A stretch of DNA of 64,000 bases from Leifsonia williamsii (GTDB taxonomy: Bacteria > Actinomycetota > Actinomycetes > Actinomycetales > Microbacteriaceae). Under the pieces are notes generated by a model. The model saw nothing but the letters and a program-made list of their open reading frames with translations. It had not been told where the DNA came from and ran no database searches. Location of the stretch: contig NZ_JAROCF010000001.1 of the NCBI RefSeq assembly GCF_030433685.1, positions 620,001 to 684,000 on the forward strand. Direction: 5' to 3'. Position 1 is the stretch's first letter, and every line of letters begins with the position of its first letter. The position numbers and the translations under genes were made by a program. Below, piece by piece: positions 1-64,000 of the stretch.

Positions 1-185
1 AACGACACGACGAACGCGATCACCTCCCAGAAGTGCTCGTCCATGAACTGACCGAGGGTGAGCCTCCCCACGTCCGAACCGGCGTCGACCAGCGGGAGGA
101 TCAGCAGCGTGATCGCGATGGCGACGGTCGCGTCGGAGAAGTTGACCAGGCGGTCGATCCCGCGCTCCGTCCTGAACACCGACAT
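1..185 (-). CDS. TMEM175-family (DUF1211) membrane channel, N-terminal part
   Basis: Only the first 61 codons lie in the window; the gene runs off the left edge. The ATG at 185-183 begins MSVFRTERGIDRLVNFSDAT, followed by a hydrophobic helix (AIAITLLILPLV). The R-x-x-x-FSD motif at the start of TM1 is the signature of the TMEM175 potassium-channel family, whose bacterial members are small six-helix proteins forming tetramers. It starts 4 nt after the response regulator stop, so it is probably the last gene of the exporter-kinase-regulator operon. A second helix begins near residue 48. Function beyond family membership is inference. Confidence 0.7.
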   Translation of the reverse strand, partial: MSVFRTERGIDRLVNFSDATVAIAITLLILPLVDAGSDVGRLTLGQFMDEHFWEVIAFVVS

Positions 186-189
186 GCCG

Positions 190-825
190 TCATTCTGCCG
201 GGTCGTCGAGCAGCCCCAGCTCCAGGGCGCGCCGCACCGCGGAGGTCCGGTCGGAGACGCCGAGCTTCTCGTACGCGCGGCTCAGGTACGTCTTCACCGT
301 CGCCTCCCCGATGAACAGCACAGCGCCGATCGCCGCGTTGGTGCGGCCGTCGGCGGCGAGACGCAGCACGCGCACCTCCTGCGGCGACAGCTCGGGCGCG
401 GCCTGCCTGCCCTGCACCCGGCCGAGGAGCGCGGTCGCGGCGGAGGTGGCGAGCACGGTCTCCCCGCCGGCCGCGGCCCGCACCGAGCGCGCGAGCTCGG
501 CCGGCGCGATGTCCTTGAGCAGGTAGCCGGCGGCGCCCGCCTCGATGGCGCGCAGGATGTCCTGGTCGGTCTCGTACGTCGTCAGCACGACGACCCTGGT
601 GGAGGGATGCCGCTCGGTGATGACGCGCGTCGCGGCGACCCCGTCTCCGCCGGGCATGCGCAGGTCCATCAGCACGAGGTCGGGTGCGAGGGCGGCGACG
701 AGCGACACCGCCTCCGGTCCGCTGGAGGCCTGGCCCACCACCTCGATGTCGTCGTACGCCTGCAGCATCCCGCGAATGCCCTCGCGCACGACGGGGTGGT
801 CGTCGGCCAGCACGATGCGGATCAC
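190..825 (-). CDS. NarL/FixJ-family response regulator
   Basis: 211 aa with a GTG start. The receiver domain (about residues 1-120) has the acidic pocket D8-D9, phospho-acceptor D54 in LVLMDLRMP, and the conserved T and K of VVVLTTYE and YLLKDI. The C-terminal LuxR-type HTH (about 145-205) reads LSPQEVRVLRLAADGRTN with a recognition helix around ATVKTYLSRAYEKLGV. The start overlaps the sensor kinase stop (GTGA), giving translational coupling and a cognate pair. It may act on the 22-bp palindrome ahead of the exporter gene, which is inference from position. Confidence 0.93.
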   Translation of the reverse strand: MIRIVLADDHPVVREGIRGMLQAYDDIEVVGQASSGPEAVSLVAALAPDLVLMDLRMPGGDGVAATRVITERHPSTRVVVLTTYETDQDILRAIEAGAAGYLLKDIAPAELARSVRAAAGGETVLATSAATALLGRVQGRQAAPELSPQEVRVLRLAADGRTNAAIGAVLFIGEATVKTYLSRAYEKLGVSDRTSAVRRALELGLLDDPAE

Positions 826-2084
826 GGGAGGGGCTCCTCGGGGCTCGGTGGGGTGGAGGGAGTGGCGGTGGCGGCAGCACCGGTCGCGGCGGCGGTCGGC
901 GCCGGCAGCGTCGCGCTCAAAGTCGTGCCCACGTCGGCCCGCGCGCTCAGCTCGAACCTCCCGCCGGCCTCCCGCACCCGTGCGCTCATGCCGTCGATGC
1001 CGTAGCCCTCGCGCGGGGCCGCGGTGTCGAAGCCGCTGCCGTCGTCGGCCACCTGCAGCCGCAGCTCGCCGGGTTCGTAGGCCAGCTCGACCGACACCGA
1101 GCGGGCGCCCGCGTGCTTGCGGACGTTGGCCAGCGCCTCCTGCAGCACCCGCAGCGCCACGACCTCGACGGTCGGCGGCGCGGGTCGAGGCTCGCCGGTC
1201 ACCGTGTACGCCGCCGGCACACCGGTCTCGTCCTCGAAGCGCGCGGTGACGCGGCGCAGCGCGCGGTCGAGCGAGTCCTCGGCGAGCCGTCCGGGCGTGA
1301 GGGCCGCGATGATGCGGCGCGACTCCTGCAGGTTCTCCTGGGCGGTCAGCGTCATCAGCTCGATGTGGCGGCGGGCGGCCCCCGGGTCGGTCTCCAGCTC
1401 GGCCTGGACCGCGTGCCCGAGGGTGACGATGCTCGTGAAGCCCTGGGCGAGCGTGTCGTGCATCTCGCGGGCGATGCGCTCGCGCTCGGCCGCCGCTCCC
1501 TGCTGCTCCGACAGCTGCGCGATCTCGGCCTGCTGGAGGCGGAGGCGGTCGATCAGGAGGCCGCGCTCCTTGCTCTCCTTCGTCACCGCGGTGATGCGGT
1601 TGCTGAAGTAGATGGACATCGCGATGACCAGCAGGGTGATCCCCGCCGTCCCGGCCAGGTCGGCGACCGATATCTCGCCCACGCCGAGCCGCACGACCAG
1701 CCCGCCCAGATTCAGCACCACGATCACGGTGCAGGCCGGGACGAAGGTCAGCAGGAGGAAGATCTGCGGCGACAGCACGAACAGCGCCACGTTGGCCCAG
1801 TCGGTCAGCGCGATCGCGCCCAGGTAGGCGACGACGGCGATCGCGATGTACGTCCACGCCCGCCACGAGTTGGAGCGGAGGCCGGAGCGGCTCGGCCGCG
1901 CGAGGAACCAGTACACCGGGTACAGCGCGACGACGATCGCCGCGGCGGCCGCCGACCGGCCGAACCCGTAGAGGGGGTTCGCCAGGATGATGGCCGCCGA
2001 GGCGACGGTCGCGACGGCGGAATAGCCGATCCAGTCGCCGAAGGCGCGGTCCTCGACCCGCTGCGCGTCGCCCGAGGTGGTCAC
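822..2084 (-). CDS. NarL-type (HPK7) membrane sensor histidine kinase
   Basis: 420 aa. The N-terminal half (residues 18-165) holds about five or six hydrophobic segments without a large extracellular loop, so it senses the membrane or an intramembrane signal. A short coiled coil leads into the HisKA_3 dimerisation helix ERERIAREMHDTLAQGFTS with phospho-acceptor H209. The HATPase domain has N-box LQEALANVRKHA and G-box VADDGSGFD. The GTG start is 2 nt after the exporter stop, and the stop overlaps the regulator start. Small kinases of this layout beside exporters often respond to cell-envelope antibiotics; that role is inferred only. Confidence 0.9.
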   Translation of the reverse strand: MTTSGDAQRVEDRAFGDWIGYSAVATVASAAIILANPLYGFGRSAAAAAIVVALYPVYWFLARPSRSGLRSNSWRAWTYIAIAVVAYLGAIALTDWANVALFVLSPQIFLLLTFVPACTVIVVLNLGGLVVRLGVGEISVADLAGTAGITLLVIAMSIYFSNRITAVTKESKERGLLIDRLRLQQAEIAQLSEQQGAAAERERIAREMHDTLAQGFTSIVTLGHAVQAELETDPGAARRHIELMTLTAQENLQESRRIIAALTPGRLAEDSLDRALRRVTARFEDETGVPAAYTVTGEPRPAPPTVEVVALRVLQEALANVRKHAGARSVSVELAYEPGELRLQVADDGSGFDTAAPREGYGIDGMSARVREAGGRFELSARADVGTTLSATLPAPTAAATGAAATATPSTPPSPEEPLP

Positions 2085-2086
2085 GA

Positions 2087-5192
<3,106 letters not shown>

Positions 5193-5197
5193 GCGGC

Positions 5198-6052
5198 ATG
5201 CGGGTGACGGGGGCTCTGGGCGGCGCGCTGCTCGGTGGCGCGCTGGTCCTCGCGCTGGCCGGCTGCTCGGGCGTGCCCGATCCCGCGTCCGCACCCGCGT
5301 CTCCGTCCGCCCACGCGACGCCGCGCCTCCCCGACCCGTCCGCCGGCTTCGACTACCAGCTCGGCGGCGCCTATCCGCCTCCCACGGGCGTGCAGACGGT
5401 CGCGCGCGACCGCACCGCCGAGCCCGCCGGGGCCGGGTACGACATCTGCTACGTCAACGGGTTCCAGACCCAGCCCGATGCGTCGGAGCGGTTCGCGCAG
5501 CAGCATCCCGACCTCCTGCTGCAGACCGGCGACGGCCCGCTGGTCGACCCCGGCTGGCCCGACGAGTACCTCTACGACACGTCGACGGAGGCCCGGCGCG
5601 ACGCCCTCGCCGCGCTCGTAGGCCCGTGGATCGAGGGCTGCGCGCGCGCCGGCTTCGACGCGGTCGAGATCGACAACTTCGACTCCTACACGCGCTCCAA
5701 GGGCGCCCTCACGGCCGACGACAACGTGGCCCTCGCCGCGGCGTACGCCGCCATCGCGCACCGGCACGGCCTCGCCATCGCCCAGAAGAACACGGCCGAC
5801 CAGTCGGAGCGGTTGCGCGGGCTCGGTTACGACTTCGCCGTGGCGGAGTCGTGCGTGGTGTACGACGAGTGCGCGGCGTACACGAGCGTGTACCCGGTGC
5901 TGCTCGACGTCGAGTACACCGACGAGCTGGGCGAGGGCGGCTTCAGCGCCGCGTGCGCGGAGCGGGACGAGCGGACGGCGATGATCCTGCGCGACCACGA
6001 CCTCCGCACGCCCGGCGACACGGGGTACGCCTACCGGGCGTGCGCGGGCTGA
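5198..6052 (+). CDS. Lipoprotein with GH114-like (endo-alpha-1,4-polygalactosaminidase) domain
   Basis: 284 aa. A signal peptide with lipobox LALAGC is followed by a Ser/Pro/Ala linker and then a TIM-barrel-like domain from about residue 48. Family motifs are YDICYVNGFQTQP, FDAVEIDNFDSYT (acidic residues at the C-terminal end of a strand), HGLAIAQKNTADQ and the E of VAESCVVYDECAAY. GH114 enzymes cleave alpha-1,4-galactosamine exopolymers. Position outside the membrane suggests exopolysaccharide or biofilm trimming. The start is 5 nt from the gdhA stop with only a weak ribosome site, so coupling to gdhA is likely. Confidence 0.8.
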   Translation: MRVTGALGGALLGGALVLALAGCSGVPDPASAPASPSAHATPRLPDPSAGFDYQLGGAYPPPTGVQTVARDRTAEPAGAGYDICYVNGFQTQPDASERFAQQHPDLLLQTGDGPLVDPGWPDEYLYDTSTEARRDALAALVGPWIEGCARAGFDAVEIDNFDSYTRSKGALTADDNVALAAAYAAIAHRHGLAIAQKNTADQSERLRGLGYDFAVAESCVVYDECAAYTSVYPVLLDVEYTDELGEGGFSAACAERDERTAMILRDHDLRTPGDTGYAYRACAG

Positions 6053-6071
6053 CGAGTCGGAGCGTCGCGGC

Positions 6072-6509
6072 TCAGACGCCGGTGAACGGCACCGCCGCGA
6101 GGATCGCGACCTGCACGGTCCGCCCCGACGGCGAGACGAACTCGGCCGTGTCGCCCGCGTACTTGCCGTTGATCGCGGCGCCCAGCGGCGAGCTCGGCGA
6201 GTAGACGTCGAGCTCGATCCCGGAGTCGGCGAGCAGCTCGCGCGAGCCGAGCAGGAACGCCTGCACGGTCTGCTCGCCGTCGAACCGCACGGTGACCTTC
6301 ATGCCCGGCTCGACCAGCCCGTCGTCGGGCTTGGAGCCGACCTCGGCCGTCCGCAGGATGCGCACGAGCTCCAGGATGCGGGAGGCGTGCGTCACGCCGG
6401 CGTCACCGGTCGGCGCGGGCGCGGCCTTCAACCCGTCCAGCTCCTTCTGGAGCCGCTCGCGCGACTCGGCGGTCATCCAGACGGGGGTCGCGTGTGCCGC
6501 GGTATCCAT
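6072..6509 (-). CDS. GreA/GreB-family C-terminal domain protein
   Basis: 145 aa. The last 80 residues (GSKPDDGLVEPGMKVTVRFD through YSPSSPLGAAINGKYAGDTAEF) match the FKBP-like C-terminal domain of transcript-cleavage factors, including the S-x-x-SPLG-A-ALG-type signature in degenerate form. The N-terminal half is short and could form a reduced coiled coil (SRERLQKELDGLKAAPA). The ATG at 6509 is preferred over an upstream start at 6545 because AGGAG lies 8 nt in front of it. It probably binds RNA polymerase; whether it rescues backtracked complexes is unknown. It is convergent with the GH114-like lipoprotein gene. Confidence 0.75.
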   Translation of the reverse strand: MDTAAHATPVWMTAESRERLQKELDGLKAAPAPTGDAGVTHASRILELVRILRTAEVGSKPDDGLVEPGMKVTVRFDGEQTVQAFLLGSRELLADSGIELDVYSPSSPLGAAINGKYAGDTAEFVSPSGRTVQVAILAAVPFTGV

Positions 6510-6686
6510 GACGCGTCTCCTTGGTTCGACGACGGCGAACGACAATCATAGCCCGGTCAGCGGGGAAAAATCAGCGGGTGGGGAATTTGCGGGCGTCACC
6601 GGTCGCAGAACTACACGAATGCGCGATGCCATCGATATCTGAAATGCAGAATCCTGATTCTATAGATTCTCACGTCGGAGGCACCC

Positions 6687-7688
6687 ATGAAATTTCCGAA
6701 CCCCGCGCAGGTCGTAACACTCGTCTCGGCAGCAGCGATGGCATCCGCCCTGCTTTCTCCGGCGGCCGCTTACGCCGACGAATCCGGGACAGCGACCGTC
6801 GCAGCGCTGGAGGCGCTGCCCGAAGTGTTGGATGACGCAGTCGCGGTTCGGGAGACCCGGTCGGGGACGGCCTCCTTCACGTCCGCGCAGACGCGATCGT
6901 CGGTTCAGCTCCCCGCCGACTCTTCTGAACCGATCGTGATGAGCAACCCGGACGCCGGGAGCCTGGAAATCGGGCTCCCCTTCGCCGACTCGGCCGCAAC
7001 CCGCGACGAAGAGAATGACGTCGTCAGCGGCTACGACAACGGCAACGACTCGCGCACGGCTCCCATCACGAAGACCGACGGATCGGTCCAGATCATCACG
7101 ATCCTGGAGTCCGGCGATGCACCCAGTCGATACACCTATGACTTCTCCGCGAAGGACGGAGCCCACCTCGACCCCAGTGGCCCCCTTCTCGCCGTGCGCG
7201 ACGACAGCGGCTCACGAGTGGCGACGATCGCACCGGCATGGGCGGTCGACGCCGACGGACGATCGGTGCCGACGCATTACGAGGTGAGCGGGAACTCGCT
7301 GACACAAGTCGTCGATCACCGGAGCGGCACCTTCTCGTACCCCATCGTCGCCGATCCGTACCTCGGCCAGGCACTTATCGCACGGGTGGACCTCGGAAGC
7401 GAAGGCGGCAAGCCGCGGTACAGCGTCGTCAAGACCGCTTACGGAGACAATGTCGCCATGGGCATGCTCCGGCCCGGCAACTACGACGCCCTTCTCGGCG
7501 CGACCGTCATGAGGACGGAGGGATGGAAGGACGCCGTCGCAAAACGACCCGCGATGAACATCGCGACGATCAAGCAGCAATACGACTGCCACACGGTCTA
7601 CGCGCCATCTAAGAACCCCTGGAACCTCGAAGCCTTCCGTGGCCAGAACGCCAACTGGGGAGTCAACCCCAAGCAGTGCAACTGGTAG
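6687..7688 (+). CDS. Secreted protein with C-terminal DUF2599-like domain
   Basis: 333 aa. A Sec signal peptide (MKFPNPAQVVTLVSAAAMAS, cleavage near AYADES) is followed by an acidic Ser/Thr-rich region and a beta-rich central part ending in SYPIVADPYLG. The last 40 residues contain YDCHTVY, WNLEAFRG and a terminal QCNW, which match the C-H-...-WNLE-...-CNW pattern of DUF2599. The two cysteines probably form a disulphide outside the cell. A ribosome site GGAGG precedes the ATG. Codon use is less GC-extreme than in neighbouring genes, so this 6.6-8.3 kb patch may be acquired. Function unknown. Confidence 0.7.
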   Translation: MKFPNPAQVVTLVSAAAMASALLSPAAAYADESGTATVAALEALPEVLDDAVAVRETRSGTASFTSAQTRSSVQLPADSSEPIVMSNPDAGSLEIGLPFADSAATRDEENDVVSGYDNGNDSRTAPITKTDGSVQIITILESGDAPSRYTYDFSAKDGAHLDPSGPLLAVRDDSGSRVATIAPAWAVDADGRSVPTHYEVSGNSLTQVVDHRSGTFSYPIVADPYLGQALIARVDLGSEGGKPRYSVVKTAYGDNVAMGMLRPGNYDALLGATVMRTEGWKDAVAKRPAMNIATIKQQYDCHTVYAPSKNPWNLEAFRGQNANWGVNPKQCNW

Positions 7689-7731
7689 CTACAGGCTGCT
7701 GGGAACGCGAGCCAACGCCCGGCTCCGCCCC

Positions 7732-7995
7732 CTAATCCGGCTCGCTTTCCCCTCGGCCATCCACGAGCCTGCGATAGCCGTTGACGAACCAGATGACGAT
7801 CGGCGCCGCGATCAGAGCGATCGCTACACCGAGAAGGACGTAGTCGGTGACCAGCGAGTAGCCCTCCGCTCCGGCCTCGTCGACGTCATACCCCCGCTTC
7901 ACCAGCACCTCTGCCCAGACGAGAAGCACGATCACTCCCAGTGCGACCGAGGCGCTTCCTGCGATCACCCGGCGGACGACTCGACTGCTAGACAT
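7732..7995 (-). CDS. Small two-helix membrane protein
   Basis: 87 aa from ATG 7995; a start at 8022 would add nine residues. Two hydrophobic helices (SASVALGVIVLLVWAEVLV and YVLLGVAIALIAAPIVIWFV) are separated by a short acidic loop with RGYDVDEAGAEG, and the tail is charged. No family recognised. It is convergent with the secreted DUF2599-like gene and divergent from the LuxR-type HTH gene, whose possible starts overlap its 5' end. No strong ribosome site is visible, so the start is uncertain. Confidence 0.55.
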   Translation of the reverse strand: MSSSRVVRRVIAGSASVALGVIVLLVWAEVLVKRGYDVDEAGAEGYSLVTDYVLLGVAIALIAAPIVIWFVNGYRRLVDGRGESEPD

Positions 7996-8029
7996 GATGG
8001 CGAAGGTACCAGACAACATCACATTTCAC

Positions 8030-8374
8030 ATGCATAGACCGCCCACAACGCCCGCTGAGCTCTCTCGGAGGCAACTCGACGTTCTCTGCGAGATCGCGAA
8101 TGGGGCGACCGTGGACGAAGTGGCGCACCGCATGCACCTGTCCCCGCATACGGTCCGGCACCATCTCCGCGTCGCTCGGCAGCGCCTTTGCGCGCCCAAC
8201 ACTCTGGCCGCAGTGGTCCATGCGATCGCCGGAGGCCTCCTCGACGCATCAGAGCTGCCTGTGCGCCCCTCGCCTGCTTCGATCGACCGCGCGCGGCAAC
8301 ATCACGGCGCCAGCGACGTGATCAGGGCCGCAGCCCCACCGCCTCCACGAACCCGTCGATCGTCGTCACCGTGA
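8030..8374 (+). CDS. LuxR-type HTH DNA-binding protein lacking a sensory domain
   Basis: 114 aa from ATG 8030; an in-frame ATG at 7994 would give 126 aa. Residues 10-72 form a complete LuxR-family HTH: LSRRQLDVLCEIANGATVDE, VAHRMHLSPHTVRHHLRVAR, followed by the fourth helix (TLAAVVHAIAGGLL). No receiver, PAS or ligand domain is attached, and the remaining C-terminal 40 residues are Pro/Arg-rich. The 3' end overlaps the opposite-strand isochorismatase gene by 53 nt, so the true end is real only if such an overlap is tolerated. Probably a transcription regulator of unknown target. Confidence 0.6.
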   Translation: MHRPPTTPAELSRRQLDVLCEIANGATVDEVAHRMHLSPHTVRHHLRVARQRLCAPNTLAAVVHAIAGGLLDASELPVRPSPASIDRARQHHGASDVIRAAAPPPPRTRRSSSP

Positions 8375-8894
8375 CGCCCGCCCGGGGGAAGACCTTGCCG
8401 GTGAGCACGGCGTGCACCTGCTGGTCGGCGTCCCAGCAGCCGTCCTCCAGCACGAGGAGGCGGTAGTCGCGGTCGGTCGCGTCGCGCACGGTCGAGAGCA
8501 CGACGCCGCTGGTGGAGACGCCCGCGAGCACCAGGGTGTCGATGCCCCGGGCCGCGAGCTGCTCGGCGAGGTCGGTCGTGCTGAAGGCGCCGAAGCGCTT
8601 CTTGCGTACCACGACCTCCCCCTCCGCCGGGTGCAGCGCCGGGTGGAACTGCGTGGCCGGGCCGTCCGCGTCGAGCTGCTCGGAGGCGAAGCGGGAGCCG
8701 GCGGGAGCAGCGGACCGCTCCTCCGCGGTGAGCGCGACGCGCACGTAGCCGACGGTCAGGCCGGCGTCGCGGGCGGCGGCGCGGGCCCTCCCCAGCCCGG
8801 CGACGAAGCCGGCGACGTCGGGGTGGCGGCCGACGATGCCGTTCTGCACGTCCATGAGCAGGAGGGCGGTGCGGGCGGGGTCGAGATCGTTCAT
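8322..8894 (-). CDS. Isochorismatase-family hydrolase without the catalytic cysteine
   Basis: 190 aa. The fold signature LLLMDVQNGIV places catalytic D15, and K98/K99 lie in VVVRKKRFGAF. In the third motif LAGVSTSGVVLSTVRDA the position of the usual nucleophilic Cys is V131. Amidase-type members (nicotinamidase, N-carbamoylsarcosine hydrolase) need that Cys, whereas isochorismatases such as EntB and PhzD act without it. It is therefore either an enol-ether hydrolase or inactive. The only Cys is in EDGCWDAD. A GTTT-GT-AAAC near-palindrome directly precedes the ATG and may be an operator. Confidence 0.82.
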   Translation of the reverse strand: MNDLDPARTALLLMDVQNGIVGRHPDVAGFVAGLGRARAAARDAGLTVGYVRVALTAEERSAAPAGSRFASEQLDADGPATQFHPALHPAEGEVVVRKKRFGAFSTTDLAEQLAARGIDTLVLAGVSTSGVVLSTVRDATDRDYRLLVLEDGCWDADQQVHAVLTGKVFPRAGVTVTTIDGFVEAVGLRP

Positions 8895-8962
8895 GTTTGT
8901 AAACTATCTCGTCGGAGCCGAGTGCCGACTGTGTGCGCCCGCGGCGGGGCGGCGGGCCGCCG

Positions 8963-9199
8963 CTACAGCCCGAGCGACTTCTTGATCAGCGCCTCGGCGT
9001 CGTCGGCCGCGGCGGCCTGCGCCTGCGCCTCCCGGTTGGCCTCGGTGACGGCCTTGACCACCTCGTCGCGCTGGATGCGGATGCCGCGCGGCGCGTCGAT
9101 CCCGATGCGGATGCCGTCGCCGCGCGCGTCGAGGATCGTGACGACGATGTCGTCGCCGATGAGCACCCGCTCGCCGACCTTGCGCGTCAATACCAGCAT
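8963..9199 (-). CDS. csrA: CsrA carbon storage regulator / flagellin translation repressor
   Basis: 78 aa. MLVLTRKVGERVLIGDDI and the beta-strand pattern VTILDARGDGIRIGIDAP are the canonical RNA-binding CsrA sequence; the helix EEV/REAQ region is extended by a short alanine-rich tail. CsrA dimers bind GGA motifs in mRNA leaders and block ribosome access. It is the last gene of the export-gate operon, 4 nt after the preceding stop. In Gram-positive bacteria it is antagonised by FliW, which is encoded at the other end of this flagellar locus. Confidence 0.97.
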   Translation of the reverse strand: MLVLTRKVGERVLIGDDIVVTILDARGDGIRIGIDAPRGIRIQRDEVVKAVTEANREAQAQAAAADDAEALIKKSLGL

Positions 9200-9203
9200 T
9201 CGT

Positions 9204-10052
9204 TCAGCCTATCCGGCGGTCGACGGGCGCGGCAGGCGGCGCGTCGAGCCACAGCACCGGATGCCCGAGCCGATCGATCGCGAGCGGGGTCGCGGTGAGG
9301 GCCGCGTTGGAGGCGGCGATGGCGTCGACGGCGAGCACCGCGTCGACGGCGGCGACCCAGGCGGCGGTGTCCTCGTCCTTGCGGGAGGCGTCCACGGCGG
9401 CCCAGACCTGGTCGGGCTCGATGCCGGCGAGGTCGACGGCGAACTCGGCCACGGCCAGCGGACCGGGGAGCGTGACGACACCGACGACCGGGCGGTCGGT
9501 GCGGACGCCGTCGGCGCGAGCGGCGAGGGCGGCGCGCCGGTCGGGGACGGGCAGCACCGGCACCTCCGCTCCGGCGCTGGCGGCGAGGAGGCGCGCGGCC
9601 GCGTCGGCGTCGCCGCCGAGCCCGACGACGAGCGTGAGGTCGCCGCGCCCGCGCAGCCGCTCGGGCACGCGTCGTGCGGCCCGCGCGTCCCGCTCGTGCG
9701 GCGCAGCGTCGTCATGCCCCGTCTCCCACCCCTCGAGTCGCGACATGATGTCACTCCTCGCGTCGAGTGGTGACGTCATGTCACCACTCGACGGGGGTTC
9801 GGGTGCCTGCTCGCCTGCGGAGGGAGACGCGGGAGCGGCGGGCGCGACAAGCGCGGCGGCGGTGGGCTCAGGAGTCGCCCCGGCCGCAGGCGAAGCGGCC
9901 GCCGCCGGCGCATCCACCGCCCGCACCAGGTCGTCGAGGATCGCCTGGAACGCGAGCGACGACGTCGAGACCGCCGGCAGCACCTCGTCGTCGCCGTAGA
10001 CGTCGCCGAGGGCGTCGGCGCCGAGCCACTCAGGCCGCGATCGGCTCGGCAA
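9204..10052 (-). CDS. Uncharacterised protein in FlhF position (possible degenerate FlhF)
   Basis: 282 aa from a TTG start that overlaps the end of flhA by 23 nt; no better in-frame start is visible. The first 35 residues (WLGADALGDVYGDDEVLPAV) precede an Ala/Pro-rich linker of about 55 residues and a C-terminal domain of about 145 residues with Rossmann-like periodicity (LTLVVGLGGDADAAARLLAA; PVVGVVTLPGPLAVAEF; DQVWAAVDASRKDED; TATPLAIDRLGHPVLWLD). Its place between flhA and csrA is where flhF often lies, but no P-loop GxxGxGKT is present. If related to FlhF it has lost GTP binding. Function unproven. Confidence 0.6.
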   Translation of the reverse strand: MPSRSRPEWLGADALGDVYGDDEVLPAVSTSSLAFQAILDDLVRAVDAPAAAASPAAGATPEPTAAALVAPAAPASPSAGEQAPEPPSSGDMTSPLDARSDIMSRLEGWETGHDDAAPHERDARAARRVPERLRGRGDLTLVVGLGGDADAAARLLAASAGAEVPVLPVPDRRAALAARADGVRTDRPVVGVVTLPGPLAVAEFAVDLAGIEPDQVWAAVDASRKDEDTAAWVAAVDAVLAVDAIAASNAALTATPLAIDRLGHPVLWLDAPPAAPVDRRIG

Positions 10053-12078
10053 CCCGGACCACCCCCACGGTCTCGATCTGCGCCTGGACCGCGGTGACCT
10101 CCTGGTAGGACAGCACCGGCAGGCCGCTCACCTGCCCGGCGACCAGGCGACGGATCGCGGGCCGCAGCGCGGGCGCGCACACCAGCACGGCCGAGAGGCC
10201 GGCGTCGTCGAGGGCGGCGGCGGTCTGCTTGACCGAGCCGAGCACCGCCTCCAGCCGGCTCGGGTCGAGGACGATCTGCGTGCCGTTCTCGCCCGGCCGC
10301 AGGCCTTCGAGCATGGTCTGCTCCAGGCCGGGGTCGATCATGATGACGCGCAGCAGCCCGCCGTCGAGGTGCGGGGCGACGACCGCTGGGCCGAGGGAGG
10401 CGCGCGCGGCCTCCACGAGCCCCTCCGGGTCGTTCGACACCTTGGCGCGCAGGGCCAGCGCCTCGAGGATGCGCGGGAGGTCGTTGATCGGCACCTGCTC
10501 GACCAGCAGCCCCTGCAGCACCCGCTGCACCTCGGCGAGGCTGAGCAGGGCCGGGATGAGCTCCTCCACCGCCGGCGGGTTCACCTGTTTGACGCCTTCG
10601 GTGAGCTGCCGCACGTCCTCGCGGGTGAGCAGTCGCGCCGCGTTGGCCGTGATGACCGACGACAGGTGCGTGATCAGCACGGAGACGCGGTCGATCACGG
10701 TGGCGCCGCCGAGCTCGGCGCTGTGCCGCATCTCGCTCGGCACCCACTTCGCGGGGAGCCCGAACACGGGCTCGATGGTCGGGGTGCCCGGCAGCCCGTC
10801 GAGGGCGTCACCGAGTGCGAGCACGCGGCCGCCGGGCGCCTGGCCGCGTCCGGCCTCCACCCCGGCGATCTTGACGACGTACGTCGAGGGCGGCAGGTCG
10901 GCGCTGTCGCGCGTGCGGACCGGGGGCACGATGATCCCGAGCTCCAGCGCGATCTTGCGGCGCAGCGCGCGGATGCGCGAGAGGAGGTCGTCGGAGGCGC
11001 CGCTCACGATGTCGACGAGATCGGGCGCGAGCGTGATCTCGAGCGCGTGGACGCGCATCTGCTCGATGAGGTCCTCCGTGGTCTCGGGCTTGGTCGCTCC
11101 CGCGACCGCGGCCTGGGCGGCCTTCGCCTTCTTCGCCGCCGCCTGCGCGGTCTTGATGCGCTGGGCGGCGAGGATCAGCGCGGCGCCGATCAGCACGAAC
11201 GGGATCGGCGGCATGCCGGGGATCAACGCCATGACGATCGCCGCGCAGCCCGCGATGGTCAGCGCCTGCCGCGACTGGCTCAGCTGGCCGCTCGCGGTCG
11301 TGCCCATCTCGTTCTCGGCGTTCGAGCGCGTGACGATCATGCCGGTGGAGACCGCCATAAGCAGCGCCGGGATCTGCGTCACGAGGCCGTCGCCGATGGT
11401 CAGGAGGGTGTACGCGTTGACCGCGTCGCCCAGCTCCATGCCGCGCTGCAGCATGCCGATCGCGATGCCGCCGACGACGTTGATGATGATGATCAGGATG
11501 CCCGCGATCGCGTCGCCCTTGACGAACTTGGAGGCGCCGTCCATCGCGCCGTAGAAGTCCGCCTCCGCCGACACCTCCGCCCGCCGCTCCCGCGCCTGCT
11601 CCTCGGTGATCAGGCCCGCGTTGAGGTCGGCGTCGATCGCCATCTGCTTGCCGGGCATCGCGTCGAGGGTGAACCTCGCGCCGACCTCCGCCACCCGCTC
11701 GGCGCCCTTGGTGACGACGATGAACTGGATCACGATCAGGATCAGGAACACGACGGCGCCGATGATGATGGAGCCGCCGACCGCCACGTGCCCGAACGCC
11801 TGGATGACCTGCCCGGCGTACCCCTCCCCCAGCACCAGGCGGGTGGAGGCGACGTTGAGGCCCAGCCGGAACAGCGTCGCCACGAGCAGCAGCGACGGGA
11901 ACACCGAGAAGTCGAGCGGCTTCTTCACGAACATCGTGGTGAGGAGGATCACCAGCGCGAGCATGATGTTCACGATGATCAGCGTGTCGAGCAGCCAGGC
12001 CGGCACCGGCACGACCAGCAGCATGATGATGCCGACGACGCCGATCGGCACGGCCACCTTGGCAGCGGTCGATCTCAT
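10030..12078 (-). CDS. flhA: Flagellar export gate protein FlhA
   Basis: 682 aa, normal length. About eight N-terminal helices (residues 1-320) include the FHIPEP-type region with FPSLLLVATLFRLGLNVAST and the cytoplasmic loop VAEVGARFTLDAMPGKQMAI. The C-terminal cytosolic domain (about 350-682) docks export chaperones and ends before TAVQAQIETVGVVRVAE. FlhA forms the nonameric ring of the flagellar type III export apparatus and uses proton-motive force. The ATG overlaps the flhB stop (ATGA), so the two are translated together. Confidence 0.97.
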   Translation of the reverse strand: MRSTAAKVAVPIGVVGIIMLLVVPVPAWLLDTLIIVNIMLALVILLTTMFVKKPLDFSVFPSLLLVATLFRLGLNVASTRLVLGEGYAGQVIQAFGHVAVGGSIIIGAVVFLILIVIQFIVVTKGAERVAEVGARFTLDAMPGKQMAIDADLNAGLITEEQARERRAEVSAEADFYGAMDGASKFVKGDAIAGILIIIINVVGGIAIGMLQRGMELGDAVNAYTLLTIGDGLVTQIPALLMAVSTGMIVTRSNAENEMGTTASGQLSQSRQALTIAGCAAIVMALIPGMPPIPFVLIGAALILAAQRIKTAQAAAKKAKAAQAAVAGATKPETTEDLIEQMRVHALEITLAPDLVDIVSGASDDLLSRIRALRRKIALELGIIVPPVRTRDSADLPPSTYVVKIAGVEAGRGQAPGGRVLALGDALDGLPGTPTIEPVFGLPAKWVPSEMRHSAELGGATVIDRVSVLITHLSSVITANAARLLTREDVRQLTEGVKQVNPPAVEELIPALLSLAEVQRVLQGLLVEQVPINDLPRILEALALRAKVSNDPEGLVEAARASLGPAVVAPHLDGGLLRVIMIDPGLEQTMLEGLRPGENGTQIVLDPSRLEAVLGSVKQTAAALDDAGLSAVLVCAPALRPAIRRLVAGQVSGLPVLSYQEVTAVQAQIETVGVVRVAEPIAA

Positions 12079-13172
12079 GTGAGCCCTCCAGAGAGTGCGG
12101 GGGTGGTCATGGTGTGGAAGCCGGAGGCCGAGCCGCGCGCCTTCAGCGACATCACGAAGGCCAGCACGCGGGCGACGGCGTTGTAGAGCTCGACCGGGAT
12201 CTCGTCGCCGAGCTGGCAGCTGGCGTGGAGCGCCCGGGCGAGCGGGATGTCCTTGACGATCGGCACCCGCTCCTCCTCGGCCTTCTCGCGGATGCGCAGC
12301 GCGATCGCGCCGGCGCCCTTCGCAACCACGCGAGGAGCCGACTTGCCCGGCTCGTACTTGATGGCGATGGCGATGTGGGTGGGGTTCACGAGCACCACGT
12401 CGGAGCCGCCGATCGCCGCGATCATGCGGTTGCGGCTCATGGCGAGCTGCCGGGAGCGGCGCTGCGACTTCACCAGGGGGTCGCCGTCGCTGTTCTTCTG
12501 CTCGTCGCGCACCTCGCGCTTGGTCATGCGGGTCTGCTTGCGGTTGCGGCGCATCACGACGAGCACGTCCAGGCCCGCCAGCACCAGGCCCGCGCCGACC
12601 GCTGCCTGCAGGAGGCCGGCCGAGCCTCCCTGCGCCGCCGACAGCAGCGAGGTCAGCGACATGCTGCCCGACGTCAGCAGCACCGGCATGAGCCCCTGCA
12701 CGACGAGGTAGAGGCCGATGCCGACGACGGCCGACTTGAGGAGGGTCTTCGCGCCCTCCCACAGCGCCCGCATGCCGAAGATGCGGCCGAGGCCCGCGAC
12801 GACGTTGAACTGCTCGTACTTGCCCTCGAGCTTCTTGAGGTGCACGCCGCCCTGCACGGCCGCCGCTCCGATGACCGCGATGGCGCCGACCGCCAGCAGC
12901 GGGCCGATCGTGGCCATGATGCTGCCGAGCCCGTCGCCGAGCGCGGCGAGCGCCTTGCCGGGGTCGGGACTCTCGATAACCGAGCGCACCGAGAAGAGCT
13001 GGTCAACGGCCGCGTCGGTGCCGAGCTGCAGGGTGAACGGCAGCATGATCGCGGCGGCGCCGACCCCGACCCAGGCGGTGAGGTCGTTCGACTTGCCGAG
13101 GCGGCCCTTCTCGCGGGCCTCCTTCATCCGTTTGTCGGTCGCCTGCTCGGTGCGTTCCTGCGCGTCGCTCAC
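12075..13172 (-). CDS. flhB: Flagellar export switch protein FlhB
   Basis: 365 aa. The charged N-terminus SDAQERTEQATDKRMKEARE is typical, followed by four helices and the cytoplasmic domain. The autocleavage motif NPTH is present in VVLVNPTHIAIAIKYEPG; cleavage between N and P switches export from hook to filament substrates. GTG start overlapping the fliR stop (GTGA) and stop overlapping flhA. This is the fifth gene of fliO-P-Q-R-flhB-flhA. Confidence 0.97.
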   Translation of the reverse strand: MSDAQERTEQATDKRMKEAREKGRLGKSNDLTAWVGVGAAAIMLPFTLQLGTDAAVDQLFSVRSVIESPDPGKALAALGDGLGSIMATIGPLLAVGAIAVIGAAAVQGGVHLKKLEGKYEQFNVVAGLGRIFGMRALWEGAKTLLKSAVVGIGLYLVVQGLMPVLLTSGSMSLTSLLSAAQGGSAGLLQAAVGAGLVLAGLDVLVVMRRNRKQTRMTKREVRDEQKNSDGDPLVKSQRRSRQLAMSRNRMIAAIGGSDVVLVNPTHIAIAIKYEPGKSAPRVVAKGAGAIALRIREKAEEERVPIVKDIPLARALHASCQLGDEIPVELYNAVARVLAFVMSLKARGSASGFHTMTTPALSGGLT

Positions 13173-13930
13173 GGCGTCACCCCCAGCATGGTCTTCACGG
13201 CGGTGCCGGTGATGCCCGAGACCACCCCGGGCAGCGCGACGAACACGATCGCGGCGAGCACGACCGTGAGCATGATCTTGAGCGGGAAGCCGAGGGAGAA
13301 GGCGTTGAGCGCCGGGGCCACGCGGGTCAGGAGGCCGAGGCCCACGTCGGCGAGGAACAGCACGACGAGCAGCGGCCCGGCGATCTGCAGCGCCGCGAGG
13401 AACATCTGGGTGAGACCGTCGACCATCGCCTTGACGGGGTCGGCCATCCCGAGCCCCGACGCCAGCGGCACGGCGCTGAACGTGCGGACCAGGCCGCCGA
13501 TGATGAGCTGGTAGCCGCCGCTCGCGAAGAGCAGCGCGAGCGCGGTCAGCTGGAACAAGCGGGTGAACTGCGCGCCGTTGATCATCGACTGCGGGTCGAA
13601 GGCCTGCGCGAGCTGGAAGCCGCCGAACAGGTCGATCAGGCTTCCGGCCGACTGGATGGCCGCGAAGACCAGGAAGACGAGGAACCCGAGCGTCGCTCCG
13701 ACGGCGAGCTCCTTCACCATGTCGAGCAGGAAGGCGCCCGTGTCGCCCGGCTGGTACCCCACGCCCACGCGCGGCGCGACCGCGATGGCGAGGCCGATCG
13801 CGAGCATCCCCTTCACCTGGGCCGGGAACCCGTTGTACGAGAACGGCGGCGCGATCACGAGGAACGCGACCATGCGCAGCGACGCCAGCGCGACGGTCTC
13901 GATCGCGGCGAGGTCGATCGGGATGTTCAT
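13169..13930 (-). CDS. fliR: Flagellar export gate protein FliR
   Basis: 253 aa with six predicted helices and the family pattern near the start (AIETVALASLRMVAFLVIAP then FPAQVKGMLAIGLAIAVAP). It joins FliP and FliQ in the export gate core inside the MS ring. The ATG overlaps the fliQ stop by one base pair set (ATGA-like), confirming the chosen start over an upstream extension in the same frame. No anomaly seen. Confidence 0.95.
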   Translation of the reverse strand: MNIPIDLAAIETVALASLRMVAFLVIAPPFSYNGFPAQVKGMLAIGLAIAVAPRVGVGYQPGDTGAFLLDMVKELAVGATLGFLVFLVFAAIQSAGSLIDLFGGFQLAQAFDPQSMINGAQFTRLFQLTALALLFASGGYQLIIGGLVRTFSAVPLASGLGMADPVKAMVDGLTQMFLAALQIAGPLLVVLFLADVGLGLLTRVAPALNAFSLGFPLKIMLTVVLAAIVFVALPGVVSGITGTAVKTMLGVTP

Positions 13931-14205
13931 CAGCCGCCGCCGAGGAGTTGCGGGAGCTTCTCGAAGAGCACGTGGGTGAACGACACCAGCTCGCTGATCA
14001 TCCACTGGCCGCACACGATCAGCGCCACGGCGACGGCCGCCGCCTTCGGCACGAACGAGAGTGTGACCTCCTGGATCTGGGTGATCGACTGCACGAGCGA
14101 GATGGCGAAGCCGACCACGAGCGCGGTCACGACGATCGGCGCGGCCAGCTTCGCGGTCACCATGAGCGCCTGCATGGCGATGTCGAGCACGGCGTGCGCG
14201 TTCAT
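13930..14205 (-). CDS. fliQ: Flagellar export gate protein FliQ
   Basis: 91 aa with two helices, the usual size. The loop segment SLVQSITQIQEVTLSFVPK between the helices is the conserved family signature. FliQ packs around the FliP5-FliR1 core of the export channel. Start and stop overlap neighbouring fliP and fliR, so expression is coupled along the operon. Confidence 0.96.
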   Translation of the reverse strand: MNAHAVLDIAMQALMVTAKLAAPIVVTALVVGFAISLVQSITQIQEVTLSFVPKAAAVAVALIVCGQWMISELVSFTHVLFEKLPQLLGGG

Positions 14206-15053
14206 CCGCCGCCTCCGTAGCTCTGGATCAGACTCGTTACGATGAGCCCCCAGCCGTCGACCAGCACGAACAGCAGGATCTTGAACGGCAACGAGATCAT
14301 CACCGGCGGCAGCATCATCATGCCCATCGACATCAGCGCAGCGGAGACCACCATGTCGATGACGAGGAACGGCACGAAGATGACGAAGCCGATGATGAAG
14401 GCTGCGCGCAGCTCCGAGATCATGAACGCCGGGATCAGCGTCAGCAGCGGCACGGCGCTCATGTTGTCGGGATTCGCCCGGCCGGCGGCGCGCGTCATCA
14501 GCGCGATGTCCTCCTCACGGGTGTGGGAGGCCATGAAGGCGCGCAGCGGACCCTCGGCCGCGTGCATCGCGCCCGTGAAGTCCAGATGGCCGGCGAGGTA
14601 CGGCTGCACCGCCGAGTTGTTGATGTCGACGAGCACCGGGCTCATGATGAACAGGCTCAGGAACAGCGACAGGCCCGCGAGCACCTGGTTCGGCGGGATC
14701 GAGGGCAGGGCCAGCGCGTTCCGGGTGATCGCCAGCACGACGAAGATCTTGGTGAACGACGACATCATCAGCAGCAGCGCGGGCGCGACCGACAGCACGG
14801 TGATGCCGACGAGCGTGACGATGGCGGCGCTCGGGGTGCCGTTGGGGCCGTTGATGTCGAGGGTGATGCCTCCGCCACCGGTCGCGCCGGTCGGCCCTGC
14901 GGGCCCGGACGGTGTCGGGACGGGCGTGGCGTGCGCGCCGGTCGCGCCGAGCAGCACGAACGCGAGCGCGATCAGGGCGACGAGGAGGACGGCGGCGGCG
15001 AGACGGGGCAGTCGGCCGGTGCGCGCGAGGCGCCCGGCGACGCGGCCCGTCAC
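14202..15053 (-). CDS. fliP: Flagellar export gate protein FliP
   Basis: 283 aa. An N-terminal signal-like helix and a Gly/Pro/Ala-rich segment (residues 40-62) precede the conserved core: SFTKIFVVLAITRNALAL, PPNQVLAGLSLFLSLFIM, and SELRAAFIIGFVIFVPFLVI near the end. FliP forms the pentameric channel of the export gate. GTG start overlapping the fliO stop. The N-terminal extension before the first conserved helix is longer than in enterobacteria and its role is unknown. Confidence 0.96.
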   Translation of the reverse strand: MTGRVAGRLARTGRLPRLAAAVLLVALIALAFVLLGATGAHATPVPTPSGPAGPTGATGGGGITLDINGPNGTPSAAIVTLVGITVLSVAPALLLMMSSFTKIFVVLAITRNALALPSIPPNQVLAGLSLFLSLFIMSPVLVDINNSAVQPYLAGHLDFTGAMHAAEGPLRAFMASHTREEDIALMTRAAGRANPDNMSAVPLLTLIPAFMISELRAAFIIGFVIFVPFLVIDMVVSAALMSMGMMMLPPVMISLPFKILLFVLVDGWGLIVTSLIQSYGGGG

Positions 15054-15505
15054 CGGCGCTGCCGCACCGCCGAACTCGCCTGCCGCCAGGTCGCGGGTGA
15101 CAGGATCGAGCCTTTGAGTGCCTCGTCGAAGACCGAGGCGCGTCCCTGCGCCGTGAGGAAGTCGGCATCCTGCCTGTCTGATGTGTCCGGTGCCGCGCTT
15201 GCTTCCGCTGCCGCGAGCACAGGCGCGAGCTGGGTGACCTCCGCCTCCTGCGGACGCTCACCCGTGTGGAGCACGCTCACCTGGCGCTCGGTCACGCCGA
15301 GCACGAACCGGTTGCCGTCGACGTCGACCACCACGACCGACGCCTTCGGGCCGACGCCCTGCCGGCCGACCACGGTGACCGCGTTGCCCCGCCGCCCGCG
15401 TGCGCCCGAGCGGCCCTTGGTGATGCGGCGCTGCACGAACCACAGCAGCGCGACCATCACCCCGAGCACGACGATCACGCGCAACGCGACGAACAGGGTC
15501 TCCAC
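15050..15505 (-). CDS. fliO: Flagellar assembly protein FliO
   Basis: 151 aa from GTG 15505. One N-terminal helix (VALRVIVVLGVMVALLWFVQ), then a basic stretch and a FliO-type small beta domain (VTVVGRQGVGPKASVVVVDV, LGVTERQVSVLHTG). FliO helps assemble the FliP ring. A TTG at 15544 would extend the frame, but it lies upstream of the sigma-28-type promoter at 15514-15540, so the GTG only 8 nt after the -10 is the likely start on a nearly leaderless mRNA. First gene of fliOPQR-flhBA-csrA. Confidence 0.85.
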   Translation of the reverse strand: METLFVALRVIVVLGVMVALLWFVQRRITKGRSGARGRRGNAVTVVGRQGVGPKASVVVVDVDGNRFVLGVTERQVSVLHTGERPQEAEVTQLAPVLAAAEASAAPDTSDRQDADFLTAQGRASVFDEALKGSILSPATWRQASSAVRQRR

Positions 15506-15513
15506 GGCACCCT

Positions 15514-15540
15514 CTATCGGCCGGGCGTCCTCCGCCGTTA
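15514..15540 (-). promoter_or_regulatory. Sigma-28 (FliA/WhiG)-type promoter of fliO operon
   Basis: Read on the minus strand: TAACGG, 14 nt, CCGATAG (extended -10 GCCGATAG). The -10 ends 8 nt before the fliO GTG, so transcription should begin at or within 2-3 nt of the start codon. Same element and spacing as the copies ahead of fliM, flgB and flagellin. Confidence 0.8.
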
Positions 15541-15638
15541 GCAACCGTCGAGTACGCAGATTGTCCGCGTACTCGACGGTTTTCGGGCGAATTCGTGAGT
15601 ACTCGGCGGTTTGCTGCGCGAGATGGGAGGCTGGGAGG

Positions 15639-16388
15639 GTGTGGGAGAGCGAGATTCAGCTGGCGCGCGTGCCGGGCGGCACGGTGCAGCTGCACGACGC
15701 GCGCAACAAGCGGCGCTGGAGCGTCGATCTGGAGCCGTTCGAGCTGGGCGTCTACGCCGTGACCGAGGAGCAGGTGGCCGAGTTGCTGGGCGAGCCCGCC
15801 TCCCATCCCCGCCGCCCCGCCACCGGCGTCAGCTGGCTGCGCGCGGTCCGCTTCTGCAACGCCGCCTCGGAGTGGGAGGGACTCGACCCGGCGTACGCGG
15901 TCGACGGCGACCAGGTCACCTGGCACGTCGACGCCGACGGCTACCGGCTCCCGACCGAGGCCGAGTGGGAGCACGCCTGCCGCGCCGGCTCCACAGGCCC
16001 GCACTACGGCCCGCTGGCCGAGGTGGCGTGGACGAGCGCCGACGGCCTCACCGCGCCGGCCGAGGTCGGCGGCCGTCTCCCCAACCTGTACGGCCTGTTC
16101 GACACCCTCGGCAACGTGTGGGAGTGGTGCTGGGACCACCTCGATCCGGCGCGTTACGACGACTACCGGGTGTTCCGCGGCGGCGGGTTCGCCGACGACG
16201 CGTGGAGCGTGCGCGCCTCCACCCGCCGGGGTGGTCCGCCGCAGTCCCGGCACGAGGACGTCGGCTTCCGGGTCGCCCGCGGCGGCTTCGACGCCGACGC
16301 AGAGGCGCAGGGCTGGTCGGCGCGCGCCGACGCCGAGCGCGCGGCGATCGACGGGCCGCTCCCGCCCGGCTGGACGCCGCGGCGCTGA
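15639..16388 (+). CDS. FGE/SUMF1-fold protein lacking the catalytic cysteines
   Basis: 249 aa from GTG 15639, preceded by GGGAGG. The formylglycine-generating-enzyme fold is shown by GVSWLRAVRFCNAASEWEGL, YRLPTEAEWEHACRAGS, GLFDTLGNVWEWCWD, FRGGGFADD and a GFRVARGG end. True FGE has a paired active-site Cys in the region after the GG(S/G) loop and usually ends GFRCA; here that stretch (DDAWSVRASTRRGGPPQ) has none. It is thus not an obvious sulfatase-activating enzyme, and no sulfatase is nearby. It lies as a single plus-strand gene inside the minus-strand flagellar export/switch genes. Role unknown. Confidence 0.8.
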   Translation: MWESEIQLARVPGGTVQLHDARNKRRWSVDLEPFELGVYAVTEEQVAELLGEPASHPRRPATGVSWLRAVRFCNAASEWEGLDPAYAVDGDQVTWHVDADGYRLPTEAEWEHACRAGSTGPHYGPLAEVAWTSADGLTAPAEVGGRLPNLYGLFDTLGNVWEWCWDHLDPARYDDYRVFRGGGFADDAWSVRASTRRGGPPQSRHEDVGFRVARGGFDADAEAQGWSARADAERAAIDGPLPPGWTPRR

Positions 16389-16393
16389 CGGCA

Positions 16394-16452
16394 CAGAGGG
16401 GTCCGGACACGCCGTCGACGCGCGAGCCGGACGGCGTGTCGGGCCCCCTCTG
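16394..16452. terminator. Long hairpin between convergent FGE-like gene and fliN
   Basis: Perfect 11-bp arms GACACGCCGTC/GACGGCGTGTC around a 13-nt loop, extended outward by CAGAGGGG...CCCCTCTG with two mismatches. It lies between convergent stops (16388 and 16456), so it probably terminates both strands. It lacks a U-tract, as is common in high-GC bacteria. Confidence 0.75.
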
Positions 16453-16455
16453 CGG

Positions 16456-17178
16456 TCAGTCCAGCTCCTCCGCCGCGTCCAGGATCTTCGTGATCCGCAC
16501 CGCGTAGTCCTGGTCGACGACCACGATCTCGCCGTGCGCGATCAGGCGGCCGTTGAGCAGCACGTCCGCCGGCGATCCCGCCGAGCGGTCCAGCTCGATG
16601 ACGGCGCCCGGCTCCATGGCGAGCACGTCGCGCACCGCCATGCGGGTACGGCCGATCTCGACCGTGAGTGCCATCTCCACGTTGCTGATGCGGGCCAGCT
16701 TGCCGGCGATCGCACCCGCGGTGGGCCGCGACGGGAGGGTGGAGGCGCGGCCGCGCAGCGCGAACCAGCCCGCGACGCCCCCGGCGCCGTTCAGAGCGAA
16801 GACCGTGGTGCCCGGGTCCGCGAAGAGCTCGGCCGCCTCCTCGATCCTGGCGTCGTCGAGCACCCCGGCGCCGAGCGTGGCCGCGGCGGCCTCGAGCGCC
16901 GGCTGCAGCACGTCCTGCAGGGCGACGACCGGCGAGCCCTCCGCGCCGTCGTCGACGAGAGTGGGCGCCTCCAGCAGCACCACGGCGAGGTCCGCGGAGA
17001 CCGCGCCGACGAAGCTGGCGACCACCGCGGAGGCGGTGCGCCCCTCGAACGAGCGGCCCGACTCCAGCAGCGCCGAGAGCGGCACGCCCGTCGGCAGCAC
17101 CGCGGCGAGCGCCTCGGCGGCCGACTGGGCCTGGGCGAGCGAGAGGGTGTCGCCGGGGGCGATGGTGAGGTTGTTCAT
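16456..17178 (-). CDS. fliN: Flagellar motor switch protein FliN (long form)
   Basis: 240 aa. The C-terminal SpoA domain (about 160-235: ISNVEMALTVEIGRTRMAVRDV, ALAMEPGAVIELD, VLLNGRLIAHGEIVVVDQDYAVRI) builds the C-ring base. The N-terminal 150 residues are an extra alpha/beta domain resembling the position of the CheC-like domain of FliY, but no clear phosphatase motif is seen. ATG 17178 lies 14 nt after the fliM stop, following an AAGAAGG ribosome site. Second gene of fliM-fliN. Confidence 0.9.
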   Translation of the reverse strand: MNNLTIAPGDTLSLAQAQSAAEALAAVLPTGVPLSALLESGRSFEGRTASAVVASFVGAVSADLAVVLLEAPTLVDDGAEGSPVVALQDVLQPALEAAAATLGAGVLDDARIEEAAELFADPGTTVFALNGAGGVAGWFALRGRASTLPSRPTAGAIAGKLARISNVEMALTVEIGRTRMAVRDVLAMEPGAVIELDRSAGSPADVLLNGRLIAHGEIVVVDQDYAVRITKILDAAEELD

Positions 17179-17192
17179 CGGTTCAGCCTTCT

Positions 17193-18068
17193 TCAGTCCT
17201 CGGTCGACACGATCACGCACGCCAGCCGCGAGCCGCTGGAGCCCAGGGCGGCGGCGGCGACGGGGAGGCCCCCGACGGCGAGATCGAACGGCCGGTGGTT
17301 CGGATGCGGGAGGGGCAGGAGGTCGCCGACCGCGAGCCCGAGCACCACGCTGGGCTTGACGGTCGCCGGCGCGAGTCGCAGCGACACCTCCACGGGGACA
17401 CGCGCCACCTGGGCGTCGATCAGCTCGCGGGCGTCCTCGGTGCTGCTGGTCGGGTTGGCCTCGCCGAGCTGAGGCAGGAGCGCGATGGCCGGCAGCGCCA
17501 CCGTCGCCGAGGCGACGCTGTCGCCGACGCGCAGCTGGAAGGCGGCGACGATCATCAGCTCGGTCGTCGCGGCCGCCTGGGCGAACTGCGAGTTGTACTG
17601 GATGGCGGCCACGCCGATGGAGGCGGTCAGGAGGGATCCCAGGGAGTAGCGGAGGTCCTCCAGCGCGTCGTCCATCAGCCGGCGGACGAGCGCGTGCTCG
17701 ATCTGCGTGAAGGTGCGCTCGGCCACGGCCGGGACGCCGGAGCCGCCGAGCATCGCGTTCACCCACGAGAGGGCGGCGACGGTCGGGAACTGGATCACGC
17801 CCTTCGGTGCGATGCCGTCGAGCTCGCAGAGCACCATCGCCGTCGTCGCCGGCAGCGAGGCCGCGTACTCGTCGTAGGTCTGCATCTGCACGGAGTCGCA
17901 GGTCACCTGGCTGAGCACGCGCACCTTGGCGGTGAGCTGGGTCGCCCACTGCCGGGCGAAGGTCTCGAACGCCAGCTCGAGCACACGGGAGTGCTCGCGC
18001 GCGAGCGTCGTCGGACGCCGGAAGTCGTACACCGGCGCGTCCGTCGCGGGAGCGTGCAGGAGGGTCAC
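17193..18068 (-). CDS. fliM: Flagellar motor switch protein FliM, lacking N-terminal CheY-binding peptide
   Basis: 291 aa. The chain enters the conserved middle domain almost at once: VYDFRRPTTLAREHSRVLEL at residues 13-32, then IQFPTVAALSWVNAMLGG and LTQIEHALVRRLMDDALEDL-like helices, and a C-terminal SpoA domain (IDAQVARVPVEVSLRLAP, VLGLAVGDLLPL). The usual first 15-20 residues with LSQxEIDxLL, which bind phosphorylated CheY, are absent. An in-frame TAG inside the promoter -10 element just upstream of GTG 18068 rules out a longer start. The GTG is 6 nt from the -10, so the mRNA is likely leaderless. Confidence 0.92.
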   Translation of the reverse strand: MTLLHAPATDAPVYDFRRPTTLAREHSRVLELAFETFARQWATQLTAKVRVLSQVTCDSVQMQTYDEYAASLPATTAMVLCELDGIAPKGVIQFPTVAALSWVNAMLGGSGVPAVAERTFTQIEHALVRRLMDDALEDLRYSLGSLLTASIGVAAIQYNSQFAQAAATTELMIVAAFQLRVGDSVASATVALPAIALLPQLGEANPTSSTEDARELIDAQVARVPVEVSLRLAPATVKPSVVLGLAVGDLLPLPHPNHRPFDLAVGGLPVAAAALGSSGSRLACVIVSTED

Positions 18069-18074
18069 GTGCCT

Positions 18075-18101
18075 CTCTATCGGCAGCCAGCGGCCGTCCG
18101 T
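18075..18101 (-). promoter_or_regulatory. Sigma-28-type promoter of fliM-fliN
   Basis: Minus strand TAACGG, 14 nt, CCGATAG. The last -10 base is 6 nt from the fliM GTG, so the transcript start and the start codon nearly coincide. It is divergent from the similar element at 18131-18158. Confidence 0.82.
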
Positions 18102-18130
18102 TAGCGCCGCTCCGCCTCCCCCGGTCCCCC

Positions 18131-18158
18131 TAACGGCCGACCCGTACCCGACCGATAG
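18131..18158 (+). promoter_or_regulatory. Sigma-28-type promoter of flbD-motA-motB
   Basis: Plus strand TAACGG, 15 nt, CCGATAG, one base longer in the spacer than the other copies. A GTG in frame with flbD lies 5 nt after it (18164), the same arrangement as at fliM. Confidence 0.75.
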
Positions 18159-18202
18159 GTACGGTGACGGCTCACCCGGAGCCGAGACCAGGATTCGCGC
18201 CC

Positions 18203-18490
18203 ATGATCGTCGTCACCCGACTGAACGACACCCAGTTCGCGGTCAACCCCGACCTGATCGAGCGCATCCACGCCAGTCCCGATACGACGCTGGTGATGGT
18301 GGACGGAGCCAAGTTCATCGTCACCGAGTCCATGGCCGAGGTGATCGAGAAGATCGCGACCTACCGGGCGCGCGTCATCGCGCTCGCCCACGACCTGCCT
18401 GCGGCAGGGCCGCGTCCGGTGCCCGCACCGGCGCTCGACCAGGCGGAGGGCGGCGTGCGCGCCGTCCCCCTGCGCGCGACCAAGAAGTAG
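18203..18490 (+). CDS. flbD: FlbD-family flagellar protein
   Basis: 95 aa. MIVVTRLNDTQFAVNPDLIERIHASPDT and FIVTESMAEVIEKIATYRAR are the small FlbD/YlzI family found beside motA in Gram-positive bacteria; the exact role is unknown. ATG 18203 has an AGGA site 9 nt upstream. An in-frame GTG at 18164, 5 nt from the promoter, would add 13 residues (VTAHPEPRPGFAP) and cannot be excluded. The C-terminal 30 residues are a Pro/Ala tail. First gene of the stator operon. Confidence 0.85.
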   Translation: MIVVTRLNDTQFAVNPDLIERIHASPDTTLVMVDGAKFIVTESMAEVIEKIATYRARVIALAHDLPAAGPRPVPAPALDQAEGGVRAVPLRATKK

Positions 18491-18523
18491 CGCGACCGAG
18501 AAAGCATCGAGAAGAGGCACAGC

Positions 18524-19345
18524 ATGGATCCGGCGACCATCATCGGTATCGTCCTGGCGTTCGGCGCCGTCGTGGCGATGGTGACGATGGAGGGCGCGCA
18601 CCTGAGCGCGCTGCTCCTCCCGGCCCCGATGGTGCTCGTCTTCGGCGCCACCATCGCCGTCGGCATCGCCAGCGGGACGATCAAGGACTTCCTGACCGCG
18701 GTGAAGTCGCTGCCGCGCGCCCTGCGCGGCAAGGTGGAACCACCGGCCAAGGTCATCGACGAGGTCGTGCGCCTCGCCGAGAAGGCGCGGTCGAGCGGCC
18801 TCCTGGCGATGGAGCAGGAGGCGGACGCTGTCGACGACCCGTTCCTCAAGCGCGCCCTGCAGAACATCGCCGACGGCACCGACGGCGACGAGCTGCGCGT
18901 GCTGCTGGAGGACGAGATCGCGACCCGCTCGCGAAAGGACCGCGTCGCCGCCAAGTTCTTCTCGGCGATGGGAGGCTACGCGCCGACCATCGGCATCATC
19001 GGCACGGTCGTCTCCCTGACGCACGTGCTGGAGAACCTGGCGGAGCCCGGCGAGCTGGGCCCGATGATCGCGAGCGCGTTCGTCGCGACGCTGTGGGGCC
19101 TCCTGTCGGCGAACTTCCTGTGGCTGCCGCTCGGCGCGCGCCTGCGCCGGCTCTCCGAGCTCGACGTCGAGCGCATGAACCTGCTGATGGAGGGGGTGCT
19201 CGCGGTCCAGGCCGGGAGCCAGCCGCGCCTCCTCGGCGAGCGCCTGCGCGCGATGGTGCCGGACGGCGACGGCAAGCCCGCGAAGGCCAAGGCGGCCACC
19301 GGTTCGAGCGCCGACCTCGGCCTCGGCGCCGAGGAAGCGGCCTGA
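18524..19345 (+). CDS. motA: Flagellar motor stator protein MotA
   Basis: 273 aa with four helices: two near the N-terminus (IIGIVLAFGAVVAMV, ALLLPAPMVLVFGATIAV) and two after the long cytoplasmic loop (GGYAPTIGIIGTVVSLTHVL, ATLWGLLSANFLWLPL). The conserved proline of the TM3 segment YAPTIGIIGTV is present. The cytoplasmic loop carries charged residues (RALRGKVEPPAK; EDEIATRSRKDR) that face FliG. MotA and MotB form the ion-driven stator. 33 nt after flbD, 1 nt before motB. Confidence 0.96.
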   Translation: MDPATIIGIVLAFGAVVAMVTMEGAHLSALLLPAPMVLVFGATIAVGIASGTIKDFLTAVKSLPRALRGKVEPPAKVIDEVVRLAEKARSSGLLAMEQEADAVDDPFLKRALQNIADGTDGDELRVLLEDEIATRSRKDRVAAKFFSAMGGYAPTIGIIGTVVSLTHVLENLAEPGELGPMIASAFVATLWGLLSANFLWLPLGARLRRLSELDVERMNLLMEGVLAVQAGSQPRLLGERLRAMVPDGDGKPAKAKAATGSSADLGLGAEEAA

Positions 19346-19346
19346 C

Positions 19347-20168
19347 ATGTCCGCGCGTCGCCGCCGCAAGCACGAGGAGCCGGAGGAGCACGAGAACGAG
19401 GAGCGCTGGATGGCCTCCTACATGGACATGGTCACCGTCCTCATGTGCATGTTCATCGTGCTGTTCGCCATGTCGACGGTCGACGCGAAGAAGTTCGAGG
19501 CGCTGAAGAACTCGCTGGCCACCGGCTTCGGCCAGGTGAAGACCGAGAAGGTGGACACCGCCTCCGGTGTCGTCGTCCCTCCGGCACACGTCGACCAGAA
19601 GGGCGACACGACCGATTTCGCCCTGGCGCAGCGCGAGGCGCAGAACCTCGAGCGGCTGAAGGACAAGATCCAGGCCGCCCTGACCCACGAGGGGCTGCAG
19701 GACGCCGTGCAGCTCAAGATCGACGAGCGCGGACTGACGATCGGCCTGGTCGGCGGGTCGACGTTCTTCGCCTCCAACCGCGCCGAGCTGAGCCCGCAGG
19801 CGGTCGGCGTGCTCGACGCGATCGGCCCGATCCTGGGACCGGAGGCGTATCAGGTGTCCGTGGAGGGTCACGCCGACTCCCGCGCGCCAGGCGCCCCCTA
19901 CCCGACCAACTGGGAGCTGGCCGCCGGCCGGTCGACCAGTGTGCTGCGCCACCTCGTGGAGCAGGACGGCTTCCCGCAGGAGCGCATCGCCGCCATCAGC
20001 TACGGCTCGGCCCGCCCGCTCGACACCGCCCGCGGGGCCAGCGACCAGGAGCTCGCCCTGAACCGCCGCGTCGACATCGTCGTGCTGTCGAACCAGCCGG
20101 AGCGCATCCGTCAGCTCATCCCGCAGGCGCTGCAGAGCACGGCTCCGGCGGGCACCACCACGGGCTGA
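19347..20168 (+). CDS. motB: Flagellar motor stator protein MotB
   Basis: 273 aa. A short basic cytoplasmic tail is followed by the single helix WMASYMDMVTVLMCMFIVLFAMS, in which D27-type aspartate of YMDMVTVL is the ion-binding residue. The plug/linker region is followed by an OmpA-like peptidoglycan-binding domain (FASNRAELSPQAVGVLD, VEGHADSR, NWELAAGRSTSVLRHL). The pattern suits a proton-driven stator. No fliL gene follows, unlike many flagellar operons. Confidence 0.96.
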   Translation: MSARRRRKHEEPEEHENEERWMASYMDMVTVLMCMFIVLFAMSTVDAKKFEALKNSLATGFGQVKTEKVDTASGVVVPPAHVDQKGDTTDFALAQREAQNLERLKDKIQAALTHEGLQDAVQLKIDERGLTIGLVGGSTFFASNRAELSPQAVGVLDAIGPILGPEAYQVSVEGHADSRAPGAPYPTNWELAAGRSTSVLRHLVEQDGFPQERIAAISYGSARPLDTARGASDQELALNRRVDIVVLSNQPERIRQLIPQALQSTAPAGTTTG

Positions 20169-20170
20169 GC

Positions 20171-20237
20171 CGCTCCTCCCAGCTGCGGGTTCGCTCCTCC
20201 CGGCTGCGGCTTCGCTCCTCCCGGCTGCGGCTTCGCT
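20171..20237 (+). repeat. 21-bp tandem repeat, 3.2 copies
   Basis: Three head-to-tail units (20171-20191, 20192-20212, 20213-20233) of CGCTCCTCCCGGCTGCGGCTT, the first with two changes, plus a 4-base fourth copy. It fills the gap between motB and the acyltransferase-like gene. Each unit contains GCCGnGAGGAGCG on the other strand. Role unknown; possibly slippage-derived. Confidence 0.85.
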
Positions 20238-20263
20238 GGGATCGCGCGCACGAGGGGCCCGGG

Positions 20264-21463
20264 ATGCGGGAGGCTGTCGCTGTGCAACTGACGGCATCCG
20301 GCGCCCGGCTCGCGGGCCTCGACCTGGCGCGGTTCCTCGCGATCGCCGGGATGATCGTCGCCCACACGGTTCCCTACGACCAGCAGGGACCGGTGGCCGG
20401 CTGGCTCGTGACCGGCAACGCGTCGACCCTGTTCGCCGTGGTGAGCGGGTTCAGCGTGGCTCTTGCCTCCCGGCGGTACCTGGAGGCCGGGGAGGCGTGG
20501 GCGGCCCGCGCGGCCCTCCTCGCGCGGGGCGGCTGCGTCGTCGCCGTCGGTCTCGTGCTCGCGGTGCTGCAGCAGCAGGCCGTGATCGTGCTCGTCTACC
20601 TGGGTGTCGCGATGTGGCTGGCCGTGCCGCTGCTGACCGCCCGGCGCTGGATCGTCCTCAGCGTGTGCGCGGTGCTCGCGCTCGTCGTGCCGGTGCTGAA
20701 CTGGTGGCTGCGCGACGACCTGCAGACCATCTCGGAGCTGTGGTCCCCCGGCTTCCTCGACCTCGGCGACCCGCTGAAGCTCGTGCGGGCCGTGCTGCTG
20801 ACCGGCACGTACCCGGCGCTGACGTGGCTGGTGTACCTCCTCGTCGGGATGCTGCTCGGACGGGCGGCGATCGCCTCCGTCGCCGCGGGCCGCGCGACGC
20901 GTTTCGCCGGCACGCTGGCGGGGGCCGGCGCTGTGACCGCTTTCGTCGCCGCCGTCCTCTCGACGGCCGCCCTCACGCTGCTCCCGGCCGCGGCCGACCC
21001 GGGTGAGGCCCAGGAGTATGGCGGCCCGACCGGGGACGCGACCGGCATCCTGCTCGGCCTCCCGCACTCCGGCACGGTCCTCGACCTGCTGCGCGGCCTC
21101 GGCGTCAGCGCGGCCGTCGTCGGACTATGCCTGCTGCTGCTCGCCCTCCTGCCGCGGGCGGCCTCCCTGCTGCGGCCCTTCATCGCGGCCGGGGCGGCGC
21201 CGCTCAGCGCCTATGTGCTGCACATCCTGACCCTCGCCGTGATCGCGGCGCTCGCCTCCACCCTCCCGCTCGGCGATGAGCCCTGGTGGGTGGCGGGATG
21301 GGGTGCCGCGCTCCTGAACATCGCCATCGTCAGCGCGCTGGGGGCCCTGCTCGCCGTGTTCCGCGTGCGCGGGCCGTTCGAGATCGCGGTGAGCCGGGCG
21401 GCCGCGGCGGCGGGGCGCTCTGCGACGCAGGCGCGCGCGGATCGGGCGCGCTCGGGAGGTTGA
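20264..21463 (+). CDS. Multi-helix membrane protein, acyltransferase/DUF418-like
   Basis: 399 aa from ATG 20264. A GTG at 20282 with a better-spaced GGGAGG site is the alternative start and would remove six residues. The first helix RLAGLDLARFLAIAGMIVAHT has the R-x-x-x-LD-x-R-x-LA pattern of membrane acyltransferases and DUF418/DUF1624 proteins; about ten helices follow. The segment PLSAYVLHILTLAVIA near the end is also typical. The family acylates envelope components, but the substrate is not predictable. It follows motB without a visible terminator and is convergent, 7 nt away, with arsR. Confidence 0.75.
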   Translation: MREAVAVQLTASGARLAGLDLARFLAIAGMIVAHTVPYDQQGPVAGWLVTGNASTLFAVVSGFSVALASRRYLEAGEAWAARAALLARGGCVVAVGLVLAVLQQQAVIVLVYLGVAMWLAVPLLTARRWIVLSVCAVLALVVPVLNWWLRDDLQTISELWSPGFLDLGDPLKLVRAVLLTGTYPALTWLVYLLVGMLLGRAAIASVAAGRATRFAGTLAGAGAVTAFVAAVLSTAALTLLPAAADPGEAQEYGGPTGDATGILLGLPHSGTVLDLLRGLGVSAAVVGLCLLLLALLPRAASLLRPFIAAGAAPLSAYVLHILTLAVIAALASTLPLGDEPWWVAGWGAALLNIAIVSALGALLAVFRVRGPFEIAVSRAAAAAGRSATQARADRARSGG

Positions 21464-21470
21464 GACGGCC

Positions 21471-21821
21471 TCACACCCCCGCGAGGAACGAGGCGACCGC
21501 GTCGAGCGAGCCGGGGACGATGCGGTAGTACGCCCATGTGCCCCGCTTGGACCGGGTCAGGTAGCCGCCCCCGACGAGGATCTTGAGGTGGTGCGACACC
21601 GTCGGCTGCGACAGCCCGAGCGGCTCCGTGAGATCGCACACACAGGCCTCGCCGTCGTCGTGTGCGGCAACCATCGACAGCAGCCGCAGGCGCGCGGGAT
21701 CGGCGAGCGCCTTCATCGCCTTCGCGACCGAGACCGCGTTCTCCTCGCTGATCACCTCGCGCGTGATGGGCGCGCAGCACGCCTGCAGATCGCGCAGCGG
21801 CAGCAGCTCGGTGGTCGTCAT
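21471..21821 (-). CDS. arsR: ArsR-family arsenic/metal-responsive repressor
   Basis: 116 aa. Winged helix: AKAMKALADPARLRLLSMVA, DLTEPLGLSQPTVSHHLKIL (recognition helix), wing GGYLTRSKRGTWAYYRI. Thiol ligands are the CC pair of QACCAPI near the N-terminus and the EACVCDL motif at the start of the alpha-3 region, the classical As(III)/Sb(III) site. ATG 21821 is followed upstream by a perfect palindromic operator, giving autorepression and control of the divergent peptide-arsC genes. Confidence 0.92.
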   Translation of the reverse strand: MTTTELLPLRDLQACCAPITREVISEENAVSVAKAMKALADPARLRLLSMVAAHDDGEACVCDLTEPLGLSQPTVSHHLKILVGGGYLTRSKRGTWAYYRIVPGSLDAVASFLAGV

Positions 21822-21837
21822 GGGTCGATTCTCGCCG

Positions 21838-21861
21838 ATACATTGACAAACGTCAATGTAT
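21838..21861. promoter_or_regulatory. ArsR-type operator 1 (perfect inverted repeat)
   Basis: ATACATTGAC-AAAC-GTCAATGTAT: perfect 10-bp arms, 4-bp spacer, 17 nt upstream of the arsR ATG. The ATTGAC/GTCAAT core is like known ArsR/SmtB-family sites. Confidence 0.85.
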
Positions 21862-21875
21862 TCGTTCACCCTTGG

Positions 21876-21897
21876 TTCATCGACAAGCGTCGATGAA
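21876..21897. promoter_or_regulatory. ArsR-type operator 2 (inverted repeat)
   Basis: TTCATCGAC-AAGC-GTCGATGAA: perfect 9-bp arms with a 4-bp spacer, a diverged copy of operator 1. It lies directly in front of the ribosome site of the Cys-rich peptide gene, so it may control the plus-strand transcript. Centres of the two sites are 37 bp apart. Confidence 0.75.
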
Positions 21898-21912
21898 GAA
21901 GGGAGAATCATC

Positions 21913-21981
21913 ATGGGATGCTGCGACACCGACGAGTGCCAGGTTCTGCCGGACGGCTCCTGCTCGCCCGACTGCTGCTGA
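21913..21981 (+). CDS. Six-cysteine micropeptide between ArsR operators and arsC
   Basis: 22 aa encoded by ATG 21913 to TGA 21981, preceded by a strong AAGGGAG site at about 12 nt. Six of 22 residues are Cys: a CC pair at 3-4, single Cys at 9 and 17, and a terminal CC pair at 21-22, with four Asp and no basic residue. It lies immediately after the second ArsR-type operator and 83 nt before arsC, so it should be induced with arsC. The composition suggests a metallothionein-like As(III) or metal binder. It is too short for family assignment. It is a prediction from ribosome site, context and composition. Confidence 0.6.
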   Translation: MGCCDTDECQVLPDGSCSPDCC

Positions 21982-22064
21982 CACCGCCCGGGCCGCCGCC
22001 CGCGCCACCCGGCCCGGCGGCGGCCCCACCCCGACACCCCCGCACCTCGACACGAAGAGAGACA

Positions 22065-22478
22065 ATGACCACCCCCTCCCGCCCCGCCGTCCTGTTCGTC
22101 TGCGTGCACAACGCCGGCCGATCGCAGATGGCCGCCGGCTACCTGCGCGAGCTCGCCGGCGACCGCGTCGACGTGCTCTCCGCCGGGTCCGAGCCCGCGG
22201 ACCGCCTCAACCCCGTCGCGGTGGAGGCGATGGCAGAGGAGGGCATCGACATCACGGCGAACACGCCCGCGATCCTGACGACCGAGGCCGTGCGGGAGTC
22301 CGATGTCGTCATCACGATGGGCTGCGGCGACACCTGCCCGATCTTCCCGGGCAAGCGCTACGAGGACTGGGAGCTGACCGACCCGGCCGGACTCCCCCTC
22401 GACCAGGTCCGCCCGATCCGCGACGACATCCGCCGCCGGGTGGAGGCGCTGGTCGCGGAGCTGACGCCGGCCGACTGA
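22065..22478 (+). CDS. arsC: Arsenate reductase, low-molecular-weight phosphatase type
   Basis: 137 aa. The phosphatase loop CVHNAGRSQMA places the nucleophile C13, and VITMGCGDTCPIFPGKRYEDW supplies C87 and C91 as possible resolving cysteines. LTDPAGLPLDQVRPIRDDI is the usual Asp-containing end motif. In actinobacteria such enzymes reduce arsenate with mycothiol/mycoredoxin or thioredoxin; which partner is used here cannot be seen. ATG at 22065 follows GAAGAGAG. No arsB, acr3 or arsA lies in the window. Confidence 0.92.
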   Translation: MTTPSRPAVLFVCVHNAGRSQMAAGYLRELAGDRVDVLSAGSEPADRLNPVAVEAMAEEGIDITANTPAILTTEAVRESDVVITMGCGDTCPIFPGKRYEDWELTDPAGLPLDQVRPIRDDIRRRVEALVAELTPAD

Positions 22479-22484
22479 GCGCGC

Positions 22485-22991
22485 TCAGCCCGCCGTGCGG
22501 AACGCAAACCTGTCCCCCGGCTCGAATCGGTACTCCCCGTCGCACCGGTACCCGCGCAACCACTCGCGACCGTCCACCACCCGGAGGTAGAAGCCCTTCG
22601 GGTACTCGTCGTCCTCGCTCAGCGGCGCCGCGGCGACCTTGATCGCGCCCGCCGGCGACCTCCCCGCCGACAGCACGGAGTCGGGAGCCTCGGCCTGCGA
22701 GTCCAGCGCCAGCCGGAGGTACGGGCCGGTGTCGGGCGGGCACAGCGCGAGCCCCTGCTTCTGCGCGGCGGCGAACACCTCGGACAGGGTGCCGCCACTC
22801 GGACGCAGGTCGGCGACATCCCGCTCGACGATGTGGACCGGCTCGGCCTCGCGCCGATCGAAGACGGAGTGCTCGAGCAGCTGTTCGGCGTAGGCGTTGA
22901 GGAGGACGCCGCGGGCCTCCAACGCCTCCCGGAGTTCGGAGCGCGTGAGCCCGCCGACGTCGAGCGTGCCCGGTTCGGTTGCGCTGGTCAC
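22485..22991 (-). CDS. Conserved hypothetical protein
   Basis: 168 aa from GTG 22991. I recognise the sequence pattern (ELREALEARGVLLNAYAEQL, GLALCPPDTGPYLRLALDSQ, DEYPKGFYLRVVDGREWLRG, YRCDGEYRFEPGDRFAFRT) from scattered bacterial proteins of similar size, but I know no function. The middle has a helix-rich part, and the C-terminal 60 residues look like a small beta domain. Soluble, no signal peptide. It is convergent with arsC (6 nt gap) and downstream of the cation efflux gene on the same strand. Confidence 0.7.
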   Translation of the reverse strand: MTSATEPGTLDVGGLTRSELREALEARGVLLNAYAEQLLEHSVFDRREAEPVHIVERDVADLRPSGGTLSEVFAAAQKQGLALCPPDTGPYLRLALDSQAEAPDSVLSAGRSPAGAIKVAAAPLSEDDEYPKGFYLRVVDGREWLRGYRCDGEYRFEPGDRFAFRTAG

Positions 22992-23017
22992 GTCTCGACC
23001 GTAGCGGGGTCGGGCGG

Positions 23018-24058
23018 TCAGCGCTGCGCCGCCTGCACCTCCACCGTCAGGTCGTCCAGGTTGCGGAGGTGACCGGAGGCGTGCCGGCGGGCCGCCGCTG
23101 AGATGTCCTGCGCCTCGGCCAATCCGGTCGCCGCGACGACGACGGTCGCCGTCCCCTGCAGGCGGTGTCCGATCCAGCGCAACTGGACCCGTGGCACCGC
23201 GAGCACGCCCTCCGTGCCTGCGAGCGCGTGCTCCAGCCGGTGCACCAGCTCCGGCTCGATGCCGTCCATCAGGCGACGGCCGATGCTGCGGACGGTGCCC
23301 CAGAGCAGGATCAGGATGGCGGCCGAGATCAGCAGGCCGACGACCGGGTCCGCCCACGGCAGCCCTGCCATCACGCCGAGCGCGCCGAGAACCACGGCCA
23401 GCGACGTGAAGCCGTCGATCCGGGCGTGCACACCGTCGGCGACGAGCGCGGCGGACCCGATCCGCCGGCCCACCCGGATCCGGTAGATCGCGACCGCCTC
23501 GTTGCCCGCGAAGCCGATCACACCCGCCGCGACCACCCACCACAGGTTGTGCAGCGGCTGCGGGTGCACGAAGCGGTCGATCGACTGCCACGCCGCCACG
23601 ACGGCCGACAGCGCGACGACCGCGATGATGAACAGCCCGGCCAGATCCTCCGCGCGACCGAACCCGAACGTGTACCGGCTGGTCGCGGCGCGGCGCCCCA
23701 GCACGAAGGCGACCCAGAGCGGGATGGCGGTCAGCGCGTCCGAGAAGTTGTGGACCGTGTCCGCCAGCAGCGCGACCGAACCGCTGATCAGCACCACACC
23801 GAGCTGAAGCAGGGTCGTGCCGAGCAGGATGACCAGGCTGATGACGAGCGCACGCACGCCGACATTGCTCGCCTCCAGGGCATCGTCGATGGAGTCGGCC
23901 GCGTCGTGCGAGTGCGGGACGAAGAGCTCGTGGAGGAATCCGCGGATGCCGGAGGGATGGTCGTGGCCGTGCTCGTGGGAGTGCTCGTGGCCGTGCTCAT
24001 GCGCGTGCGCGTGCCCGTGCTCGTGCGAGTGACCATGCCCGTCAACGCCCGCGCTCAC
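23018..24058 (-). CDS. Cation diffusion facilitator (Zn/Co/Ni efflux)
   Basis: 346 aa. The first 35 residues contain about 14 His in HGH/HEH runs, a metal-buffering tail. Six helices follow; the metal site is HNFSD (TM2, ALLADTVHNFSDALTAIP) and HARID in TM5 (ALVADGVHARIDGFTSL), where the canonical second pair is HxxxD. A cytoplasmic CTD ends the protein (IEPELVHRLEHALAGTEGVL). The H/D set suits Zn or a similar divalent ion. The GTG start overlaps the arsR2 stop (GTGA), so repressor and pump are coupled. Confidence 0.92.
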   Translation of the reverse strand: MSAGVDGHGHSHEHGHAHAHEHGHEHSHEHGHDHPSGIRGFLHELFVPHSHDAADSIDDALEASNVGVRALVISLVILLGTTLLQLGVVLISGSVALLADTVHNFSDALTAIPLWVAFVLGRRAATSRYTFGFGRAEDLAGLFIIAVVALSAVVAAWQSIDRFVHPQPLHNLWWVVAAGVIGFAGNEAVAIYRIRVGRRIGSAALVADGVHARIDGFTSLAVVLGALGVMAGLPWADPVVGLLISAAILILLWGTVRSIGRRLMDGIEPELVHRLEHALAGTEGVLAVPRVQLRWIGHRLQGTATVVVAATGLAEAQDISAAARRHASGHLRNLDDLTVEVQAAQR

Positions 24059-24450
24059 CGTGCCTCCCCGCCGGCGACCGCCTCGTCCTGAAGCGCCGCC
24101 TCCGCGTGGTGGTGCCGCGGGGTTCCACCCAGCGAGTGCTCCGCCTGCAGGATGGCGTCGGACACCAGCCGGCTCGCATGCTCGTTCTCGAGCCGGTAGA
24201 ACACCCGCTGCCCCTGCTGGCGCGTCGCGACGATCCGCGCCAGCCGGAGCTTCGCGAGGTGCTGCGAGACCGCGGCCGACGGCTTGTCGAGGATGTCGGC
24301 GAGGTGATTGACCGAGAGCTCGCCGGCGTCGCGCAGGGCGAGGATGATCCGCACTCGCGTGGCATCGGCGAGCATGCCGAACACCTCGACGGCCTGCTCG
24401 ACGAACTGGCTGTCGGGCAGCCTCCCGCATATCGGCTTATCTGCATCCAT
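24055..24450 (-). CDS. ArsR/SmtB-family metal repressor of the efflux gene
   Basis: 131 aa from ATG 24450. Winged helix: EVFGMLADATRVRIILALRD, LADILDKPSAAVSQHLAKLR, wing ARIVATRQQGQRVFYRLEN. The C-terminal helix region has HASRLVSDAILQAEHSL and a GGTPRHHHAEA His cluster, suggesting an alpha-5 or C-terminal divalent metal site as in NmtR/CzrA rather than a thiol site. An inverted repeat overlaps the start codon. It lies only 36 nt after flgE on the same strand. Confidence 0.88.
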   Translation of the reverse strand: MDADKPICGRLPDSQFVEQAVEVFGMLADATRVRIILALRDAGELSVNHLADILDKPSAAVSQHLAKLRLARIVATRQQGQRVFYRLENEHASRLVSDAILQAEHSLGGTPRHHHAEAALQDEAVAGGEAR

Positions 24451-24459
24451 ACGCAGATA
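24438..24459. promoter_or_regulatory. Putative operator of metal-efflux operon
   Basis: TATCTGC-N8-GCAGATA inverted repeat covering the arsR2 start codon. Its arms resemble ArsR/SmtB-family operators. Binding there would block both initiation of transcription near the ATG and translation start access. Confidence 0.6.
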
Positions 24460-24486
24460 CAAACATGCCGACGCGGGAGACGCAAA

Positions 24487-25659
24487 CTACCGCTTCAGGT
24501 TCGTCAGCTCCTGCAGCACCTCGTCCGACGTCGTGATGATGCGCGCGTTGGCCTGGAAGCCGCGCTGCGCCACGATCAGGTTGGTGAACTCCTGCGAGAG
24601 GTCGACGTTCGACATCTCGAGGGAGCCGCCCTGGAGGTTGCCGAGGCCGTCCTCGCCCGGCCCGCCGATCTGCGCCGCGCCCGAGTTGACGGTCGCCCGG
24701 TAGGTCGAGCCGCCGGCCTTCTCGAGGCCGCCCGGGTTCACGAAGGTGGCCAGCGCGATACGGGCGACGGCCTGCTTGTCGCCGTTGGAGTAGAGGCCGA
24801 TGATCGTGCCGTCCTTCGAGAGGGTGAAGGACTCCAGCGTTCCGGCCGCGCGGCCGTTCTGGGTGCCGAAGGCGACCGTCGTGAGGCCCGAGAAGCCGGA
24901 GACCTTCGACAGGTCGACCGTGACGGGGCCGATGGCGAGGGTGCCGCCGCCCGTCAGGACGCCGTTGTTGAAGGTGACCGTTCCGTTCGCGGTGGCGCCG
25001 TTCGGGCCCGTGCCGACCACGTTCCACGCGTTACCGGCCTTGGTGAAGGTCAGGGTGAGCTTGCTCTCGGTGCCGTTCGCGTCGAAGACCGAGATGTCGC
25101 GCACGAGCTGCGTGCCGTCAGCGGCGTCCGAGGGGAGGTTGCCGGTCACGTTGGCGCCGGTGGTCGCGGACGCCGGGGCGACCGACTTGAGCGGGATGGT
25201 GACATCGGTCAGCGCGCCGCCCTGCTGGATGGTGCCGTTGACCGCGTTCCAGCCCTGCAGGATCGCGCCGCCGGGGCCGACCAGGCGGCCGAGCGAGTCC
25301 GGGTCGAACGATCCGGCGCGGGTGTAGACGTTCTCGCCGCCGACGTTCGCGACGAAGAAGCCGTCGCCGTTGATCATCATGTCGGTGGGGCGGCCGGTCG
25401 CCTGCGCGGCGCCCTGCGTGAAGTTGGTGGAGATGCCGGCCACCAGCACGCCGAGGCCGATCTGGGCCGGGTTCGTGCCTCCCGTCTCCGCCTGCGCGGC
25501 GCCGGCGCCCTGCACGAGCTGCGAGAGGGTGTCCTGGAACTGCACGGCCGAGGACTTGAACGCGGTCGTGTTGACGTTGGCGATGTTGTTGCCGGTGACG
25601 TCGAGCATGGTCTGGTGCGAGCGGAGTCCGGAGATGCCGGAGTAGAGCGAGCGGAGCAT
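24487..25659 (-). CDS. flgE: Flagellar hook protein FlgE
   Basis: 390 aa. The N-terminus MLRSLYSGISGLRSHQTMLD and NNIANVNTTAFKSS is the rod/hook family signature; the C-terminus SLEMSNVDLSQEFTNLIVAQ, RGFQANARIITTSDEVLQEL is the matching coiled-coil. The middle (about 130-300) is Gly/Thr-rich and forms the exposed domain. It is the last gene of the flgB-to-flgE operon, 28 nt after flgD. There is no visible terminator before the metal repressor gene downstream. Confidence 0.95.
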   Translation of the reverse strand: MLRSLYSGISGLRSHQTMLDVTGNNIANVNTTAFKSSAVQFQDTLSQLVQGAGAAQAETGGTNPAQIGLGVLVAGISTNFTQGAAQATGRPTDMMINGDGFFVANVGGENVYTRAGSFDPDSLGRLVGPGGAILQGWNAVNGTIQQGGALTDVTIPLKSVAPASATTGANVTGNLPSDAADGTQLVRDISVFDANGTESKLTLTFTKAGNAWNVVGTGPNGATANGTVTFNNGVLTGGGTLAIGPVTVDLSKVSGFSGLTTVAFGTQNGRAAGTLESFTLSKDGTIIGLYSNGDKQAVARIALATFVNPGGLEKAGGSTYRATVNSGAAQIGGPGEDGLGNLQGGSLEMSNVDLSQEFTNLIVAQRGFQANARIITTSDEVLQELTNLKR

Positions 25660-25687
25660 GGCGCTGCCTTTCTGGTCGGTAGGGAGG

Positions 25688-26206
25688 TCAGGCGGTCGCG
25701 GAGGACGCGGCCGGGGTGTCGGAGGTCGACGGCGTGTCCGGCGAAGATGGTGTGTCCGGCGTGTCCGGCGTCGGCGGCGTCTGGGCCGCCGGCACCACGC
25801 CGAGGATGGCGTCGAGGTTGATCTTCTTGTCCCCGACGGTGACGATGGGCACCGCGCCCGCGTACGACACGGACGACGCGACGCCGGTCTGCGTGTCCCC
25901 GTTGGCGTCGAGGTAGCTGACGGTGTGGCCGATCAGCGCGGCGGCGGCCGAGCGCATCTGCAGCGCGAAGGCCTCCTGGCTGGTGGTGTCCATGTTGGTG
26001 AGCTTCTCCATCACGGCCAGCTGGGTGGTCTGCGAGATCATCTGGTTGGTGTCCATCGGCGAGCTCGGGTCCTGGTTGCGCAGCTGGGTCACGAGCAGCT
26101 GCATGAACGCCTCGCTGTCGAGGGTCTGCTTGGGCACGCGGGTGGGCTGCGTGGTGTAGATCCCGGTGGCCCCGACCTTGTCGGTCCCGGTGACGGCGTC
26201 GACCAT
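25688..26206 (-). CDS. flgD: Flagellar hook-capping protein FlgD
   Basis: 172 aa. DSEAFMQLLVTQLRNQDPSS and MDTNQMISQTTQLAVMEKLT are the conserved N-terminal capping signature, followed by GHTVSYLDANGD. The usual C-terminal Ig-like domains are shortened, and the last 35 residues are a Thr/Pro/Asp/Ser repeat tail (TPDTPDTPSS). FlgD caps the growing hook and is exported before FlgE. 22 nt from fliK. Confidence 0.93.
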   Translation of the reverse strand: MVDAVTGTDKVGATGIYTTQPTRVPKQTLDSEAFMQLLVTQLRNQDPSSPMDTNQMISQTTQLAVMEKLTNMDTTSQEAFALQMRSAAAALIGHTVSYLDANGDTQTGVASSVSYAGAVPIVTVGDKKINLDAILGVVPAAQTPPTPDTPDTPSSPDTPSTSDTPAASSATA

Positions 26207-26228
26207 GGCGGCTCCCTTCTTGGTGGTG

Positions 26229-27620
26229 TCAGACGATCAGGTCGATGGAGTGGCCGGCGGCGCCGGGCACGGGGACGAGGGAGGCCGTGGCCGCGCGCTG
26301 CTCACGCCCGCGGGGAGCGTCCCCCTGCGGGTCGGTGGGAGCGTCGAAGCCGAAAGCGCGCCGCTCCTGCGCGTCCTGCTGCGGGCCCGGCTGGTTCTGC
26401 GACGACAGGTCGAGCGAGCCGCTGAGGCCGCTGCCGCTGAAGTCGCGGCGGAGGTCGGGAAGGATCGCGCGCAGAGCGTCCCGCCCCGCATCCGTGGGCG
26501 CGAACAGCTCGACGCGCACACCCTCCGCGCCGACGTGGGCTCGGACGGTCACCGGCCCCAGCGTGTCGGGCGTGACGTGCACGGTCATGACGTGCTCGCC
26601 ACGACCCGCCGTGGCCAGCGTGAACACCGGTCGCGCGAGCTGCGTGTCGAGCGTCGGGTGGGCCGTCTGCGACGGGGCGGCGGCCGGTGCGGCAGGAAGG
26701 GTGGGAGCAACGGGTGCGGTCGCCGCGGGAGGCTGCGGTGCGACCGCCGGGCCGGGCGCTACCGGCGCCGCCGCGGGCTGAGCGACGGTCGGCGACGGCT
26801 CGGCGCGAGGGCCGACCGGGGCCGCGTCGTCAGTGGATGCCGAGAGCGGCATATGCGACGGAGGATCCTGGCGTATCGATGAAGAGGCGGCAAGGACGGG
26901 CTCGGGCCGCGGGGCCGACAGAAGCTGCAAGCCGTCGTCACCTGCCGACGAAGGGAGGTCCGCCGCGACCTGCGAAGGGGCTCCCGCCTTGTCCTGACCG
27001 GCCTTGAGCGGCGGACGTGCGCCGGTAACCGGCACAGCCGGTTCTGCAACTGCGGCCACGACCGGTGGCGTGCTGGACATCTCGACGGGAGCCGCCTGCG
27101 CAGCGACGGAGGCCGCCTGCTGCTTAGGAGCGGACGCTGCATTCGGAGCCTGCATTCCGGGAGCGGCATGCGCGGGCGATACAGTCTGCACGACCGGCGC
27201 CGCATCCCCGACGACGGCAGTGCTCGCGGCGATCGCAGGCGCTGATGCCGACGCGGGGACGGCCGTCGGAGGAACCGCGGTCGGGTCCACCGGCGTGGGT
27301 ACCGCGAACGGCATACTCATGGCCGCAGCGGCGCTCGCGTCGGTCCCGGCCGTCGCGGTCGTGTCTCCCTCGCCGCCCTGATCGTCCGGCGCGCTGACCA
27401 CGCCCTGAGCCTCAGACTCGCCAGCGCCTGCACCGGCCGCACCACTCGCACCCGATCCACTGCCGTCACCCGGGCGCACGGCCTCCGTCGTCGCCCCCTC
27501 CAGCAGCGCGGCGAACGCGTCGCCGCCCCCGCTGCCCGAGCCGGGCTTCCCGGCCGCCGAGGCCCCGCCGGCCGGCGCACCGGTCGGAACGGGCGCCGCC
27601 GCCACAGCCGCGGGGCTCAC
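26229..27620 (-). CDS. fliK: Flagellar hook-length control protein FliK
   Basis: 463 aa from GTG 27620, overlapping the preceding stop (GTGA). Residues 1-320 are low-complexity Ala/Pro/Val, as expected for the molecular-ruler segment. The C-terminal domain (about 345-420: MTVHVTPDTLGPVTVRAHVG, VRVELFAPTDAGRDALRAIL) is the conserved Flg_hook domain that contacts FlhB to switch export. A polar tail of about 60 residues follows. The high repeat content makes exact length variable between strains. Confidence 0.88.
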   Translation of the reverse strand: MSPAAVAAAPVPTGAPAGGASAAGKPGSGSGGGDAFAALLEGATTEAVRPGDGSGSGASGAAGAGAGESEAQGVVSAPDDQGGEGDTTATAGTDASAAAAMSMPFAVPTPVDPTAVPPTAVPASASAPAIAASTAVVGDAAPVVQTVSPAHAAPGMQAPNAASAPKQQAASVAAQAAPVEMSSTPPVVAAVAEPAVPVTGARPPLKAGQDKAGAPSQVAADLPSSAGDDGLQLLSAPRPEPVLAASSSIRQDPPSHMPLSASTDDAAPVGPRAEPSPTVAQPAAAPVAPGPAVAPQPPAATAPVAPTLPAAPAAAPSQTAHPTLDTQLARPVFTLATAGRGEHVMTVHVTPDTLGPVTVRAHVGAEGVRVELFAPTDAGRDALRAILPDLRRDFSGSGLSGSLDLSSQNQPGPQQDAQERRAFGFDAPTDPQGDAPRGREQRAATASLVPVPGAAGHSIDLIV

Positions 27621-28339
27621 AGCGAGACTCCCGAGAACGACCCGCCGGAGAGCATCGACGAGAACAGGCTCCGCAGCGCGTCCGCCTGCGCGGTCGAAAC
27701 GGACGCGGTGCCCGTCGCGGACGCTGCGGGCGCCGCCGCCTGCGGTACCAGCCGCCGGATGGTCACGATGTCGGAGTCGTCCATCCACGCATCCACCAGG
27801 CTCACGTTCCGCCCCTCGCTGGGTGCGTGGATGACCTTGCCGTCGCCCGCGTAGATCACGATGTGCTCGCCGCCGTTCGTCACGATCAGGTCGCCCGGCT
27901 GGGCCTGCGCGATCGACGGCACCTCCGTGCCGACGGTCGACTGGCCCGAGACGAGTCGCGGAACGTCGATGCCGAGGTCCTTGTAGACACGCTGCACCAG
28001 GCCGGAGCAGTCGATACCGGCGGAGGTCGTGCCGCCGAACACGTACGGCACGCCGAGGTACTTCTTGGCGTCCGCGACGACATCCTCCCCGGTGACGCCG
28101 CCCGCCGACGGTGCGGCGCCCGCGCCGGTGACCGACGACGATCCCAGCGCCTGCGTGAGCACGTCTGCGAAGTCCGTCGCCGACGCCGCGGCACTTGCAC
28201 CCACCGAGGCCGAGCCCGCACTCGCCCCAGAGACCGCGGCCGCGCGCCCCGCAGCGCCCGTCGCCCCGGTCGCACCGTCGAGCTGCGCGATGGTCGCCTG
28301 GATCTGCGCGATGCGCCCGATCGCCTCCGTCATCGTCAT
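27617..28339 (-). CDS. NlpC/P60 peptidoglycan hydrolase in flagellar operon
   Basis: 240 aa. N-terminal 80 residues: a helix (MTEAIGRIAQIQATIAQLDG) and an Ala/Ser linker. The C-terminal NlpC/P60 domain (about 105-215) has VVADAKKYLGVPYVFGG, catalytic Cys in IDCSGLVQRVYKDLG, His in NGGEHIVIYAGDG and third residue His in KVIHAPSEG. It probably cuts peptidoglycan so the rod or hook can pass the wall, replacing FlgJ-type muramidase. There is no Sec signal, so export through the flagellar apparatus is plausible. Overlaps fliJ and fliK. Confidence 0.88.
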   Translation of the reverse strand: MTMTEAIGRIAQIQATIAQLDGATGATGAAGRAAAVSGASAGSASVGASAAASATDFADVLTQALGSSSVTGAGAAPSAGGVTGEDVVADAKKYLGVPYVFGGTTSAGIDCSGLVQRVYKDLGIDVPRLVSGQSTVGTEVPSIAQAQPGDLIVTNGGEHIVIYAGDGKVIHAPSEGRNVSLVDAWMDDSDIVTIRRLVPQAAAPAASATGTASVSTAQADALRSLFSSMLSGGSFSGVSL

Positions 28340-28800
28340 GAGTCCGCCCCTCCCGAAGCCCGTCCCGAAGCCCGTCCCGCGGTCCGCTCGCGCAGCCATG
28401 CGCCTGTCGCGACCTCGTCCACGGCGGCCTGCTCGGCCAGCAGGTCGCCCGCGGCGACCTCTGCCACGTGGCGTGCCTCCAGCTTCTCCAGTCCGACCGC
28501 GCGCTTCTTCGCCTCCGTGAAGGCGGCCTGCGCCTCCGCTGTCTGCGCCTCGGCCTGCGCACTGAGCGCCGTCAGGTCCGAGAGCATGCTGCGACTGGCG
28601 GCCCGTGCCGCCGCCAGCGCGAACATCGTGCTCGCGTCGGTGGCGTCGGCGGGCACCGCGTGCAGCTCCGCGATGGCGCGCGCCTGCCGGTCGGCAGCGG
28701 CGCGGCGGAACGCGTTGGCGGCCGCGAGGTCACTCGCCGCGTGCTCCTTCTCGATCTGCCGCAGCCGCAGCAGCCCCGAGAGTGCGAACGCCCGTGCCAT
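28336..28800 (-). CDS. fliJ: Flagellar export chaperone FliJ
   Basis: 154 aa, almost entirely alpha-helical with heptad patterns (FALSGLLRLRQIEKEHAASD through EAQAAFTEAKKRAVGLEKLE). FliJ is the coiled-coil stalk of the FliI-FliH ATPase complex. Sequence conservation is low, so the call rests on coiled coil, length and position right after fliI, with start and stop overlapping its neighbours. Confidence 0.82.
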   Translation of the reverse strand: MARAFALSGLLRLRQIEKEHAASDLAAANAFRRAAADRQARAIAELHAVPADATDASTMFALAAARAASRSMLSDLTALSAQAEAQTAEAQAAFTEAKKRAVGLEKLEARHVAEVAAGDLLAEQAAVDEVATGAWLRERTAGRASGRASGGADS

Positions 28801-30164
28801 CAGACCCCTCCCGTCGCCCGGCCGACGCCGAGCAGCCCGACCAGGGCGCTCAGCCGCGCCCACGACTCGGCGGCCGGGGCCGGCTCGCCGATGCCCTGCC
28901 GCAGGAACCCGTCGATGGCGTCCTCGTGGGCCACCGCCGCGTCCACCTTGGGGTTCGTCCCCGGCTTGTACGCGCCGACGTCGAGCAGGTCCTGCGCGCC
29001 GACCTTGGCGGCGAGGATGCTGCGCAGCGCGGTCGCCGCCGCCTTCTGCTCCGGCGTGGTCACCCGCGACGCGAGCCGCGACACCGAGCCGAGCACGTCG
29101 ACGGACGGGAAGTGCCCGACCACGGAGAGCCGCCGATCGAGCACCACGTGCCCGTCCAGGATGCTGCGCGCGGAGTCGGCGATCGGCTCGTTGTGGTCGT
29201 CCCCGTCCACGAGCACCGTGTAGAGACCGGTGATGGAGCCGCGCTCGCCCGTGCCCGCGCGCTCCAGCAGCTGCGCCAGCAGCGAGAACGTCGACGGCGG
29301 ATAGCCGCGGGTCGCGGGAGGCTCGCCCGCCGAGAGCCCGATCTCGCGCTGCGCCATGGCCACGCGGGTGAGCGAGTCCATCATCAGCACGACGTCCGCG
29401 CCCTCGTCGCGGAACGACTCCGCGATCCTCGTCGCCGCGAAGGCCGCACGAAGGCGCATCACGGCGGGCTCGTCCGAGGTGGCCACGACGACGATCGACC
29501 GCGCGAGACCGGCAGGCCCGAGGTCGTCCTCGAGGAACTCGCGCACCTCGCGCCCGCGCTCCCCCACCAGCGCGATCACCGAGACGTCGGCCTCGGTGCC
29601 GCGGGCGATCATCGACAGCAGCGACGACTTGCCGACGCCCGACCCGGCGAACAGGCCGAGGCGCTGTCCCCGCCCGACGGCCGTCATCGTGTCGAGCACA
29701 CGCACGCCCAGTCCGAGCGGCTGCAGGATGCGCGCGCGGCGCATGGCATCCGGCGCGCGGTTGTCGAGCGGCACGAACCCGTCCGGCTCGATCGGGCCGC
29801 GGCCGTCGACCGGCCGCCCGAGCGCGTCGATCACGCGGCCGAGCAGTCCGCGCCCGGTCGGCACCAGCAGCGGCGAGCGCACGGCACGCACCGGGTCTCC
29901 GGCCGCGACGCCGGTCAGTCTGCCGTAGGGCATGACGCGGACGGTGGAGGCCGTGGTCGCCACGACCTCCGCGTGGACCCCCGGCCGCTCCCCGATGACC
30001 ACGAGGTCGCCGATCGCCGCCGGCACGCCCTCGATCTCGGCGCCGAGCCCGACGACGGCCGTCACGCGGCCGACGCGCTCGACGGCGGCTGCGCGCAGGG
30101 CACCGTCCCAGCGGGGGATGCGCGACGCGGCCTCCATGAGATCAGTGCTCAGGGCCGCGGTCAC
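28800..30164 (-). CDS. fliI: Flagellum-specific ATPase FliI
   Basis: 454 aa. Walker A GSGVGKS at 174-180 (LGLFAGSGVGKSSLLSMIAR), Walker B DVVLMMDSLTRVAMAQREIG, and the FliI signature YPPSTFSLLAQLLERAG. The GTG start at 30164 overlaps the fliH stop and follows GAAGGAGG. FliI energises substrate unfolding and delivery at the base of the export gate. Normal length, no anomalies. Confidence 0.97.
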   Translation of the reverse strand: MTAALSTDLMEAASRIPRWDGALRAAAVERVGRVTAVVGLGAEIEGVPAAIGDLVVIGERPGVHAEVVATTASTVRVMPYGRLTGVAAGDPVRAVRSPLLVPTGRGLLGRVIDALGRPVDGRGPIEPDGFVPLDNRAPDAMRRARILQPLGLGVRVLDTMTAVGRGQRLGLFAGSGVGKSSLLSMIARGTEADVSVIALVGERGREVREFLEDDLGPAGLARSIVVVATSDEPAVMRLRAAFAATRIAESFRDEGADVVLMMDSLTRVAMAQREIGLSAGEPPATRGYPPSTFSLLAQLLERAGTGERGSITGLYTVLVDGDDHNEPIADSARSILDGHVVLDRRLSVVGHFPSVDVLGSVSRLASRVTTPEQKAAATALRSILAAKVGAQDLLDVGAYKPGTNPKVDAAVAHEDAIDGFLRQGIGEPAPAAESWARLSALVGLLGVGRATGGV

Positions 30165-30763
30165 GACAGTGCCTCCTTCGCCCGTTCCAGCGCCGCGCCG
30201 ATGCGCGCGTCGAGCCAGCCGTCCGGCAGGTCGCCGGTCGCGTCGCCCGGGGCGAGCGCCGGGTCGGGCACCAGGTGCACGCCCAGCTCCTCCCCCGCCA
30301 GAGCGGCGACATCCGCGGGGTGCATGCGCACCGTCGCGACGATGCCCGCCCGGCCGTCGGCGGCCGCCGCGTCGAGCACCCGCACGACCGCCGCCCGCGC
30401 CGCCGCCACGCGGTCCTCGAGCGCGACGCCGACCACCGCAGTGGCGAGCTCGAAAGCAGCTGCGATCAGCGTCTCCTCCGCGTCCGCCAGCACCGGGACG
30501 GTCGCCTCGCCGACCTCCACGGCGGCCGCGCGCAGGGCCCGGAGGAGCTGTGCGACCCGCTGCTCGGCCGCCTCGGCCTCCCGTGCACGCCGCTCCTCCG
30601 CCCGCGCCAGCCATGCGGCCTGCTCGTCGGCCGCCACTCGCAGGCCCTCCGCATACCCGGCGGCGAAACCGCGCGCCCGCGCGGCCTCCAGGGCGGCGTG
30701 CTCCTGCTCCGTCTCGGCGAGCACCGGGACGGTCAGCGGCGAGAAGACGACGTCATTCGACAT
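30161..30763 (-). CDS. fliH: Flagellar export ATPase regulator FliH
   Basis: 200 aa. The N-terminus FSPLTVPVLAE is followed by ARARGFAAGYAEGLRVAADE, the A/G-x-x-x-G repeats typical of FliH, then a long coiled coil and a C-terminal domain (VRMHPADVAALAGEELGVHL) that binds FliI. Overlaps fliG by 11 nt at its start and fliI at its end. Confidence 0.9.
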   Translation of the reverse strand: MSNDVVFSPLTVPVLAETEQEHAALEAARARGFAAGYAEGLRVAADEQAAWLARAEERRAREAEAAEQRVAQLLRALRAAAVEVGEATVPVLADAEETLIAAAFELATAVVGVALEDRVAAARAAVVRVLDAAAADGRAGIVATVRMHPADVAALAGEELGVHLVPDPALAPGDATGDLPDGWLDARIGAALERAKEALS

Positions 30764-31778
30764 ACGCGTCCTCGTCCCCGCGCTGCACGGTGATCGCGCC
30801 CGTGGCCTCCAGGTCGCGGATCGCGCGCACGATCGCCGCGCGGGCGTCCTCGACCTGCGACATCCGCACCGGGCCGAGGAGGCGGACCTCGTCGGCGAGC
30901 ACCTCGCGGTTGCGCTCCGACAGGTTGTCCACGATGACCTGCTCGACGGACGACGGCGCGCCCTTCATCGCCACGGCGAGCACGGCCGCGTCGACGCCGC
31001 GCAGCACCTGCTGCACGTCGCGCGCCTCCAGCCGGACGATGTCCTCGAAGGTCAGCATGCGCGAGCGCACCTCGTCCGCGAGCTCGGGGTCACGGCGCTC
31101 CAGCGCCTCCAGCAGCGCCTTCTCGGTGGCGGCGTCGGCACGGTTGATGATCTCGACGAGCGGCTGCACGCCTCCCACCGAATCCGTGGAGGTGCGCGCC
31201 GCGACGACCGCGCCGGCCCGCTGCTTGAGGGTGTCGGCCACGACCCGGACCGCGTCGGGGCTCGGCGACCCCATCGTGGCGATGGCGTGCGCGACCTCGG
31301 TCCGCGTCTCCTCGTCCAGCCCGCTCAGGATGCGCGAGGCGTGGTCGGCGCGGAGATGCGCGAGCACGAGCGCGCTGGTCTGCGGCAGCTCGCCCGCGAG
31401 GAGCATCTGCACCTGCGACGGCTCGACGGTGTCGAGGAACTCGAACTGCTTGCCCGCCATGCTCGACGCGACGCGGTTCAGCACGCCGGTGGCGCGCTCG
31501 GCGCCGAACGACGCCTCCAGCAGGCCGACGGCGATGTCTCGGCCGCCCCGCGCGCCCACGGTCCCGCGGGTCGCCAGGTCGTGGAACTCGCCCAGCGCCT
31601 TCTCGGCGACGCTCGGGTCGACACGGCGCAGCCGGAGGATCTCGGCCGTGATCTCGTCGGCCTCCTCGTCCGAGAACTGCTTCATCACCTGGGCCGCGCG
31701 CTGCTGGTCCATGTTCATCAGCACGATCGCGACCTTCTGCGGGCCGCTGAGCTGGCTCTGGTTGCGGACGTCGGTCAT
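30753..31778 (-). CDS. fliG: Flagellar motor switch protein FliG
   Basis: 341 aa. Three FliG domains: N-terminal (SGPQKVAIVLMNMDQQRAAQ), middle with PLVEIINRADAATEKALLEAL and EHPQ-like surface, and C-terminal torque domain (MLTFEDIVRLEARDVQQVLR, SERNREVLADEVRLLGPVRM with the charged residues that meet MotA). It attaches the C-ring to the FliF MS ring. Stop overlaps fliH; start overlaps the fliF stop. Confidence 0.97.
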   Translation of the reverse strand: MTDVRNQSQLSGPQKVAIVLMNMDQQRAAQVMKQFSDEEADEITAEILRLRRVDPSVAEKALGEFHDLATRGTVGARGGRDIAVGLLEASFGAERATGVLNRVASSMAGKQFEFLDTVEPSQVQMLLAGELPQTSALVLAHLRADHASRILSGLDEETRTEVAHAIATMGSPSPDAVRVVADTLKQRAGAVVAARTSTDSVGGVQPLVEIINRADAATEKALLEALERRDPELADEVRSRMLTFEDIVRLEARDVQQVLRGVDAAVLAVAMKGAPSSVEQVIVDNLSERNREVLADEVRLLGPVRMSQVEDARAAIVRAIRDLEATGAITVQRGDEDAYVE

Positions 31779-33379
31779 ACGCCGGCCCTGTCATCCATGA
31801 GGCTGCGCAGGAACTCGGCGGTGCGCTGCGGGTCGCGCTCTGCAAGCGCCTCGATCTCGGCGCGGCGGCGGTCGGCCTCCACCTCGGGGGCGGTCGGGTC
31901 GGGCACCGGGTCGAGCTGCATGGGCACGGTCGGCGGAGCCGGCTGCTCGAGCGCCATCGGGAAGGCTGCGGCGTCGAGCTGGAGGGTCTGCGCCGCCTCC
32001 GCCTCGAGCGCGGCCTGCTCGGCGGCGCGGCGACGGCTGCGCCGGTACAGGACGAAGGCGATGATCGCCGCCGCCAGGACGGCCGCCGCGATGACCGAGG
32101 TGCGGATGATGCCGGTCAGCTGGTCGGCCGCCGCGGCGTCGCGCGCCTCCTGCAGCGCCTTGGCGGCCTCCTTCGCCCCCGCCGTGCTGAAGGGAACCAT
32201 GGCGACCGTGACCGCGTCGCCGCGCGCCGTGTCGATGCCGGCGGCGTTGGTCACCAGGTTGCGGATCTCGTTCGCGCTCACGCCGACCGCGTCGGAGTTG
32301 AGCGCGACCGAGACGGTCTGCCGGGTGACGGCGCCGGCCGGGATGGTGCGCTGCTCGGTCACCTTGTCGACCGCGTTGTCCTTGGTCGTCGACGACGAGC
32401 TGAAGCTGCCGTTGCCGTTCGTGCCGTTCGGCACCGCGATGTTGTCCGGCCCGAGCACGCCCGCGGCGCCACCGCCGCCGGTCCCGGTGTAGGTCTCGGA
32501 CTGCGTCGACTCGCTCAGCGACGGCGCGTTCTCGGGGGTCGTGAACGACTCCTCGGTGCGCTGCGCCGACTCCGAGCTCACGTCGGCGGCCACGGCGACC
32601 GTGGCGTTGCCGGGGCCCACGACCTTGTCGAGCATCTGCTGCACGGCGTTCTTCACGCGCGACTCGTAGTCGGACGCCTGCTTGTCCGCTCCCCCGGTCG
32701 CGCCGGAGCCGACCGCGCTGAGCACGGTGCCGTCGGCGTCGACCACGGCGACGTCGGTCGGCTTCATGCCGGTGACGGCCGCGCTGGTGAGGTGCACGAT
32801 CGCCTGCACCTGGTCGTTGCTGAGCGAGACGCCGTTCTGCGTCTCGACGAAGACGGAAGCGGTCGGGTCCTTCTTCTCCTCCGAGAACACCGTCTCCTCG
32901 GGGATCGCGAGGCGGACCGACGCGGTCTTGACGCCCTTCATCGCGCCGATGGTGCTGGCGAGCTCGCCCTCCATCGCCCGCTTGTAGGTGACGGACTGCT
33001 GGAACTCCGAGGAGGTGACGCCCATCTTGTCGAGCAGCGAGTACCCGTCGGTGGTGGTGGACGTCGGCAGGCCGGCGGACGCCGCCTTCAGCCGCTCGTC
33101 ATACACCTTCTGCTGCGGCACGAGGATGGTCGCGCCGCCGTCGGTCAGCTCGTACGGCACGCCGTCGGTGCGCAGCTGGTCCACGATCGCCGACGCGTCG
33201 GACGCCTGGAGGCCCGAGAACAGCGGCGTGTACGAGGGCTGGGACGCCCACATGGCGAGCCCGGTCACGCCGAGCGCCACCACGGCCACGCCGATGATCG
33301 CGATCACGCGCTGCGCGATCGAGAACCCGCGGATCGTGTCGCCGAGCCGACGGAAGAAGCTCGTCACCTGCTGGGGCAT
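31775..33379 (-). CDS. fliF: Flagellar MS-ring protein FliF
   Basis: 534 aa. TM1 (VIAIIGVAVVALGVTGLAMW) precedes the ring-building domain (YTPLFSGLQASDASAIVDQL, YSLLDKMGVTSSEFQQSVTYKRAMEGEL) and a Ser/Gly/Thr-rich periplasmic loop. TM2 (TSVIAAAVLAAAIIAFVLY) leads to a cytoplasmic tail whose last residues (ALAERDPQRTAEFLRSLM) bind FliG. ATG overlaps the fliE stop. Confidence 0.97.
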   Translation of the reverse strand: MPQQVTSFFRRLGDTIRGFSIAQRVIAIIGVAVVALGVTGLAMWASQPSYTPLFSGLQASDASAIVDQLRTDGVPYELTDGGATILVPQQKVYDERLKAASAGLPTSTTTDGYSLLDKMGVTSSEFQQSVTYKRAMEGELASTIGAMKGVKTASVRLAIPEETVFSEEKKDPTASVFVETQNGVSLSNDQVQAIVHLTSAAVTGMKPTDVAVVDADGTVLSAVGSGATGGADKQASDYESRVKNAVQQMLDKVVGPGNATVAVAADVSSESAQRTEESFTTPENAPSLSESTQSETYTGTGGGGAAGVLGPDNIAVPNGTNGNGSFSSSSTTKDNAVDKVTEQRTIPAGAVTRQTVSVALNSDAVGVSANEIRNLVTNAAGIDTARGDAVTVAMVPFSTAGAKEAAKALQEARDAAAADQLTGIIRTSVIAAAVLAAAIIAFVLYRRSRRRAAEQAALEAEAAQTLQLDAAAFPMALEQPAPPTVPMQLDPVPDPTAPEVEADRRRAEIEALAERDPQRTAEFLRSLMDDRAGV

Positions 33380-33687
33380 CAGGCCTGCATCCGCATGATC
33401 TCGTTGAACGCGTCGACGGCCTTGTTGCGCACGCCGGCGACGAGCTCGAGGGTGACCTGGGCCCGGGTGGAGGCGAGGGTCGCCTGGTGGATGTCATCCA
33501 GGTTCCCCGTGACGGCCTGGATCGCCAGCGCATCCTTCTGGCCCTGGAGCTGCTGGAGGTTGTCGATCGCGCCCGTGAGCGCGTCGCCGAAGCCCGCTCC
33601 CCCGCTCCCGGACACGCCGGAGGCCCCTGAGAGCGCGGAGGTGGTCGCGTCGATGCCGCCGACGCCGCCGATCGCCGGAATGGGCAT
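33379..33687 (-). CDS. fliE: Flagellar hook-basal body protein FliE
   Basis: 102 aa. GFGDALTGAIDNLQQLQGQK and the C-terminal TLASTRAQVTLELVAGVRNK, AVDAFNEIMRMQ are the conserved FliE segments. FliE joins the MS ring to the rod. The N-terminal 35 residues are Gly/Ser-rich. Start overlaps the flgC stop and the stop overlaps fliF. Confidence 0.94.
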   Translation of the reverse strand: MPIPAIGGVGGIDATTSALSGASGVSGSGGAGFGDALTGAIDNLQQLQGQKDALAIQAVTGNLDDIHQATLASTRAQVTLELVAGVRNKAVDAFNEIMRMQA

Positions 33688-34079
33688 CAGTTCCTCCCGA
33701 TCTCGAGCGCGGCCTGGTAGGTCTCCTTGGCGCGGTCGACCACCGAGGCGTTGGCCTGGTAGCCGCGCTGCGCCATGATCAGGGCGCCCATCTGCTCCGA
33801 CATGTCGATGTCGGGGTAGCGCACGTAGCCCTTGTCGTCGGCGAGGGGGTTGTCGGGCTCGTAGACCATCCGGCCCTCCGCGCTGCCGTACTCGGCGCCC
33901 GCGACGTACGCGCCTGAGACGCCGGCGCCCTCCTGCGCCACGACGTAGCGCGCCTGGAAGGCGGCGCCGTCGGTGGGCTTCGCGGTGTTGATGTTGGCGA
34001 GGTTGTCCGAGACGGCGTCCAGCCACTTGCGGTGCAGGGTGAGCCCCGTGCCCGCGATCCCGATCGCATCGAACGTCAT
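33687..34079 (-). CDS. flgC: Flagellar rod protein FlgC
   Basis: 130 aa. N-terminus FDAIGIAGTGLTLHRKWLDA and VSDNLANINT, then KGYVRYPDIDMSEQMGALIM and RGYQANASVVDRAKETYQAA at the C-terminus: the rod/hook family coiled-coil pair of a proximal rod protein. Exported without cleavage and built onto FliE/FlgB. 12 nt from flgB. Confidence 0.96.
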   Translation of the reverse strand: MTFDAIGIAGTGLTLHRKWLDAVSDNLANINTAKPTDGAAFQARYVVAQEGAGVSGAYVAGAEYGSAEGRMVYEPDNPLADDKGYVRYPDIDMSEQMGALIMAQRGYQANASVVDRAKETYQAALEIGRN

Positions 34080-34091
34080 GATCGTCTCCTG

Positions 34092-34433
34092 CTAGTTGGT
34101 CTTCAGGGCGGCGCGGATCGCCGAGAACTGGCCGCCGGCCGCCTGGGAGGCGAACTGGAAGCGCAGCACGGTGTCGATGTTCGAGAGGGTCTCGGTGTCG
34201 AGGTTCACGTTGTTGCCGTCGAGGCGCGTCGGCTCCAGCGAGCGCTGCGTCGTCGCGGTGGTGCGTCCGTCGCCCTGGGCGACGGACGCGGCGAGCGCGT
34301 CCTCGAACGACACCCGTTCGGCGGTGTAGCCGGGGGTGTTGACGTTCGCGATGTTGTTGGCGATCGCACGCTGACGAGCGGCGAGGCCGTCGAGGGCGCT
34401 CGCGAGGGCGGCGCCGGTCACGGATTCGAGCAC
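34092..34433 (-). CDS. flgB: Flagellar rod protein FlgB
   Basis: 113 aa. ALDGLAARQRAIANNIANVNTPGYTAERVS-type N-terminal signature and a C-terminal helix (IDTVLRFQFASQAAGGQFSA). GTG 34433 has GGAG 9 nt upstream and a leader of about 65 nt from the sigma-28-type promoter. First gene of the 12-gene flgB-to-flgE operon covering rod, MS ring, switch, export ATPase, hook cap and hook. Confidence 0.95.
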   Translation of the reverse strand: MLESVTGAALASALDGLAARQRAIANNIANVNTPGYTAERVSFEDALAASVAQGDGRTTATTQRSLEPTRLDGNNVNLDTETLSNIDTVLRFQFASQAAGGQFSAIRAALKTN

Positions 34434-34818
34434 TGCTGCACTCCATCGGTGGTCGTGGGCGGCCCATCCGTGGCCTGGTCGGCGAGCGATCCGTGCTCGA
34501 ACCGTTCTATCGGCCGCTCCCCCTCCGCCGTTAGCGGTGCCCCTCTCCCCGTGTTCGGGGGACGCGCATGGCGCGCGGATCCCACAGTTTCATCCACAGG
34601 CCGGGGCGGCGTGTGAATTACAAGCGTGTGATTTCGAAGACCCGTTCGAAGCATCCAGAAATGCGACAAAAATGCAGGTCAGCGTGTCATTCGATGCTGA
34701 GCGCAATCTGAAAGTCCACACATCCCGCGCGTGTCCTCCACACGTCTCACCCGTTCATCCACTGATTCTCCCCAGAGTTATCCACAGGTGGACAACGGTG
34801 GGAGGGTGGAGGGAGGCG
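34434..34818. other. Intergenic region upstream of flgB: promoter, one DnaA-box match, no gene
   Basis: 385 nt without a supported gene. The left part is the flgB leader and promoter. The stretch at about 34610-34720 is clearly more AT-rich than its surroundings and shows no ORF. A perfect TTATCCACA (DnaA-box sequence) lies at 34778-34786, with one-mismatch copies near 34590. It separates the basal-body operon from the 3' end of the fliD-fliS-fliT-like operon on the same strand. Confidence 0.6.
34507..34533 (-). promoter_or_regulatory. Sigma-28-type promoter of flgB operon
   Basis: Minus strand TAACGG, 14 nt, CCGATAG, followed by a leader of about 65 nt to the flgB GTG. Unlike in enterobacteria, a FliA-type promoter here drives early basal-body genes. 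Confidence 0.82.
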
Positions 34819-35142
34819 TCAGCCGACGAGGTCGACGTACACCGGAGCGGGACCGGAGGCGTCGCGGGGCACGGACCGCACCGCCGACAGATGGCGTGCG
34901 GTGCTCCGGCGCATGTCCGCCAGGTGCCGGAGGGTGTGCTGCTGGGCGTCGAGCAGCCGCGTGGCGCGCTCGCGCAACTCGACGGGCAGGGGCCCGAGCC
35001 CGGCCGGGGGAGTCCACACGCCCGGTTCGAACGCGCCGCCGGCGAGCGCCTCCCGCAGCACCTGCTCGAGCCGCTCCAGCGCGTCGGTCCACGCCGCGAG
35101 GGCCGGGTCGACGGCCGGGTCGACAGCCTCCTCAGCGTTCAT
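34819..35142 (-). CDS. FliT-like protein downstream of fliS
   Basis: 107 aa from ATG 35142, with an in-frame GTG at 35160 as alternative. Mostly helical: AAWTDALERLEQVLREALAG, LPVELRERATRLLDAQQHTLRHLADMRR. FliT-type chaperones (for FliD) are short helical proteins encoded directly after fliS, which fits position and size, but sequence conservation is too low to be sure. It starts 7 nt after the fliS stop. Confidence 0.6.
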   Translation of the reverse strand: MNAEEAVDPAVDPALAAWTDALERLEQVLREALAGGAFEPGVWTPPAGLGPLPVELRERATRLLDAQQHTLRHLADMRRSTARHLSAVRSVPRDASGPAPVYVDLVG

Positions 35143-35149
35143 GCCCTCA

Positions 35150-35611
35150 TCAGGCGACACCGAGGTCGCCTCCCGCAGCACCCGCCGCCGCCGCGTACAT
35201 GCGGGCGCCACCGTTACGCGCGCCCGCCGCCGGCACCTGCGCGGCGGCCTCATGCCAGGCGTCCCGCAGCGGCTCGATCAGCGTCAGTGCCTCGTGCGCC
35301 TTGGCCGCGTCGCGGTTCAGCGAGGCCGACGCGATCAGGTCGGCGACGTAGCGGTAGAGGTCCAGGAGGCCGGCGGCGCCGTCCCACAGGTCCACACGCA
35401 GGGTCGAGGCGAGCTCCGCGACGATCCGGTCGGCGTGGCCGAGGTTCTCCCAGGCGGTGGGCTGGTCGCCGGCGGTGAGCGCCGCCTCCGCCCTGGTCAG
35501 GTCGAGCACGAGCCGGTCGTACAGCATCGTCAGCAGCCGGGCGGGGCTCGCCGACAGCACGCTGTCGCGGTTGTAGGCCGAAAGCGCGGCCGCGGAGTTC
35601 AGCAGGGTCAT
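35150..35611 (-). CDS. fliS: Flagellin export chaperone FliS
   Basis: 153 aa. ALSAYNRDSVLSASPARLLTMLYDRLVLDL is the conserved FliS N-terminal region in shortened view (NRDSVLSASPARLLTMLYDR), and LRVDLWDGAAGLLDLYRYVA is the second motif. FliS binds the flagellin C-terminus and prevents polymerisation in the cytosol. ATG overlaps the fliD stop (ATGA). An Ala/Gly tail of about 20 residues ends it. Confidence 0.94.
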   Translation of the reverse strand: MTLLNSAAALSAYNRDSVLSASPARLLTMLYDRLVLDLTRAEAALTAGDQPTAWENLGHADRIVAELASTLRVDLWDGAAGLLDLYRYVADLIASASLNRDAAKAHEALTLIEPLRDAWHEAAAQVPAAGARNGGARMYAAAAGAAGGDLGVA

Positions 35612-36996
35612 GATGCGCTCCCGCTCGGAAGGCTGGAGAGCTGGCCCGAGAGCCAGGAGGACTGCGACTGCAGCTGCGAGAGCTGCACCTCGAGGTTGGC
35701 GTAGATCCGCTCGAGCGACGACCGGCGGTCCGAGAGGCGGGTGTCCCAGTCCGTGATCTGGTCGTTGAGGCTCTTGACCACGGACTGCTCGCCCTTGATC
35801 TTCATCGTGACGATGCCCTCGTAGGGGTCGCTCGCCGTCTTCGCCGCGTCGGCGACGCGCTGGGCCACCGTCGCCACCGCGGCCTTGACCTTCTCGGGGT
35901 CTGCGGCCATGGCTGCGGCGAACTTGTCCTTGTCGAAGGTCACGGCGCCGTCACTGGTGATGCTGATGCCGTAGGTGGAGGGGGAGACGCCGTCGATCGG
36001 GTCGATCACCGCGCTGACGAGCTGCTGGTTCGTGTCGCGCGCGGTCACCTCGCCGGTGAAGACGCCGCCGGTGACGACCGTGCCGCCGGTGGAGTTCGTG
36101 GTGGTGGAGACCGCCTGCTTCTGGGCGATCATCGTCAGGATGTCGTTCACGCTCGTGATCAGCGTGTTCGCCGCGTCGGAGATGGCCTTGTCGTTGCGCG
36201 CGACCGTCAGCGTGACCGGGTCGGTGGAGAGAGCGCTGACCGTCACGCTCACGCCGGGCAGCACATCGGTGAACGAGTTGGTGGAGCTGGTGACCTTCTG
36301 CGCGGCGGGGGTGCCCGCCCATAGGGTGACCTCGGCGTCCTGCGCCTGCCGCACTTGAGCAGCACCCGGGTCGGAGAGGAGGTTCGTCGCGGTTCCGGCC
36401 GTGACATCGGCCGGGGTGCCGCGGTAGACGGTGAAGGAGCCCTCGGTGCCGGTCTTCGCCGAGCTGAGCTGCAGGCGGTACACGGGCTGTCCGGTGGCGG
36501 GGTCGAGACCCGCGGCGACGCGGGTGGCGCTGACGCCGACACCGGCCTTGTTGATGGCCGCGGCGACGTCGGCGAGGGAGGAGCTGGTGGCGGTGACCTG
36601 CTTCACGGTCCCGTCGGAGGCGACGAAGGTGAGGGTCGGCGGCTGATCGGGCCACTGGGTGAGCGGGCCCGTGACGACCACCTGCGACTGGGCCAGCTTG
36701 TCCACGGTGAAGTCGATGCTGCCGTCGACGGCGCCGGGGCCGGCGGTCGCGGTGACCGTGGTGGAGCTGGAGGTGGCGGTGTGGAGGTCCGTGCCCTCGG
36801 GCTTCGCGAGCGCCGCGGCGGCGGTCTGGAGGGACGCGAGCTTGGTGTTGAGCGCCTGCAACGCGGTGATGAAGCTCTGGGAGTCCGTGACCTTGTTCTT
36901 GAGCAGGGTCTGCGGCACCGCCTCCACCTGCATCAGCGAGTTGATGAGGTCGGTGGTCTTGAGACCGCTGATGAGGCCGTCGATCGCCAAGCCCAT
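35608..36996 (-). CDS. fliD: Flagellar filament cap protein FliD
   Basis: 462 aa. N-terminus GLAIDGLISGLKTTDLINSL and AVPQTLLKNKVTDSQSFITA are the FliD_N signature; the C-terminal coiled coil (VKSLNDQITDWDTRLSDRRS, LERIYANLEVQLSQLQSQSS) is typical. The centre is Thr/Val-rich beta. FliD pentamers cap the filament and insert flagellin. No sigma-28-type box is seen between the flagellin terminator and fliD, so its promoter is unidentified. Confidence 0.95.
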   Translation of the reverse strand: MGLAIDGLISGLKTTDLINSLMQVEAVPQTLLKNKVTDSQSFITALQALNTKLASLQTAAAALAKPEGTDLHTATSSSTTVTATAGPGAVDGSIDFTVDKLAQSQVVVTGPLTQWPDQPPTLTFVASDGTVKQVTATSSSLADVAAAINKAGVGVSATRVAAGLDPATGQPVYRLQLSSAKTGTEGSFTVYRGTPADVTAGTATNLLSDPGAAQVRQAQDAEVTLWAGTPAAQKVTSSTNSFTDVLPGVSVTVSALSTDPVTLTVARNDKAISDAANTLITSVNDILTMIAQKQAVSTTTNSTGGTVVTGGVFTGEVTARDTNQQLVSAVIDPIDGVSPSTYGISITSDGAVTFDKDKFAAAMAADPEKVKAAVATVAQRVADAAKTASDPYEGIVTMKIKGEQSVVKSLNDQITDWDTRLSDRRSSLERIYANLEVQLSQLQSQSSWLSGQLSSLPSGSAS

Positions 36997-37078
36997 GCGA
37001 TGATCCTCCTGCTCCTGGCCGGTGCTGCTCGGGTGGGGTGGTGCTCTGTCCGGGTGGTGCTCTGGTGCGGTGGTGCTG

Positions 37079-37117
37079 ACGGCCGGGGAGGGCCCTGGTG
37101 GAGCCCGCCCCGGCCGT
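37079..37117 (-). terminator. Terminator after flagellin gene
   Basis: ACGGCCGGGG/CCCCGGCCGT perfect 10-bp arms with a 19-nt loop, 30 nt past the flagellin stop, no U-tract. It would separate the abundant flagellin mRNA from fliD. The adjoining 37010-37080 carries irregular GGTGCTC repeats. Confidence 0.7.
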
Positions 37118-37146
37118 CGTCGCTGCTGATCCGGCTGAGCCGAGGC

Positions 37147-37992
37147 TTAGCGGAGGAGCTGCAGCACGCCCTGGTTGCCCTGGTTGGCCTGGGCGAGCAT
37201 GGCGGTGCCGGCCTGCGACAGGATGTTGGAGCGGGTGTACTTCACCATCTCCTCGGCCATGTCGGTGTCGGTGATGCGGCTCGACGCGGCCGACAGGTTC
37301 TCCTTCGAGACCGCGAGGCTGCGCGAGGCCGACTCGAGGCGGTTCTGCGAGGCGCCGAGCTCCGCACGAGCGGTCGAGATCCCCGTGATGGCGGTGTCGA
37401 GAGCCGTGATGGTCGCCTTGGCAGCGGTGTTGTCCGTCACGTCGAAGACCGTGCCGGCGGCGGTGCCGTCGGCCGAGGCCAGCCCGGTGACGGTGCCCGC
37501 CACGTCGGCGAGGTTCACCGTGATCGAGTCGTTGGCGGTGTCGCCGGCGCCCACCTGGAACGTCAGCGTGCCGCCCTTGAGCAGGTCGATGCCGTTGAAG
37601 TTGGTGCCGTTGGTGATGCGGTAGAGCTCCTTGCTCAGCTCGTCCGCCTCGGTCTGGATCGCGTCGCGCGACTCGGTGGAGTTCGAGTCGTTACCACCCT
37701 GGACCGCCAGGTCGCGCATGCGCTGCAGGATGGAGTGGACCTCGGTGAGCGAGCCTTCAGCGGTCTGCACGACGCTGATGCCGTCCTGAGCGTTGCGGGC
37801 GGCGACGGTGAGACCGCCGACCTGCGACTTCAGGCCCTCCGAGATGGCCAGACCCGCCGCGTCGTCCGCCGCACGGTTGATGCGGAGGCCGCTGGACAGC
37901 TTCTCGAGCGACTTCGAGAGGTCGCCCTGCGTGTTGTTCAGGTTGCGGTAGGCGTTGTTGGCCGCGATGTTGGTGTTGATCTGCATACCCAT
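37147..37992 (-). CDS. fliC: Flagellin
   Basis: 281 aa, a short flagellin. D0/D1 N-terminal: MQINTNIAANNAYRNLNNTQ, LSSGLRINRAADDAAGLAIS; C-terminal: ASSRITDTDMAEEMVKYTRS, NILSQAGTAMLAQANQ. Only about 90 residues lie between, so D2/D3 are nearly absent. A leader of about 55 nt carries four GGA motifs, two of them in the GGAGGA ribosome site, suggesting CsrA repression relieved by FliW. A single copy is seen in this window. Confidence 0.97.
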   Translation of the reverse strand: MGMQINTNIAANNAYRNLNNTQGDLSKSLEKLSSGLRINRAADDAAGLAISEGLKSQVGGLTVAARNAQDGISVVQTAEGSLTEVHSILQRMRDLAVQGGNDSNSTESRDAIQTEADELSKELYRITNGTNFNGIDLLKGGTLTFQVGAGDTANDSITVNLADVAGTVTGLASADGTAAGTVFDVTDNTAAKATITALDTAITGISTARAELGASQNRLESASRSLAVSKENLSAASSRITDTDMAEEMVKYTRSNILSQAGTAMLAQANQGNQGVLQLLR

Positions 37993-38051
37993 GATGTTTC
38001 CTCCATGACTGGGTGGGTGGTTCGCGGCCCTTCCGTGGTCCGCATGAGCCC
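37993..38051 (-). promoter_or_regulatory. Flagellin mRNA leader with putative CsrA sites
   Basis: On the minus strand GGA occurs at 38041-38039, 38034-38032, 38004-38002 and 38001-37999. The last two form AUGGAGGAAAC over the ribosome site; the first two sit in GCGG-N12-CCGC, a possible small stem with ACGGA in the loop. This matches how CsrA blocks hag translation in Bacillus. Binding is inferred. Confidence 0.55.
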
Positions 38052-38078
38052 CTATCGGCCGCCGGCGGCGACCCGTTA
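38052..38078 (-). promoter_or_regulatory. Sigma-28-type promoter of flagellin gene
   Basis: Minus strand TAACGG, 14 nt, CCGATAG, 60 nt before the flagellin ATG. As flagellin is the classical FliA target, this copy anchors the interpretation of the others. Confidence 0.88.
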
Positions 38079-38086
38079 GGGGACGA

Positions 38087-38899
38087 TCAGGATGCTCGCG
38101 CCGAGGTGGGCGACGAGGGGAGCGGTGCGCCGAGGTGCGAGACGGCGTGCTGCGCCAGCCGGGCCAGATAGGCGCTGCGGCGGGCCTGCGACGTCTTGGC
38201 CTCGATGATCTCGGGGTCGCCGTCGTCGGCGTAGTGCGTCGCCATGCCCTCGCGCATGAGGCGGATCGCCTCGGAGCGCTGCTGCGAGACGGCCGAGTGC
38301 GTGATGCCGAGCTCCTCGGCGATCTCGGTGACCGTGCGGTCGTCGAAGTAGATGGCCTCGACGATGGAGCGCATCCGGTCGGGGAGAGCCGCGACCGCGG
38401 CGCGCACGTAGGCCGTCCGCTCGTTCGTCAGCACCGACTCCTCGGGGCCCGGCGTCTCGGAGACGAGCAGCGGCTCGATCGTCTCGTCGAGGGCGGTCAC
38501 GGTGCGGGAGGCGTCGGCCAGCCCCGCCGCAGCGGTGTCGCGGTCGACGCCCAGCGCGGTCGCGATCTCGTCGACGGTCGGGGTGCGTCCGAGGGCCGCG
38601 GTCAGGCTCTCCTGCACCGCGAGGGTGGCCTTGATCCGCTTGCGGGCGGAGCGGGTGGCCCAGTCGCCCGCGCGCAGCTCGTCGGCGAGCGCGCCGACGA
38701 TGCGGGTGCGCGCGTAGGCGCCGAAGGGCACGCCGGTCGACGCGTCGTAGGCGTCGGCGGCCATGACCAGGGCGACGGACCCGGCGGAGGCCAGGTCGTC
38801 ACGGGACAGGTGCGTCGCGCGGGCGCACAAGTCGGAGACGAGGTAGCCCACCAGTGGCAGGTTCTCGACCACGAGCGTGTTGCGATCGTTCCGGTTCAC
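38087..38899 (-). CDS. fliA: Flagellar sigma factor, FliA/WhiG family
   Basis: 270 aa from GTG 38899. Region 2 (LVVENLPLVGYLVSDLCARA, DLASAGSVALVMAADAYDAS, FGAYARTRIVGALADELRAGDWATRSARKR), region 3 (AALGRTPTVDEIATALGV) and region 4 HTH (TVTEIAEELGITHSAVSQQR). It should recognise the TAACGG-N14-CCGATAG elements found in this locus, including that of flagellin next to it. No anti-sigma factor FlgM gene is seen. Its own upstream region shows no copy of the element. Confidence 0.94.
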   Translation of the reverse strand: MNRNDRNTLVVENLPLVGYLVSDLCARATHLSRDDLASAGSVALVMAADAYDASTGVPFGAYARTRIVGALADELRAGDWATRSARKRIKATLAVQESLTAALGRTPTVDEIATALGVDRDTAAAGLADASRTVTALDETIEPLLVSETPGPEESVLTNERTAYVRAAVAALPDRMRSIVEAIYFDDRTVTEIAEELGITHSAVSQQRSEAIRLMREGMATHYADDGDPEIIEAKTSQARRSAYLARLAQHAVSHLGAPLPSSPTSARAS

Positions 38900-39313
38900 G
38901 CGTTCGACCCTCTATTCATCGGACGGGCGGGGCCTCGTCCCGGTGGGGCCGGGAGGCTGCCGCGCTCGGGCGGTGCTGGACGCTCGGGCTTACTTCGGGT
39001 GCCGAACGGGATGCTAGGAGGTCTATCCGTGATCACGCTAACAACGCGGGAGCGGGGGAGTCGCGCCCGTTCTGCCCCCACTACGGGGCAGCCGTACCCC
39101 CAGTTAACGGGCATCCATGAATGCTGATATTCAAACTGGGCGTGTGCTACGAACCGCACACCGCGTCCTCCGTCCTGAGGGCATCCACAGCCGGCCGAGC
39201 CTAACGTGGAGGCCAGCCGTGCCGATGGTCCCTGGTGATCGGCGGGTGGACTCCCGCCCCCGACCCGAGGGGACCAGGTGCGCACATCGACTCACGAGGA
39301 AGTTGGTAGCGAC
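38900..39313. other. Divergent intergenic region between fliA and flgN
   Basis: 414 nt without a supported gene. It holds the flgN-side sigma-28-type element at 39202-39228 and an inverted repeat CTGCCCC-N6-GGGGCAG at 39072-39091 near its middle. No FliA-type element faces fliA, so fliA is likely transcribed by another sigma factor, possibly under the regulator that binds the inverted repeat. No small flgM-like ORF is found on either strand. Confidence 0.6.
39202..39228 (+). promoter_or_regulatory. Sigma-28-type promoter of flgN-flgK-flgL-fliW
   Basis: Plus strand TAACGT, 14 nt, CCGATGG: two substitutions from the other copies but identical spacing, about 50-85 nt before the possible flgN starts. 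Confidence 0.65.
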
Positions 39314-39808
39314 ATGGCCGCGAGCGAGCTCTCCGCGCAGCTCTGGAAGGAGCGCGAGCTCCTCGAGCTGCTGCTGTTCAAGCTGGAGGAGGAGCAGCTG
39401 CTGCTCATCGCAGGCAAGTCGCGCTGGATCTCGCACGCGACGCGCGAGGTCGAGCAGGTCATGGAGCGCATGCGCGAGGCCGGGCTCGCCCGCACGGTGG
39501 AGGCCGCCGCCCTCGCCGAGCAGTGGGGCCTGGCGCCCGACGCTTCCCTCCGCGAGCTGGCGGCCGCCGCACCCGACGGCATCTGGTCCGACATCTTCGG
39601 CTCGCACCTCGCGGCCATGACCGAGCTGACCGGCCAGATCGGCGAGGTCCGCGACACCAACGAGCGCCTCCTCCGCGAAGCCGCACGGTCGACGCAGGAG
39701 ACCCTCAGCGGCCTCGCCGGCAGCCCGGCCGACGCCGGCGTCTACGGCGCAGGCGGCGAGAGCCGTTCCGGCGACACCGGCGCGCGACTGTTCGACACCG
39801 AGGCCTAG
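39314..39808 (+). CDS. flgN: Flagellar export chaperone FlgN
   Basis: 164 aa from ATG 39314. An in-frame GTG at 39278 with GAGGGG five bases upstream is an alternative adding 12 residues. Helical and coiled: LSAQLWKERELLELLLFKLE, EEQLLLIAGKSRWISHATRE, VEQVMERMREAGLARTVEAA, the pattern of FlgN chaperones for the hook-filament junction proteins FlgK and FlgL, which are encoded immediately downstream. Confidence 0.85.
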   Translation: MAASELSAQLWKERELLELLLFKLEEEQLLLIAGKSRWISHATREVEQVMERMREAGLARTVEAAALAEQWGLAPDASLRELAAAAPDGIWSDIFGSHLAAMTELTGQIGEVRDTNERLLREAARSTQETLSGLAGSPADAGVYGAGGESRSGDTGARLFDTEA

Positions 39809-39819
39809 CAGGAGCAGGG

Positions 39820-41241
39820 ATGAGCACTTTCAGCGGTCTGAACACCGCCTACACCGGCCTGGTCGCCGCCAAGGCGGGCCTCGACGTCGTCGGGCAGAAC
39901 CTGGTCAACGCGAACACCGCCGGCTACACCCGGCAGCGCGTCAGCACCTCCGGCGTCTCGCCGCTCAACTCGGCCGGCCTCTTCAGCGGAGGCGTGCGCC
40001 CGGGCCAGGGCGTCAGCATCGACGGCATCCAGCGCCTCGACGACGCCGCCCTGAGCGCCCGCGTCCGCAGCACCACCGCGCTGGCCGGCTACTCCGGCAC
40101 CCGCGCCGACGCCATCGCGACGCTGGAGTCGTCGCTCAACGAGCCGGGGGCCAACGGCCTCTCCACCTCGCTGCAGAAGTTCTGGGCCGCCTGGGGCGAT
40201 GTCGCCAACCAGGCGGGGGAGGAGGCGCCGGCCGGCGTCCTCCTGGGCCAGGCGGGCAGCCTCGTCACCCAGCTGGCCGAGGGGTACCGCTCGGTCGAGA
40301 GTCAGTGGAGCTCGCTGCGCACGCAGGCGGGCGGCATGGCCGACGACCTCAACACCGCCGCGACCGAGGTGGCCGAGCTCAACGGCCGCATCCGCGCCGC
40401 ACTCGCCTCCGGCACCTCGGCGAACGAGCTGATGGACCGCCGCGACCTCCTGACCACCCAGATCGCGAAGCTCGGTGGAGGCGTCGTGCGCCCGAACGAG
40501 GACGGCACCGTCGACGTGCTGCTCGCGGGCAACGCGCTCGTCTCCGGCACCACCGCCAACGCCGTCACCCTCGTCGGCGCGCAGACGCTCGCGAACGCCG
40601 GCGGCGACCCCGTCCGCCTGGAGTGGGCGCACCGGCCGGGCGTCGCCATCGCGCTGGAGGGCGGCTCCATCTCGGGCGCGGTCTCGACCCTCGCCCCTGC
40701 CGACGCCTCCGGCACCGGGGGAGTGCTGGCGGAGGCCGCTGCCGGCTACAACGCGTTCGCCCAGACGCTCGCTCAGCGCGTGAACGCCGTCCACAGCACC
40801 GGCGTGACGCCCACGGGCGCCACGGGACTGGACTTCTTCGCCATCGACCCGACGAAGCCCGCCGCGCTCGGCCTCTCCGTCGTCCCGACCTCCGTCGGTC
40901 AGATCGCCACGTCGACGCCGGGGGCCGGGGGAGCGAACGGCAGCGTCGCTCAGGCCATCGCCGACCTCGGTTCCGGCACGAACGCCGTCGACAAGCAGTG
41001 GACCGCCTTCGTGGTCCGCATCGGCGTCGCCGGCAAGACCGAGCAGCAGCAGGCCGACCTGACCGCCCTCGCGGCCACCTCGGCCACCAACGCGCAGCTC
41101 GCCAACTCCTCCGTCGACCTCGACGAGGAGAACATGAACATGCTCGCGTTCCAGCACGCCTACCAGGCCGCGTCACGCGTCATGTCCGCGATCGACGAGG
41201 CGCTCGACGTGCTCATCAACCGCACCGGAGCCGGGAGGTAA
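39820..41241 (+). CDS. flgK: Hook-filament junction protein FlgK
   Basis: 473 aa. N-terminus STFSGLNTAYTGLVAAKAGLD, VVGQNLVNANTAGYTRQRVS; C-terminus DLDEENMNMLAFQHAYQAAS, RVMSAIDEALDVLINRTG, the conserved D0 pair. Middle domain Ala/Gly-rich, moderately short. Exported and placed between hook and filament. AGGAGCAGGG precedes the ATG; 11 nt after flgN. Confidence 0.95.
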   Translation: MSTFSGLNTAYTGLVAAKAGLDVVGQNLVNANTAGYTRQRVSTSGVSPLNSAGLFSGGVRPGQGVSIDGIQRLDDAALSARVRSTTALAGYSGTRADAIATLESSLNEPGANGLSTSLQKFWAAWGDVANQAGEEAPAGVLLGQAGSLVTQLAEGYRSVESQWSSLRTQAGGMADDLNTAATEVAELNGRIRAALASGTSANELMDRRDLLTTQIAKLGGGVVRPNEDGTVDVLLAGNALVSGTTANAVTLVGAQTLANAGGDPVRLEWAHRPGVAIALEGGSISGAVSTLAPADASGTGGVLAEAAAGYNAFAQTLAQRVNAVHSTGVTPTGATGLDFFAIDPTKPAALGLSVVPTSVGQIATSTPGAGGANGSVAQAIADLGSGTNAVDKQWTAFVVRIGVAGKTEQQQADLTALAATSATNAQLANSSVDLDEENMNMLAFQHAYQAASRVMSAIDEALDVLINRTGAGR

Positions 41242-41243
41242 CC

Positions 41244-42128
41244 GTGTTCACCCGTGTCACCAACGCCACGCAGACCGCAACGGCGCAGCGCAACCTGCAG
41301 CTGAGCCTTCAGCGGCAGGCGCAGCTCTACGACCAGGCCACCAGCCGCAAGCTGCTCAACAGGCCCTCGGACGACCCGACGGCGACGGCGAGCGCCCTCA
41401 CGGTGCGCTCGGACGCCGCCGCGAACGCGCAGTACAAGCGCAACGTCGACAACGGCGACGCCTGGCTCACCACCGCCGACTCGGCCCTCACCTCGGTGGA
41501 GACGCTGATGCGCCGCGTGCGCGACCTGACCGTGCAGGGCGCGAACGACGGCGCCCTCTCGCCCGAGGCGAAGGAGTCGATCGCGACCGAGCTCGACGGG
41601 CTGAAGAAGAGCCTCCTCGCGGCCGCCAACACCACGTACCTCGGTCGCACGGTGTTCGCCGGCAACTCGGACGCCGGCGTCGCCTTCCAGCCCGACTACT
41701 CCTACACCGGGGTGGCGGGAAGTACAGTGGAGCGCAGGATCGGCCAGGACGCCACCGTGCGGGTGGACGCCGACGGCGCCGCGGTCTTCGGGACGGGCAG
41801 CGACTCGGTGTTCGCGCTCATCGACGCCACCGTGAGCGACCTGAAGAACGGGGTGAACATCCGGCCGCGCCTGGGCCAGATCGACGACAGGATGAAGGCG
41901 ATCGTGGGAGAGCACGCGGAGATCGGCGGTCGGCAGACCCGCATCGACAAGGCGAAGGACGCCCTCGCCGTCGGCGCGAACGCGCTCGAGGCGCAGCGCG
42001 CGGGCCTGGAGGACGTCGACCTCGCCAAGGTGCTGCTCGACCTCAAGACCCAGGACGTCAACTACCAGACGGCGATCGCCGTCACCGCCCGCGTGCTCCA
42101 GCCGACCCTGATGGACTTCCTCCGATGA
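41244..42128 (+). CDS. flgL: Hook-filament junction protein FlgL
   Basis: 294 aa from GTG 41244, preceded by GGGAGG. Flagellin-like ends: TRVTNATQTATAQRNLQLSL, SRKLLNRPSDDPTATASALT at the N-terminus and VDLAKVLLDLKTQDVNYQTA at the C-terminus. Joins FlgK to the first flagellin. Stop overlaps the fliW ATG. Confidence 0.95.
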   Translation: MFTRVTNATQTATAQRNLQLSLQRQAQLYDQATSRKLLNRPSDDPTATASALTVRSDAAANAQYKRNVDNGDAWLTTADSALTSVETLMRRVRDLTVQGANDGALSPEAKESIATELDGLKKSLLAAANTTYLGRTVFAGNSDAGVAFQPDYSYTGVAGSTVERRIGQDATVRVDADGAAVFGTGSDSVFALIDATVSDLKNGVNIRPRLGQIDDRMKAIVGEHAEIGGRQTRIDKAKDALAVGANALEAQRAGLEDVDLAKVLLDLKTQDVNYQTAIAVTARVLQPTLMDFLR

Positions 42129-42511
42129 CCGCGATCCGCTTCGTCGCTCCGCCGCCCGGCCTGGAGCCCCTCGCCGCCTTCGAGCTCGACGCCGTCGCCG
42201 GCGCCGACGGCCTGTACACGCTGACGGCCGTCGAACGACCCGAGATCCGGCTGTTCACGCTCGACGCCGAGCGCCACCTGCCCGGCTACTCGCCCGAGCT
42301 GCCCGACGACCGCGCGGCCGACCTGGGCATCAGCGCCCCCGAGGAGGCACTCCTCCTGGTGGTCGTGACGCCGTCGGCGGCGGGCAGCACGGTGAACCTC
42401 CTGGCCCCGGTCATCGTGAACCGGGCGACGGGAGCCGCGCTGCAGCTCGTCCTCGACGACGACGGCCTGCCCGTGCGTGCGGAGCTGGCGGCACTGGCCG
42501 GCGCGGCCTGA
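42125..42511 (+). CDS. fliW: FliW, CsrA antagonist and flagellin-binding assembly factor
   Basis: 128 aa. Recognised by IRFVAPPPGLEPLAAFELDA, LYTLTAVERPEIRLFTLDAE and NLLAPVIVNRATGAALQLVL, the last being the most conserved FliW block. FliW binds free flagellin or, alternatively, CsrA, so flagellin build-up frees CsrA to repress its own mRNA. It closes the flagellar locus, with csrA at the opposite end. Confidence 0.93.
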   Translation: MTAIRFVAPPPGLEPLAAFELDAVAGADGLYTLTAVERPEIRLFTLDAERHLPGYSPELPDDRAADLGISAPEEALLLVVVTPSAAGSTVNLLAPVIVNRATGAALQLVLDDDGLPVRAELAALAGAA

Positions 42512-42545
42512 GCCCGGCGCGAAACCGGCGTCACCGCCGAGCCGC

Positions 42546-43826
42546 TCACTTCTTGGCCGGCTCCTCCTTGGCCGGGCACGGCGCGGCCTTCTTCATCGCC
42601 GCTGCCATCTGCGCCTCCGACCACGGCAGCGACTCGACCACCTTGGCGCCCTTCGTCTCCGCGGGGACCTTGGAGGCGATGGAGGCGAGCCGCTGCGCCA
42701 GCGCCCGGGCGAACGCGGCACCCGGGGTCGAGTTGTTGAGCGCCACGACCACGGTCAGCCCCGACGCCGGGTCGGCGTACATCGCCGAGGTGTAGCCGGG
42801 GATCGATCCGCTGCTCCCGTGCAGCGGCCCGAGCTGCTGCACGCCGAGGCCGTACTTCTGCCACGAGGCGCCGTTCGTGATGCCCTTGCGCTGCTCCGCC
42901 GTCGACTTCTCGCTCAGGAGGGACCCCGCGGCGAGCGCCTGCGTGAACGTCTTCAGGTCGGCGAGGTTCGACACCACGCCTCCGGCCGTCCATCCCATCG
43001 AGGGCGAGAGCCGCGAGACGTCGGTCACGGTCTGGCAGACGGGATTGCCTGCGGCGTCCGGGATGGAGACGTAGCCGTCGGGATGCGCGCCGGGCACGGT
43101 CAGGGTGGAGGCCGGCGGCAGCACGGTCGCCTTCATGTCGAGGGGCCCGAACAGCTCAGACTCGAAGAGGTCGGCGGCCGACGATCCTGACGCGTTCTGC
43201 AGCGCCATCCCGAGCAGGATCGCGTTGGTCTGCGACGATCCGTACGCCTGGCCCGGCTTGCCGTAGCGCGGGGCCGCGACGCCGTCGCTCGCCAGCTCCA
43301 GCGGCGGCCACTGGCGGGTGGGGTTGGTCAGGAACTCGCGGCCGAGCTGGCCCTGGTAGTCGGCGATGCCGGACGTGTTGGCGCACAGCTCACGCAGCGT
43401 CACGCCTTCGACGCCGACCATGCCGGGGAGCCACTTGGTCAGCTGGTCGTCGAGCTCGACCTTGCCCTCGTCGACGAGCTTGAGGAGCACCGTGCAGGTC
43501 ATCGGGATGGTGTTCTGCCCGATGCGGAAGGTCATGCTCTCGGTGGCGGGCTTCGACCCTTCGCGCGTCGTCGTCCCCTCGGCGGCCGTCCAGGTGCCCG
43601 CCCACGGCGCCCAGACCCCCGCGAAGCCGGCCGACGCGTCGGCGAGCCGGACCGCCTCCTTCAGCGTCTCCGACATCTTGGTCGACGTCTCGCGCGGCAA
43701 CGAGGCCTCGTGCTGCGACGGGAGGCCCGCTCCACCCGGTGAGGAGGTGCAGGCGGCCAGCGTCAGCGCGATCGCGCCCGCCACGGCGGAGAGCACGGCT
43801 CTGCGCACCCGGCTCCGACCTCGCAT
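42546..43826 (-). CDS. Lipoprotein of serine beta-lactamase/DD-peptidase family with degraded active site
   Basis: 426 aa. Signal peptide with lipobox LTLAAC (C26). Overall fold as class C beta-lactamase/DD-peptidase (VLLKLVDEGKVELDDQLTKW, GVTLRELCANTSGIADYQGQ, SPSMGWTAGGVVSNLADLKT). But the SxxK motif aligns with Q104-N-T-I107 in MTFRIGQNTIPMT, the YSN motif with SSQ (197-199) in PGQAYGSSQTNAILLG, and the HxG motif with SSG in SSGSIPGY. Serine, lysine and tyrosine are all lost, so it is probably a binding pseudoenzyme on the outer cell surface. Convergent with fliW. Confidence 0.9.
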   Translation of the reverse strand: MRGRSRVRRAVLSAVAGAIALTLAACTSSPGGAGLPSQHEASLPRETSTKMSETLKEAVRLADASAGFAGVWAPWAGTWTAAEGTTTREGSKPATESMTFRIGQNTIPMTCTVLLKLVDEGKVELDDQLTKWLPGMVGVEGVTLRELCANTSGIADYQGQLGREFLTNPTRQWPPLELASDGVAAPRYGKPGQAYGSSQTNAILLGMALQNASGSSAADLFESELFGPLDMKATVLPPASTLTVPGAHPDGYVSIPDAAGNPVCQTVTDVSRLSPSMGWTAGGVVSNLADLKTFTQALAAGSLLSEKSTAEQRKGITNGASWQKYGLGVQQLGPLHGSSGSIPGYTSAMYADPASGLTVVVALNNSTPGAAFARALAQRLASIASKVPAETKGAKVVESLPWSEAQMAAAMKKAAPCPAKEEPAKK

Positions 43827-43980
43827 CGCGCCCCCTGTCGTGGTGTGGTGTTCCAGGATTCTAACCTCCCGCAGAAAAACCTCCCTGACACAAGGGGCTG
43901 TCGCCCCAATCCGAAAACGACGACTCTCCGAATCAACCACGAGGCGCGCGGACGTGCGCCGTCACAGAGGAGAACGAACA

Positions 43981-44391
43981 ATGCGCACATCACCGAACCG
44001 CCTCGTCGCCACGATCTTCGGCGCCGTGTACCTGCTCGTCGGCCTGCTCGGCTTCGCCGTCACCGGCGGCGTCGGCTTCGTGGCCACCAAGGGCGGCCTT
44101 CTGCTCGGCATCTTCGAGGTCAACCCGCTGCACAACATCGCCCACCTGCTGATCGGCGCCGCCCTGCTGATCGCGGGCCTCACCCGCCTGTCGGCCGCGC
44201 GCGCCGTCAACATCACGGTCGGGGCCGTCTACCTGCTCCTCGGCATCGTGGGCTTCTTCCTCGTGGGCACCGGCGCGAACATCCTCGCGCTGAACACCCC
44301 CGACCACTTCCTGCACCTGGTCAGCGCCATCGTGCTCCTCGGCGTCGGTCTGGGCGCCGAGCGGACCGTGCGCTCCGCTCGGACCGTCTGA
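43981..44391 (+). CDS. DUF4383 membrane protein
   Basis: 136 aa, four helices. NPLHNIAHLLIGAALLIAGL after TM2 and NTPDHFLHLVSAIVLLGVGL in TM4 are the paired N-x-x-H-N/H-x-x-H-L motifs of DUF4383, common in actinobacteria and of unknown function; the conserved His could bind metal or heme. ATG follows GAGGAGAACGAACA. Followed by another small membrane protein gene 23 nt on. Confidence 0.88.
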   Translation: MRTSPNRLVATIFGAVYLLVGLLGFAVTGGVGFVATKGGLLLGIFEVNPLHNIAHLLIGAALLIAGLTRLSAARAVNITVGAVYLLLGIVGFFLVGTGANILALNTPDHFLHLVSAIVLLGVGLGAERTVRSARTV

Positions 44392-44414
44392 CCGGCCCGG
44401 CCACGGCGCACCCC

Positions 44415-44933
44415 ATGAGCAGGATGAGCGGAACCGCCCCCGTCGCCCCGGCGACGCGGGCGTTCCTCGCCGTGGCCGCGCTGGGGGCGGGTCTGCTGCA
44501 CGCAGCCCTCGCCCCCGGCGCACCTCCTGTCCTGCTCGCGGTGCTCCTGGCCATCGCGGCGGCCGAGCTGGGCTGGGCCGCCGCCACCCTCGCCCGCGAC
44601 CGGCCGCCGCTGCTCCGGCTGCTCCCCGCCCTGGCCCTCGTGCCGCTCGGCGTCTGGGCGGCGCTGGCCGTCGCCGGGGCGGTCGCGAGCTCGGGCAGCG
44701 TGCTCGCCTTCCCCTTCCTGCCGATGGCGGTCGCCTCCCTGCTCGACCTCGCGGTGGCCGTCGTGACCGCTGTCGTCCTGCGGCGTGGGAGGGCAGCCCG
44801 GCAGGACACCGGAGCCCTCCGGTTCGTCATCGCCCTGGCGCTCAGCGCCGCGGCCGTCTGCGGCCTCACCATCCCGGCCCTCGGCCTCACGGACGCCGGC
44901 ATCGCGGCCGTGGAGGTCGGGCACCACCACTGA
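44415..44933 (+). CDS. Small membrane protein with C-terminal His triplet
   Basis: 172 aa, about five helices, Ala/Leu-rich (AFLAVAALGAGLLHAALAPG, VLLAVLLAIAAAELGWAAAT). No family recognised. It ends VGHHH, a possible metal-binding tail. Probably co-transcribed with the DUF4383 gene; start uncertain because ATG 44427 is also possible. Confidence 0.7.
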   Translation: MSRMSGTAPVAPATRAFLAVAALGAGLLHAALAPGAPPVLLAVLLAIAAAELGWAAATLARDRPPLLRLLPALALVPLGVWAALAVAGAVASSGSVLAFPFLPMAVASLLDLAVAVVTAVVLRRGRAARQDTGALRFVIALALSAAAVCGLTIPALGLTDAGIAAVEVGHHH

Positions 44934-44985
44934 CGCTCGACGCGACCGGCGCTCGACGCGGGACCGGCGCTTGACGCGGGACTCC
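44934..44985 (+). repeat. Tandem 16-18 bp repeat, three units
   Basis: Units at 44934-44949, 44950-44967 and 44968-44985 share CGCTCGACGCGGGACCGG. A T for C change in the third creates TTGACG, the -35 of the heme oxygenase promoter. Confidence 0.75.
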
Positions 44986-44999
44986 CCGTACGCCAGGCT
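44971..44999 (+). promoter_or_regulatory. Promoter of heme oxygenase gene
   Basis: TTGACG, 17 nt, CAGGCT. The iron box starts 4 nt after the -10, so the repressor would cover the transcript start. Confidence 0.6.
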
Positions 45000-45002
45000 G
45001 GG

Positions 45003-45021
45003 TTAGGTAAGCCTTACCTAG
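45003..45021. promoter_or_regulatory. DtxR/IdeR iron box
   Basis: TTAGGTAAGCCTTACCTAG, a near-perfect 19-bp palindrome matching the consensus TTAGGTTAGCCTAACCTAA closely. It lies 22 nt upstream of the heme oxygenase ATG, predicting repression when iron is plentiful. Confidence 0.9.
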
Positions 45022-45043
45022 CAAGCCTGACCCGGGAGACCCG

Positions 45044-45700
45044 ATGACCGAGCCGATCCCCTTCTCGCAGGCGCTCCGCGAGCGCACCCGCTCCGTCCAC
45101 GAGGAGAGCGAGGGTGCGGTCTTCATGCAAGACCTCATGAGCGGCAAGGGCAGCCGCGAGGACTACATCCAGCTGCTCAGCCAGCACTACTTCATCTATC
45201 AGGCGCTCGAGGAGGCCGCGGCCGGCCTGGCCGACGACCCGGTCGCCGCGCTCTTCATCACGCCGAAGCTCACCCGCCTCCCGGCCATCGAGGCCGACCT
45301 CGAGTACCTGCTCGGCGACGACTGGCGCGACCGCATCTCGCCGCTGCCGACCACCTTCCGCTATACCGCCCGCATCCGCGAGGTGGGCGCGACCTGGCCG
45401 GGCGGCTTCGTCGCCCACCACTACACGCGCTACCTCGGCGACCTCTCGGGCGGCCAGATCATCCGCACCCTCCTGCAGCGCCAGTACGGCTTCGACACCA
45501 ACGGCGTCGGCTTCTACCTGTTCGACGAGATCGCCAAGCCGAAGGTCTTCAAAGACGTCTACCGCGCCCAGCTCGACGCCGTCGACTGGACCGAGGAGGA
45601 GCGCGACCGCGTGATCGCCGAGGTCGGCCTCGCCTTCCGCTTCAACACCGACCTCTTCAACGACCTGGCTGCGGCGAAGGCGGCGACGATCGCGGCCTGA
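45044..45700 (+). CDS. hmuO: Heme oxygenase (biliverdin-producing)
   Basis: 218 aa, close to HmuO length. Proximal heme ligand H19 in LRERTRSVHEESEGAVFM; LSQHYFIYQALEEAAAGL; and distal helix HHYTRYLGDLSGGQIIRTLL with the flexible glycines over the heme. It opens heme to biliverdin, CO and Fe2+ with electrons from a reductase, freeing iron. Control by the iron box fits iron-starvation use. Stands alone; convergent with the FHA gene. Confidence 0.95.
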   Translation: MTEPIPFSQALRERTRSVHEESEGAVFMQDLMSGKGSREDYIQLLSQHYFIYQALEEAAAGLADDPVAALFITPKLTRLPAIEADLEYLLGDDWRDRISPLPTTFRYTARIREVGATWPGGFVAHHYTRYLGDLSGGQIIRTLLQRQYGFDTNGVGFYLFDEIAKPKVFKDVYRAQLDAVDWTEEERDRVIAEVGLAFRFNTDLFNDLAAAKAATIAA

Positions 45701-45710
45701 GCCGTCCCTC

Positions 45711-46064
45711 CTACCGCCGGGTCAGCGCGAACGACGCGTTGCCGAACCGCACGATCGAGCCGGGGTCGACCTCGTGCCGGGTGTTGGGGTCGCACGCGAA
45801 GGTGCCGTCGCCCGGGTAGGTGATCGTCGTCCCGTTCGCCGAGCCGAGGTCCATCACCCAGAACACGCCGTCGTACTGGCCGAAGGCCAGGTGCGCGCGC
45901 GATACCGACTTGGCGTCGTCGGCGACGGTGATCAGCTCGGCGTGCGCGGGGTCGTCGAACTCGGTCCCCGGCGTGTGCACGGCGGGGTTGCGGCCGATGA
46001 CGCCCTCCGACATCGTTTCGATGTGCTGGCCGTCGCTGAAGTCCAGCACGAACATCACCGCCAC
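45711..46064 (-). CDS. FHA-domain protein
   Basis: 117 aa, a single FHA domain. Phosphothreonine-binding residues are visible: GVIGRNPAVHTPG (Gly-Arg), SVSRAHLAFGQYDGV (Ser-x-x-His) and DLGSANGTTITYPGDG (Asn-Gly). GTG 46064 has GGAGG in front. It follows the helicase gene by 19 nt on the same strand. It reads Ser/Thr kinase signals; the partner is unknown. Confidence 0.9.
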   Translation of the reverse strand: MAVMFVLDFSDGQHIETMSEGVIGRNPAVHTPGTEFDDPAHAELITVADDAKSVSRAHLAFGQYDGVFWVMDLGSANGTTITYPGDGTFACDPNTRHEVDPGSIVRFGNASFALTRR

Positions 46065-46083
46065 GCGGGTCCTCCTTCATCCA

Positions 46084-47382
46084 TCAGCCGACCGCCACCC
46101 TCACCGGCTGGGCGTCGCGCATGAAGCGCTCCACATCCTTGTCGACCATGATGTCGCCCGGGCGCAGCGGCCGGGTGAGGTAGAGCCCCTCCAGCGTGGT
46201 GATCCGGCTGAGCGCCACGTAGGTCTGGCCCGGCGTGAAGGCCCGGGTGCCGAGGTCGACGATCGCGGCATCGTAGGTCTTGCCCTGCGACTTGTGGATG
46301 GTGACCGCCCACGCCAGCCGCAGCGGGAACTGGGTGAACTCCGCCACCACGTCCTTGGTGAGCTTCTTGGTCTCGGGGGAGTAGCTGTAGCGGTACTTCT
46401 CCCAGATCGCCGGCTCGACCTCGTGCACCTCGCCGTCGACGTCGACGTACACCGTGCTGTCGATCCGCGTCACGGTCCCGATGGTCCCGTTCACCCAGCG
46501 CGGCCCGTCGCCCTGACTCACGTCGTTGCGCAGGAACATCACCTGCGCGCCCACCTTGAGCTCGAGCGTCTCGTCAGCGGGGTAGTTGCGCCCGCCGAAA
46601 TCTCCACTCACCTCCGCCTTCGCCGTGAGCGCCCGGCCCGGGAGGCGCTCGAGCGCCTGCGCGTTGATCCGGTTGACGGTGTCGTTGCGGGTCGCCAGCG
46701 TGATCGTGCCGTCGGACGGCGCCGGCCGCGCGCCCATCTCGTTGAGGCGGTCGGCGATCTCCTTCGTCACCATCCCGTGCCGCACGGCGTTGAGCATGTA
46801 CCGGAAGTCGGACTCGTGCTGGCGGTGCACCTGCAGCAGCTCCACGATGCGCAGGTCGACCTCCTGCCACACCTTGGCGTCGAAGAACCACATGGAGCGG
46901 TAGGTGTCGGCGAAGTAGGCGCGCTCCTCCGCGTCGCCCGGCACGGGCGCCAGCTGGTACGGGTCGCCGAAGAGCACGATCTGCACGCCGCCGAACGGTT
47001 CCTTGGGCTTCTGCCTGGCCTGCCGGAGGCTGCGGTCGACCGCGTCCATCAGGTCGGCGTTGACCATCGAGACCTCGTCGATGACGAGCGTGTCGATGCT
47101 GTTCAGCAGCTTCTTCAGCTCGGTCGACTGGTCGATGTCGTGGTCGGCGATCACGCCGATCGGCAGGCGGAACAGCGAGTGGATGGTCTGGCCGCCGACA
47201 TTGAGCGCCGCGACCCCCGTCGGCGCCGAGATGACCAGCGACTTCTCGGTGTTCCACGACAGGTGGTTCAGGAGGGTCGACTTGCCGGTCCCCGCACGGC
47301 CGGTGACGAAGACGTGGTCGCGCGTGTGCTCGATCAGCTCGAACACCGCCTGCTGCTCCGCAGAGAGCGAGAGTCGGCCCAT
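46084..47382 (-). CDS. PIF1/RecD-like DNA helicase
   Basis: 432 aa. Superfamily 1B motifs: Walker A GRAGTGKS (28-35), APTGVAALNVGGQTIHSLFR (motif Ia), VIDEVSMVNADLMDAVD (Walker B), VLFGDPYQLAPVPG (motif III), and TIHKSQGKTYDAAIVDLG with VALSRITTLEGLYLTRPL (motifs V/VI). A 5'-3' helicase likely unwinding G-rich or stalled-fork DNA. First gene of a pair with the FHA protein, which could modulate it. Confidence 0.93.
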   Translation of the reverse strand: MGRLSLSAEQQAVFELIEHTRDHVFVTGRAGTGKSTLLNHLSWNTEKSLVISAPTGVAALNVGGQTIHSLFRLPIGVIADHDIDQSTELKKLLNSIDTLVIDEVSMVNADLMDAVDRSLRQARQKPKEPFGGVQIVLFGDPYQLAPVPGDAEERAYFADTYRSMWFFDAKVWQEVDLRIVELLQVHRQHESDFRYMLNAVRHGMVTKEIADRLNEMGARPAPSDGTITLATRNDTVNRINAQALERLPGRALTAKAEVSGDFGGRNYPADETLELKVGAQVMFLRNDVSQGDGPRWVNGTIGTVTRIDSTVYVDVDGEVHEVEPAIWEKYRYSYSPETKKLTKDVVAEFTQFPLRLAWAVTIHKSQGKTYDAAIVDLGTRAFTPGQTYVALSRITTLEGLYLTRPLRPGDIMVDKDVERFMRDAQPVRVAVG

Positions 47383-47474
47383 CCGAATCCCTTCCCCTCC
47401 GTGCGACCTGCCGCACTACTCTAACGCCCGGCCCTCGACGTCGGCTGTTCTCCACAGCCCTCTAAACTGGCCGC

Positions 47475-48539
47475 ATGTCCGCATCAGGGGAGGGGAGCGG
47501 CCGTCCGGAGGGGCTCAGCCGCCGCACGCGCGACCTCCTGCTGTGGTCGGGCGCCGGGGTGCTCCTCGTCCTCGCCTTCGTGGCGGCGCTCGGAGCCGTG
47601 CAGCGCACGTATTACAGCGCCACCGGTTTCGTCACCGCCTACGTGCAGGCGCTGGCCGCGCACGACGTCGCCGGCGCGCTCGCGATGCCGGGCGCCGCGC
47701 CCTCCACCGAGGCGCTGAACCGCGCTGGGCTGCCGACCGGGGCCTCCCGCGAACTGCTGCGCTCCGACGTGCTGCCGACACTCACCGACATCGAGGTCGT
47801 CTCCGACCAGGCGCTCGACGACGGACGCCACCGGGTCCGGGTCAACGCCGTGGCGGACGGGCACACCGTCACGGGCGTCTTCACCGTCGAGCCGGCAGGC
47901 TCCGTGCTCGGCGTGCTCCCCACCTGGCGGTTCGCTGCGACGCCCCTGACCGTGGCGCGGATCACCGTCGCACACGCGGATGACTTCACGATCGGCCGGC
48001 ACACCCTCCAGCCGCGAGCTGCTGCCCCCGATCAGCCGGCCGACGCCTTCAGCGCCGCCGCCGACTACCTGATGTTCGCCCCCGCGCGCTACGAGCTCGG
48101 GCACTCCTCCCGGTACCTGAAGGCGGCGCCGACGACCCTCAAGGGCAAGCCGGGAGCCACGGTGGAGGCGACGGTCGACGCCGAGCCCACGCCCGCGTTC
48201 ATCGAAGCGGTGCAGCAGAAGCTCGACGGCTTCCTCGACGACTGCGCGAAGCAGGACGTCCTCCAGCCCGCCGGCTGCCCGTTCGGTGTCGAGATCGACG
48301 ACCGCGTGCAGGGAGCACCCGCCTGGGCGATCGCCGAATATCCCGCGGTGACGCTGGAGGCCGGGCCGACCTCCTGGCTGATGGGGAGGACCGATGGCGT
48401 CGCCCACCTGACCGCGACGGTGCAGTCACTGTTCGACGGGACGGTGGAGCAGCGCAGCTCCGACGAGGAGTTCACGGTGACGCTCAGCAGCGTCCGCATC
48501 CGCCCCGACGGCTCGCTCGACATCGTCGTCGGGCAGTGA
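47475..48539 (+). CDS. Membrane-anchored extracytoplasmic protein, unknown
   Basis: 354 aa. Short cytoplasmic tail, one helix (DLLLWSGAGVLLVLAFVAAL), then an extracellular region: an NTF2-like/SnoaL-like helix start (TGFVTAYVQALAAHDVAGAL) followed by beta-rich sequence with a possible disulphide in LDDCAKQDVLQPAGCPFGVE. I recognise the general layout from actinobacterial hypotheticals, but no function. Divergent from the helicase gene. Confidence 0.75.
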   Translation: MSASGEGSGRPEGLSRRTRDLLLWSGAGVLLVLAFVAALGAVQRTYYSATGFVTAYVQALAAHDVAGALAMPGAAPSTEALNRAGLPTGASRELLRSDVLPTLTDIEVVSDQALDDGRHRVRVNAVADGHTVTGVFTVEPAGSVLGVLPTWRFAATPLTVARITVAHADDFTIGRHTLQPRAAAPDQPADAFSAAADYLMFAPARYELGHSSRYLKAAPTTLKGKPGATVEATVDAEPTPAFIEAVQQKLDGFLDDCAKQDVLQPAGCPFGVEIDDRVQGAPAWAIAEYPAVTLEAGPTSWLMGRTDGVAHLTATVQSLFDGTVEQRSSDEEFTVTLSSVRIRPDGSLDIVVGQ

Positions 48540-48563
48540 CCGAGGCCGGCGGGTGAACGGCCG

Positions 48564-50534
48564 CTACGGCTTGACCTTGTCGCGCTCCGCGAGGCGCGCG
48601 AGCCGCTCGTTGTAGGCGCGCAGCTCGGCGTCGTCGGTACGGTCGGCGTTGCGGTCGCGGCGCCGGGTCTCGCGCTCGTCGCTGCGGCTCCACTGGATCG
48701 CCACGACGATCGCGAGGATCACGGTCGGGATCTCGCCGATGCTCCACGCGATGCCGCCGCCGACCTGCTGGTCGGCCAGGGGCGTGTCGCCCCACGTGCG
48801 CCCCATCGCGCCGAACCAGTCAGCGAGCAGCAGCCCGTTCATCTGCATGATCGACAGCCCGAAGAAGGCGTGGAAGGCCATCGTGCCGAGCAGCAGGAGC
48901 AGCCGGAACGGATACGCGAGCCGGTACTTCACCGGATCGATGCCGATCAGCGACTGCACGAACAGGTACCCCGTGATGAGGAAGTGCGCGATCATCCACT
49001 CGTGGCCGACGTGGTCGGTCGTCGCCCAGCGCATGATCGGCGTGTAGTAGAAGATCCAGAGCGAGAAGGCGAACAGGCCGGCGGCGACCAGCGGATTCGA
49101 GATGATCGCGGCGAAGCGCGAGTGCACCGCGAGCAGGATCCACTCCCGCCCGCCGCGCGACCCGTCGTCGCGCTTGCGGATCGCGCGTGCCGCCAGCGTC
49201 ACGGGAGCGCCCGGCACGAGCAGCAGCGGCACCGCCATCGTGAGCACCATGTGCGCCGACATGTGCGCCGAGAAGAGGTACTTCTCGTACACGTTCACGC
49301 CGCCGTTGGTGATGTAGAAGAGCAGGAGGATGCCGAGCGTCCACAGCACCGTGCGGTAGACGGGCCACTTGTCGCCGCGCTTGCGCAGCCTCCACACGCC
49401 CGCCAGGTAGAAGAACAGAGCGAACGCGCAGCCGAGCACCCAGAGCAGGTCGAAGTTCCAGCTCGTGAAGAGGCGGCCGAAGGTGAGTTCGGGCGGCAGC
49501 TTCTCGCCGGTGAGGATCTCGGCCGGCGTGGGCGTGGCCGCCCGGGTCTGCGGCACCGGCGTGACGGTGCGGGCGAGCGCTGCCGCGACACCGGACGCGA
49601 TGCCCATGAAGGCGAGCTCGGCGGTGACGATCCACCAGAACGTGCTGCGCTTGCCGCCTACCTTGAGCCGGTCGATCAGGATGCGACGCTGGGCGACGCC
49701 GAACAGGCCGAGCACGACGAGCACCGCGACCTTGACGAGCACGAGGATGCCGTACGGCGTCGCGAGCTCGGCCAGCGTGCCGACGCGCAGCTCCGCGTTC
49801 ACGTAGCCGGAGGCCGCCACGACGATGAAGGCGACCAGCGCGATCGAGCTGTAGCGCTCGAGCACCGTGACGAGCCTGCTGCTGCCGAGCACCCCGCGCA
49901 GCACGATCAGCGTCACCAGCCCGCCCAGCCAGATCGCGGCGAACAGCACGTGGAGGCCGAAGGAGGTGACCGCCGCGTCGTGCCCGGACGCCTCCGCGCT
50001 GTGCCCCTGCTGCGCCATCGGGATGACGCTCGCCATCGCCAGCGCGGTGACGAACACGAGAGCGGTGTGGTTGCGGACGGCGAAACAGAGGACGGTGACC
50101 GCGGCTGCGATCAGCGTCACCCCGAGCCACGCCTGCCCGAGCGGAACGCTGGTGATGAATGAGCTGAGCCCGTTGCTGAACCCCTCGTCGAACGACCACG
50201 GCACGTTCGAGACGCTGACGAAGGTGAAGAGCCCGGTCGCCGCTGCGGAGACCGTCATGACCGCCGCACTGCCGGCCGCGAAGTCGAGCGCCTTGCCGTA
50301 CTCCTCGCGGTCGGGGCTGAACGCGAAGCAGCTGAGCACGAGCGCGCCAAGGACGCCGGCCAGGCTGAGGTTGACCACCAGCGTCGAGATCGGCAGCCCC
50401 CAGCGCACCAGAGCGCCCGGATCGGCGAGCAGTGGCGCATCCGCGCCGCCGCCGAAGGCGAGGCCGGCCAGGACCGCCGCGAGCGCGGCGACCAGCAGGA
50501 CGGCAGGGCCGATCACACGGACGATTCTGGGCAC
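48564..50534 (-). CDS. CopD-CtaG fusion membrane protein (copper handling / cytochrome oxidase assembly)
   Basis: 656 aa, about 15 helices. The first half (to about 320) matches the CopD/YcnJ copper-resistance family: GHSAEASGHDAAVTSFGLHVLFAAIWLGGL with His/Met ligands shown in part (HVLFAAIWLGGLVTLIVL). The second half is caa3_CtaG: FLYLAGVW-type start, YLFSAHMSAHMVLTMAVPLL, GHEWMIAHFLITGYLFVQSL, GMAFHAFFGLSIM-like. It probably moves copper for cytochrome oxidase CuB. The C-terminal 45 residues are a charged cytoplasmic tail. Confidence 0.9.
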   Translation of the reverse strand: MPRIVRVIGPAVLLVAALAAVLAGLAFGGGADAPLLADPGALVRWGLPISTLVVNLSLAGVLGALVLSCFAFSPDREEYGKALDFAAGSAAVMTVSAAATGLFTFVSVSNVPWSFDEGFSNGLSSFITSVPLGQAWLGVTLIAAAVTVLCFAVRNHTALVFVTALAMASVIPMAQQGHSAEASGHDAAVTSFGLHVLFAAIWLGGLVTLIVLRGVLGSSRLVTVLERYSSIALVAFIVVAASGYVNAELRVGTLAELATPYGILVLVKVAVLVVLGLFGVAQRRILIDRLKVGGKRSTFWWIVTAELAFMGIASGVAAALARTVTPVPQTRAATPTPAEILTGEKLPPELTFGRLFTSWNFDLLWVLGCAFALFFYLAGVWRLRKRGDKWPVYRTVLWTLGILLLFYITNGGVNVYEKYLFSAHMSAHMVLTMAVPLLLVPGAPVTLAARAIRKRDDGSRGGREWILLAVHSRFAAIISNPLVAAGLFAFSLWIFYYTPIMRWATTDHVGHEWMIAHFLITGYLFVQSLIGIDPVKYRLAYPFRLLLLLGTMAFHAFFGLSIMQMNGLLLADWFGAMGRTWGDTPLADQQVGGGIAWSIGEIPTVILAIVVAIQWSRSDERETRRRDRNADRTDDAELRAYNERLARLAERDKVKP

Positions 50535-50543
50535 CGTTCCAGC

Positions 50544-51368
50544 CTAGGCCTCCCACCCGAGCGGCCGCCGAGTGCGGCGACCGACCGCCAGTAGCTCCGC
50601 GAGTCCATCGAGCAGCTGCTCCCAGCCGGGCTGCAGACCCGCGAGCATGGGCGCCGCTTCGGGGCCGGCCCCCTCGGCACGAAGCGTGAGGCGCACCCTC
50701 GTGGCGGCCTCGTCCGGTTCGAGCACCACGTCATGCAGTACGCGCACCTGCGGCCGCCCCTCGGCGTCGACCGGCGACAGCTCATACACCAGGCGCCTCT
50801 CCGGCTCGACCTCCTGCACCCTGCCGACAGAGGAGTACTCGGCGCCGTCGCCCTCGCGCAGCACCAGCGAGACGGGAGCGCCCGGCGTGGGCGAGACCTC
50901 GCAGCGCACGACGTCGAAGTGCCGCGGCGCCCACCACAGGGTCGCGACCCGCGGGTCGGTCCAGGCGTGCCACACGTCAGGCCCCGCAGCCGGGATCACC
51001 CGCTCCAGGACGAGGTGCTGCGCGGCGCCCCGCGGGCCGTCTGCTGCGCGCTCCTGCACGGCAGCGATGCCGGCGGCGTACTCGGCGAGCACCGTGTCGT
51101 CCGCCTGCGGCGCGGCCAGCCCCGAGAACCATTCGGCGATCGCCCCCATCGCGTCCCGGTCGAGCGTGGCGACACGGCGGCGGCCTAGGCGGTGGATGCG
51201 GATCACGCCCGCCGCCTCCAGCGCCTGGAGGTGCTTGCTGGTCTGCGGCTGGAGCGCACCGAGCGCGACGGCGACCTCGCCCACGGTCATCGGCCTCTCC
51301 GCGAGGAGCGCGATGATGCGGAACCGCGTGGGCTCGGCCAGCGCGGCCAGAGCTGCGTGCACCTCCAC
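50544..51368 (-). CDS. ArsR HTH fused to AHSA1/SRPBCC ligand domain
   Basis: 274 aa. Residues 1-95: winged helix (ALAALAEPTRFRIIALLAER, VALGALQPQTSKHLQALEAA, IHRLGRRRVATLDRDAM). Residues 118-270: SRPBCC domain (LVLERVIPAAGPDVWHAWTD, VATLWWAPRHFDVVRCEVSP, WEQLLDGLAELL) with a hydrophobic cavity. This makes a one-component regulator with a lipid-like or aromatic ligand pocket rather than a metal site. A palindrome lies in the divergent promoter to a stand-alone SRPBCC gene, its probable target. Confidence 0.9.
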   Translation of the reverse strand: MEVHAALAALAEPTRFRIIALLAERPMTVGEVAVALGALQPQTSKHLQALEAAGVIRIHRLGRRRVATLDRDAMGAIAEWFSGLAAPQADDTVLAEYAAGIAAVQERAADGPRGAAQHLVLERVIPAAGPDVWHAWTDPRVATLWWAPRHFDVVRCEVSPTPGAPVSLVLREGDGAEYSSVGRVQEVEPERRLVYELSPVDAEGRPQVRVLHDVVLEPDEAATRVRLTLRAEGAGPEAAPMLAGLQPGWEQLLDGLAELLAVGRRTRRPLGWEA

Positions 51369-51390
51369 CGCTTCTCCTTCCTCACCACCC

Positions 51391-51418
51391 TTGACACATT
51401 CGTCATGACGAATATATC
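51391..51418 (+). promoter_or_regulatory. Promoter of SRPBCC gene
   Basis: TTGACA, 16 nt, TATATC. The operator palindrome lies entirely inside the spacer, the classic arrangement for repression. Confidence 0.75.
51398..51413. promoter_or_regulatory. Operator of ArsR-SRPBCC regulator
   Basis: ATTCGTCATGACGAAT, a perfect 16-bp palindrome in the divergent region, 30 nt upstream of the regulator ATG and inside the promoter of the SRPBCC gene. Confidence 0.8.
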
Positions 51419-51459
51419 GTGCTCCTCGTCACGCCACAACCGGACACGAAGGAGTCACC

Positions 51460-51924
51460 ATGCAGACCATCGAGCGCACTGTCGCCGCTTCACCGCAGAC
51501 TGTCTGGGAGCTGTGGACCACCCCGCAGGGGATCTCGCGCTGGTGGGCGCCCGACGGGTTCCGGACCGACGTCGACCGGCTCGACCTGACCGAGGGCGGG
51601 GAACTCGTCTACACGATGACGGCGGAGGCCCCCGAGCAGGTCGCCTTCCTCGAGCAGAACGGGCTGCCGCTCAGCACCGAGTCGCGCAAGGTCTTCACCG
51701 AGTTGGCGGAGCCGCACCGGCTCGCGTACCGCTCGCTGATCGATTTCGTGCCCGACCACGAGCCCTACGAGCACCTGACGATCGTCGAGCTGGAGCCCGA
51801 GGGTGACGGCACGCGCGTCACCATGCGGGTCGAGCCCCTCCACGACGAGGTCTGGACCGAGCGGCTCATTGCCGGTCGCACCAACGAGCTCGAGAACCTC
51901 GAGCGTCTGGTGGCACGCCCCTGA
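51460..51924 (+). CDS. SRPBCC/AHSA1-family protein
   Basis: 154 aa, one SRPBCC domain: TIERTVAASPQTVWELWTTP, ISRWWAPDGFRTDVDRLDLT, GELVYTMTAEAPEQVAFLEQ, DEVWTERLIAGRTNELENLE. Such proteins bind hydrophobic ligands or act as chaperone cofactors; the ligand is unknown. It resembles the C-terminal domain of the divergently encoded regulator, suggesting that both sense or handle the same molecule. AAGGAG precedes the ATG. Confidence 0.9.
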   Translation: MQTIERTVAASPQTVWELWTTPQGISRWWAPDGFRTDVDRLDLTEGGELVYTMTAEAPEQVAFLEQNGLPLSTESRKVFTELAEPHRLAYRSLIDFVPDHEPYEHLTIVELEPEGDGTRVTMRVEPLHDEVWTERLIAGRTNELENLERLVARP

Positions 51925-51930
51925 ACGCGA

Positions 51931-51964
51931 CGAGGGCGGCGTCGCACATGCGACGCCGCCCTCG
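51931..51964. terminator. Bidirectional terminator between SRPBCC and HU genes
   Basis: Perfect 15-bp stem CGAGGGCGGCGTCGC/GCGACGCCGCCCTCG with an ACAT loop, between convergent genes (stops 51924 and 51979). Confidence 0.9.
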
Positions 51965-51978
51965 GCAAGCGGGGGAGA

Positions 51979-52263
51979 CTACTTGACGGCAGCCTTCAGC
52001 TTCGAGCCCGCGGTCAGCTTGACGCGGTGGCCGGCCGGGATCGAGATCTCCTCGCCGGTCTGCGGGTTGCGGCCGGTGCGCGCGGCGGTCTCGGTGCGCT
52101 CAGCAGCGAGCCAGCCGGGGATGGTGACCTTGCCGCCCTTGGCGACGGTCTCGGCGACCGTGCTGAAGAAGGCGTCGACGACGCTGGAGACGGCGGCCTG
52201 GCTCTGACCCGACGCCGCGGCGACGGCGGCGACGAGCTCGGTCTTGTTCAGGTTGTCAGCCAT
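51979..52263 (-). CDS. hup: HU-family nucleoid protein
   Basis: 94 aa. NKTELVAAVAAASGQSQAAV, TIPGWLAAERTETAARTGRN and the arm motif RNPQTGEEISIPAGHRVKLT are standard for HU, without the long basic C-terminal tail of mycobacterial HupB. Compacts DNA. GAGGAGG lies 8 nt upstream of the ATG. It stands alone with its own terminator. Confidence 0.96.
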   Translation of the reverse strand: MADNLNKTELVAAVAAASGQSQAAVSSVVDAFFSTVAETVAKGGKVTIPGWLAAERTETAARTGRNPQTGEEISIPAGHRVKLTAGSKLKAAVK

Positions 52264-52434
52264 TGAGTGTCCTCCTCGGACCTTGTGCTGGATCTACAGC
52301 TTCTGTGTGGAACGGTTGAGGCCACCTTGGGCCATTACGTTTGGTCGGTCGACCGCCTCGAATGTATCAGAAACCCGCGAAAACACGCGGAATTCCGGCG
52401 TTTCGAGGCACCTTTTCCGGTCAGTTCCATGCAG

Positions 52435-52466
52435 AAGGGGCGCCCGGCCGAAGCCGGACGCCCCTT
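52435..52466 (-). terminator. Terminator of rpmB-rpmG-rpsN operon
   Basis: AAGGGGCGCCCGGC/GCCGGACGCCCCTT, 14-bp stem with one mismatch and a CGAA tetraloop, 20 nt past the rpsN stop. Confidence 0.88.
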
Positions 52467-52485
52467 CACAAGGCTGTCGCCGATG

Positions 52486-52791
52486 TCACCAGCTGGACTT
52501 GGTGATGCCGGGGAGCTCGCCGCGGTGCGCCATGTCGCGGAACCGCACACGCGAGATCCCGAACTTGCTGAGGTTTCCGCGGGGACGGCCGTCGACGGCG
52601 TCGCGGTTGCGGACGCGGATCGGCGAGGCGTCGCGGGGGAGCTTCTGCAGACCCACGCGGGCGGCCTCACGGGACTCGTCGGTGCCGTTCGGGTCGACCA
52701 GGGCCTTCTTCAGCTCGAGCCGCTTGGCGGCGTTGCGAGCCACGATGACCTTGCGCTGCTCGTTCTTGGCGATCTTTGACTTCTTGGCCAT
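52486..52791 (-). CDS. rpsN: 30S ribosomal protein S14, zinc-free form
   Basis: 101 aa. [60 protein letters not shown] and KSSW end. This is the long S14 without the CxxC-x12-CxxC zinc site of the short type. In mycobacteria such paralogues sit in Zur-controlled operons. It is the third gene of rpmB-rpmG-rpsN, 2 nt from rpmG. Confidence 0.97.
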
Positions 52792-52793
52792 GA

Positions 52794-52961
52794 TTAGCGC
52801 TCCTCTCGGAAGTCGACGTGCTTGCGGATGACCGGGTCGTACTTCTTGAGCACGAGGCGGTCGGGGTCGTTGCGACGGTTCTTCTTGGTCACGTAGGTGT
52901 AACCGGTGCCCGCCGTCGAACGGAGCTTGATGATCGGACGGATGTCCTGCTGCTTCGCCAT
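52794..52961 (-). CDS. rpmG: 50S ribosomal protein L33, cysteine-free form
   Basis: 55 aa read directly from the sequence: begins [20 protein letters not shown], continues with [20 protein letters not shown] and ends VDFREER. No Cys, so this is the zinc-independent L33 type. 2 nt gaps to both neighbours. Confidence 0.95.
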
Positions 52962-52963
52962 CG

Positions 52964-53200
52964 CTAGATCTTCTCCCCACGGGCCAGGATGTCCTTGACC
53001 ACGGCCTCGATGCCACGAGCGTCGATGACCTTGATGCCCTTGGCACTCAGGTTCAGGGTGACGTTACGGCGAAGCGACGGAACGTAGTACGTCTTCTTCT
53101 GGATGTTCGGGTCGAACCGGCGCTTGGTGCGGCGGTGCGAGTGCGAGATGCTGTGACCGAAGCCGGGAGTGGCTCCAGTCACCTGGCACACTGCTGCCAT
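52964..53200 (-). CDS. rpmB: 50S ribosomal protein L28, zinc-free form
   Basis: 78 aa. [40 protein letters not shown], then [20 protein letters not shown]. Only one Cys (residue 5) is left of the CxxC...CxxC zinc site, so this is the C-minus form. ATG at 53200 is preceded by GAGAAGAAAGTA. First gene of the operon; no Zur-like box is recognised directly upstream. Confidence 0.95.
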
Positions 53201-53427
53201 TACTTTCTTCTCCAATACCGTGGGGCGGACGCCCCACCCAAGGTCACTTGTCGGCGCACGACTTCCCTGTCTTTTCGCAAGGTGGGGGTTTCGTGCACGA
53301 TCCGAGCGGGAGGAGTCCCACTCAGCCAAACAACCATGCTACGGCATGCGACGACACCCCACCAAATCGGCTGAGCCCGGATTATTGGACCACGGAAACT
53401 CGATTTCGTGTATTCTTGATTTCGCCA

Positions 53428-53460
53428 ACCCGTCTTCCACTGGAGGACGGGTCTTTTCTT
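53428..53460 (+). terminator. Rho-independent terminator-like hairpin with no assigned transcript
   Basis: ACCCGTCTTCC/GGAGGACGGGT (one G-T pair), ACT loop, followed on the plus strand by CTTTTCTT. It lies between the rpmB leader and the 3' end of the NYN gene, both on the minus strand, so a plus-strand RNA would have to come from 53201-53430. Confidence 0.65.
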
Positions 53461-53472
53461 GCCCCGCCGTCA

Positions 53473-54213
53473 CTAGCCGTCGGGCTTGCGCAGCATGCCG
53501 ACCCGGTCGGGCAGCTGGCTCGCCCGATAGTCCTCCGCACGGAGCCGCCTCCACCAGTGACCACCGACTCCATCGTCGGGTCGGCCCCTCAGCGCACCCG
53601 CGGTAGGGCTGGTCGAGGGATTTACCGTCCCGACCGGCACACGGTCGCGAACCATACGCAGCGGAAGCTCGAAGTCCGAGTCGTTGGAGACGATGACGAC
53701 GCCGTCGACGGCCTTGGTGAGCACATCGAGGAGCAGATGCGACACGACGTTCACATCCGATCCCTTCTCCTCGCGCTTCTGAACTGTGGCCATGATGCTG
53801 TCCGCGCGACCATCAGAGGCGAGCGCCCTGCGCAGGGGGAGGTCTTCGTCCCAATGCTCTCCACCATGCCGGTAGACCGTCGGTCGGTAGGTTCCCGCGG
53901 GCTCATTGACGAGCGGCTCCTCCTTCGCCCAGGAGACATACCGGCCTTCGGCGATCACGTCCACCGAGCCGGATGTCGCCAGCGCGTCCAGATAGACGTT
54001 CTGGTCAATCGCCCCGGTCTGACTGGCGACGGCGTCGACCCGCGCCGTGCAGTACACAATCCGCGTAATCTCGCCCCCGCGCCACCCGATCAGCGGTTCG
54101 ACCAGCGCTCGGAGATCGAGCCACCGCCATCCTGGCGTCCCCCGCCCGCAGTGCTTCCTCGCCCCGTAATACAGGTTGAACCCGTCGACATAGACCCCGA
54201 TGCGCACCTGCAC
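53473..54213 (-). CDS. NYN-domain (PIN-like) ribonuclease
   Basis: 246 aa from GTG 54213. Acidic metal-binding residues: IGVYVDGFNLYYGARKH (Asp, Asn), REEKGSDVNVVSHLLLDVLT (Asp) and VVIVSNDSDFELPLRMVRDR (Asp-x-Asp), matching the NYN/LabA-type active site. Probably cleaves RNA. The C-terminal 45 residues are a basic tail. It ends well before rpmB on the same strand and starts 16 nt after the zur stop. Confidence 0.88.
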   Translation of the reverse strand: MQVRIGVYVDGFNLYYGARKHCGRGTPGWRWLDLRALVEPLIGWRGGEITRIVYCTARVDAVASQTGAIDQNVYLDALATSGSVDVIAEGRYVSWAKEEPLVNEPAGTYRPTVYRHGGEHWDEDLPLRRALASDGRADSIMATVQKREEKGSDVNVVSHLLLDVLTKAVDGVVIVSNDSDFELPLRMVRDRVPVGTVNPSTSPTAGALRGRPDDGVGGHWWRRLRAEDYRASQLPDRVGMLRKPDG

Positions 54214-54229
54214 ATCCTATGGTCACATT

Positions 54230-54619
54230 TCAGACGCGCGCCGAGCACTCCGCGCACAGCCCGAACACGTCCACGACGTGCTGCGCCTGCGTGAAGCCGT
54301 GCTCCGCCGCCGCCGCGCGCGCCCACTCCTCGACCGGGTCTGCCGAGATCTCGACCGTGAGGCCGCAGTTGCGGCAGATCAGGTGGTGGTGGTGCCCCAT
54401 CGTGCAGGCGCGGTACAGGCTCTCGCCCTCCGGCGACTGCAGCGAGTCGGCGTCGCCCTCGGCGGCCAAGTCGGCGAGGGCGCGGTACACGGTGGCGAGG
54501 CCGATGGGGGAGCCGGACTCGTGGAGGGTGAGGTGCAACCCCTGCGCGCTGATGAAGCCCTCCGTCGAGGTCAGAGCCTCGCGGACGGCCTCCCGCTGCC
54601 ACGTGTTCCGCTTCACCAT
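54230..54619 (-). CDS. zur: Fur-family regulator, probably Zur
   Basis: 129 aa. HTH: TWQREAVREALTSTEGFISA, GSPIGLATVYRALADLAAEG. Structural zinc site CRNC and CAEC (ICRNCG, GLCAECSA); regulatory ligands in GHHHHLICRNC. Next to the zinc importer genes and with a Zur-like box ahead of znuA, so Zur rather than Fur or PerR. Transcribed with znuC-znuB or on its own; 6 nt after the znuB stop. Confidence 0.9.
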   Translation of the reverse strand: MVKRNTWQREAVREALTSTEGFISAQGLHLTLHESGSPIGLATVYRALADLAAEGDADSLQSPEGESLYRACTMGHHHHLICRNCGLTVEISADPVEEWARAAAAEHGFTQAQHVVDVFGLCAECSARV

Positions 54620-54625
54620 CTCAGG

Positions 54626-55540
54626 CTAGCCCGCCCGGCTCACGAGTGGCCGTGAGTCCGTCGCGCCCGTGGTCCGGCGGGCTCCCGCAGCCCGGCGGCC
54701 TCCGACGATGCGGCACACGACGTAGATCACGAAGGAGATGGTGGTCACGTACGGGCTGATCGGCACGGCGCTGCCGAGGGCGAGCAGGATGCCGCCCACC
54801 ACGGACACCAGGGCGAACCCGACGCTCAGCAGAGGCACGCCCAGCGGCGACGAGGAGATCCGCATCGCGGCGGCGGCGGGAGTCACCAGCAGCGACAGCA
54901 CGAGCAGCGCGCCCACGATTTGCACCGAGACCGCGACGGCGAGGCCCAGCAGCACCATGAAGGCGAGCGCGACGAAGCGCGACGGCACACCGCGGGAGGC
55001 GGCGACGTCGGCATCCAGGCTGTCGAAGGTCAGCGGCCGCCACATCACCAGCAGTCCGAGCAGCACGATCGCGCCGATGGCGATCAGCCAGCCGAGCTGC
55101 GGGTCGTCGACCGACACGATCTGGCCGGTCAGCAGGCCGAACTTGTTCGCGCTGCGACCGGGGTAGAGCGCGAGGAAGAGGATGCCGAGGCCGAGGCCGA
55201 ACGGCATCAGCACCGCGATGATCGAGTTGCGGTCCCTGGCCTTCGCCCCGAGCAGCCCGATCAGCACCGCGGCGATCAGCGAGCCGAACAGCGAGCCGAC
55301 GACGACGTTCGCACCGAACAGCAGGGCGGCCGCGGCTCCCGCGAACGAGAGCTCGCTGATGCCGTGCACGGCGAATGCCATGTCGCGCTGCATCACGAAG
55401 ACGCCGATCAGTCCGCCCACGACGCCGAGGACCGCCCCCGCGAAGATCGAGTTGCGCACCAGCAGCAGCAGCTCGCCGTAGTCGGTGAAGTTGAAGAGCT
55501 GCGACCACAGGTCGTTGGAGGCTGCGAGGTGCGCGATCAT
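54626..55540 (-). CDS. znuB: Zinc ABC transporter permease
   Basis: 304 aa, about eight helices. Family pattern: VLGVVGGLIGVFVMQRDMAF, AVHGISELSFAGAAAALLFG and LVTPAAAAMRISSSPLGVPL. Moves Zn (or Mn) into the cell with ZnuC and ZnuA. ATG overlaps the znuC stop (ATGA); zur follows 6 nt on. Confidence 0.93.
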   Translation of the reverse strand: MIAHLAASNDLWSQLFNFTDYGELLLLVRNSIFAGAVLGVVGGLIGVFVMQRDMAFAVHGISELSFAGAAAALLFGANVVVGSLFGSLIAAVLIGLLGAKARDRNSIIAVLMPFGLGLGILFLALYPGRSANKFGLLTGQIVSVDDPQLGWLIAIGAIVLLGLLVMWRPLTFDSLDADVAASRGVPSRFVALAFMVLLGLAVAVSVQIVGALLVLSLLVTPAAAAMRISSSPLGVPLLSVGFALVSVVGGILLALGSAVPISPYVTTISFVIYVVCRIVGGRRAAGARRTTGATDSRPLVSRAG

Positions 55541-56391
55541 GCGGCGGGCTCCGGGTGCGGGGTGTGGTCGTGGTGCGAGTGCGTCTCGGCGTCCGGGATG
55601 CCGACGACGACGATGCGCCCGCGCGTGCGGATGACGTCGACGGGCGTCCCGTACAGATCGGTCAGCACCTCCGACCGCAGCACATCGTCGGGGGTGCCGG
55701 TCAGGAACCGGCCGCCGGCCAGGTACAGCACGCGGTCGACCATCCCGAGCACCGGGTTCACGTCGTGCGTCACGAAGACGACCGCGCTGCCGTGCTCTCG
55801 GCGCCGCTTGTCGATGAGCTCGCTGACGCCGCGCTGGTGCTGCAGATCGAGCGAGAGCAGCGGCTCGTCGCAGAGCAGCAAGGAGGGGTCTCCCGCGAGT
55901 GCCTGCGCCACGCGCAGCCGCTGCTGCTCGCCGCCCGACAGCGAACCGACCGGGGCGTCCGCGTAGCGGCGGGCGCCGACCGCGTCGACCAGCGCCTCCG
56001 TCTGCTCCCGGTCGGCCCGGTTCGGCCACGGCAGGCCCCAGCGGTGGCCGTTGACACCGAGGGCGACGAGGTCGCGCGCCCGCATCGGCGTGCCGGGCGG
56101 GATGATCTTCTGCTGCGGGATGTAGCCGATCCGCCGGTCGCCGCGGCGCACCGCGTGCCCGTCGAAGCTGATCGTGCCGGAGTCGAGCTGCTGCTGCCCG
56201 AGGATCGTGCGAAGGAGGCTCGTCTTGCCCGACCCGTTCGGCCCGAGCACCGCGACGAACTCGCCCGCGTGGATGTCGAGGTCCAGCCCGCTCCACAGGG
56301 TGCGGGCGCCGAAACCGAGCGAGGCGTCGCGGAGGCTCAGCACCACGTCGCGCTCGGCCGGGAGCGGCACCCGCGTCAGAGGCTCGGTCAT
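55537..56391 (-). CDS. znuC: Zinc ABC transporter ATPase
   Basis: 284 aa. Walker A GPNGSGKT (50-57), signature LSGGEQQRLRVAQALAG, Walker B LLLCDEPLLSLDLQ, and switch His in VVFVTHDVNPVLG. The extended C-terminus ends with HSHHDHTPHPEP, a His cluster that may sense zinc. Stop and start overlap neighbours. Confidence 0.95.
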   Translation of the reverse strand: MTEPLTRVPLPAERDVVLSLRDASLGFGARTLWSGLDLDIHAGEFVAVLGPNGSGKTSLLRTILGQQQLDSGTISFDGHAVRRGDRRIGYIPQQKIIPPGTPMRARDLVALGVNGHRWGLPWPNRADREQTEALVDAVGARRYADAPVGSLSGGEQQRLRVAQALAGDPSLLLCDEPLLSLDLQHQRGVSELIDKRRREHGSAVVFVTHDVNPVLGMVDRVLYLAGGRFLTGTPDDVLRSEVLTDLYGTPVDVIRTRGRIVVVGIPDAETHSHHDHTPHPEPAA

Positions 56392-57299
56392 GAGCCCAGC
56401 GCCTTCGCGACGGCGTCGATGTTCGCGCCCATCCAGCCGACGTAGTGCTTGCCGGCGGGGAGGGTCTCGGTCACCGGCACCACCGGCACACCGGCGGCCT
56501 TCGCCGCGGCGAGCACCCGCTCGGTCTCGGGCCCCGTCGTCTGCTCGTTGTAGACCAGTGCCGCGACGGCGTGCCCGTGGAAGAGGTCGAGCATGTCCTT
56601 GAGCACGGCCGGCGAGACGTCGTTGCCCTCCTCGACCGCCTCGCTGAAGGCCTCGGGCGTCTTGTTCGACAAACCCATCGCCTCCAGCAGGTAGAGCGGC
56701 ACGGGTTCGGTGACAGCGACGCCCTTCCCGTCGTACTGCGTCTTGAGGGAGGCGGTGCGTGCCTCCAGCGCGGAGACGACGTCATCGAACTTCGCCGCGT
56801 TGGCGGTGAAGGTGCTCGCCTTGTCCGGGTCCGCTTTGCCGAGCGCGTCTGCGAGCGCGTCGGCCAGCTTCTTCACGGTCGGGAGGTCGTACCAGACGTG
56901 CTCGTTGAGCTCGCCGCCCTCCGCCTTCTTGCCGGAGAGCTCGACGGCGTTCAGCACCGTGCGGTCGTCGTTCTTCGCGGCCTTCAGCATGGTGTCCATG
57001 AAGTCGTCGTAGCCGCCGCCGTTCTCGATGACGACGTCGGCCTTCGAGACGGCGAGCTGGTTCTGCGCGCTCGCCTCGAACGAGTGCGGGTCCTGCGCGG
57101 GGTCGTCCATGATCGAGGTCACGGTCGCGGCGCCGCCCGCGATGGCGGCGGCGATGTCGCCGTACACGTTGGTGCTGGCCACGATGCGCAGCTCGCCGTC
57201 GGTGGAGGGGGAGCCGCCGGCCCCCGACGCGCAGCCGGTGAGCGCGACCGCCGCAGCGGTCGCGAGGGCGAGGAGGGACACGAGGGATCGCGTCTGCAT
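56388..57299 (-). CDS. znuA: Zinc-binding lipoprotein (cluster A-I substrate-binding protein)
   Basis: 303 aa. Lipobox ALTGC, mature part with DPHSFEASAQNQLAVSKADV (first His ligand), NEHVWYDLPTVKKLADALAD (second His), and GNDVSPAVLKDMLDLFHGHA (third-site region). The His-rich loop of proteobacterial ZnuA is absent. First gene of znuA-znuC-znuB-zur; the Zur-like box is about 85 nt upstream. Confidence 0.93.
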   Translation of the reverse strand: MQTRSLVSLLALATAAAVALTGCASGAGGSPSTDGELRIVASTNVYGDIAAAIAGGAATVTSIMDDPAQDPHSFEASAQNQLAVSKADVVIENGGGYDDFMDTMLKAAKNDDRTVLNAVELSGKKAEGGELNEHVWYDLPTVKKLADALADALGKADPDKASTFTANAAKFDDVVSALEARTASLKTQYDGKGVAVTEPVPLYLLEAMGLSNKTPEAFSEAVEEGNDVSPAVLKDMLDLFHGHAVAALVYNEQTTGPETERVLAAAKAAGVPVVPVTETLPAGKHYVGWMGANIDAVAKALGS

Positions 57300-57383
57300 G
57301 AGGATGCCTGTCTAAGCCGCTCGCGCGGCATCGAAAGAGAGTGCGCCCGCGGTCGCGGGCGCAGTCCTCACCCTACGTACTAA

Positions 57384-57398
57384 TGAGAATGATTGTCA
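57384..57398. promoter_or_regulatory. Zur box upstream of znuA
   Basis: TGAGAATGATTGTCA, a near-palindrome matching the actinobacterial Zur consensus TGAAAATGATTTTCA at 13 of 15 positions. It lies between the E2 stop and znuA. Confidence 0.82.
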
Positions 57399-57423
57399 AA
57401 CTCGCGAAGCGGACCCGAACGAC

Positions 57424-58833
57424 TCAGTCGAGCAGCAGCGCAGGCTCCTCGATGATCGACGCGACATCCGCCAGGAACCGGGAGGCGACATCCCCGTCCA
57501 CCACGCGGTGGTCGAACGACGCGCCCACGGTCGTGACGAAGCGCGGCCGCACCTCGCCGTCGACCACCCACGGCTTCTGCTTGATCGTGCCGAGCGCGAC
57601 GATGCCGACCTCGCCCGGGTTCAGGATGGGCGTGCCCGTGTCCATCCCGAAGACGCCGATGTTCGTGATCGTGATGGTGCCACCGGTCATGTCCGACGGC
57701 GGGGTCTTGCCGTCGCGGGCGGTGAGGGTCAGCTGCTCCAGCGCCTTGGCGAGCTCGAGCAGGGTCATGCCCTGCGCCTCCTTGATGTTCGGCACGATCA
57801 GCCCGCGCGGGGTGGCCGCGGCGATGCCGAGGTTCACGTAGTGGCGGACGATGATCTCCTCGTCCGTCCAGGTCGAGTTCACCATCGGGTTGCGGCGCAC
57901 GGCCCACATGATCGCCTTGGCGACGATCAGCAGCGGTGACACCTTCACCCCGGCGAAGTCGGCCGAGTTCTTGAGGCGCTTGACGAACTCCATGGTCCGG
58001 GTCGCGTCCACGTCGACGAAGAGGCTGACGTGCGGGGCGTTGAAGGCGGAGGTCGTCATCGCGTTCGCGATGGCCTTGCGCACACCCTTGACCGGGATGC
58101 GGTCCTCGCGGTCCGAGGGCCACTCGGGCGTCTGGATGTTGCGGAACACGGTCGCCTGGGTCGCCTCACGCAGGACGTCGTCACGGGTCACGTCGCCGAT
58201 CGGGCCGGTCGCCGTCACCATCGAGATGTCGACGCCGAGGTCCTTCGCCAGCTTGCGGATCGGCGGCTTGGCGACGACAGGGCCGCGGGTGATCGCAGGA
58301 CCGCCGTGCGACACGGGGGAGGGGGAGGCTGCGGGGGCCGGAGCTGCGGCCGGCGCGGCGGGAGCCGCCGAGCGCGTCTGAGCAGCGGCCGATGCGGCCG
58401 GTGCGGCGGGCGCGGCAGGCGTGCCCGGGTGGCTCACGCGACGACGGCGGCTGCTGCCGTGGCCGGCCGAGCCGTACCCCACGAGCACGGCGCCGGCCTT
58501 GGGGGCGTCGGCCTCGTGCGAGACGCTGGCCGCCGCATCCGCCTCGGCCTGCTCCACCTCGCCGACCGGCTCGGCCGGAGCCTCCTGGCCGCCCTCGCCG
58601 GTCACCGTGATGATCGGCGTGCCGACCTCGACCGTCTGCCCCTCCGAGACCAGCAGCTCACCGACCGTGCCCTCGAAGGGAGACGGCAGCTCCACGAGCG
58701 ACTTGGCGGTCTCGATCTCGACGATGACCTGGTTGACGGCCACCGGCTCACCGGGGGCGACCTTCCAGGCGACGATCTCCGCCTCGGTCAGACCCTCGCC
58801 CACATCGGGCAGCAGGAACTGGGACTCGCTCAT
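57424..58833 (-). CDS. 2-oxoacid dehydrogenase E2 (dihydrolipoamide acyltransferase)
   Basis: 469 aa. Lipoyl domain 1-80 with lipoylated K44 ([15 protein letters not shown]); Ala/Pro linkers; peripheral-subunit-binding domain ([33 protein letters not shown]); catalytic domain with [17 protein letters not shown] carrying the His-x-x-x-Asp pair. A single lipoyl domain and neighbouring alpha/beta E1 suggest the branched-chain type. Last gene of the aminotransferase-E1a-E1b-E2 operon; no E3 gene here. Confidence 0.93.
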
Positions 58834-58858
58834 GTGCGACTTCTTTCGTTCGGCGCGC

Positions 58859-60115
58859 TCAGTAGGCGAGCGCGCGGTCGACGGCCTCGAGGATGCGGTC
58901 GGCGTCGGGCAGGTAGGTCTCCTCGAGCTTCGCGGGCGGGAACGGGGTGTCGAACCCGGCCACCCGCAGCACGGGAGCCTCCAGCGAGTAGAAGGCGCGC
59001 TCCGCGATGGTGGCGGCGACCTCCGACGCGACCGACACCATGCCGGGCGCCTCCTGGGCGATGATCAGGCGGCCGGTCTTCTGCACGGACTGCAGGAGGG
59101 GGCCGTAGTCGATGGGGGAGAGGGAGCGCAGGTCGACGACCTCCACGCTCCTGCCCTCCTCCGCGGCGATCTCGGCGGCGCGCAGGGCGACGGAGACCAT
59201 GCCGGCCCAGGCCACGATCGTCGCGTCCGTGCCGGTGCGGACGACGCGGCTCGCGTGCAGCGGGGTCGGGTTCTGCGTGAGGTCGACCTCGCCCTTGGGC
59301 CAGTAGCGGCTCATCGGCTCGAAGAAGATGACCGGGTCGTCGGACTGGATGGCCTCCTGGATCATCCAGTACGCGTCATGCGGCGTCGACGGGGCGACGA
59401 CGCGCAGACCGGCGGTGTGGGCGAAGTACGCCTCGGGCGACTCCTGGTGGTGCTCGACCGCGCCGATGTGGCCGCCGTGCGGGATGCGGACGACGACCGG
59501 CATCTTCACCCGGCCGCCGTGGCGGTTGGTGAGCTTGGCCAGCTGCGTCGTGATCTGGTCGAAGCCGGGGAAGACGAAGCCGTTGAACTGGATCTCGACG
59601 ACCGGCCGGTAGCCGCGCATCGCGAGGCCGATCGCCGTGCCGATGATGCCCGCCTCGGCGAGGGGGGTGTCGACGACGCGCTGCGCGCCGAACTCCTTCT
59701 GCAGGCCCTCGGTCACGCGGAAGACGCCGCCGAGCGGGCCGACGTCCTCACCGAGGATCAGCACGCGGTCGTCGTCGGCGAGCGCGCGCCGCAGGCCGGC
59801 GTTCAGCGCCTTCACCAGGGGGAGGTTCTGCACGGGAGGCTCGGGAGCAGCGGGCGCGGCAGGCGCCGCGGCCGGCACATCCTGCTCGACCTCGGCCGTC
59901 TGGTCGTCGATCACGAACTCACGCGACCACTCCTGCTCGGCGACGTGCTCCTCGAGCACCTGCGAACCGGGCTCGCTCTCGATGATCTCGACCACGTCGA
60001 TCGCCTCCGTGTCCGTCGACACCGTGTCGGTGTGCTGCTCGGAGCCCTGCTGGGGCTCCTCGCCCTCGATCAGCTCGGCCTCCACGTAGTCGGTCTCGCT
60101 CCTGATGTCGCTCAT
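58859..60115 (-). CDS. 2-oxoacid dehydrogenase E1 beta with N-terminal acidic extension
   Basis: 418 aa. The standard E1-beta chain starts at about residue 98 ([20 protein letters not shown]) and includes [40 protein letters not shown] and [20 protein letters not shown]. Residues 1-97 are an extra acidic, low-complexity region ending in an Ala/Pro linker ([14 protein letters not shown]) like those of E2 proteins. The ATG overlaps the E1 alpha stop (ATGA), so the extension is truly translated. Role unknown. Confidence 0.92.
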
Positions 60116-61251
60116 GCGTCACCTCCGAAGGATGCCTCGTACTCCTCGAGCCACTGTCGCTGCTCCTCCATCAGGGGGTGCGGCTCACTGTAGACGTGCT
60201 CGAACATGGATGCGGCCGGAGGCGTCCCCAGCTCGAGCGTGCGGCGACGCACGTCGGCGGCCAGGTCGGCGCCCTCCTCGTCGGCCGCGTCGAAGAACGC
60301 CTGGCCGAGCCCCTGCTGCTCCAGGAAGACGCGGAAGCGGAGGATCGGGTCGCGCTCGGCCCAGTAGGCCGTCTCCTCGTCGGTGCGGTACTTGCTGGGG
60401 TCGTCACTCGAGGTGTGCGCGCCCATGCGATAGGTCAGCGCCTCGATCATGCTCGGGCCCTCGCCGTTGCGAGCGTCGTCGAGGTGCTTCGCGGTCACCG
60501 CGTACGAGGCGAGCACGTCGTTGCCATCGATCTGCACGCCGGGGATGCCGAAACCGCTCGACCGCAGATAGAGCGGCGTGCGCGACTGGGTCGACACGGG
60601 CACCGAGATCGCCCAGTGGTTGTTCTGCAGGAAGAAGACCTGCGGAGTCTGGTAGCTCGCGGCGAAGACGAAGGCCTCGCTCACGTCGCCCTGGCTGGTC
60701 GCGCCGTCGCCGAAGTACGAGATCACGGCCGCGTCGGTCTCCGGGTCGCCGGTGCCGACGTTGCCGTCGAACTTGATGCCCATGGCGTAGCCCGTGGCGT
60801 GCAGCGTGTGCGAGCCGATCACGAGCGTGTAGAGGTGGAAGTTGCCGGTCGCCGGGTCCGTCGGGTCCCATCCCCCGTGCGTGACGCCGCGCAGCAGCTC
60901 GATGATCCCGATCGGGTCGATGCCGCGGATCATGCCGACCACGTGCTCGCGGTACGACGGGAAGAGGTGGTCCTGCGGCTTCGCCGCGAAGGCGGAGCCG
61001 ACCTGGGCGCCCTCCTGGCCGTGGCTCGGCACCCAGAGGCCGAGCTGGCCCTGGCGCTGGAGGTTCGCGGCCTCGTGGTCGAAGGCGCGCACGCGCACCA
61101 TCTCGCGGTAGAACCGGCGGTAGTCGTCCTCCGAGAGGCGCTCGAGGTAGGGGAGGTACTCGGCGGCCACGTCGCTCGGCTGGAAGCGGCCCTCCGGGGT
61201 CAGCAGCTGGACGGTGTTCGCCGGGCGCGGGATGTCGTTCGTCGCAACCAT
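60112..61251 (-). CDS. 2-oxoacid dehydrogenase E1 alpha
   Basis: 379 aa. Thiamine diphosphate motif: GDGATSQGDVSEAFVFAASY through QVFFLQNNHWAISVP (GDG-x26-NN). Phosphorylation-loop-like YRMGAHTSSDDPSKYR. Decarboxylates a 2-oxoacid and reductively acylates E2. Begins 4 nt after the aminotransferase stop. Branched-chain specificity is inferred from E1-alpha/beta organisation. Confidence 0.93.
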   Translation of the reverse strand: MVATNDIPRPANTVQLLTPEGRFQPSDVAAEYLPYLERLSEDDYRRFYREMVRVRAFDHEAANLQRQGQLGLWVPSHGQEGAQVGSAFAAKPQDHLFPSYREHVVGMIRGIDPIGIIELLRGVTHGGWDPTDPATGNFHLYTLVIGSHTLHATGYAMGIKFDGNVGTGDPETDAAVISYFGDGATSQGDVSEAFVFAASYQTPQVFFLQNNHWAISVPVSTQSRTPLYLRSSGFGIPGVQIDGNDVLASYAVTAKHLDDARNGEGPSMIEALTYRMGAHTSSDDPSKYRTDEETAYWAERDPILRFRVFLEQQGLGQAFFDAADEEGADLAADVRRRTLELGTPPAASMFEHVYSEPHPLMEEQRQWLEEYEASFGGDA

Positions 61252-61255
61252 CGTT

Positions 61256-62365
61256 CTAACCTAACCGCTTGGCCGGGTGTCCCATTGGTAGGTTCCGCAC
61301 AACATCGGCGGCCACCCGAAGGAGTTCTTCCACAGATTCTTCCTCGCCGACGCTGACGCGGATGCCCTCCGGCGGGAAGGCGCGCACGGTCAGCCCGGCG
61401 TCGAAGAAGGCGTCGTTGGCGGCGGCCGTCTGCTCGCCGGTCGCCAGCCAGACGAAGTTGCCCTGCGCCTGCGGCACGTTCCAGCCCTGCTCGATGAGGG
61501 CCTCCCGCAGCCGGTCCCGCCGCATGGCGACGCGTGCAACGCGCTCCATCAACTCGTCCTCGGCGTCGATCGCGGCGAGCGCCGCGACGCGGGAGGCGTC
61601 GGTCACCGACAGGGGGATCGCCGCCGAACGGGCCGCGTCGAGCACCGCCGCCGGACCGACCGCGTAGCCGATGCGCAGCGCAGCGAGGCCGTAGGCCTTG
61701 GAGAAGGTGCGCAGCACGACGAGGTTGGAGTAGCGCGAGAGCAGCGGGATGCCGTCGACGGAGGCGTCGTCGGTCACGAACTCGTAGTACGCCTCGTCGA
61801 GCAGCACGAGGAGGTCGCTCGGCACCCGCTCCATGAAGGCCGCGAAGTCGTCGGCGGTGACGATCGTCCCGGTCGGGTTGTTCGGCGTGCAGACGATCAC
61901 GACGCGCGTGCGGTCGGTGATCGCGTCCGCCATCGCCGCGAGGTCGTGCGAGCCGTCCGCGCGGTTCGGCACCTGCACGCTGGTCGCCCCGGTGGCGGTG
62001 ACGAGCCCGGGATACGCCTCGAACGAGCGCCACGAGTACACGACCTCGTCGCCGGTGCCCGCCGCGGCCATGATCAGCTGCGCGAGGAGCGCGACCGAGC
62101 CGCTGCCCAGGTGCACCTGCTCCAGGGCGACGCCGTGCCGCTCCGCAAGGCGTGCGCGCAGGTCGGCTCCGCCCGCGTTGGGGTAGCGGTTGAGGTCGCG
62201 CAGCGTCGCTGCCACGGCCTCCACCACCGAGGGGAGGGGCGGGTACGGATTCTCGTTGCTGGACAGCTTGTAGCCGTCCGCCGGCGCGGGGCGCCCCTGC
62301 TTGTACGGGGGGACCGCCACGATCTCGGGCCGAAGCCGCACGCCGATCGGGGTGTCGGAAGTCAC
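61256..62365 (-). CDS. Histidinol-phosphate/aromatic aminotransferase family (PLP)
   Basis: 369 aa from GTG 62365. Fold-type I motifs: [46 protein letters not shown], and catalytic Lys in [20 protein letters not shown]. HisC and aromatic aminotransferase Pat look alike here. Because it is co-transcribed with a 2-oxoacid dehydrogenase and no his genes are near, a catabolic aromatic or branched-chain aminotransferase role is more likely than histidine synthesis. Confidence 0.88.
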
Positions 62366-62478
62366 AGACCCAACTTAGCCGCGCCGACATACCGGCGGGA
62401 GAATCCTTCACACGCTGCAGGCACGCCCGTCCGCCGCAACCCCTTCATCCCGAACCCCGCCCCTGTCATGATGGCGGC

Positions 62479-62868
62479 ATGCGATTCCTGCTCAAGGTGA
62501 TCATCAACGCGGTCGCGCTCTGGCTGACGACCTACATCGTCCCCGGCGTGACGGTGCACGCGTGGGCCCCCGGCGACACCACGGCCATCGTGCTGACCTA
62601 CCTGCTCGTCGCGCTGATCTTCGGTGTCGTGAACGCGATCGTCGGCACCGCGATCCGCATCGTGGCGTTCCCGCTGTACATCCTCACTCTCGGGCTCATC
62701 TCGCTCGTCGTGAACGCCTTCCTGCTGTTCATCGTCTCGTGGATCAGCGACGCGATGGGCTTCGGCCTCCACGTCGACGGGTTCTGGTCGGGCGTCTTCG
62801 GCGCCCTGGTGCTCGGCATCATCGCCTGGCTGCTGGGGCTGGTGCTGCGACCCGTCACGCGCGGCTGA
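62479..62868 (+). CDS. Phage holin family 4 (YvlD-like) membrane protein
   Basis: 129 aa, four helices. FLLKVIINAVALWLTTYIVP, LLVALIFGVVNAIVGTAIRI and LYILTLGLISLVVNAFLLFI match the YvlD/holin_4_2 family, with the conserved P-x-x-x-LTLGL-x-x-x-VN block. Despite the name it is a chromosomal housekeeping membrane protein, in Bacillus tied to envelope stress. No phage genes nearby. Confidence 0.9.
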   Translation: MRFLLKVIINAVALWLTTYIVPGVTVHAWAPGDTTAIVLTYLLVALIFGVVNAIVGTAIRIVAFPLYILTLGLISLVVNAFLLFIVSWISDAMGFGLHVDGFWSGVFGALVLGIIAWLLGLVLRPVTRG

Positions 62869-62951
62869 CGCGGGCGGCCCGCGCGCTGCGCCGCGCGGAT
62901 GCGGGAGAATAGGCGCGAACCCCCGTCGCCGACTCCCTCCGGAGGAGACCC

Positions 62952-64000
62952 ATGACCGCCCTGCCTCCCCAGCCGCTGAGCCCCCTGGACGGCCGTTACC
63001 GCTCCGCGGTGCTCGGTCTCGGCGACCACCTGTCCGAGGCCGGCCTCAACCGGGCCCGCGTGCAGGTGGAGGTGGAGTGGCTGATCTACCTGACGAGTCA
63101 CGGGATGTTCGGCTCGTCCCCGCTCACCGACCAGCAGGTGCGGTCGCTGCGCGCGCTCGTCGACGACTTCGGGCAGCCCGAGATCGACCGCCTCGCCGAG
63201 CTGGAGAGCACCACCAAGCACGACGTGAAGGCGGTGGAGTACCTGGTCCGGGAGCGCCTCCACGCTCTCGGCCTCGACCACATCGCCGAGCTGACCCACT
63301 TCGCGGCGACCAGCGAGGACATCAACAACCTCTCCTACGCCCTCACGGTCAGCGCCGCGATCAACGAGGTCTGGCTCCCCAAGTTCCGCGGGGTCATCGG
63401 CGAGCTGCGCGCTCAGGCGCTGCAGTACCGCGACGACGCGATGCTGGCCCGCACGCACGGCCAGCCGGCGACTCCGACCACCATGGGCAAGGAGCTCGCG
63501 GTGTTCGTGCACCGCCTCGAGCGCCTCCGCACGCAGATCCAGCGCACCGAGTACCTCGGCAAGTTCAGCGGCGCGACCGGCACCTTCGCCGCCCACGTGG
63601 TCGCCGACCCGTCGGCGGACTGGCCGCGCGTGTCGCAGGAGTTCGTCGGCAGCCTCGGCCTCACCTGGAACCCGCTCACCACCCAGATCGAGTCGCACGA
63701 CTGGCAGGCCGAGCTCTACTCGGCGATCTCGCACGCCAACCGCATCCTGCACAACCTGTGCACCGACATCTGGACCTACATCTCGCTCGGCTACTTCCGG
63801 CAGGTGCCGGAGCCGGGAGCCACGGGTTCGTCGACCATGCCGCACAAGGTCAACCCGATCCGCTTCGAGAACGCGGAGGCCAACCTGGAGCTGTCGAGCG
63901 CGGTGCTCGACTCCCTCGCGGCGACGCTCGTCACCAGCCGCCTGCAGCGCGACCTCACCGACTCGACCACCCAGCGCAACATCGGCGTCGGGCTCGGCCA
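62952..64000 (+). CDS. purB: Adenylosuccinate lyase, 5' part
   Basis: The first 349 codons are present; the gene runs off the right edge. SPLDGRYRSAVLGLGDHLSE, FAATSEDINNLSYALTVSAA, ARTHGQPATPTTMGKELAVF and the family signature GSSTMPHKVNPIRFENAEAN identify the PurB type (long, as in E. coli). It cleaves SAICAR and adenylosuccinate in purine synthesis. GGAGGAG lies 6 nt before the ATG. Confidence 0.97.
   Translation, partial: MTALPPQPLSPLDGRYRSAVLGLGDHLSEAGLNRARVQVEVEWLIYLTSHGMFGSSPLTDQQVRSLRALVDDFGQPEIDRLAELESTTKHDVKAVEYLVRERLHALGLDHIAELTHFAATSEDINNLSYALTVSAAINEVWLPKFRGVIGELRAQALQYRDDAMLARTHGQPATPTTMGKELAVFVHRLERLRTQIQRTEYLGKFSGATGTFAAHVVADPSADWPRVSQEFVGSLGLTWNPLTTQIESHDWQAELYSAISHANRILHNLCTDIWTYISLGYFRQVPEPGATGSSTMPHKVNPIRFENAEANLELSSAVLDSLAATLVTSRLQRDLTDSTTQRNIGVGLG

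Follow-up and report, generated by a model that had tools for sequence, protein, structure and literature searches.

What does a 22-residue peptide with six cysteines do between an ArsR-type repressor gene and an arsenate reductase gene? We addressed this question in a 64-kb window, by which we mean the whole stretch of Leifsonia williamsii DNA that was analyzed (64,000 nt). An earlier note on this DNA had described a 69-nt cysteine-dense open reading frame (ORF) with a strong ribosome site, together with twin ArsR-type operators. Both were borne out: the ATG of the ORF lies 7 nt after an AAGGGAG sequence, and two perfect 6-4-6 inverted repeats sit between arsR and the ORF. The locus reads as follows:

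21474 to 21821, minus strand: arsR, divergent, encoding a 116-aa ArsR/SmtB-type repressor with Cys15-Cys16 and Cys60-Val-Cys62
21842 to 21857: operator-like inverted repeat 1, perfect 6-4-6, ATTGAC-AAAC-GTCAAT
21879 to 21894: operator-like inverted repeat 2, perfect 6-4-6, ATCGAC-AAGC-GTCGAT
21899 to 21905, plus strand: ribosome-binding sequence AAGGGAG
21913 to 21981, plus strand: micropeptide gene encoding MGCCDTDECQVLPDGSCSPDCC, 22 residues with six Cys and four Asp
21990 to 22026, plus strand: GC-rich hairpin without a T run, 8 nt after the peptide stop, folding z -3.4
22065 to 22478, plus strand: arsC, arsenate reductase of the low-molecular-weight phosphatase fold, identified by Pfam and solved relatives

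The pattern of MGCCDTDECQVLPDGSCSPDCC is CC-x4-C-x7-C-x3-CC. We defined micropeptides as products of 8 to 45 aa with at least four Cys, at least 15% Cys, and a terminal CC; across both strands of the 64 kb, this peptide was the sole one found. ArsC of the window scored above the cut-off for PF01451 and below the NCBIfam equivalog cut-offs, with the arsenate reductases 3t38 and 3rh0 among its best solved relatives. A consensus promoter scan (21828 to 21908) placed a -35-like box within one of the operators and the sequence GAGAAT a few nucleotides before the ATG of both divergent genes, with -10 boxes overlapping the ribosome site. If GAGAAT is the -10 box, both divergent messages would be nearly leaderless; by eye, this box is not kept in all relatives. 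No consensus terminator was found after the peptide gene of the window, and an Rfam search of the locus returned only a microRNA family (E 0.8, far below the gathering score). A second ArsR/SmtB-type regulator is encoded at 24055 to 24462 on the minus strand (within 23018 to 24462, minus strand), and downstream of it an open frame resembles, by eye, a cation-diffusion facilitator with a His-rich N terminus.

The earlier note had proposed searching for the ORF beside arsR in other genomes, and this search established its conservation. Among 28 genomes of the genus, 15 carried the peptide (16 strong matches, E ≤ 3.3e-7), and all 16 places lay beside a divergent arsR with 81 to 100% identity. Named relatives carrying this peptide were Leifsonia. 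The peptide was followed by arsC at 12 of the 16 places; at L040, L041, L042, and L044, there was no arsC within 1.5 kb, and the next gene, as judged from open frames, was oppositely oriented. One genome (G221) contained two arsR-peptide-arsC units (L034 and L057), with peptides of 22 and 21 residues. In the 13 remaining genomes, ten had matches only at E ≥ 0.2 and three had none; weak profile matches at five genus loci (L047 to L050 and L058) proved on inspection not to be Cys peptides. Because 13 of 28 genomes do without the peptide and 11 of these 13 have an ArsC match, the peptide is dispensable.

Across the 11 distinct genus peptides, M1, C3, C4, C9, Q10, L12, P13, D14, G15, C17, C21, and C22 were invariant, so that all six cysteines and a Q-x-LPDG motif were kept. 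In 13 distinct nucleotide sequences, pN/pS was 0.25 (pN 0.091, pS 0.358; two loci differing in length were excluded), and variable sites numbered 6, 5, and 14 at codon positions 1, 2, and 3. These substitution patterns indicate that the peptide ORF is under purifying selection. A profile search that was blind to arsR, run on 398 genomes of the family, returned 11 hits from two genera, each adjoining an arsR hit.

The peptide of the window is one of a widespread family that lacks annotation. Among 110 family loci ranked by ArsR similarity (the first 111 ArsR hits minus G032, whose locus L006 has the peptide), 43 held a peptide of 9 to 27 residues ending in Cys-Cys on the divergent strand. The micropeptide definition was set after the first 30 ArsR loci had been inspected, of which 27 had a peptide, as against 16 of the other 80. 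Per rank block of ten, peptide loci numbered 10, 9, 8, 7, 1, 1, 1, 2, 1, 0, and 3, an unevenness showing that the peptide is mainly a trait of a single ArsR clade. The 43 loci were spread over 17 of 39 genera. Their chosen starts all scored 5 or 6 of 6 against AGGAGG, a score that itself guided start choice. In a set of 80 named loci found by ArsR similarity, which overlaps the ranked set in organisms so that the counts are not additive, 21 had a peptide: three each in Leifsonia and Microbacterium; two each in Agrococcus, Subtercola, Curtobacterium, and Amnibacterium; one each in Terrimesophilobacter, Glaciihabitans, and Leucobacter; and four more without a genus name. Other families of the order had a peptide at 2 of 38 loci, MCNDTGCCPPGCC (L257) and MDTGYADPGCCTGNSQDCCEDDCAANGQGCC (L312). 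Besides MGCCDTDECQVLPDGSCSPDCC, further short Cys peptides are MPDCCDPEEGCCELGCC and MDECCEGCC. Starting instead from arsC, a search of 199 genomes in which 30 loci were scanned yielded four with a peptide (L002, L003, L004, and L006), and two others (L019 and L030) had Cys-rich ORFs not ending in CC.

Such peptides were absent from the opposite strand in all 110 ranked loci and in 228 loci across three partly overlapping sets. Dinucleotide-shuffled promoter-downstream regions of relatives gave none in 550, versus 43 in 110 real loci. That the ORF arose by chance, a reading prompted by its small size and by the lack of annotation within the searches made, has virtually no probability: purifying selection, the shuffles, conservation in the genus, and the arsR-blind profile hits rule it out. 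The claim that no described family matches the peptide held, since Pfam and NCBIfam returned 0 families at E ≤ 1 for five peptides, although such short queries have little power. No match to the peptide of the window was found among 72,556 plasmid records; in four Microbacteriaceae plasmids, chosen from 118 records with an ArsR match, the slot divergent from arsR held a gene for an FAD- or NAD(P)-binding protein. As judged from these comparisons, the family is one of hypervariable peptides of 9 to 31 residues: sequence varies widely and position does not. The description of the peptide as a gene of this ArsR-arsC operon thus stands insofar as it is a conserved, arsR-linked gene; as a member of a hypervariable family, however, it is not confined to this operon.

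What the peptide might do is constrained by gene order. It came first in 34 of the 43 loci, about 79 to 97 nt from the arsR start, and after arsC in 9, at 516 to 547 nt. The 34 first-position genes were followed by arsC in 24 cases and by a MIP-family gene and then arsC in two (L094 and L144); in eight, there was no arsC within the 1.5 to 2.5 kb examined. Overall, arsC immediately neighbors the peptide gene, on one side or the other, in 33 of 43 loci. This adjacency is what recommends the idea that the peptide is an electron donor or acceptor for ArsC, or a thiol protector, and not a metalloid binder. However, 8 of 43 loci have no arsC in 1.5 to 2.5 kb, and CxxC occurs in only 6 of 53 distinct peptides; we regard such a role as very unlikely.

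Folding of the sequence after the peptide gene was compared with mononucleotide shuffles in 33 first-position loci (one locus was omitted because its spacer was too short), and z was ≤ -2 in 21 of them. For 28 of 31 distinct peptides, no more than ten bases separate the stop from the start of the main hairpin. By eye, terminator-like inverted repeats follow several of the peptide genes located after arsC. The order of short Cys ORF, hairpin, and arsC, present in the window as in 24 of the 43 loci, would suit attenuation, in which translation of the Cys codons senses cysteine supply and governs read-through of the hairpin into arsC. Nine copies located after arsC and eight with no arsC nearby argue against a leader peptide, as do the conserved Q-x-LPDG motif and the pN/pS ratio given above. 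Cys runs are also short: two of the 53 peptides have a run of three, and the other 51 have none longer than two. In a rough duplex test of 31 distinct peptides, pairing of the ORF with the 5' arm of the hairpin showed no overall excess (mean z -0.07), with single loci reaching z -2.5. A leader peptide, disfavored by the post-arsC and lone members, by selection on residues other than Cys, and to a lesser degree by the pairing result, is therefore highly improbable, although it might still apply to the 24 loci with arsC next.

The composition of the peptides points elsewhere. Pooling all sets gives 53 distinct peptides (with script-chosen starts, which add one or two residues to a few); Cys makes up 30% of their residues, and net charge is -1 to -6 in every case; His occurs in three, Arg or Lys in two, and an aromatic residue in three. 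Eleven of the 53 have only four Cys. Richness in cysteine, acidity, and scarcity of His, Arg, Lys, and aromatics suit thiol-only binding of a soft metalloid. Apart from thiols and carboxylates, the peptides offer hardly any groups able to bind metal. Together with the genomic slot, this composition fits a putative arsenite-binding role. Ligands consisting only of cysteine are not selective among thiophilic ions, and the As(III) site of the ArsR in the window is a predicted one, so the peptide might bind another such ion (Sb, Cd, Hg, or Cu), its link to arsenic genes being incidental. The other genes of the slot are arsenic genes (acr3, arsM, and arsC), however, and we consider binding of a different ion quite improbable.

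The regulator gives a further indication of the ligand. Aligned to the solved arsenic-responsive repressor 6j0e, the ArsR of the window places Cys15-Cys16 on Cys15-Cys16; Cys55 of the 6j0e chain faces Asp56, with Cys60 and Cys62 located 4 and 6 residues further on. According to passages of PMC11868830, the As(III) site of CgArsR (type 3) consists of Cys15, Cys16, and Cys55, and that of R773 ArsR (type 1) consists of Cys32, Cys34, and Cys37. Compared with the type 3 site, the ArsR of the window shares Cys15-Cys16 but has no Cys exactly at the place of Cys55; its CxC is similar to the Cys32/Cys34 pair given for type 1 in the same passages. Because part of each pattern is present, an As(III) site in this ArsR is likely. 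Of the 44 ArsRs from peptide loci, 42 combine an N-terminal CC with a CxC[DE]L motif, and so do 77 of the 85 ArsRs beside acr3, arsM, or ArsO-like genes; by sequence, these are cysteines of the kind found in the As(III) sites described in those passages of PMC11868830. At least one operator-like site lay in the first 90 nt of 42 of 43 peptide loci, versus 54 of 67 others, and at least two lay in 31 of 43 versus 21 of 67. The peptide gene is therefore a candidate for control by ArsR.

Which other genes occupy this position? In the ranked set, the peptide was found in 0 of 52 loci with acr3, arsM, or an ArsO-like flavoprotein gene, versus 43 of 58 without (Fisher p 4e-18, not corrected for kinship). 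The effector queries scored 421.9 bits (acr3) and 302.2 bits (arsM) against NCBIfam cut-offs of 282.8 and 263, respectively; the ArsO-like query scored 42.9 against 425, so that "ArsO-like" is a loose label. Downstream DNA per ranked locus was about 1.5 kb for 30 of 110 and 0.6 to 2.5 kb for the rest. An equal window of 1.4 kb gave the same figures (0/52 versus 43/58), and when the count was restricted to loci with 2.4 kb or more of downstream DNA, the peptide was in 0 of 47 with and 15 of 30 without these effectors. For named loci with at least 2.9 kb, the figures were 1 of 45 and 20 of 28; for other families of the order, 1 of 34 and 1 of 4. Exclusion is not strict, since L201 and L312 carry both a peptide and an acr3, arsM, or ArsO-like gene. 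Neither the peptide nor any of the three effectors was found in 15 of the 110 loci, one of which (L164) has an ArsB-like gene. Within 12 kb around ten genus peptide loci, there was no acr3 and no ArsO-like gene, and the one arsM-like match was weak (34% identity, L073).

Seven genera hold both kinds of locus. In an ArsR tree with few columns and many unresolved forks, from which two of 148 rows were left out as too short (L159, with a peptide, and L310), the peptide needs at least 7 changes, and 35 of 44 peptide rows fall within one supported group of 36. Correcting for kinship left only 3 independent supported pairs, too few for a sign test (p = 1) to speak for or against the exclusion. The slot exclusion mostly reflects one ArsR clade. 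Separately, ArsM-like proteins at three loci with the same kind of ArsR (L277, L231, and L218) have Cys-rich inserts near the N terminus (CCGTD..CCATD.. in L277), and the L128 flavoprotein has a C-terminal tail rich in Ser and Cys (SCCS).

The earlier note had also stressed that no arsenite pump gene lies in the window. For ACR3, this absence extends genome-wide: no SBF/ACR3 protein was found in the organism's own genome (3.89 Mb, 2 contigs), nor any ACR3 by PF01758 in 28 genus genomes, a meaningful negative because the model catches an ACR3 of this bacterial family. For arsB, the one family match of the genome lies outside the window: a CitMHS/ArsB-like carrier at C1:2255173, whose best score (138.5 versus 457 bits) is far below the NCBIfam ArsB cut-offs. 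The genome also encodes two MIP channels. With these channels and the carrier elsewhere, a pump-less operon does not mean that there is no arsenite exit, and the cell may still have one. Elsewhere in the family, the peptide gene and arsC flank a MIP-family (aquaporin) gene in L094 and L144, and in L006 such a gene is on the far side of arsR; these arrangements suggest modules of peptide and channel. These layouts and the exits of the organism's own genome would also suit a shuttle, in which the peptide passes As(III) to an exit route (MIP channel or CitMHS/ArsB-like carrier) or to ArsR instead of storing it. Against this reading, a MIP gene directly after the peptide was found in only two of 43 loci, not all of which were scanned for MIP, and the sequences seem too variable for a conserved docking surface. 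We therefore consider a shuttle unlikely.

We favor, with modest confidence, the hypothesis that the peptide is an arsenite-induced, thiol-only micro-metallothionein that buffers As(III) and is expressed under ArsR from a short message. Arsenite, made in part by ArsC, would release ArsR and switch on this message. Once translated, the vicinal Cys-Cys pairs and further cysteines would hold As(III) via sulfur, and the peptide would act as a stoichiometric buffer of arsenite in the cytosol. Because of the hairpin behind the peptide gene, peptide mRNA probably exceeds arsC mRNA; this suggests an excess of peptide over ArsC, which a stoichiometric sink would require. Three features favor such direct binding of As(III) by thiols over a leader peptide: the composition, the constant Cys-Cys terminus, and the peptide's near-complete substitution for other arsenic-handling genes.

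Known systems offer partial parallels. Bacterial metallothioneins (SmtA/BmtA and mycobacterial MymT) are small, Cys-rich, and controlled by metalloregulators, and have roughly 50 residues or more. The peptides resemble them in being short and high in Cys (30%), in lying beside a metalloregulator gene, and in their expected binding of thiophilic ions; they differ in their length of 9 to 31 residues, near lack of His, absence of a family match, and linkage to an arsenic-type ArsR. Phytochelatins and thiol pools such as mycothiol consist of short thiols able in principle to complex As(III), but these are made by enzymes, whereas the peptide is encoded by a gene beside arsR. The acr3, arsM, and ArsO-like genes share the divergent slot, with operator-like repeats also preceding 54 of the 67 loci without a peptide; their products are a membrane pump, a methyltransferase, and a flavoprotein, and the peptide belongs to none of these classes. 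Mycobacterial polycysteine ORFs, for which attenuation has reportedly been observed (cited in PMC13236596), are likewise short Cys-rich ORFs upstream of a gene. Unlike them, the peptides have Cys runs of at most three, often do not lie upstream of arsC, and are under selection as proteins. We therefore describe the family as metallothionein-like, with putative binding and without a described family.

We found no report of such peptides in titles and abstract starts of the open-access literature. According to passages of PMC12093948, no specific intracellular arsenic sequestration gene had been found within an ars operon as of 2025. The family is a direct and easily tested candidate for such a gene. 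We suggest tentatively, as a possibility we hold to be somewhat short of even, that ars operons encode a factor, made on ribosomes, for sequestering arsenite: thiol micropeptides of 9 to 31 residues would be the principal product under ArsR control, in place of a pump, a methyltransferase, or a flavoprotein. If sequestration is indeed their function, detoxification by this route would be an alternative to export. To our knowledge, the peptide would then rank among the smallest metal-handling proteins, and genes of this size are easily missed by gene callers. A family so free in sequence, yet constant in acidity, position, and a Cys-Cys terminus, would illustrate how few features As(III) handling demands of a peptide.
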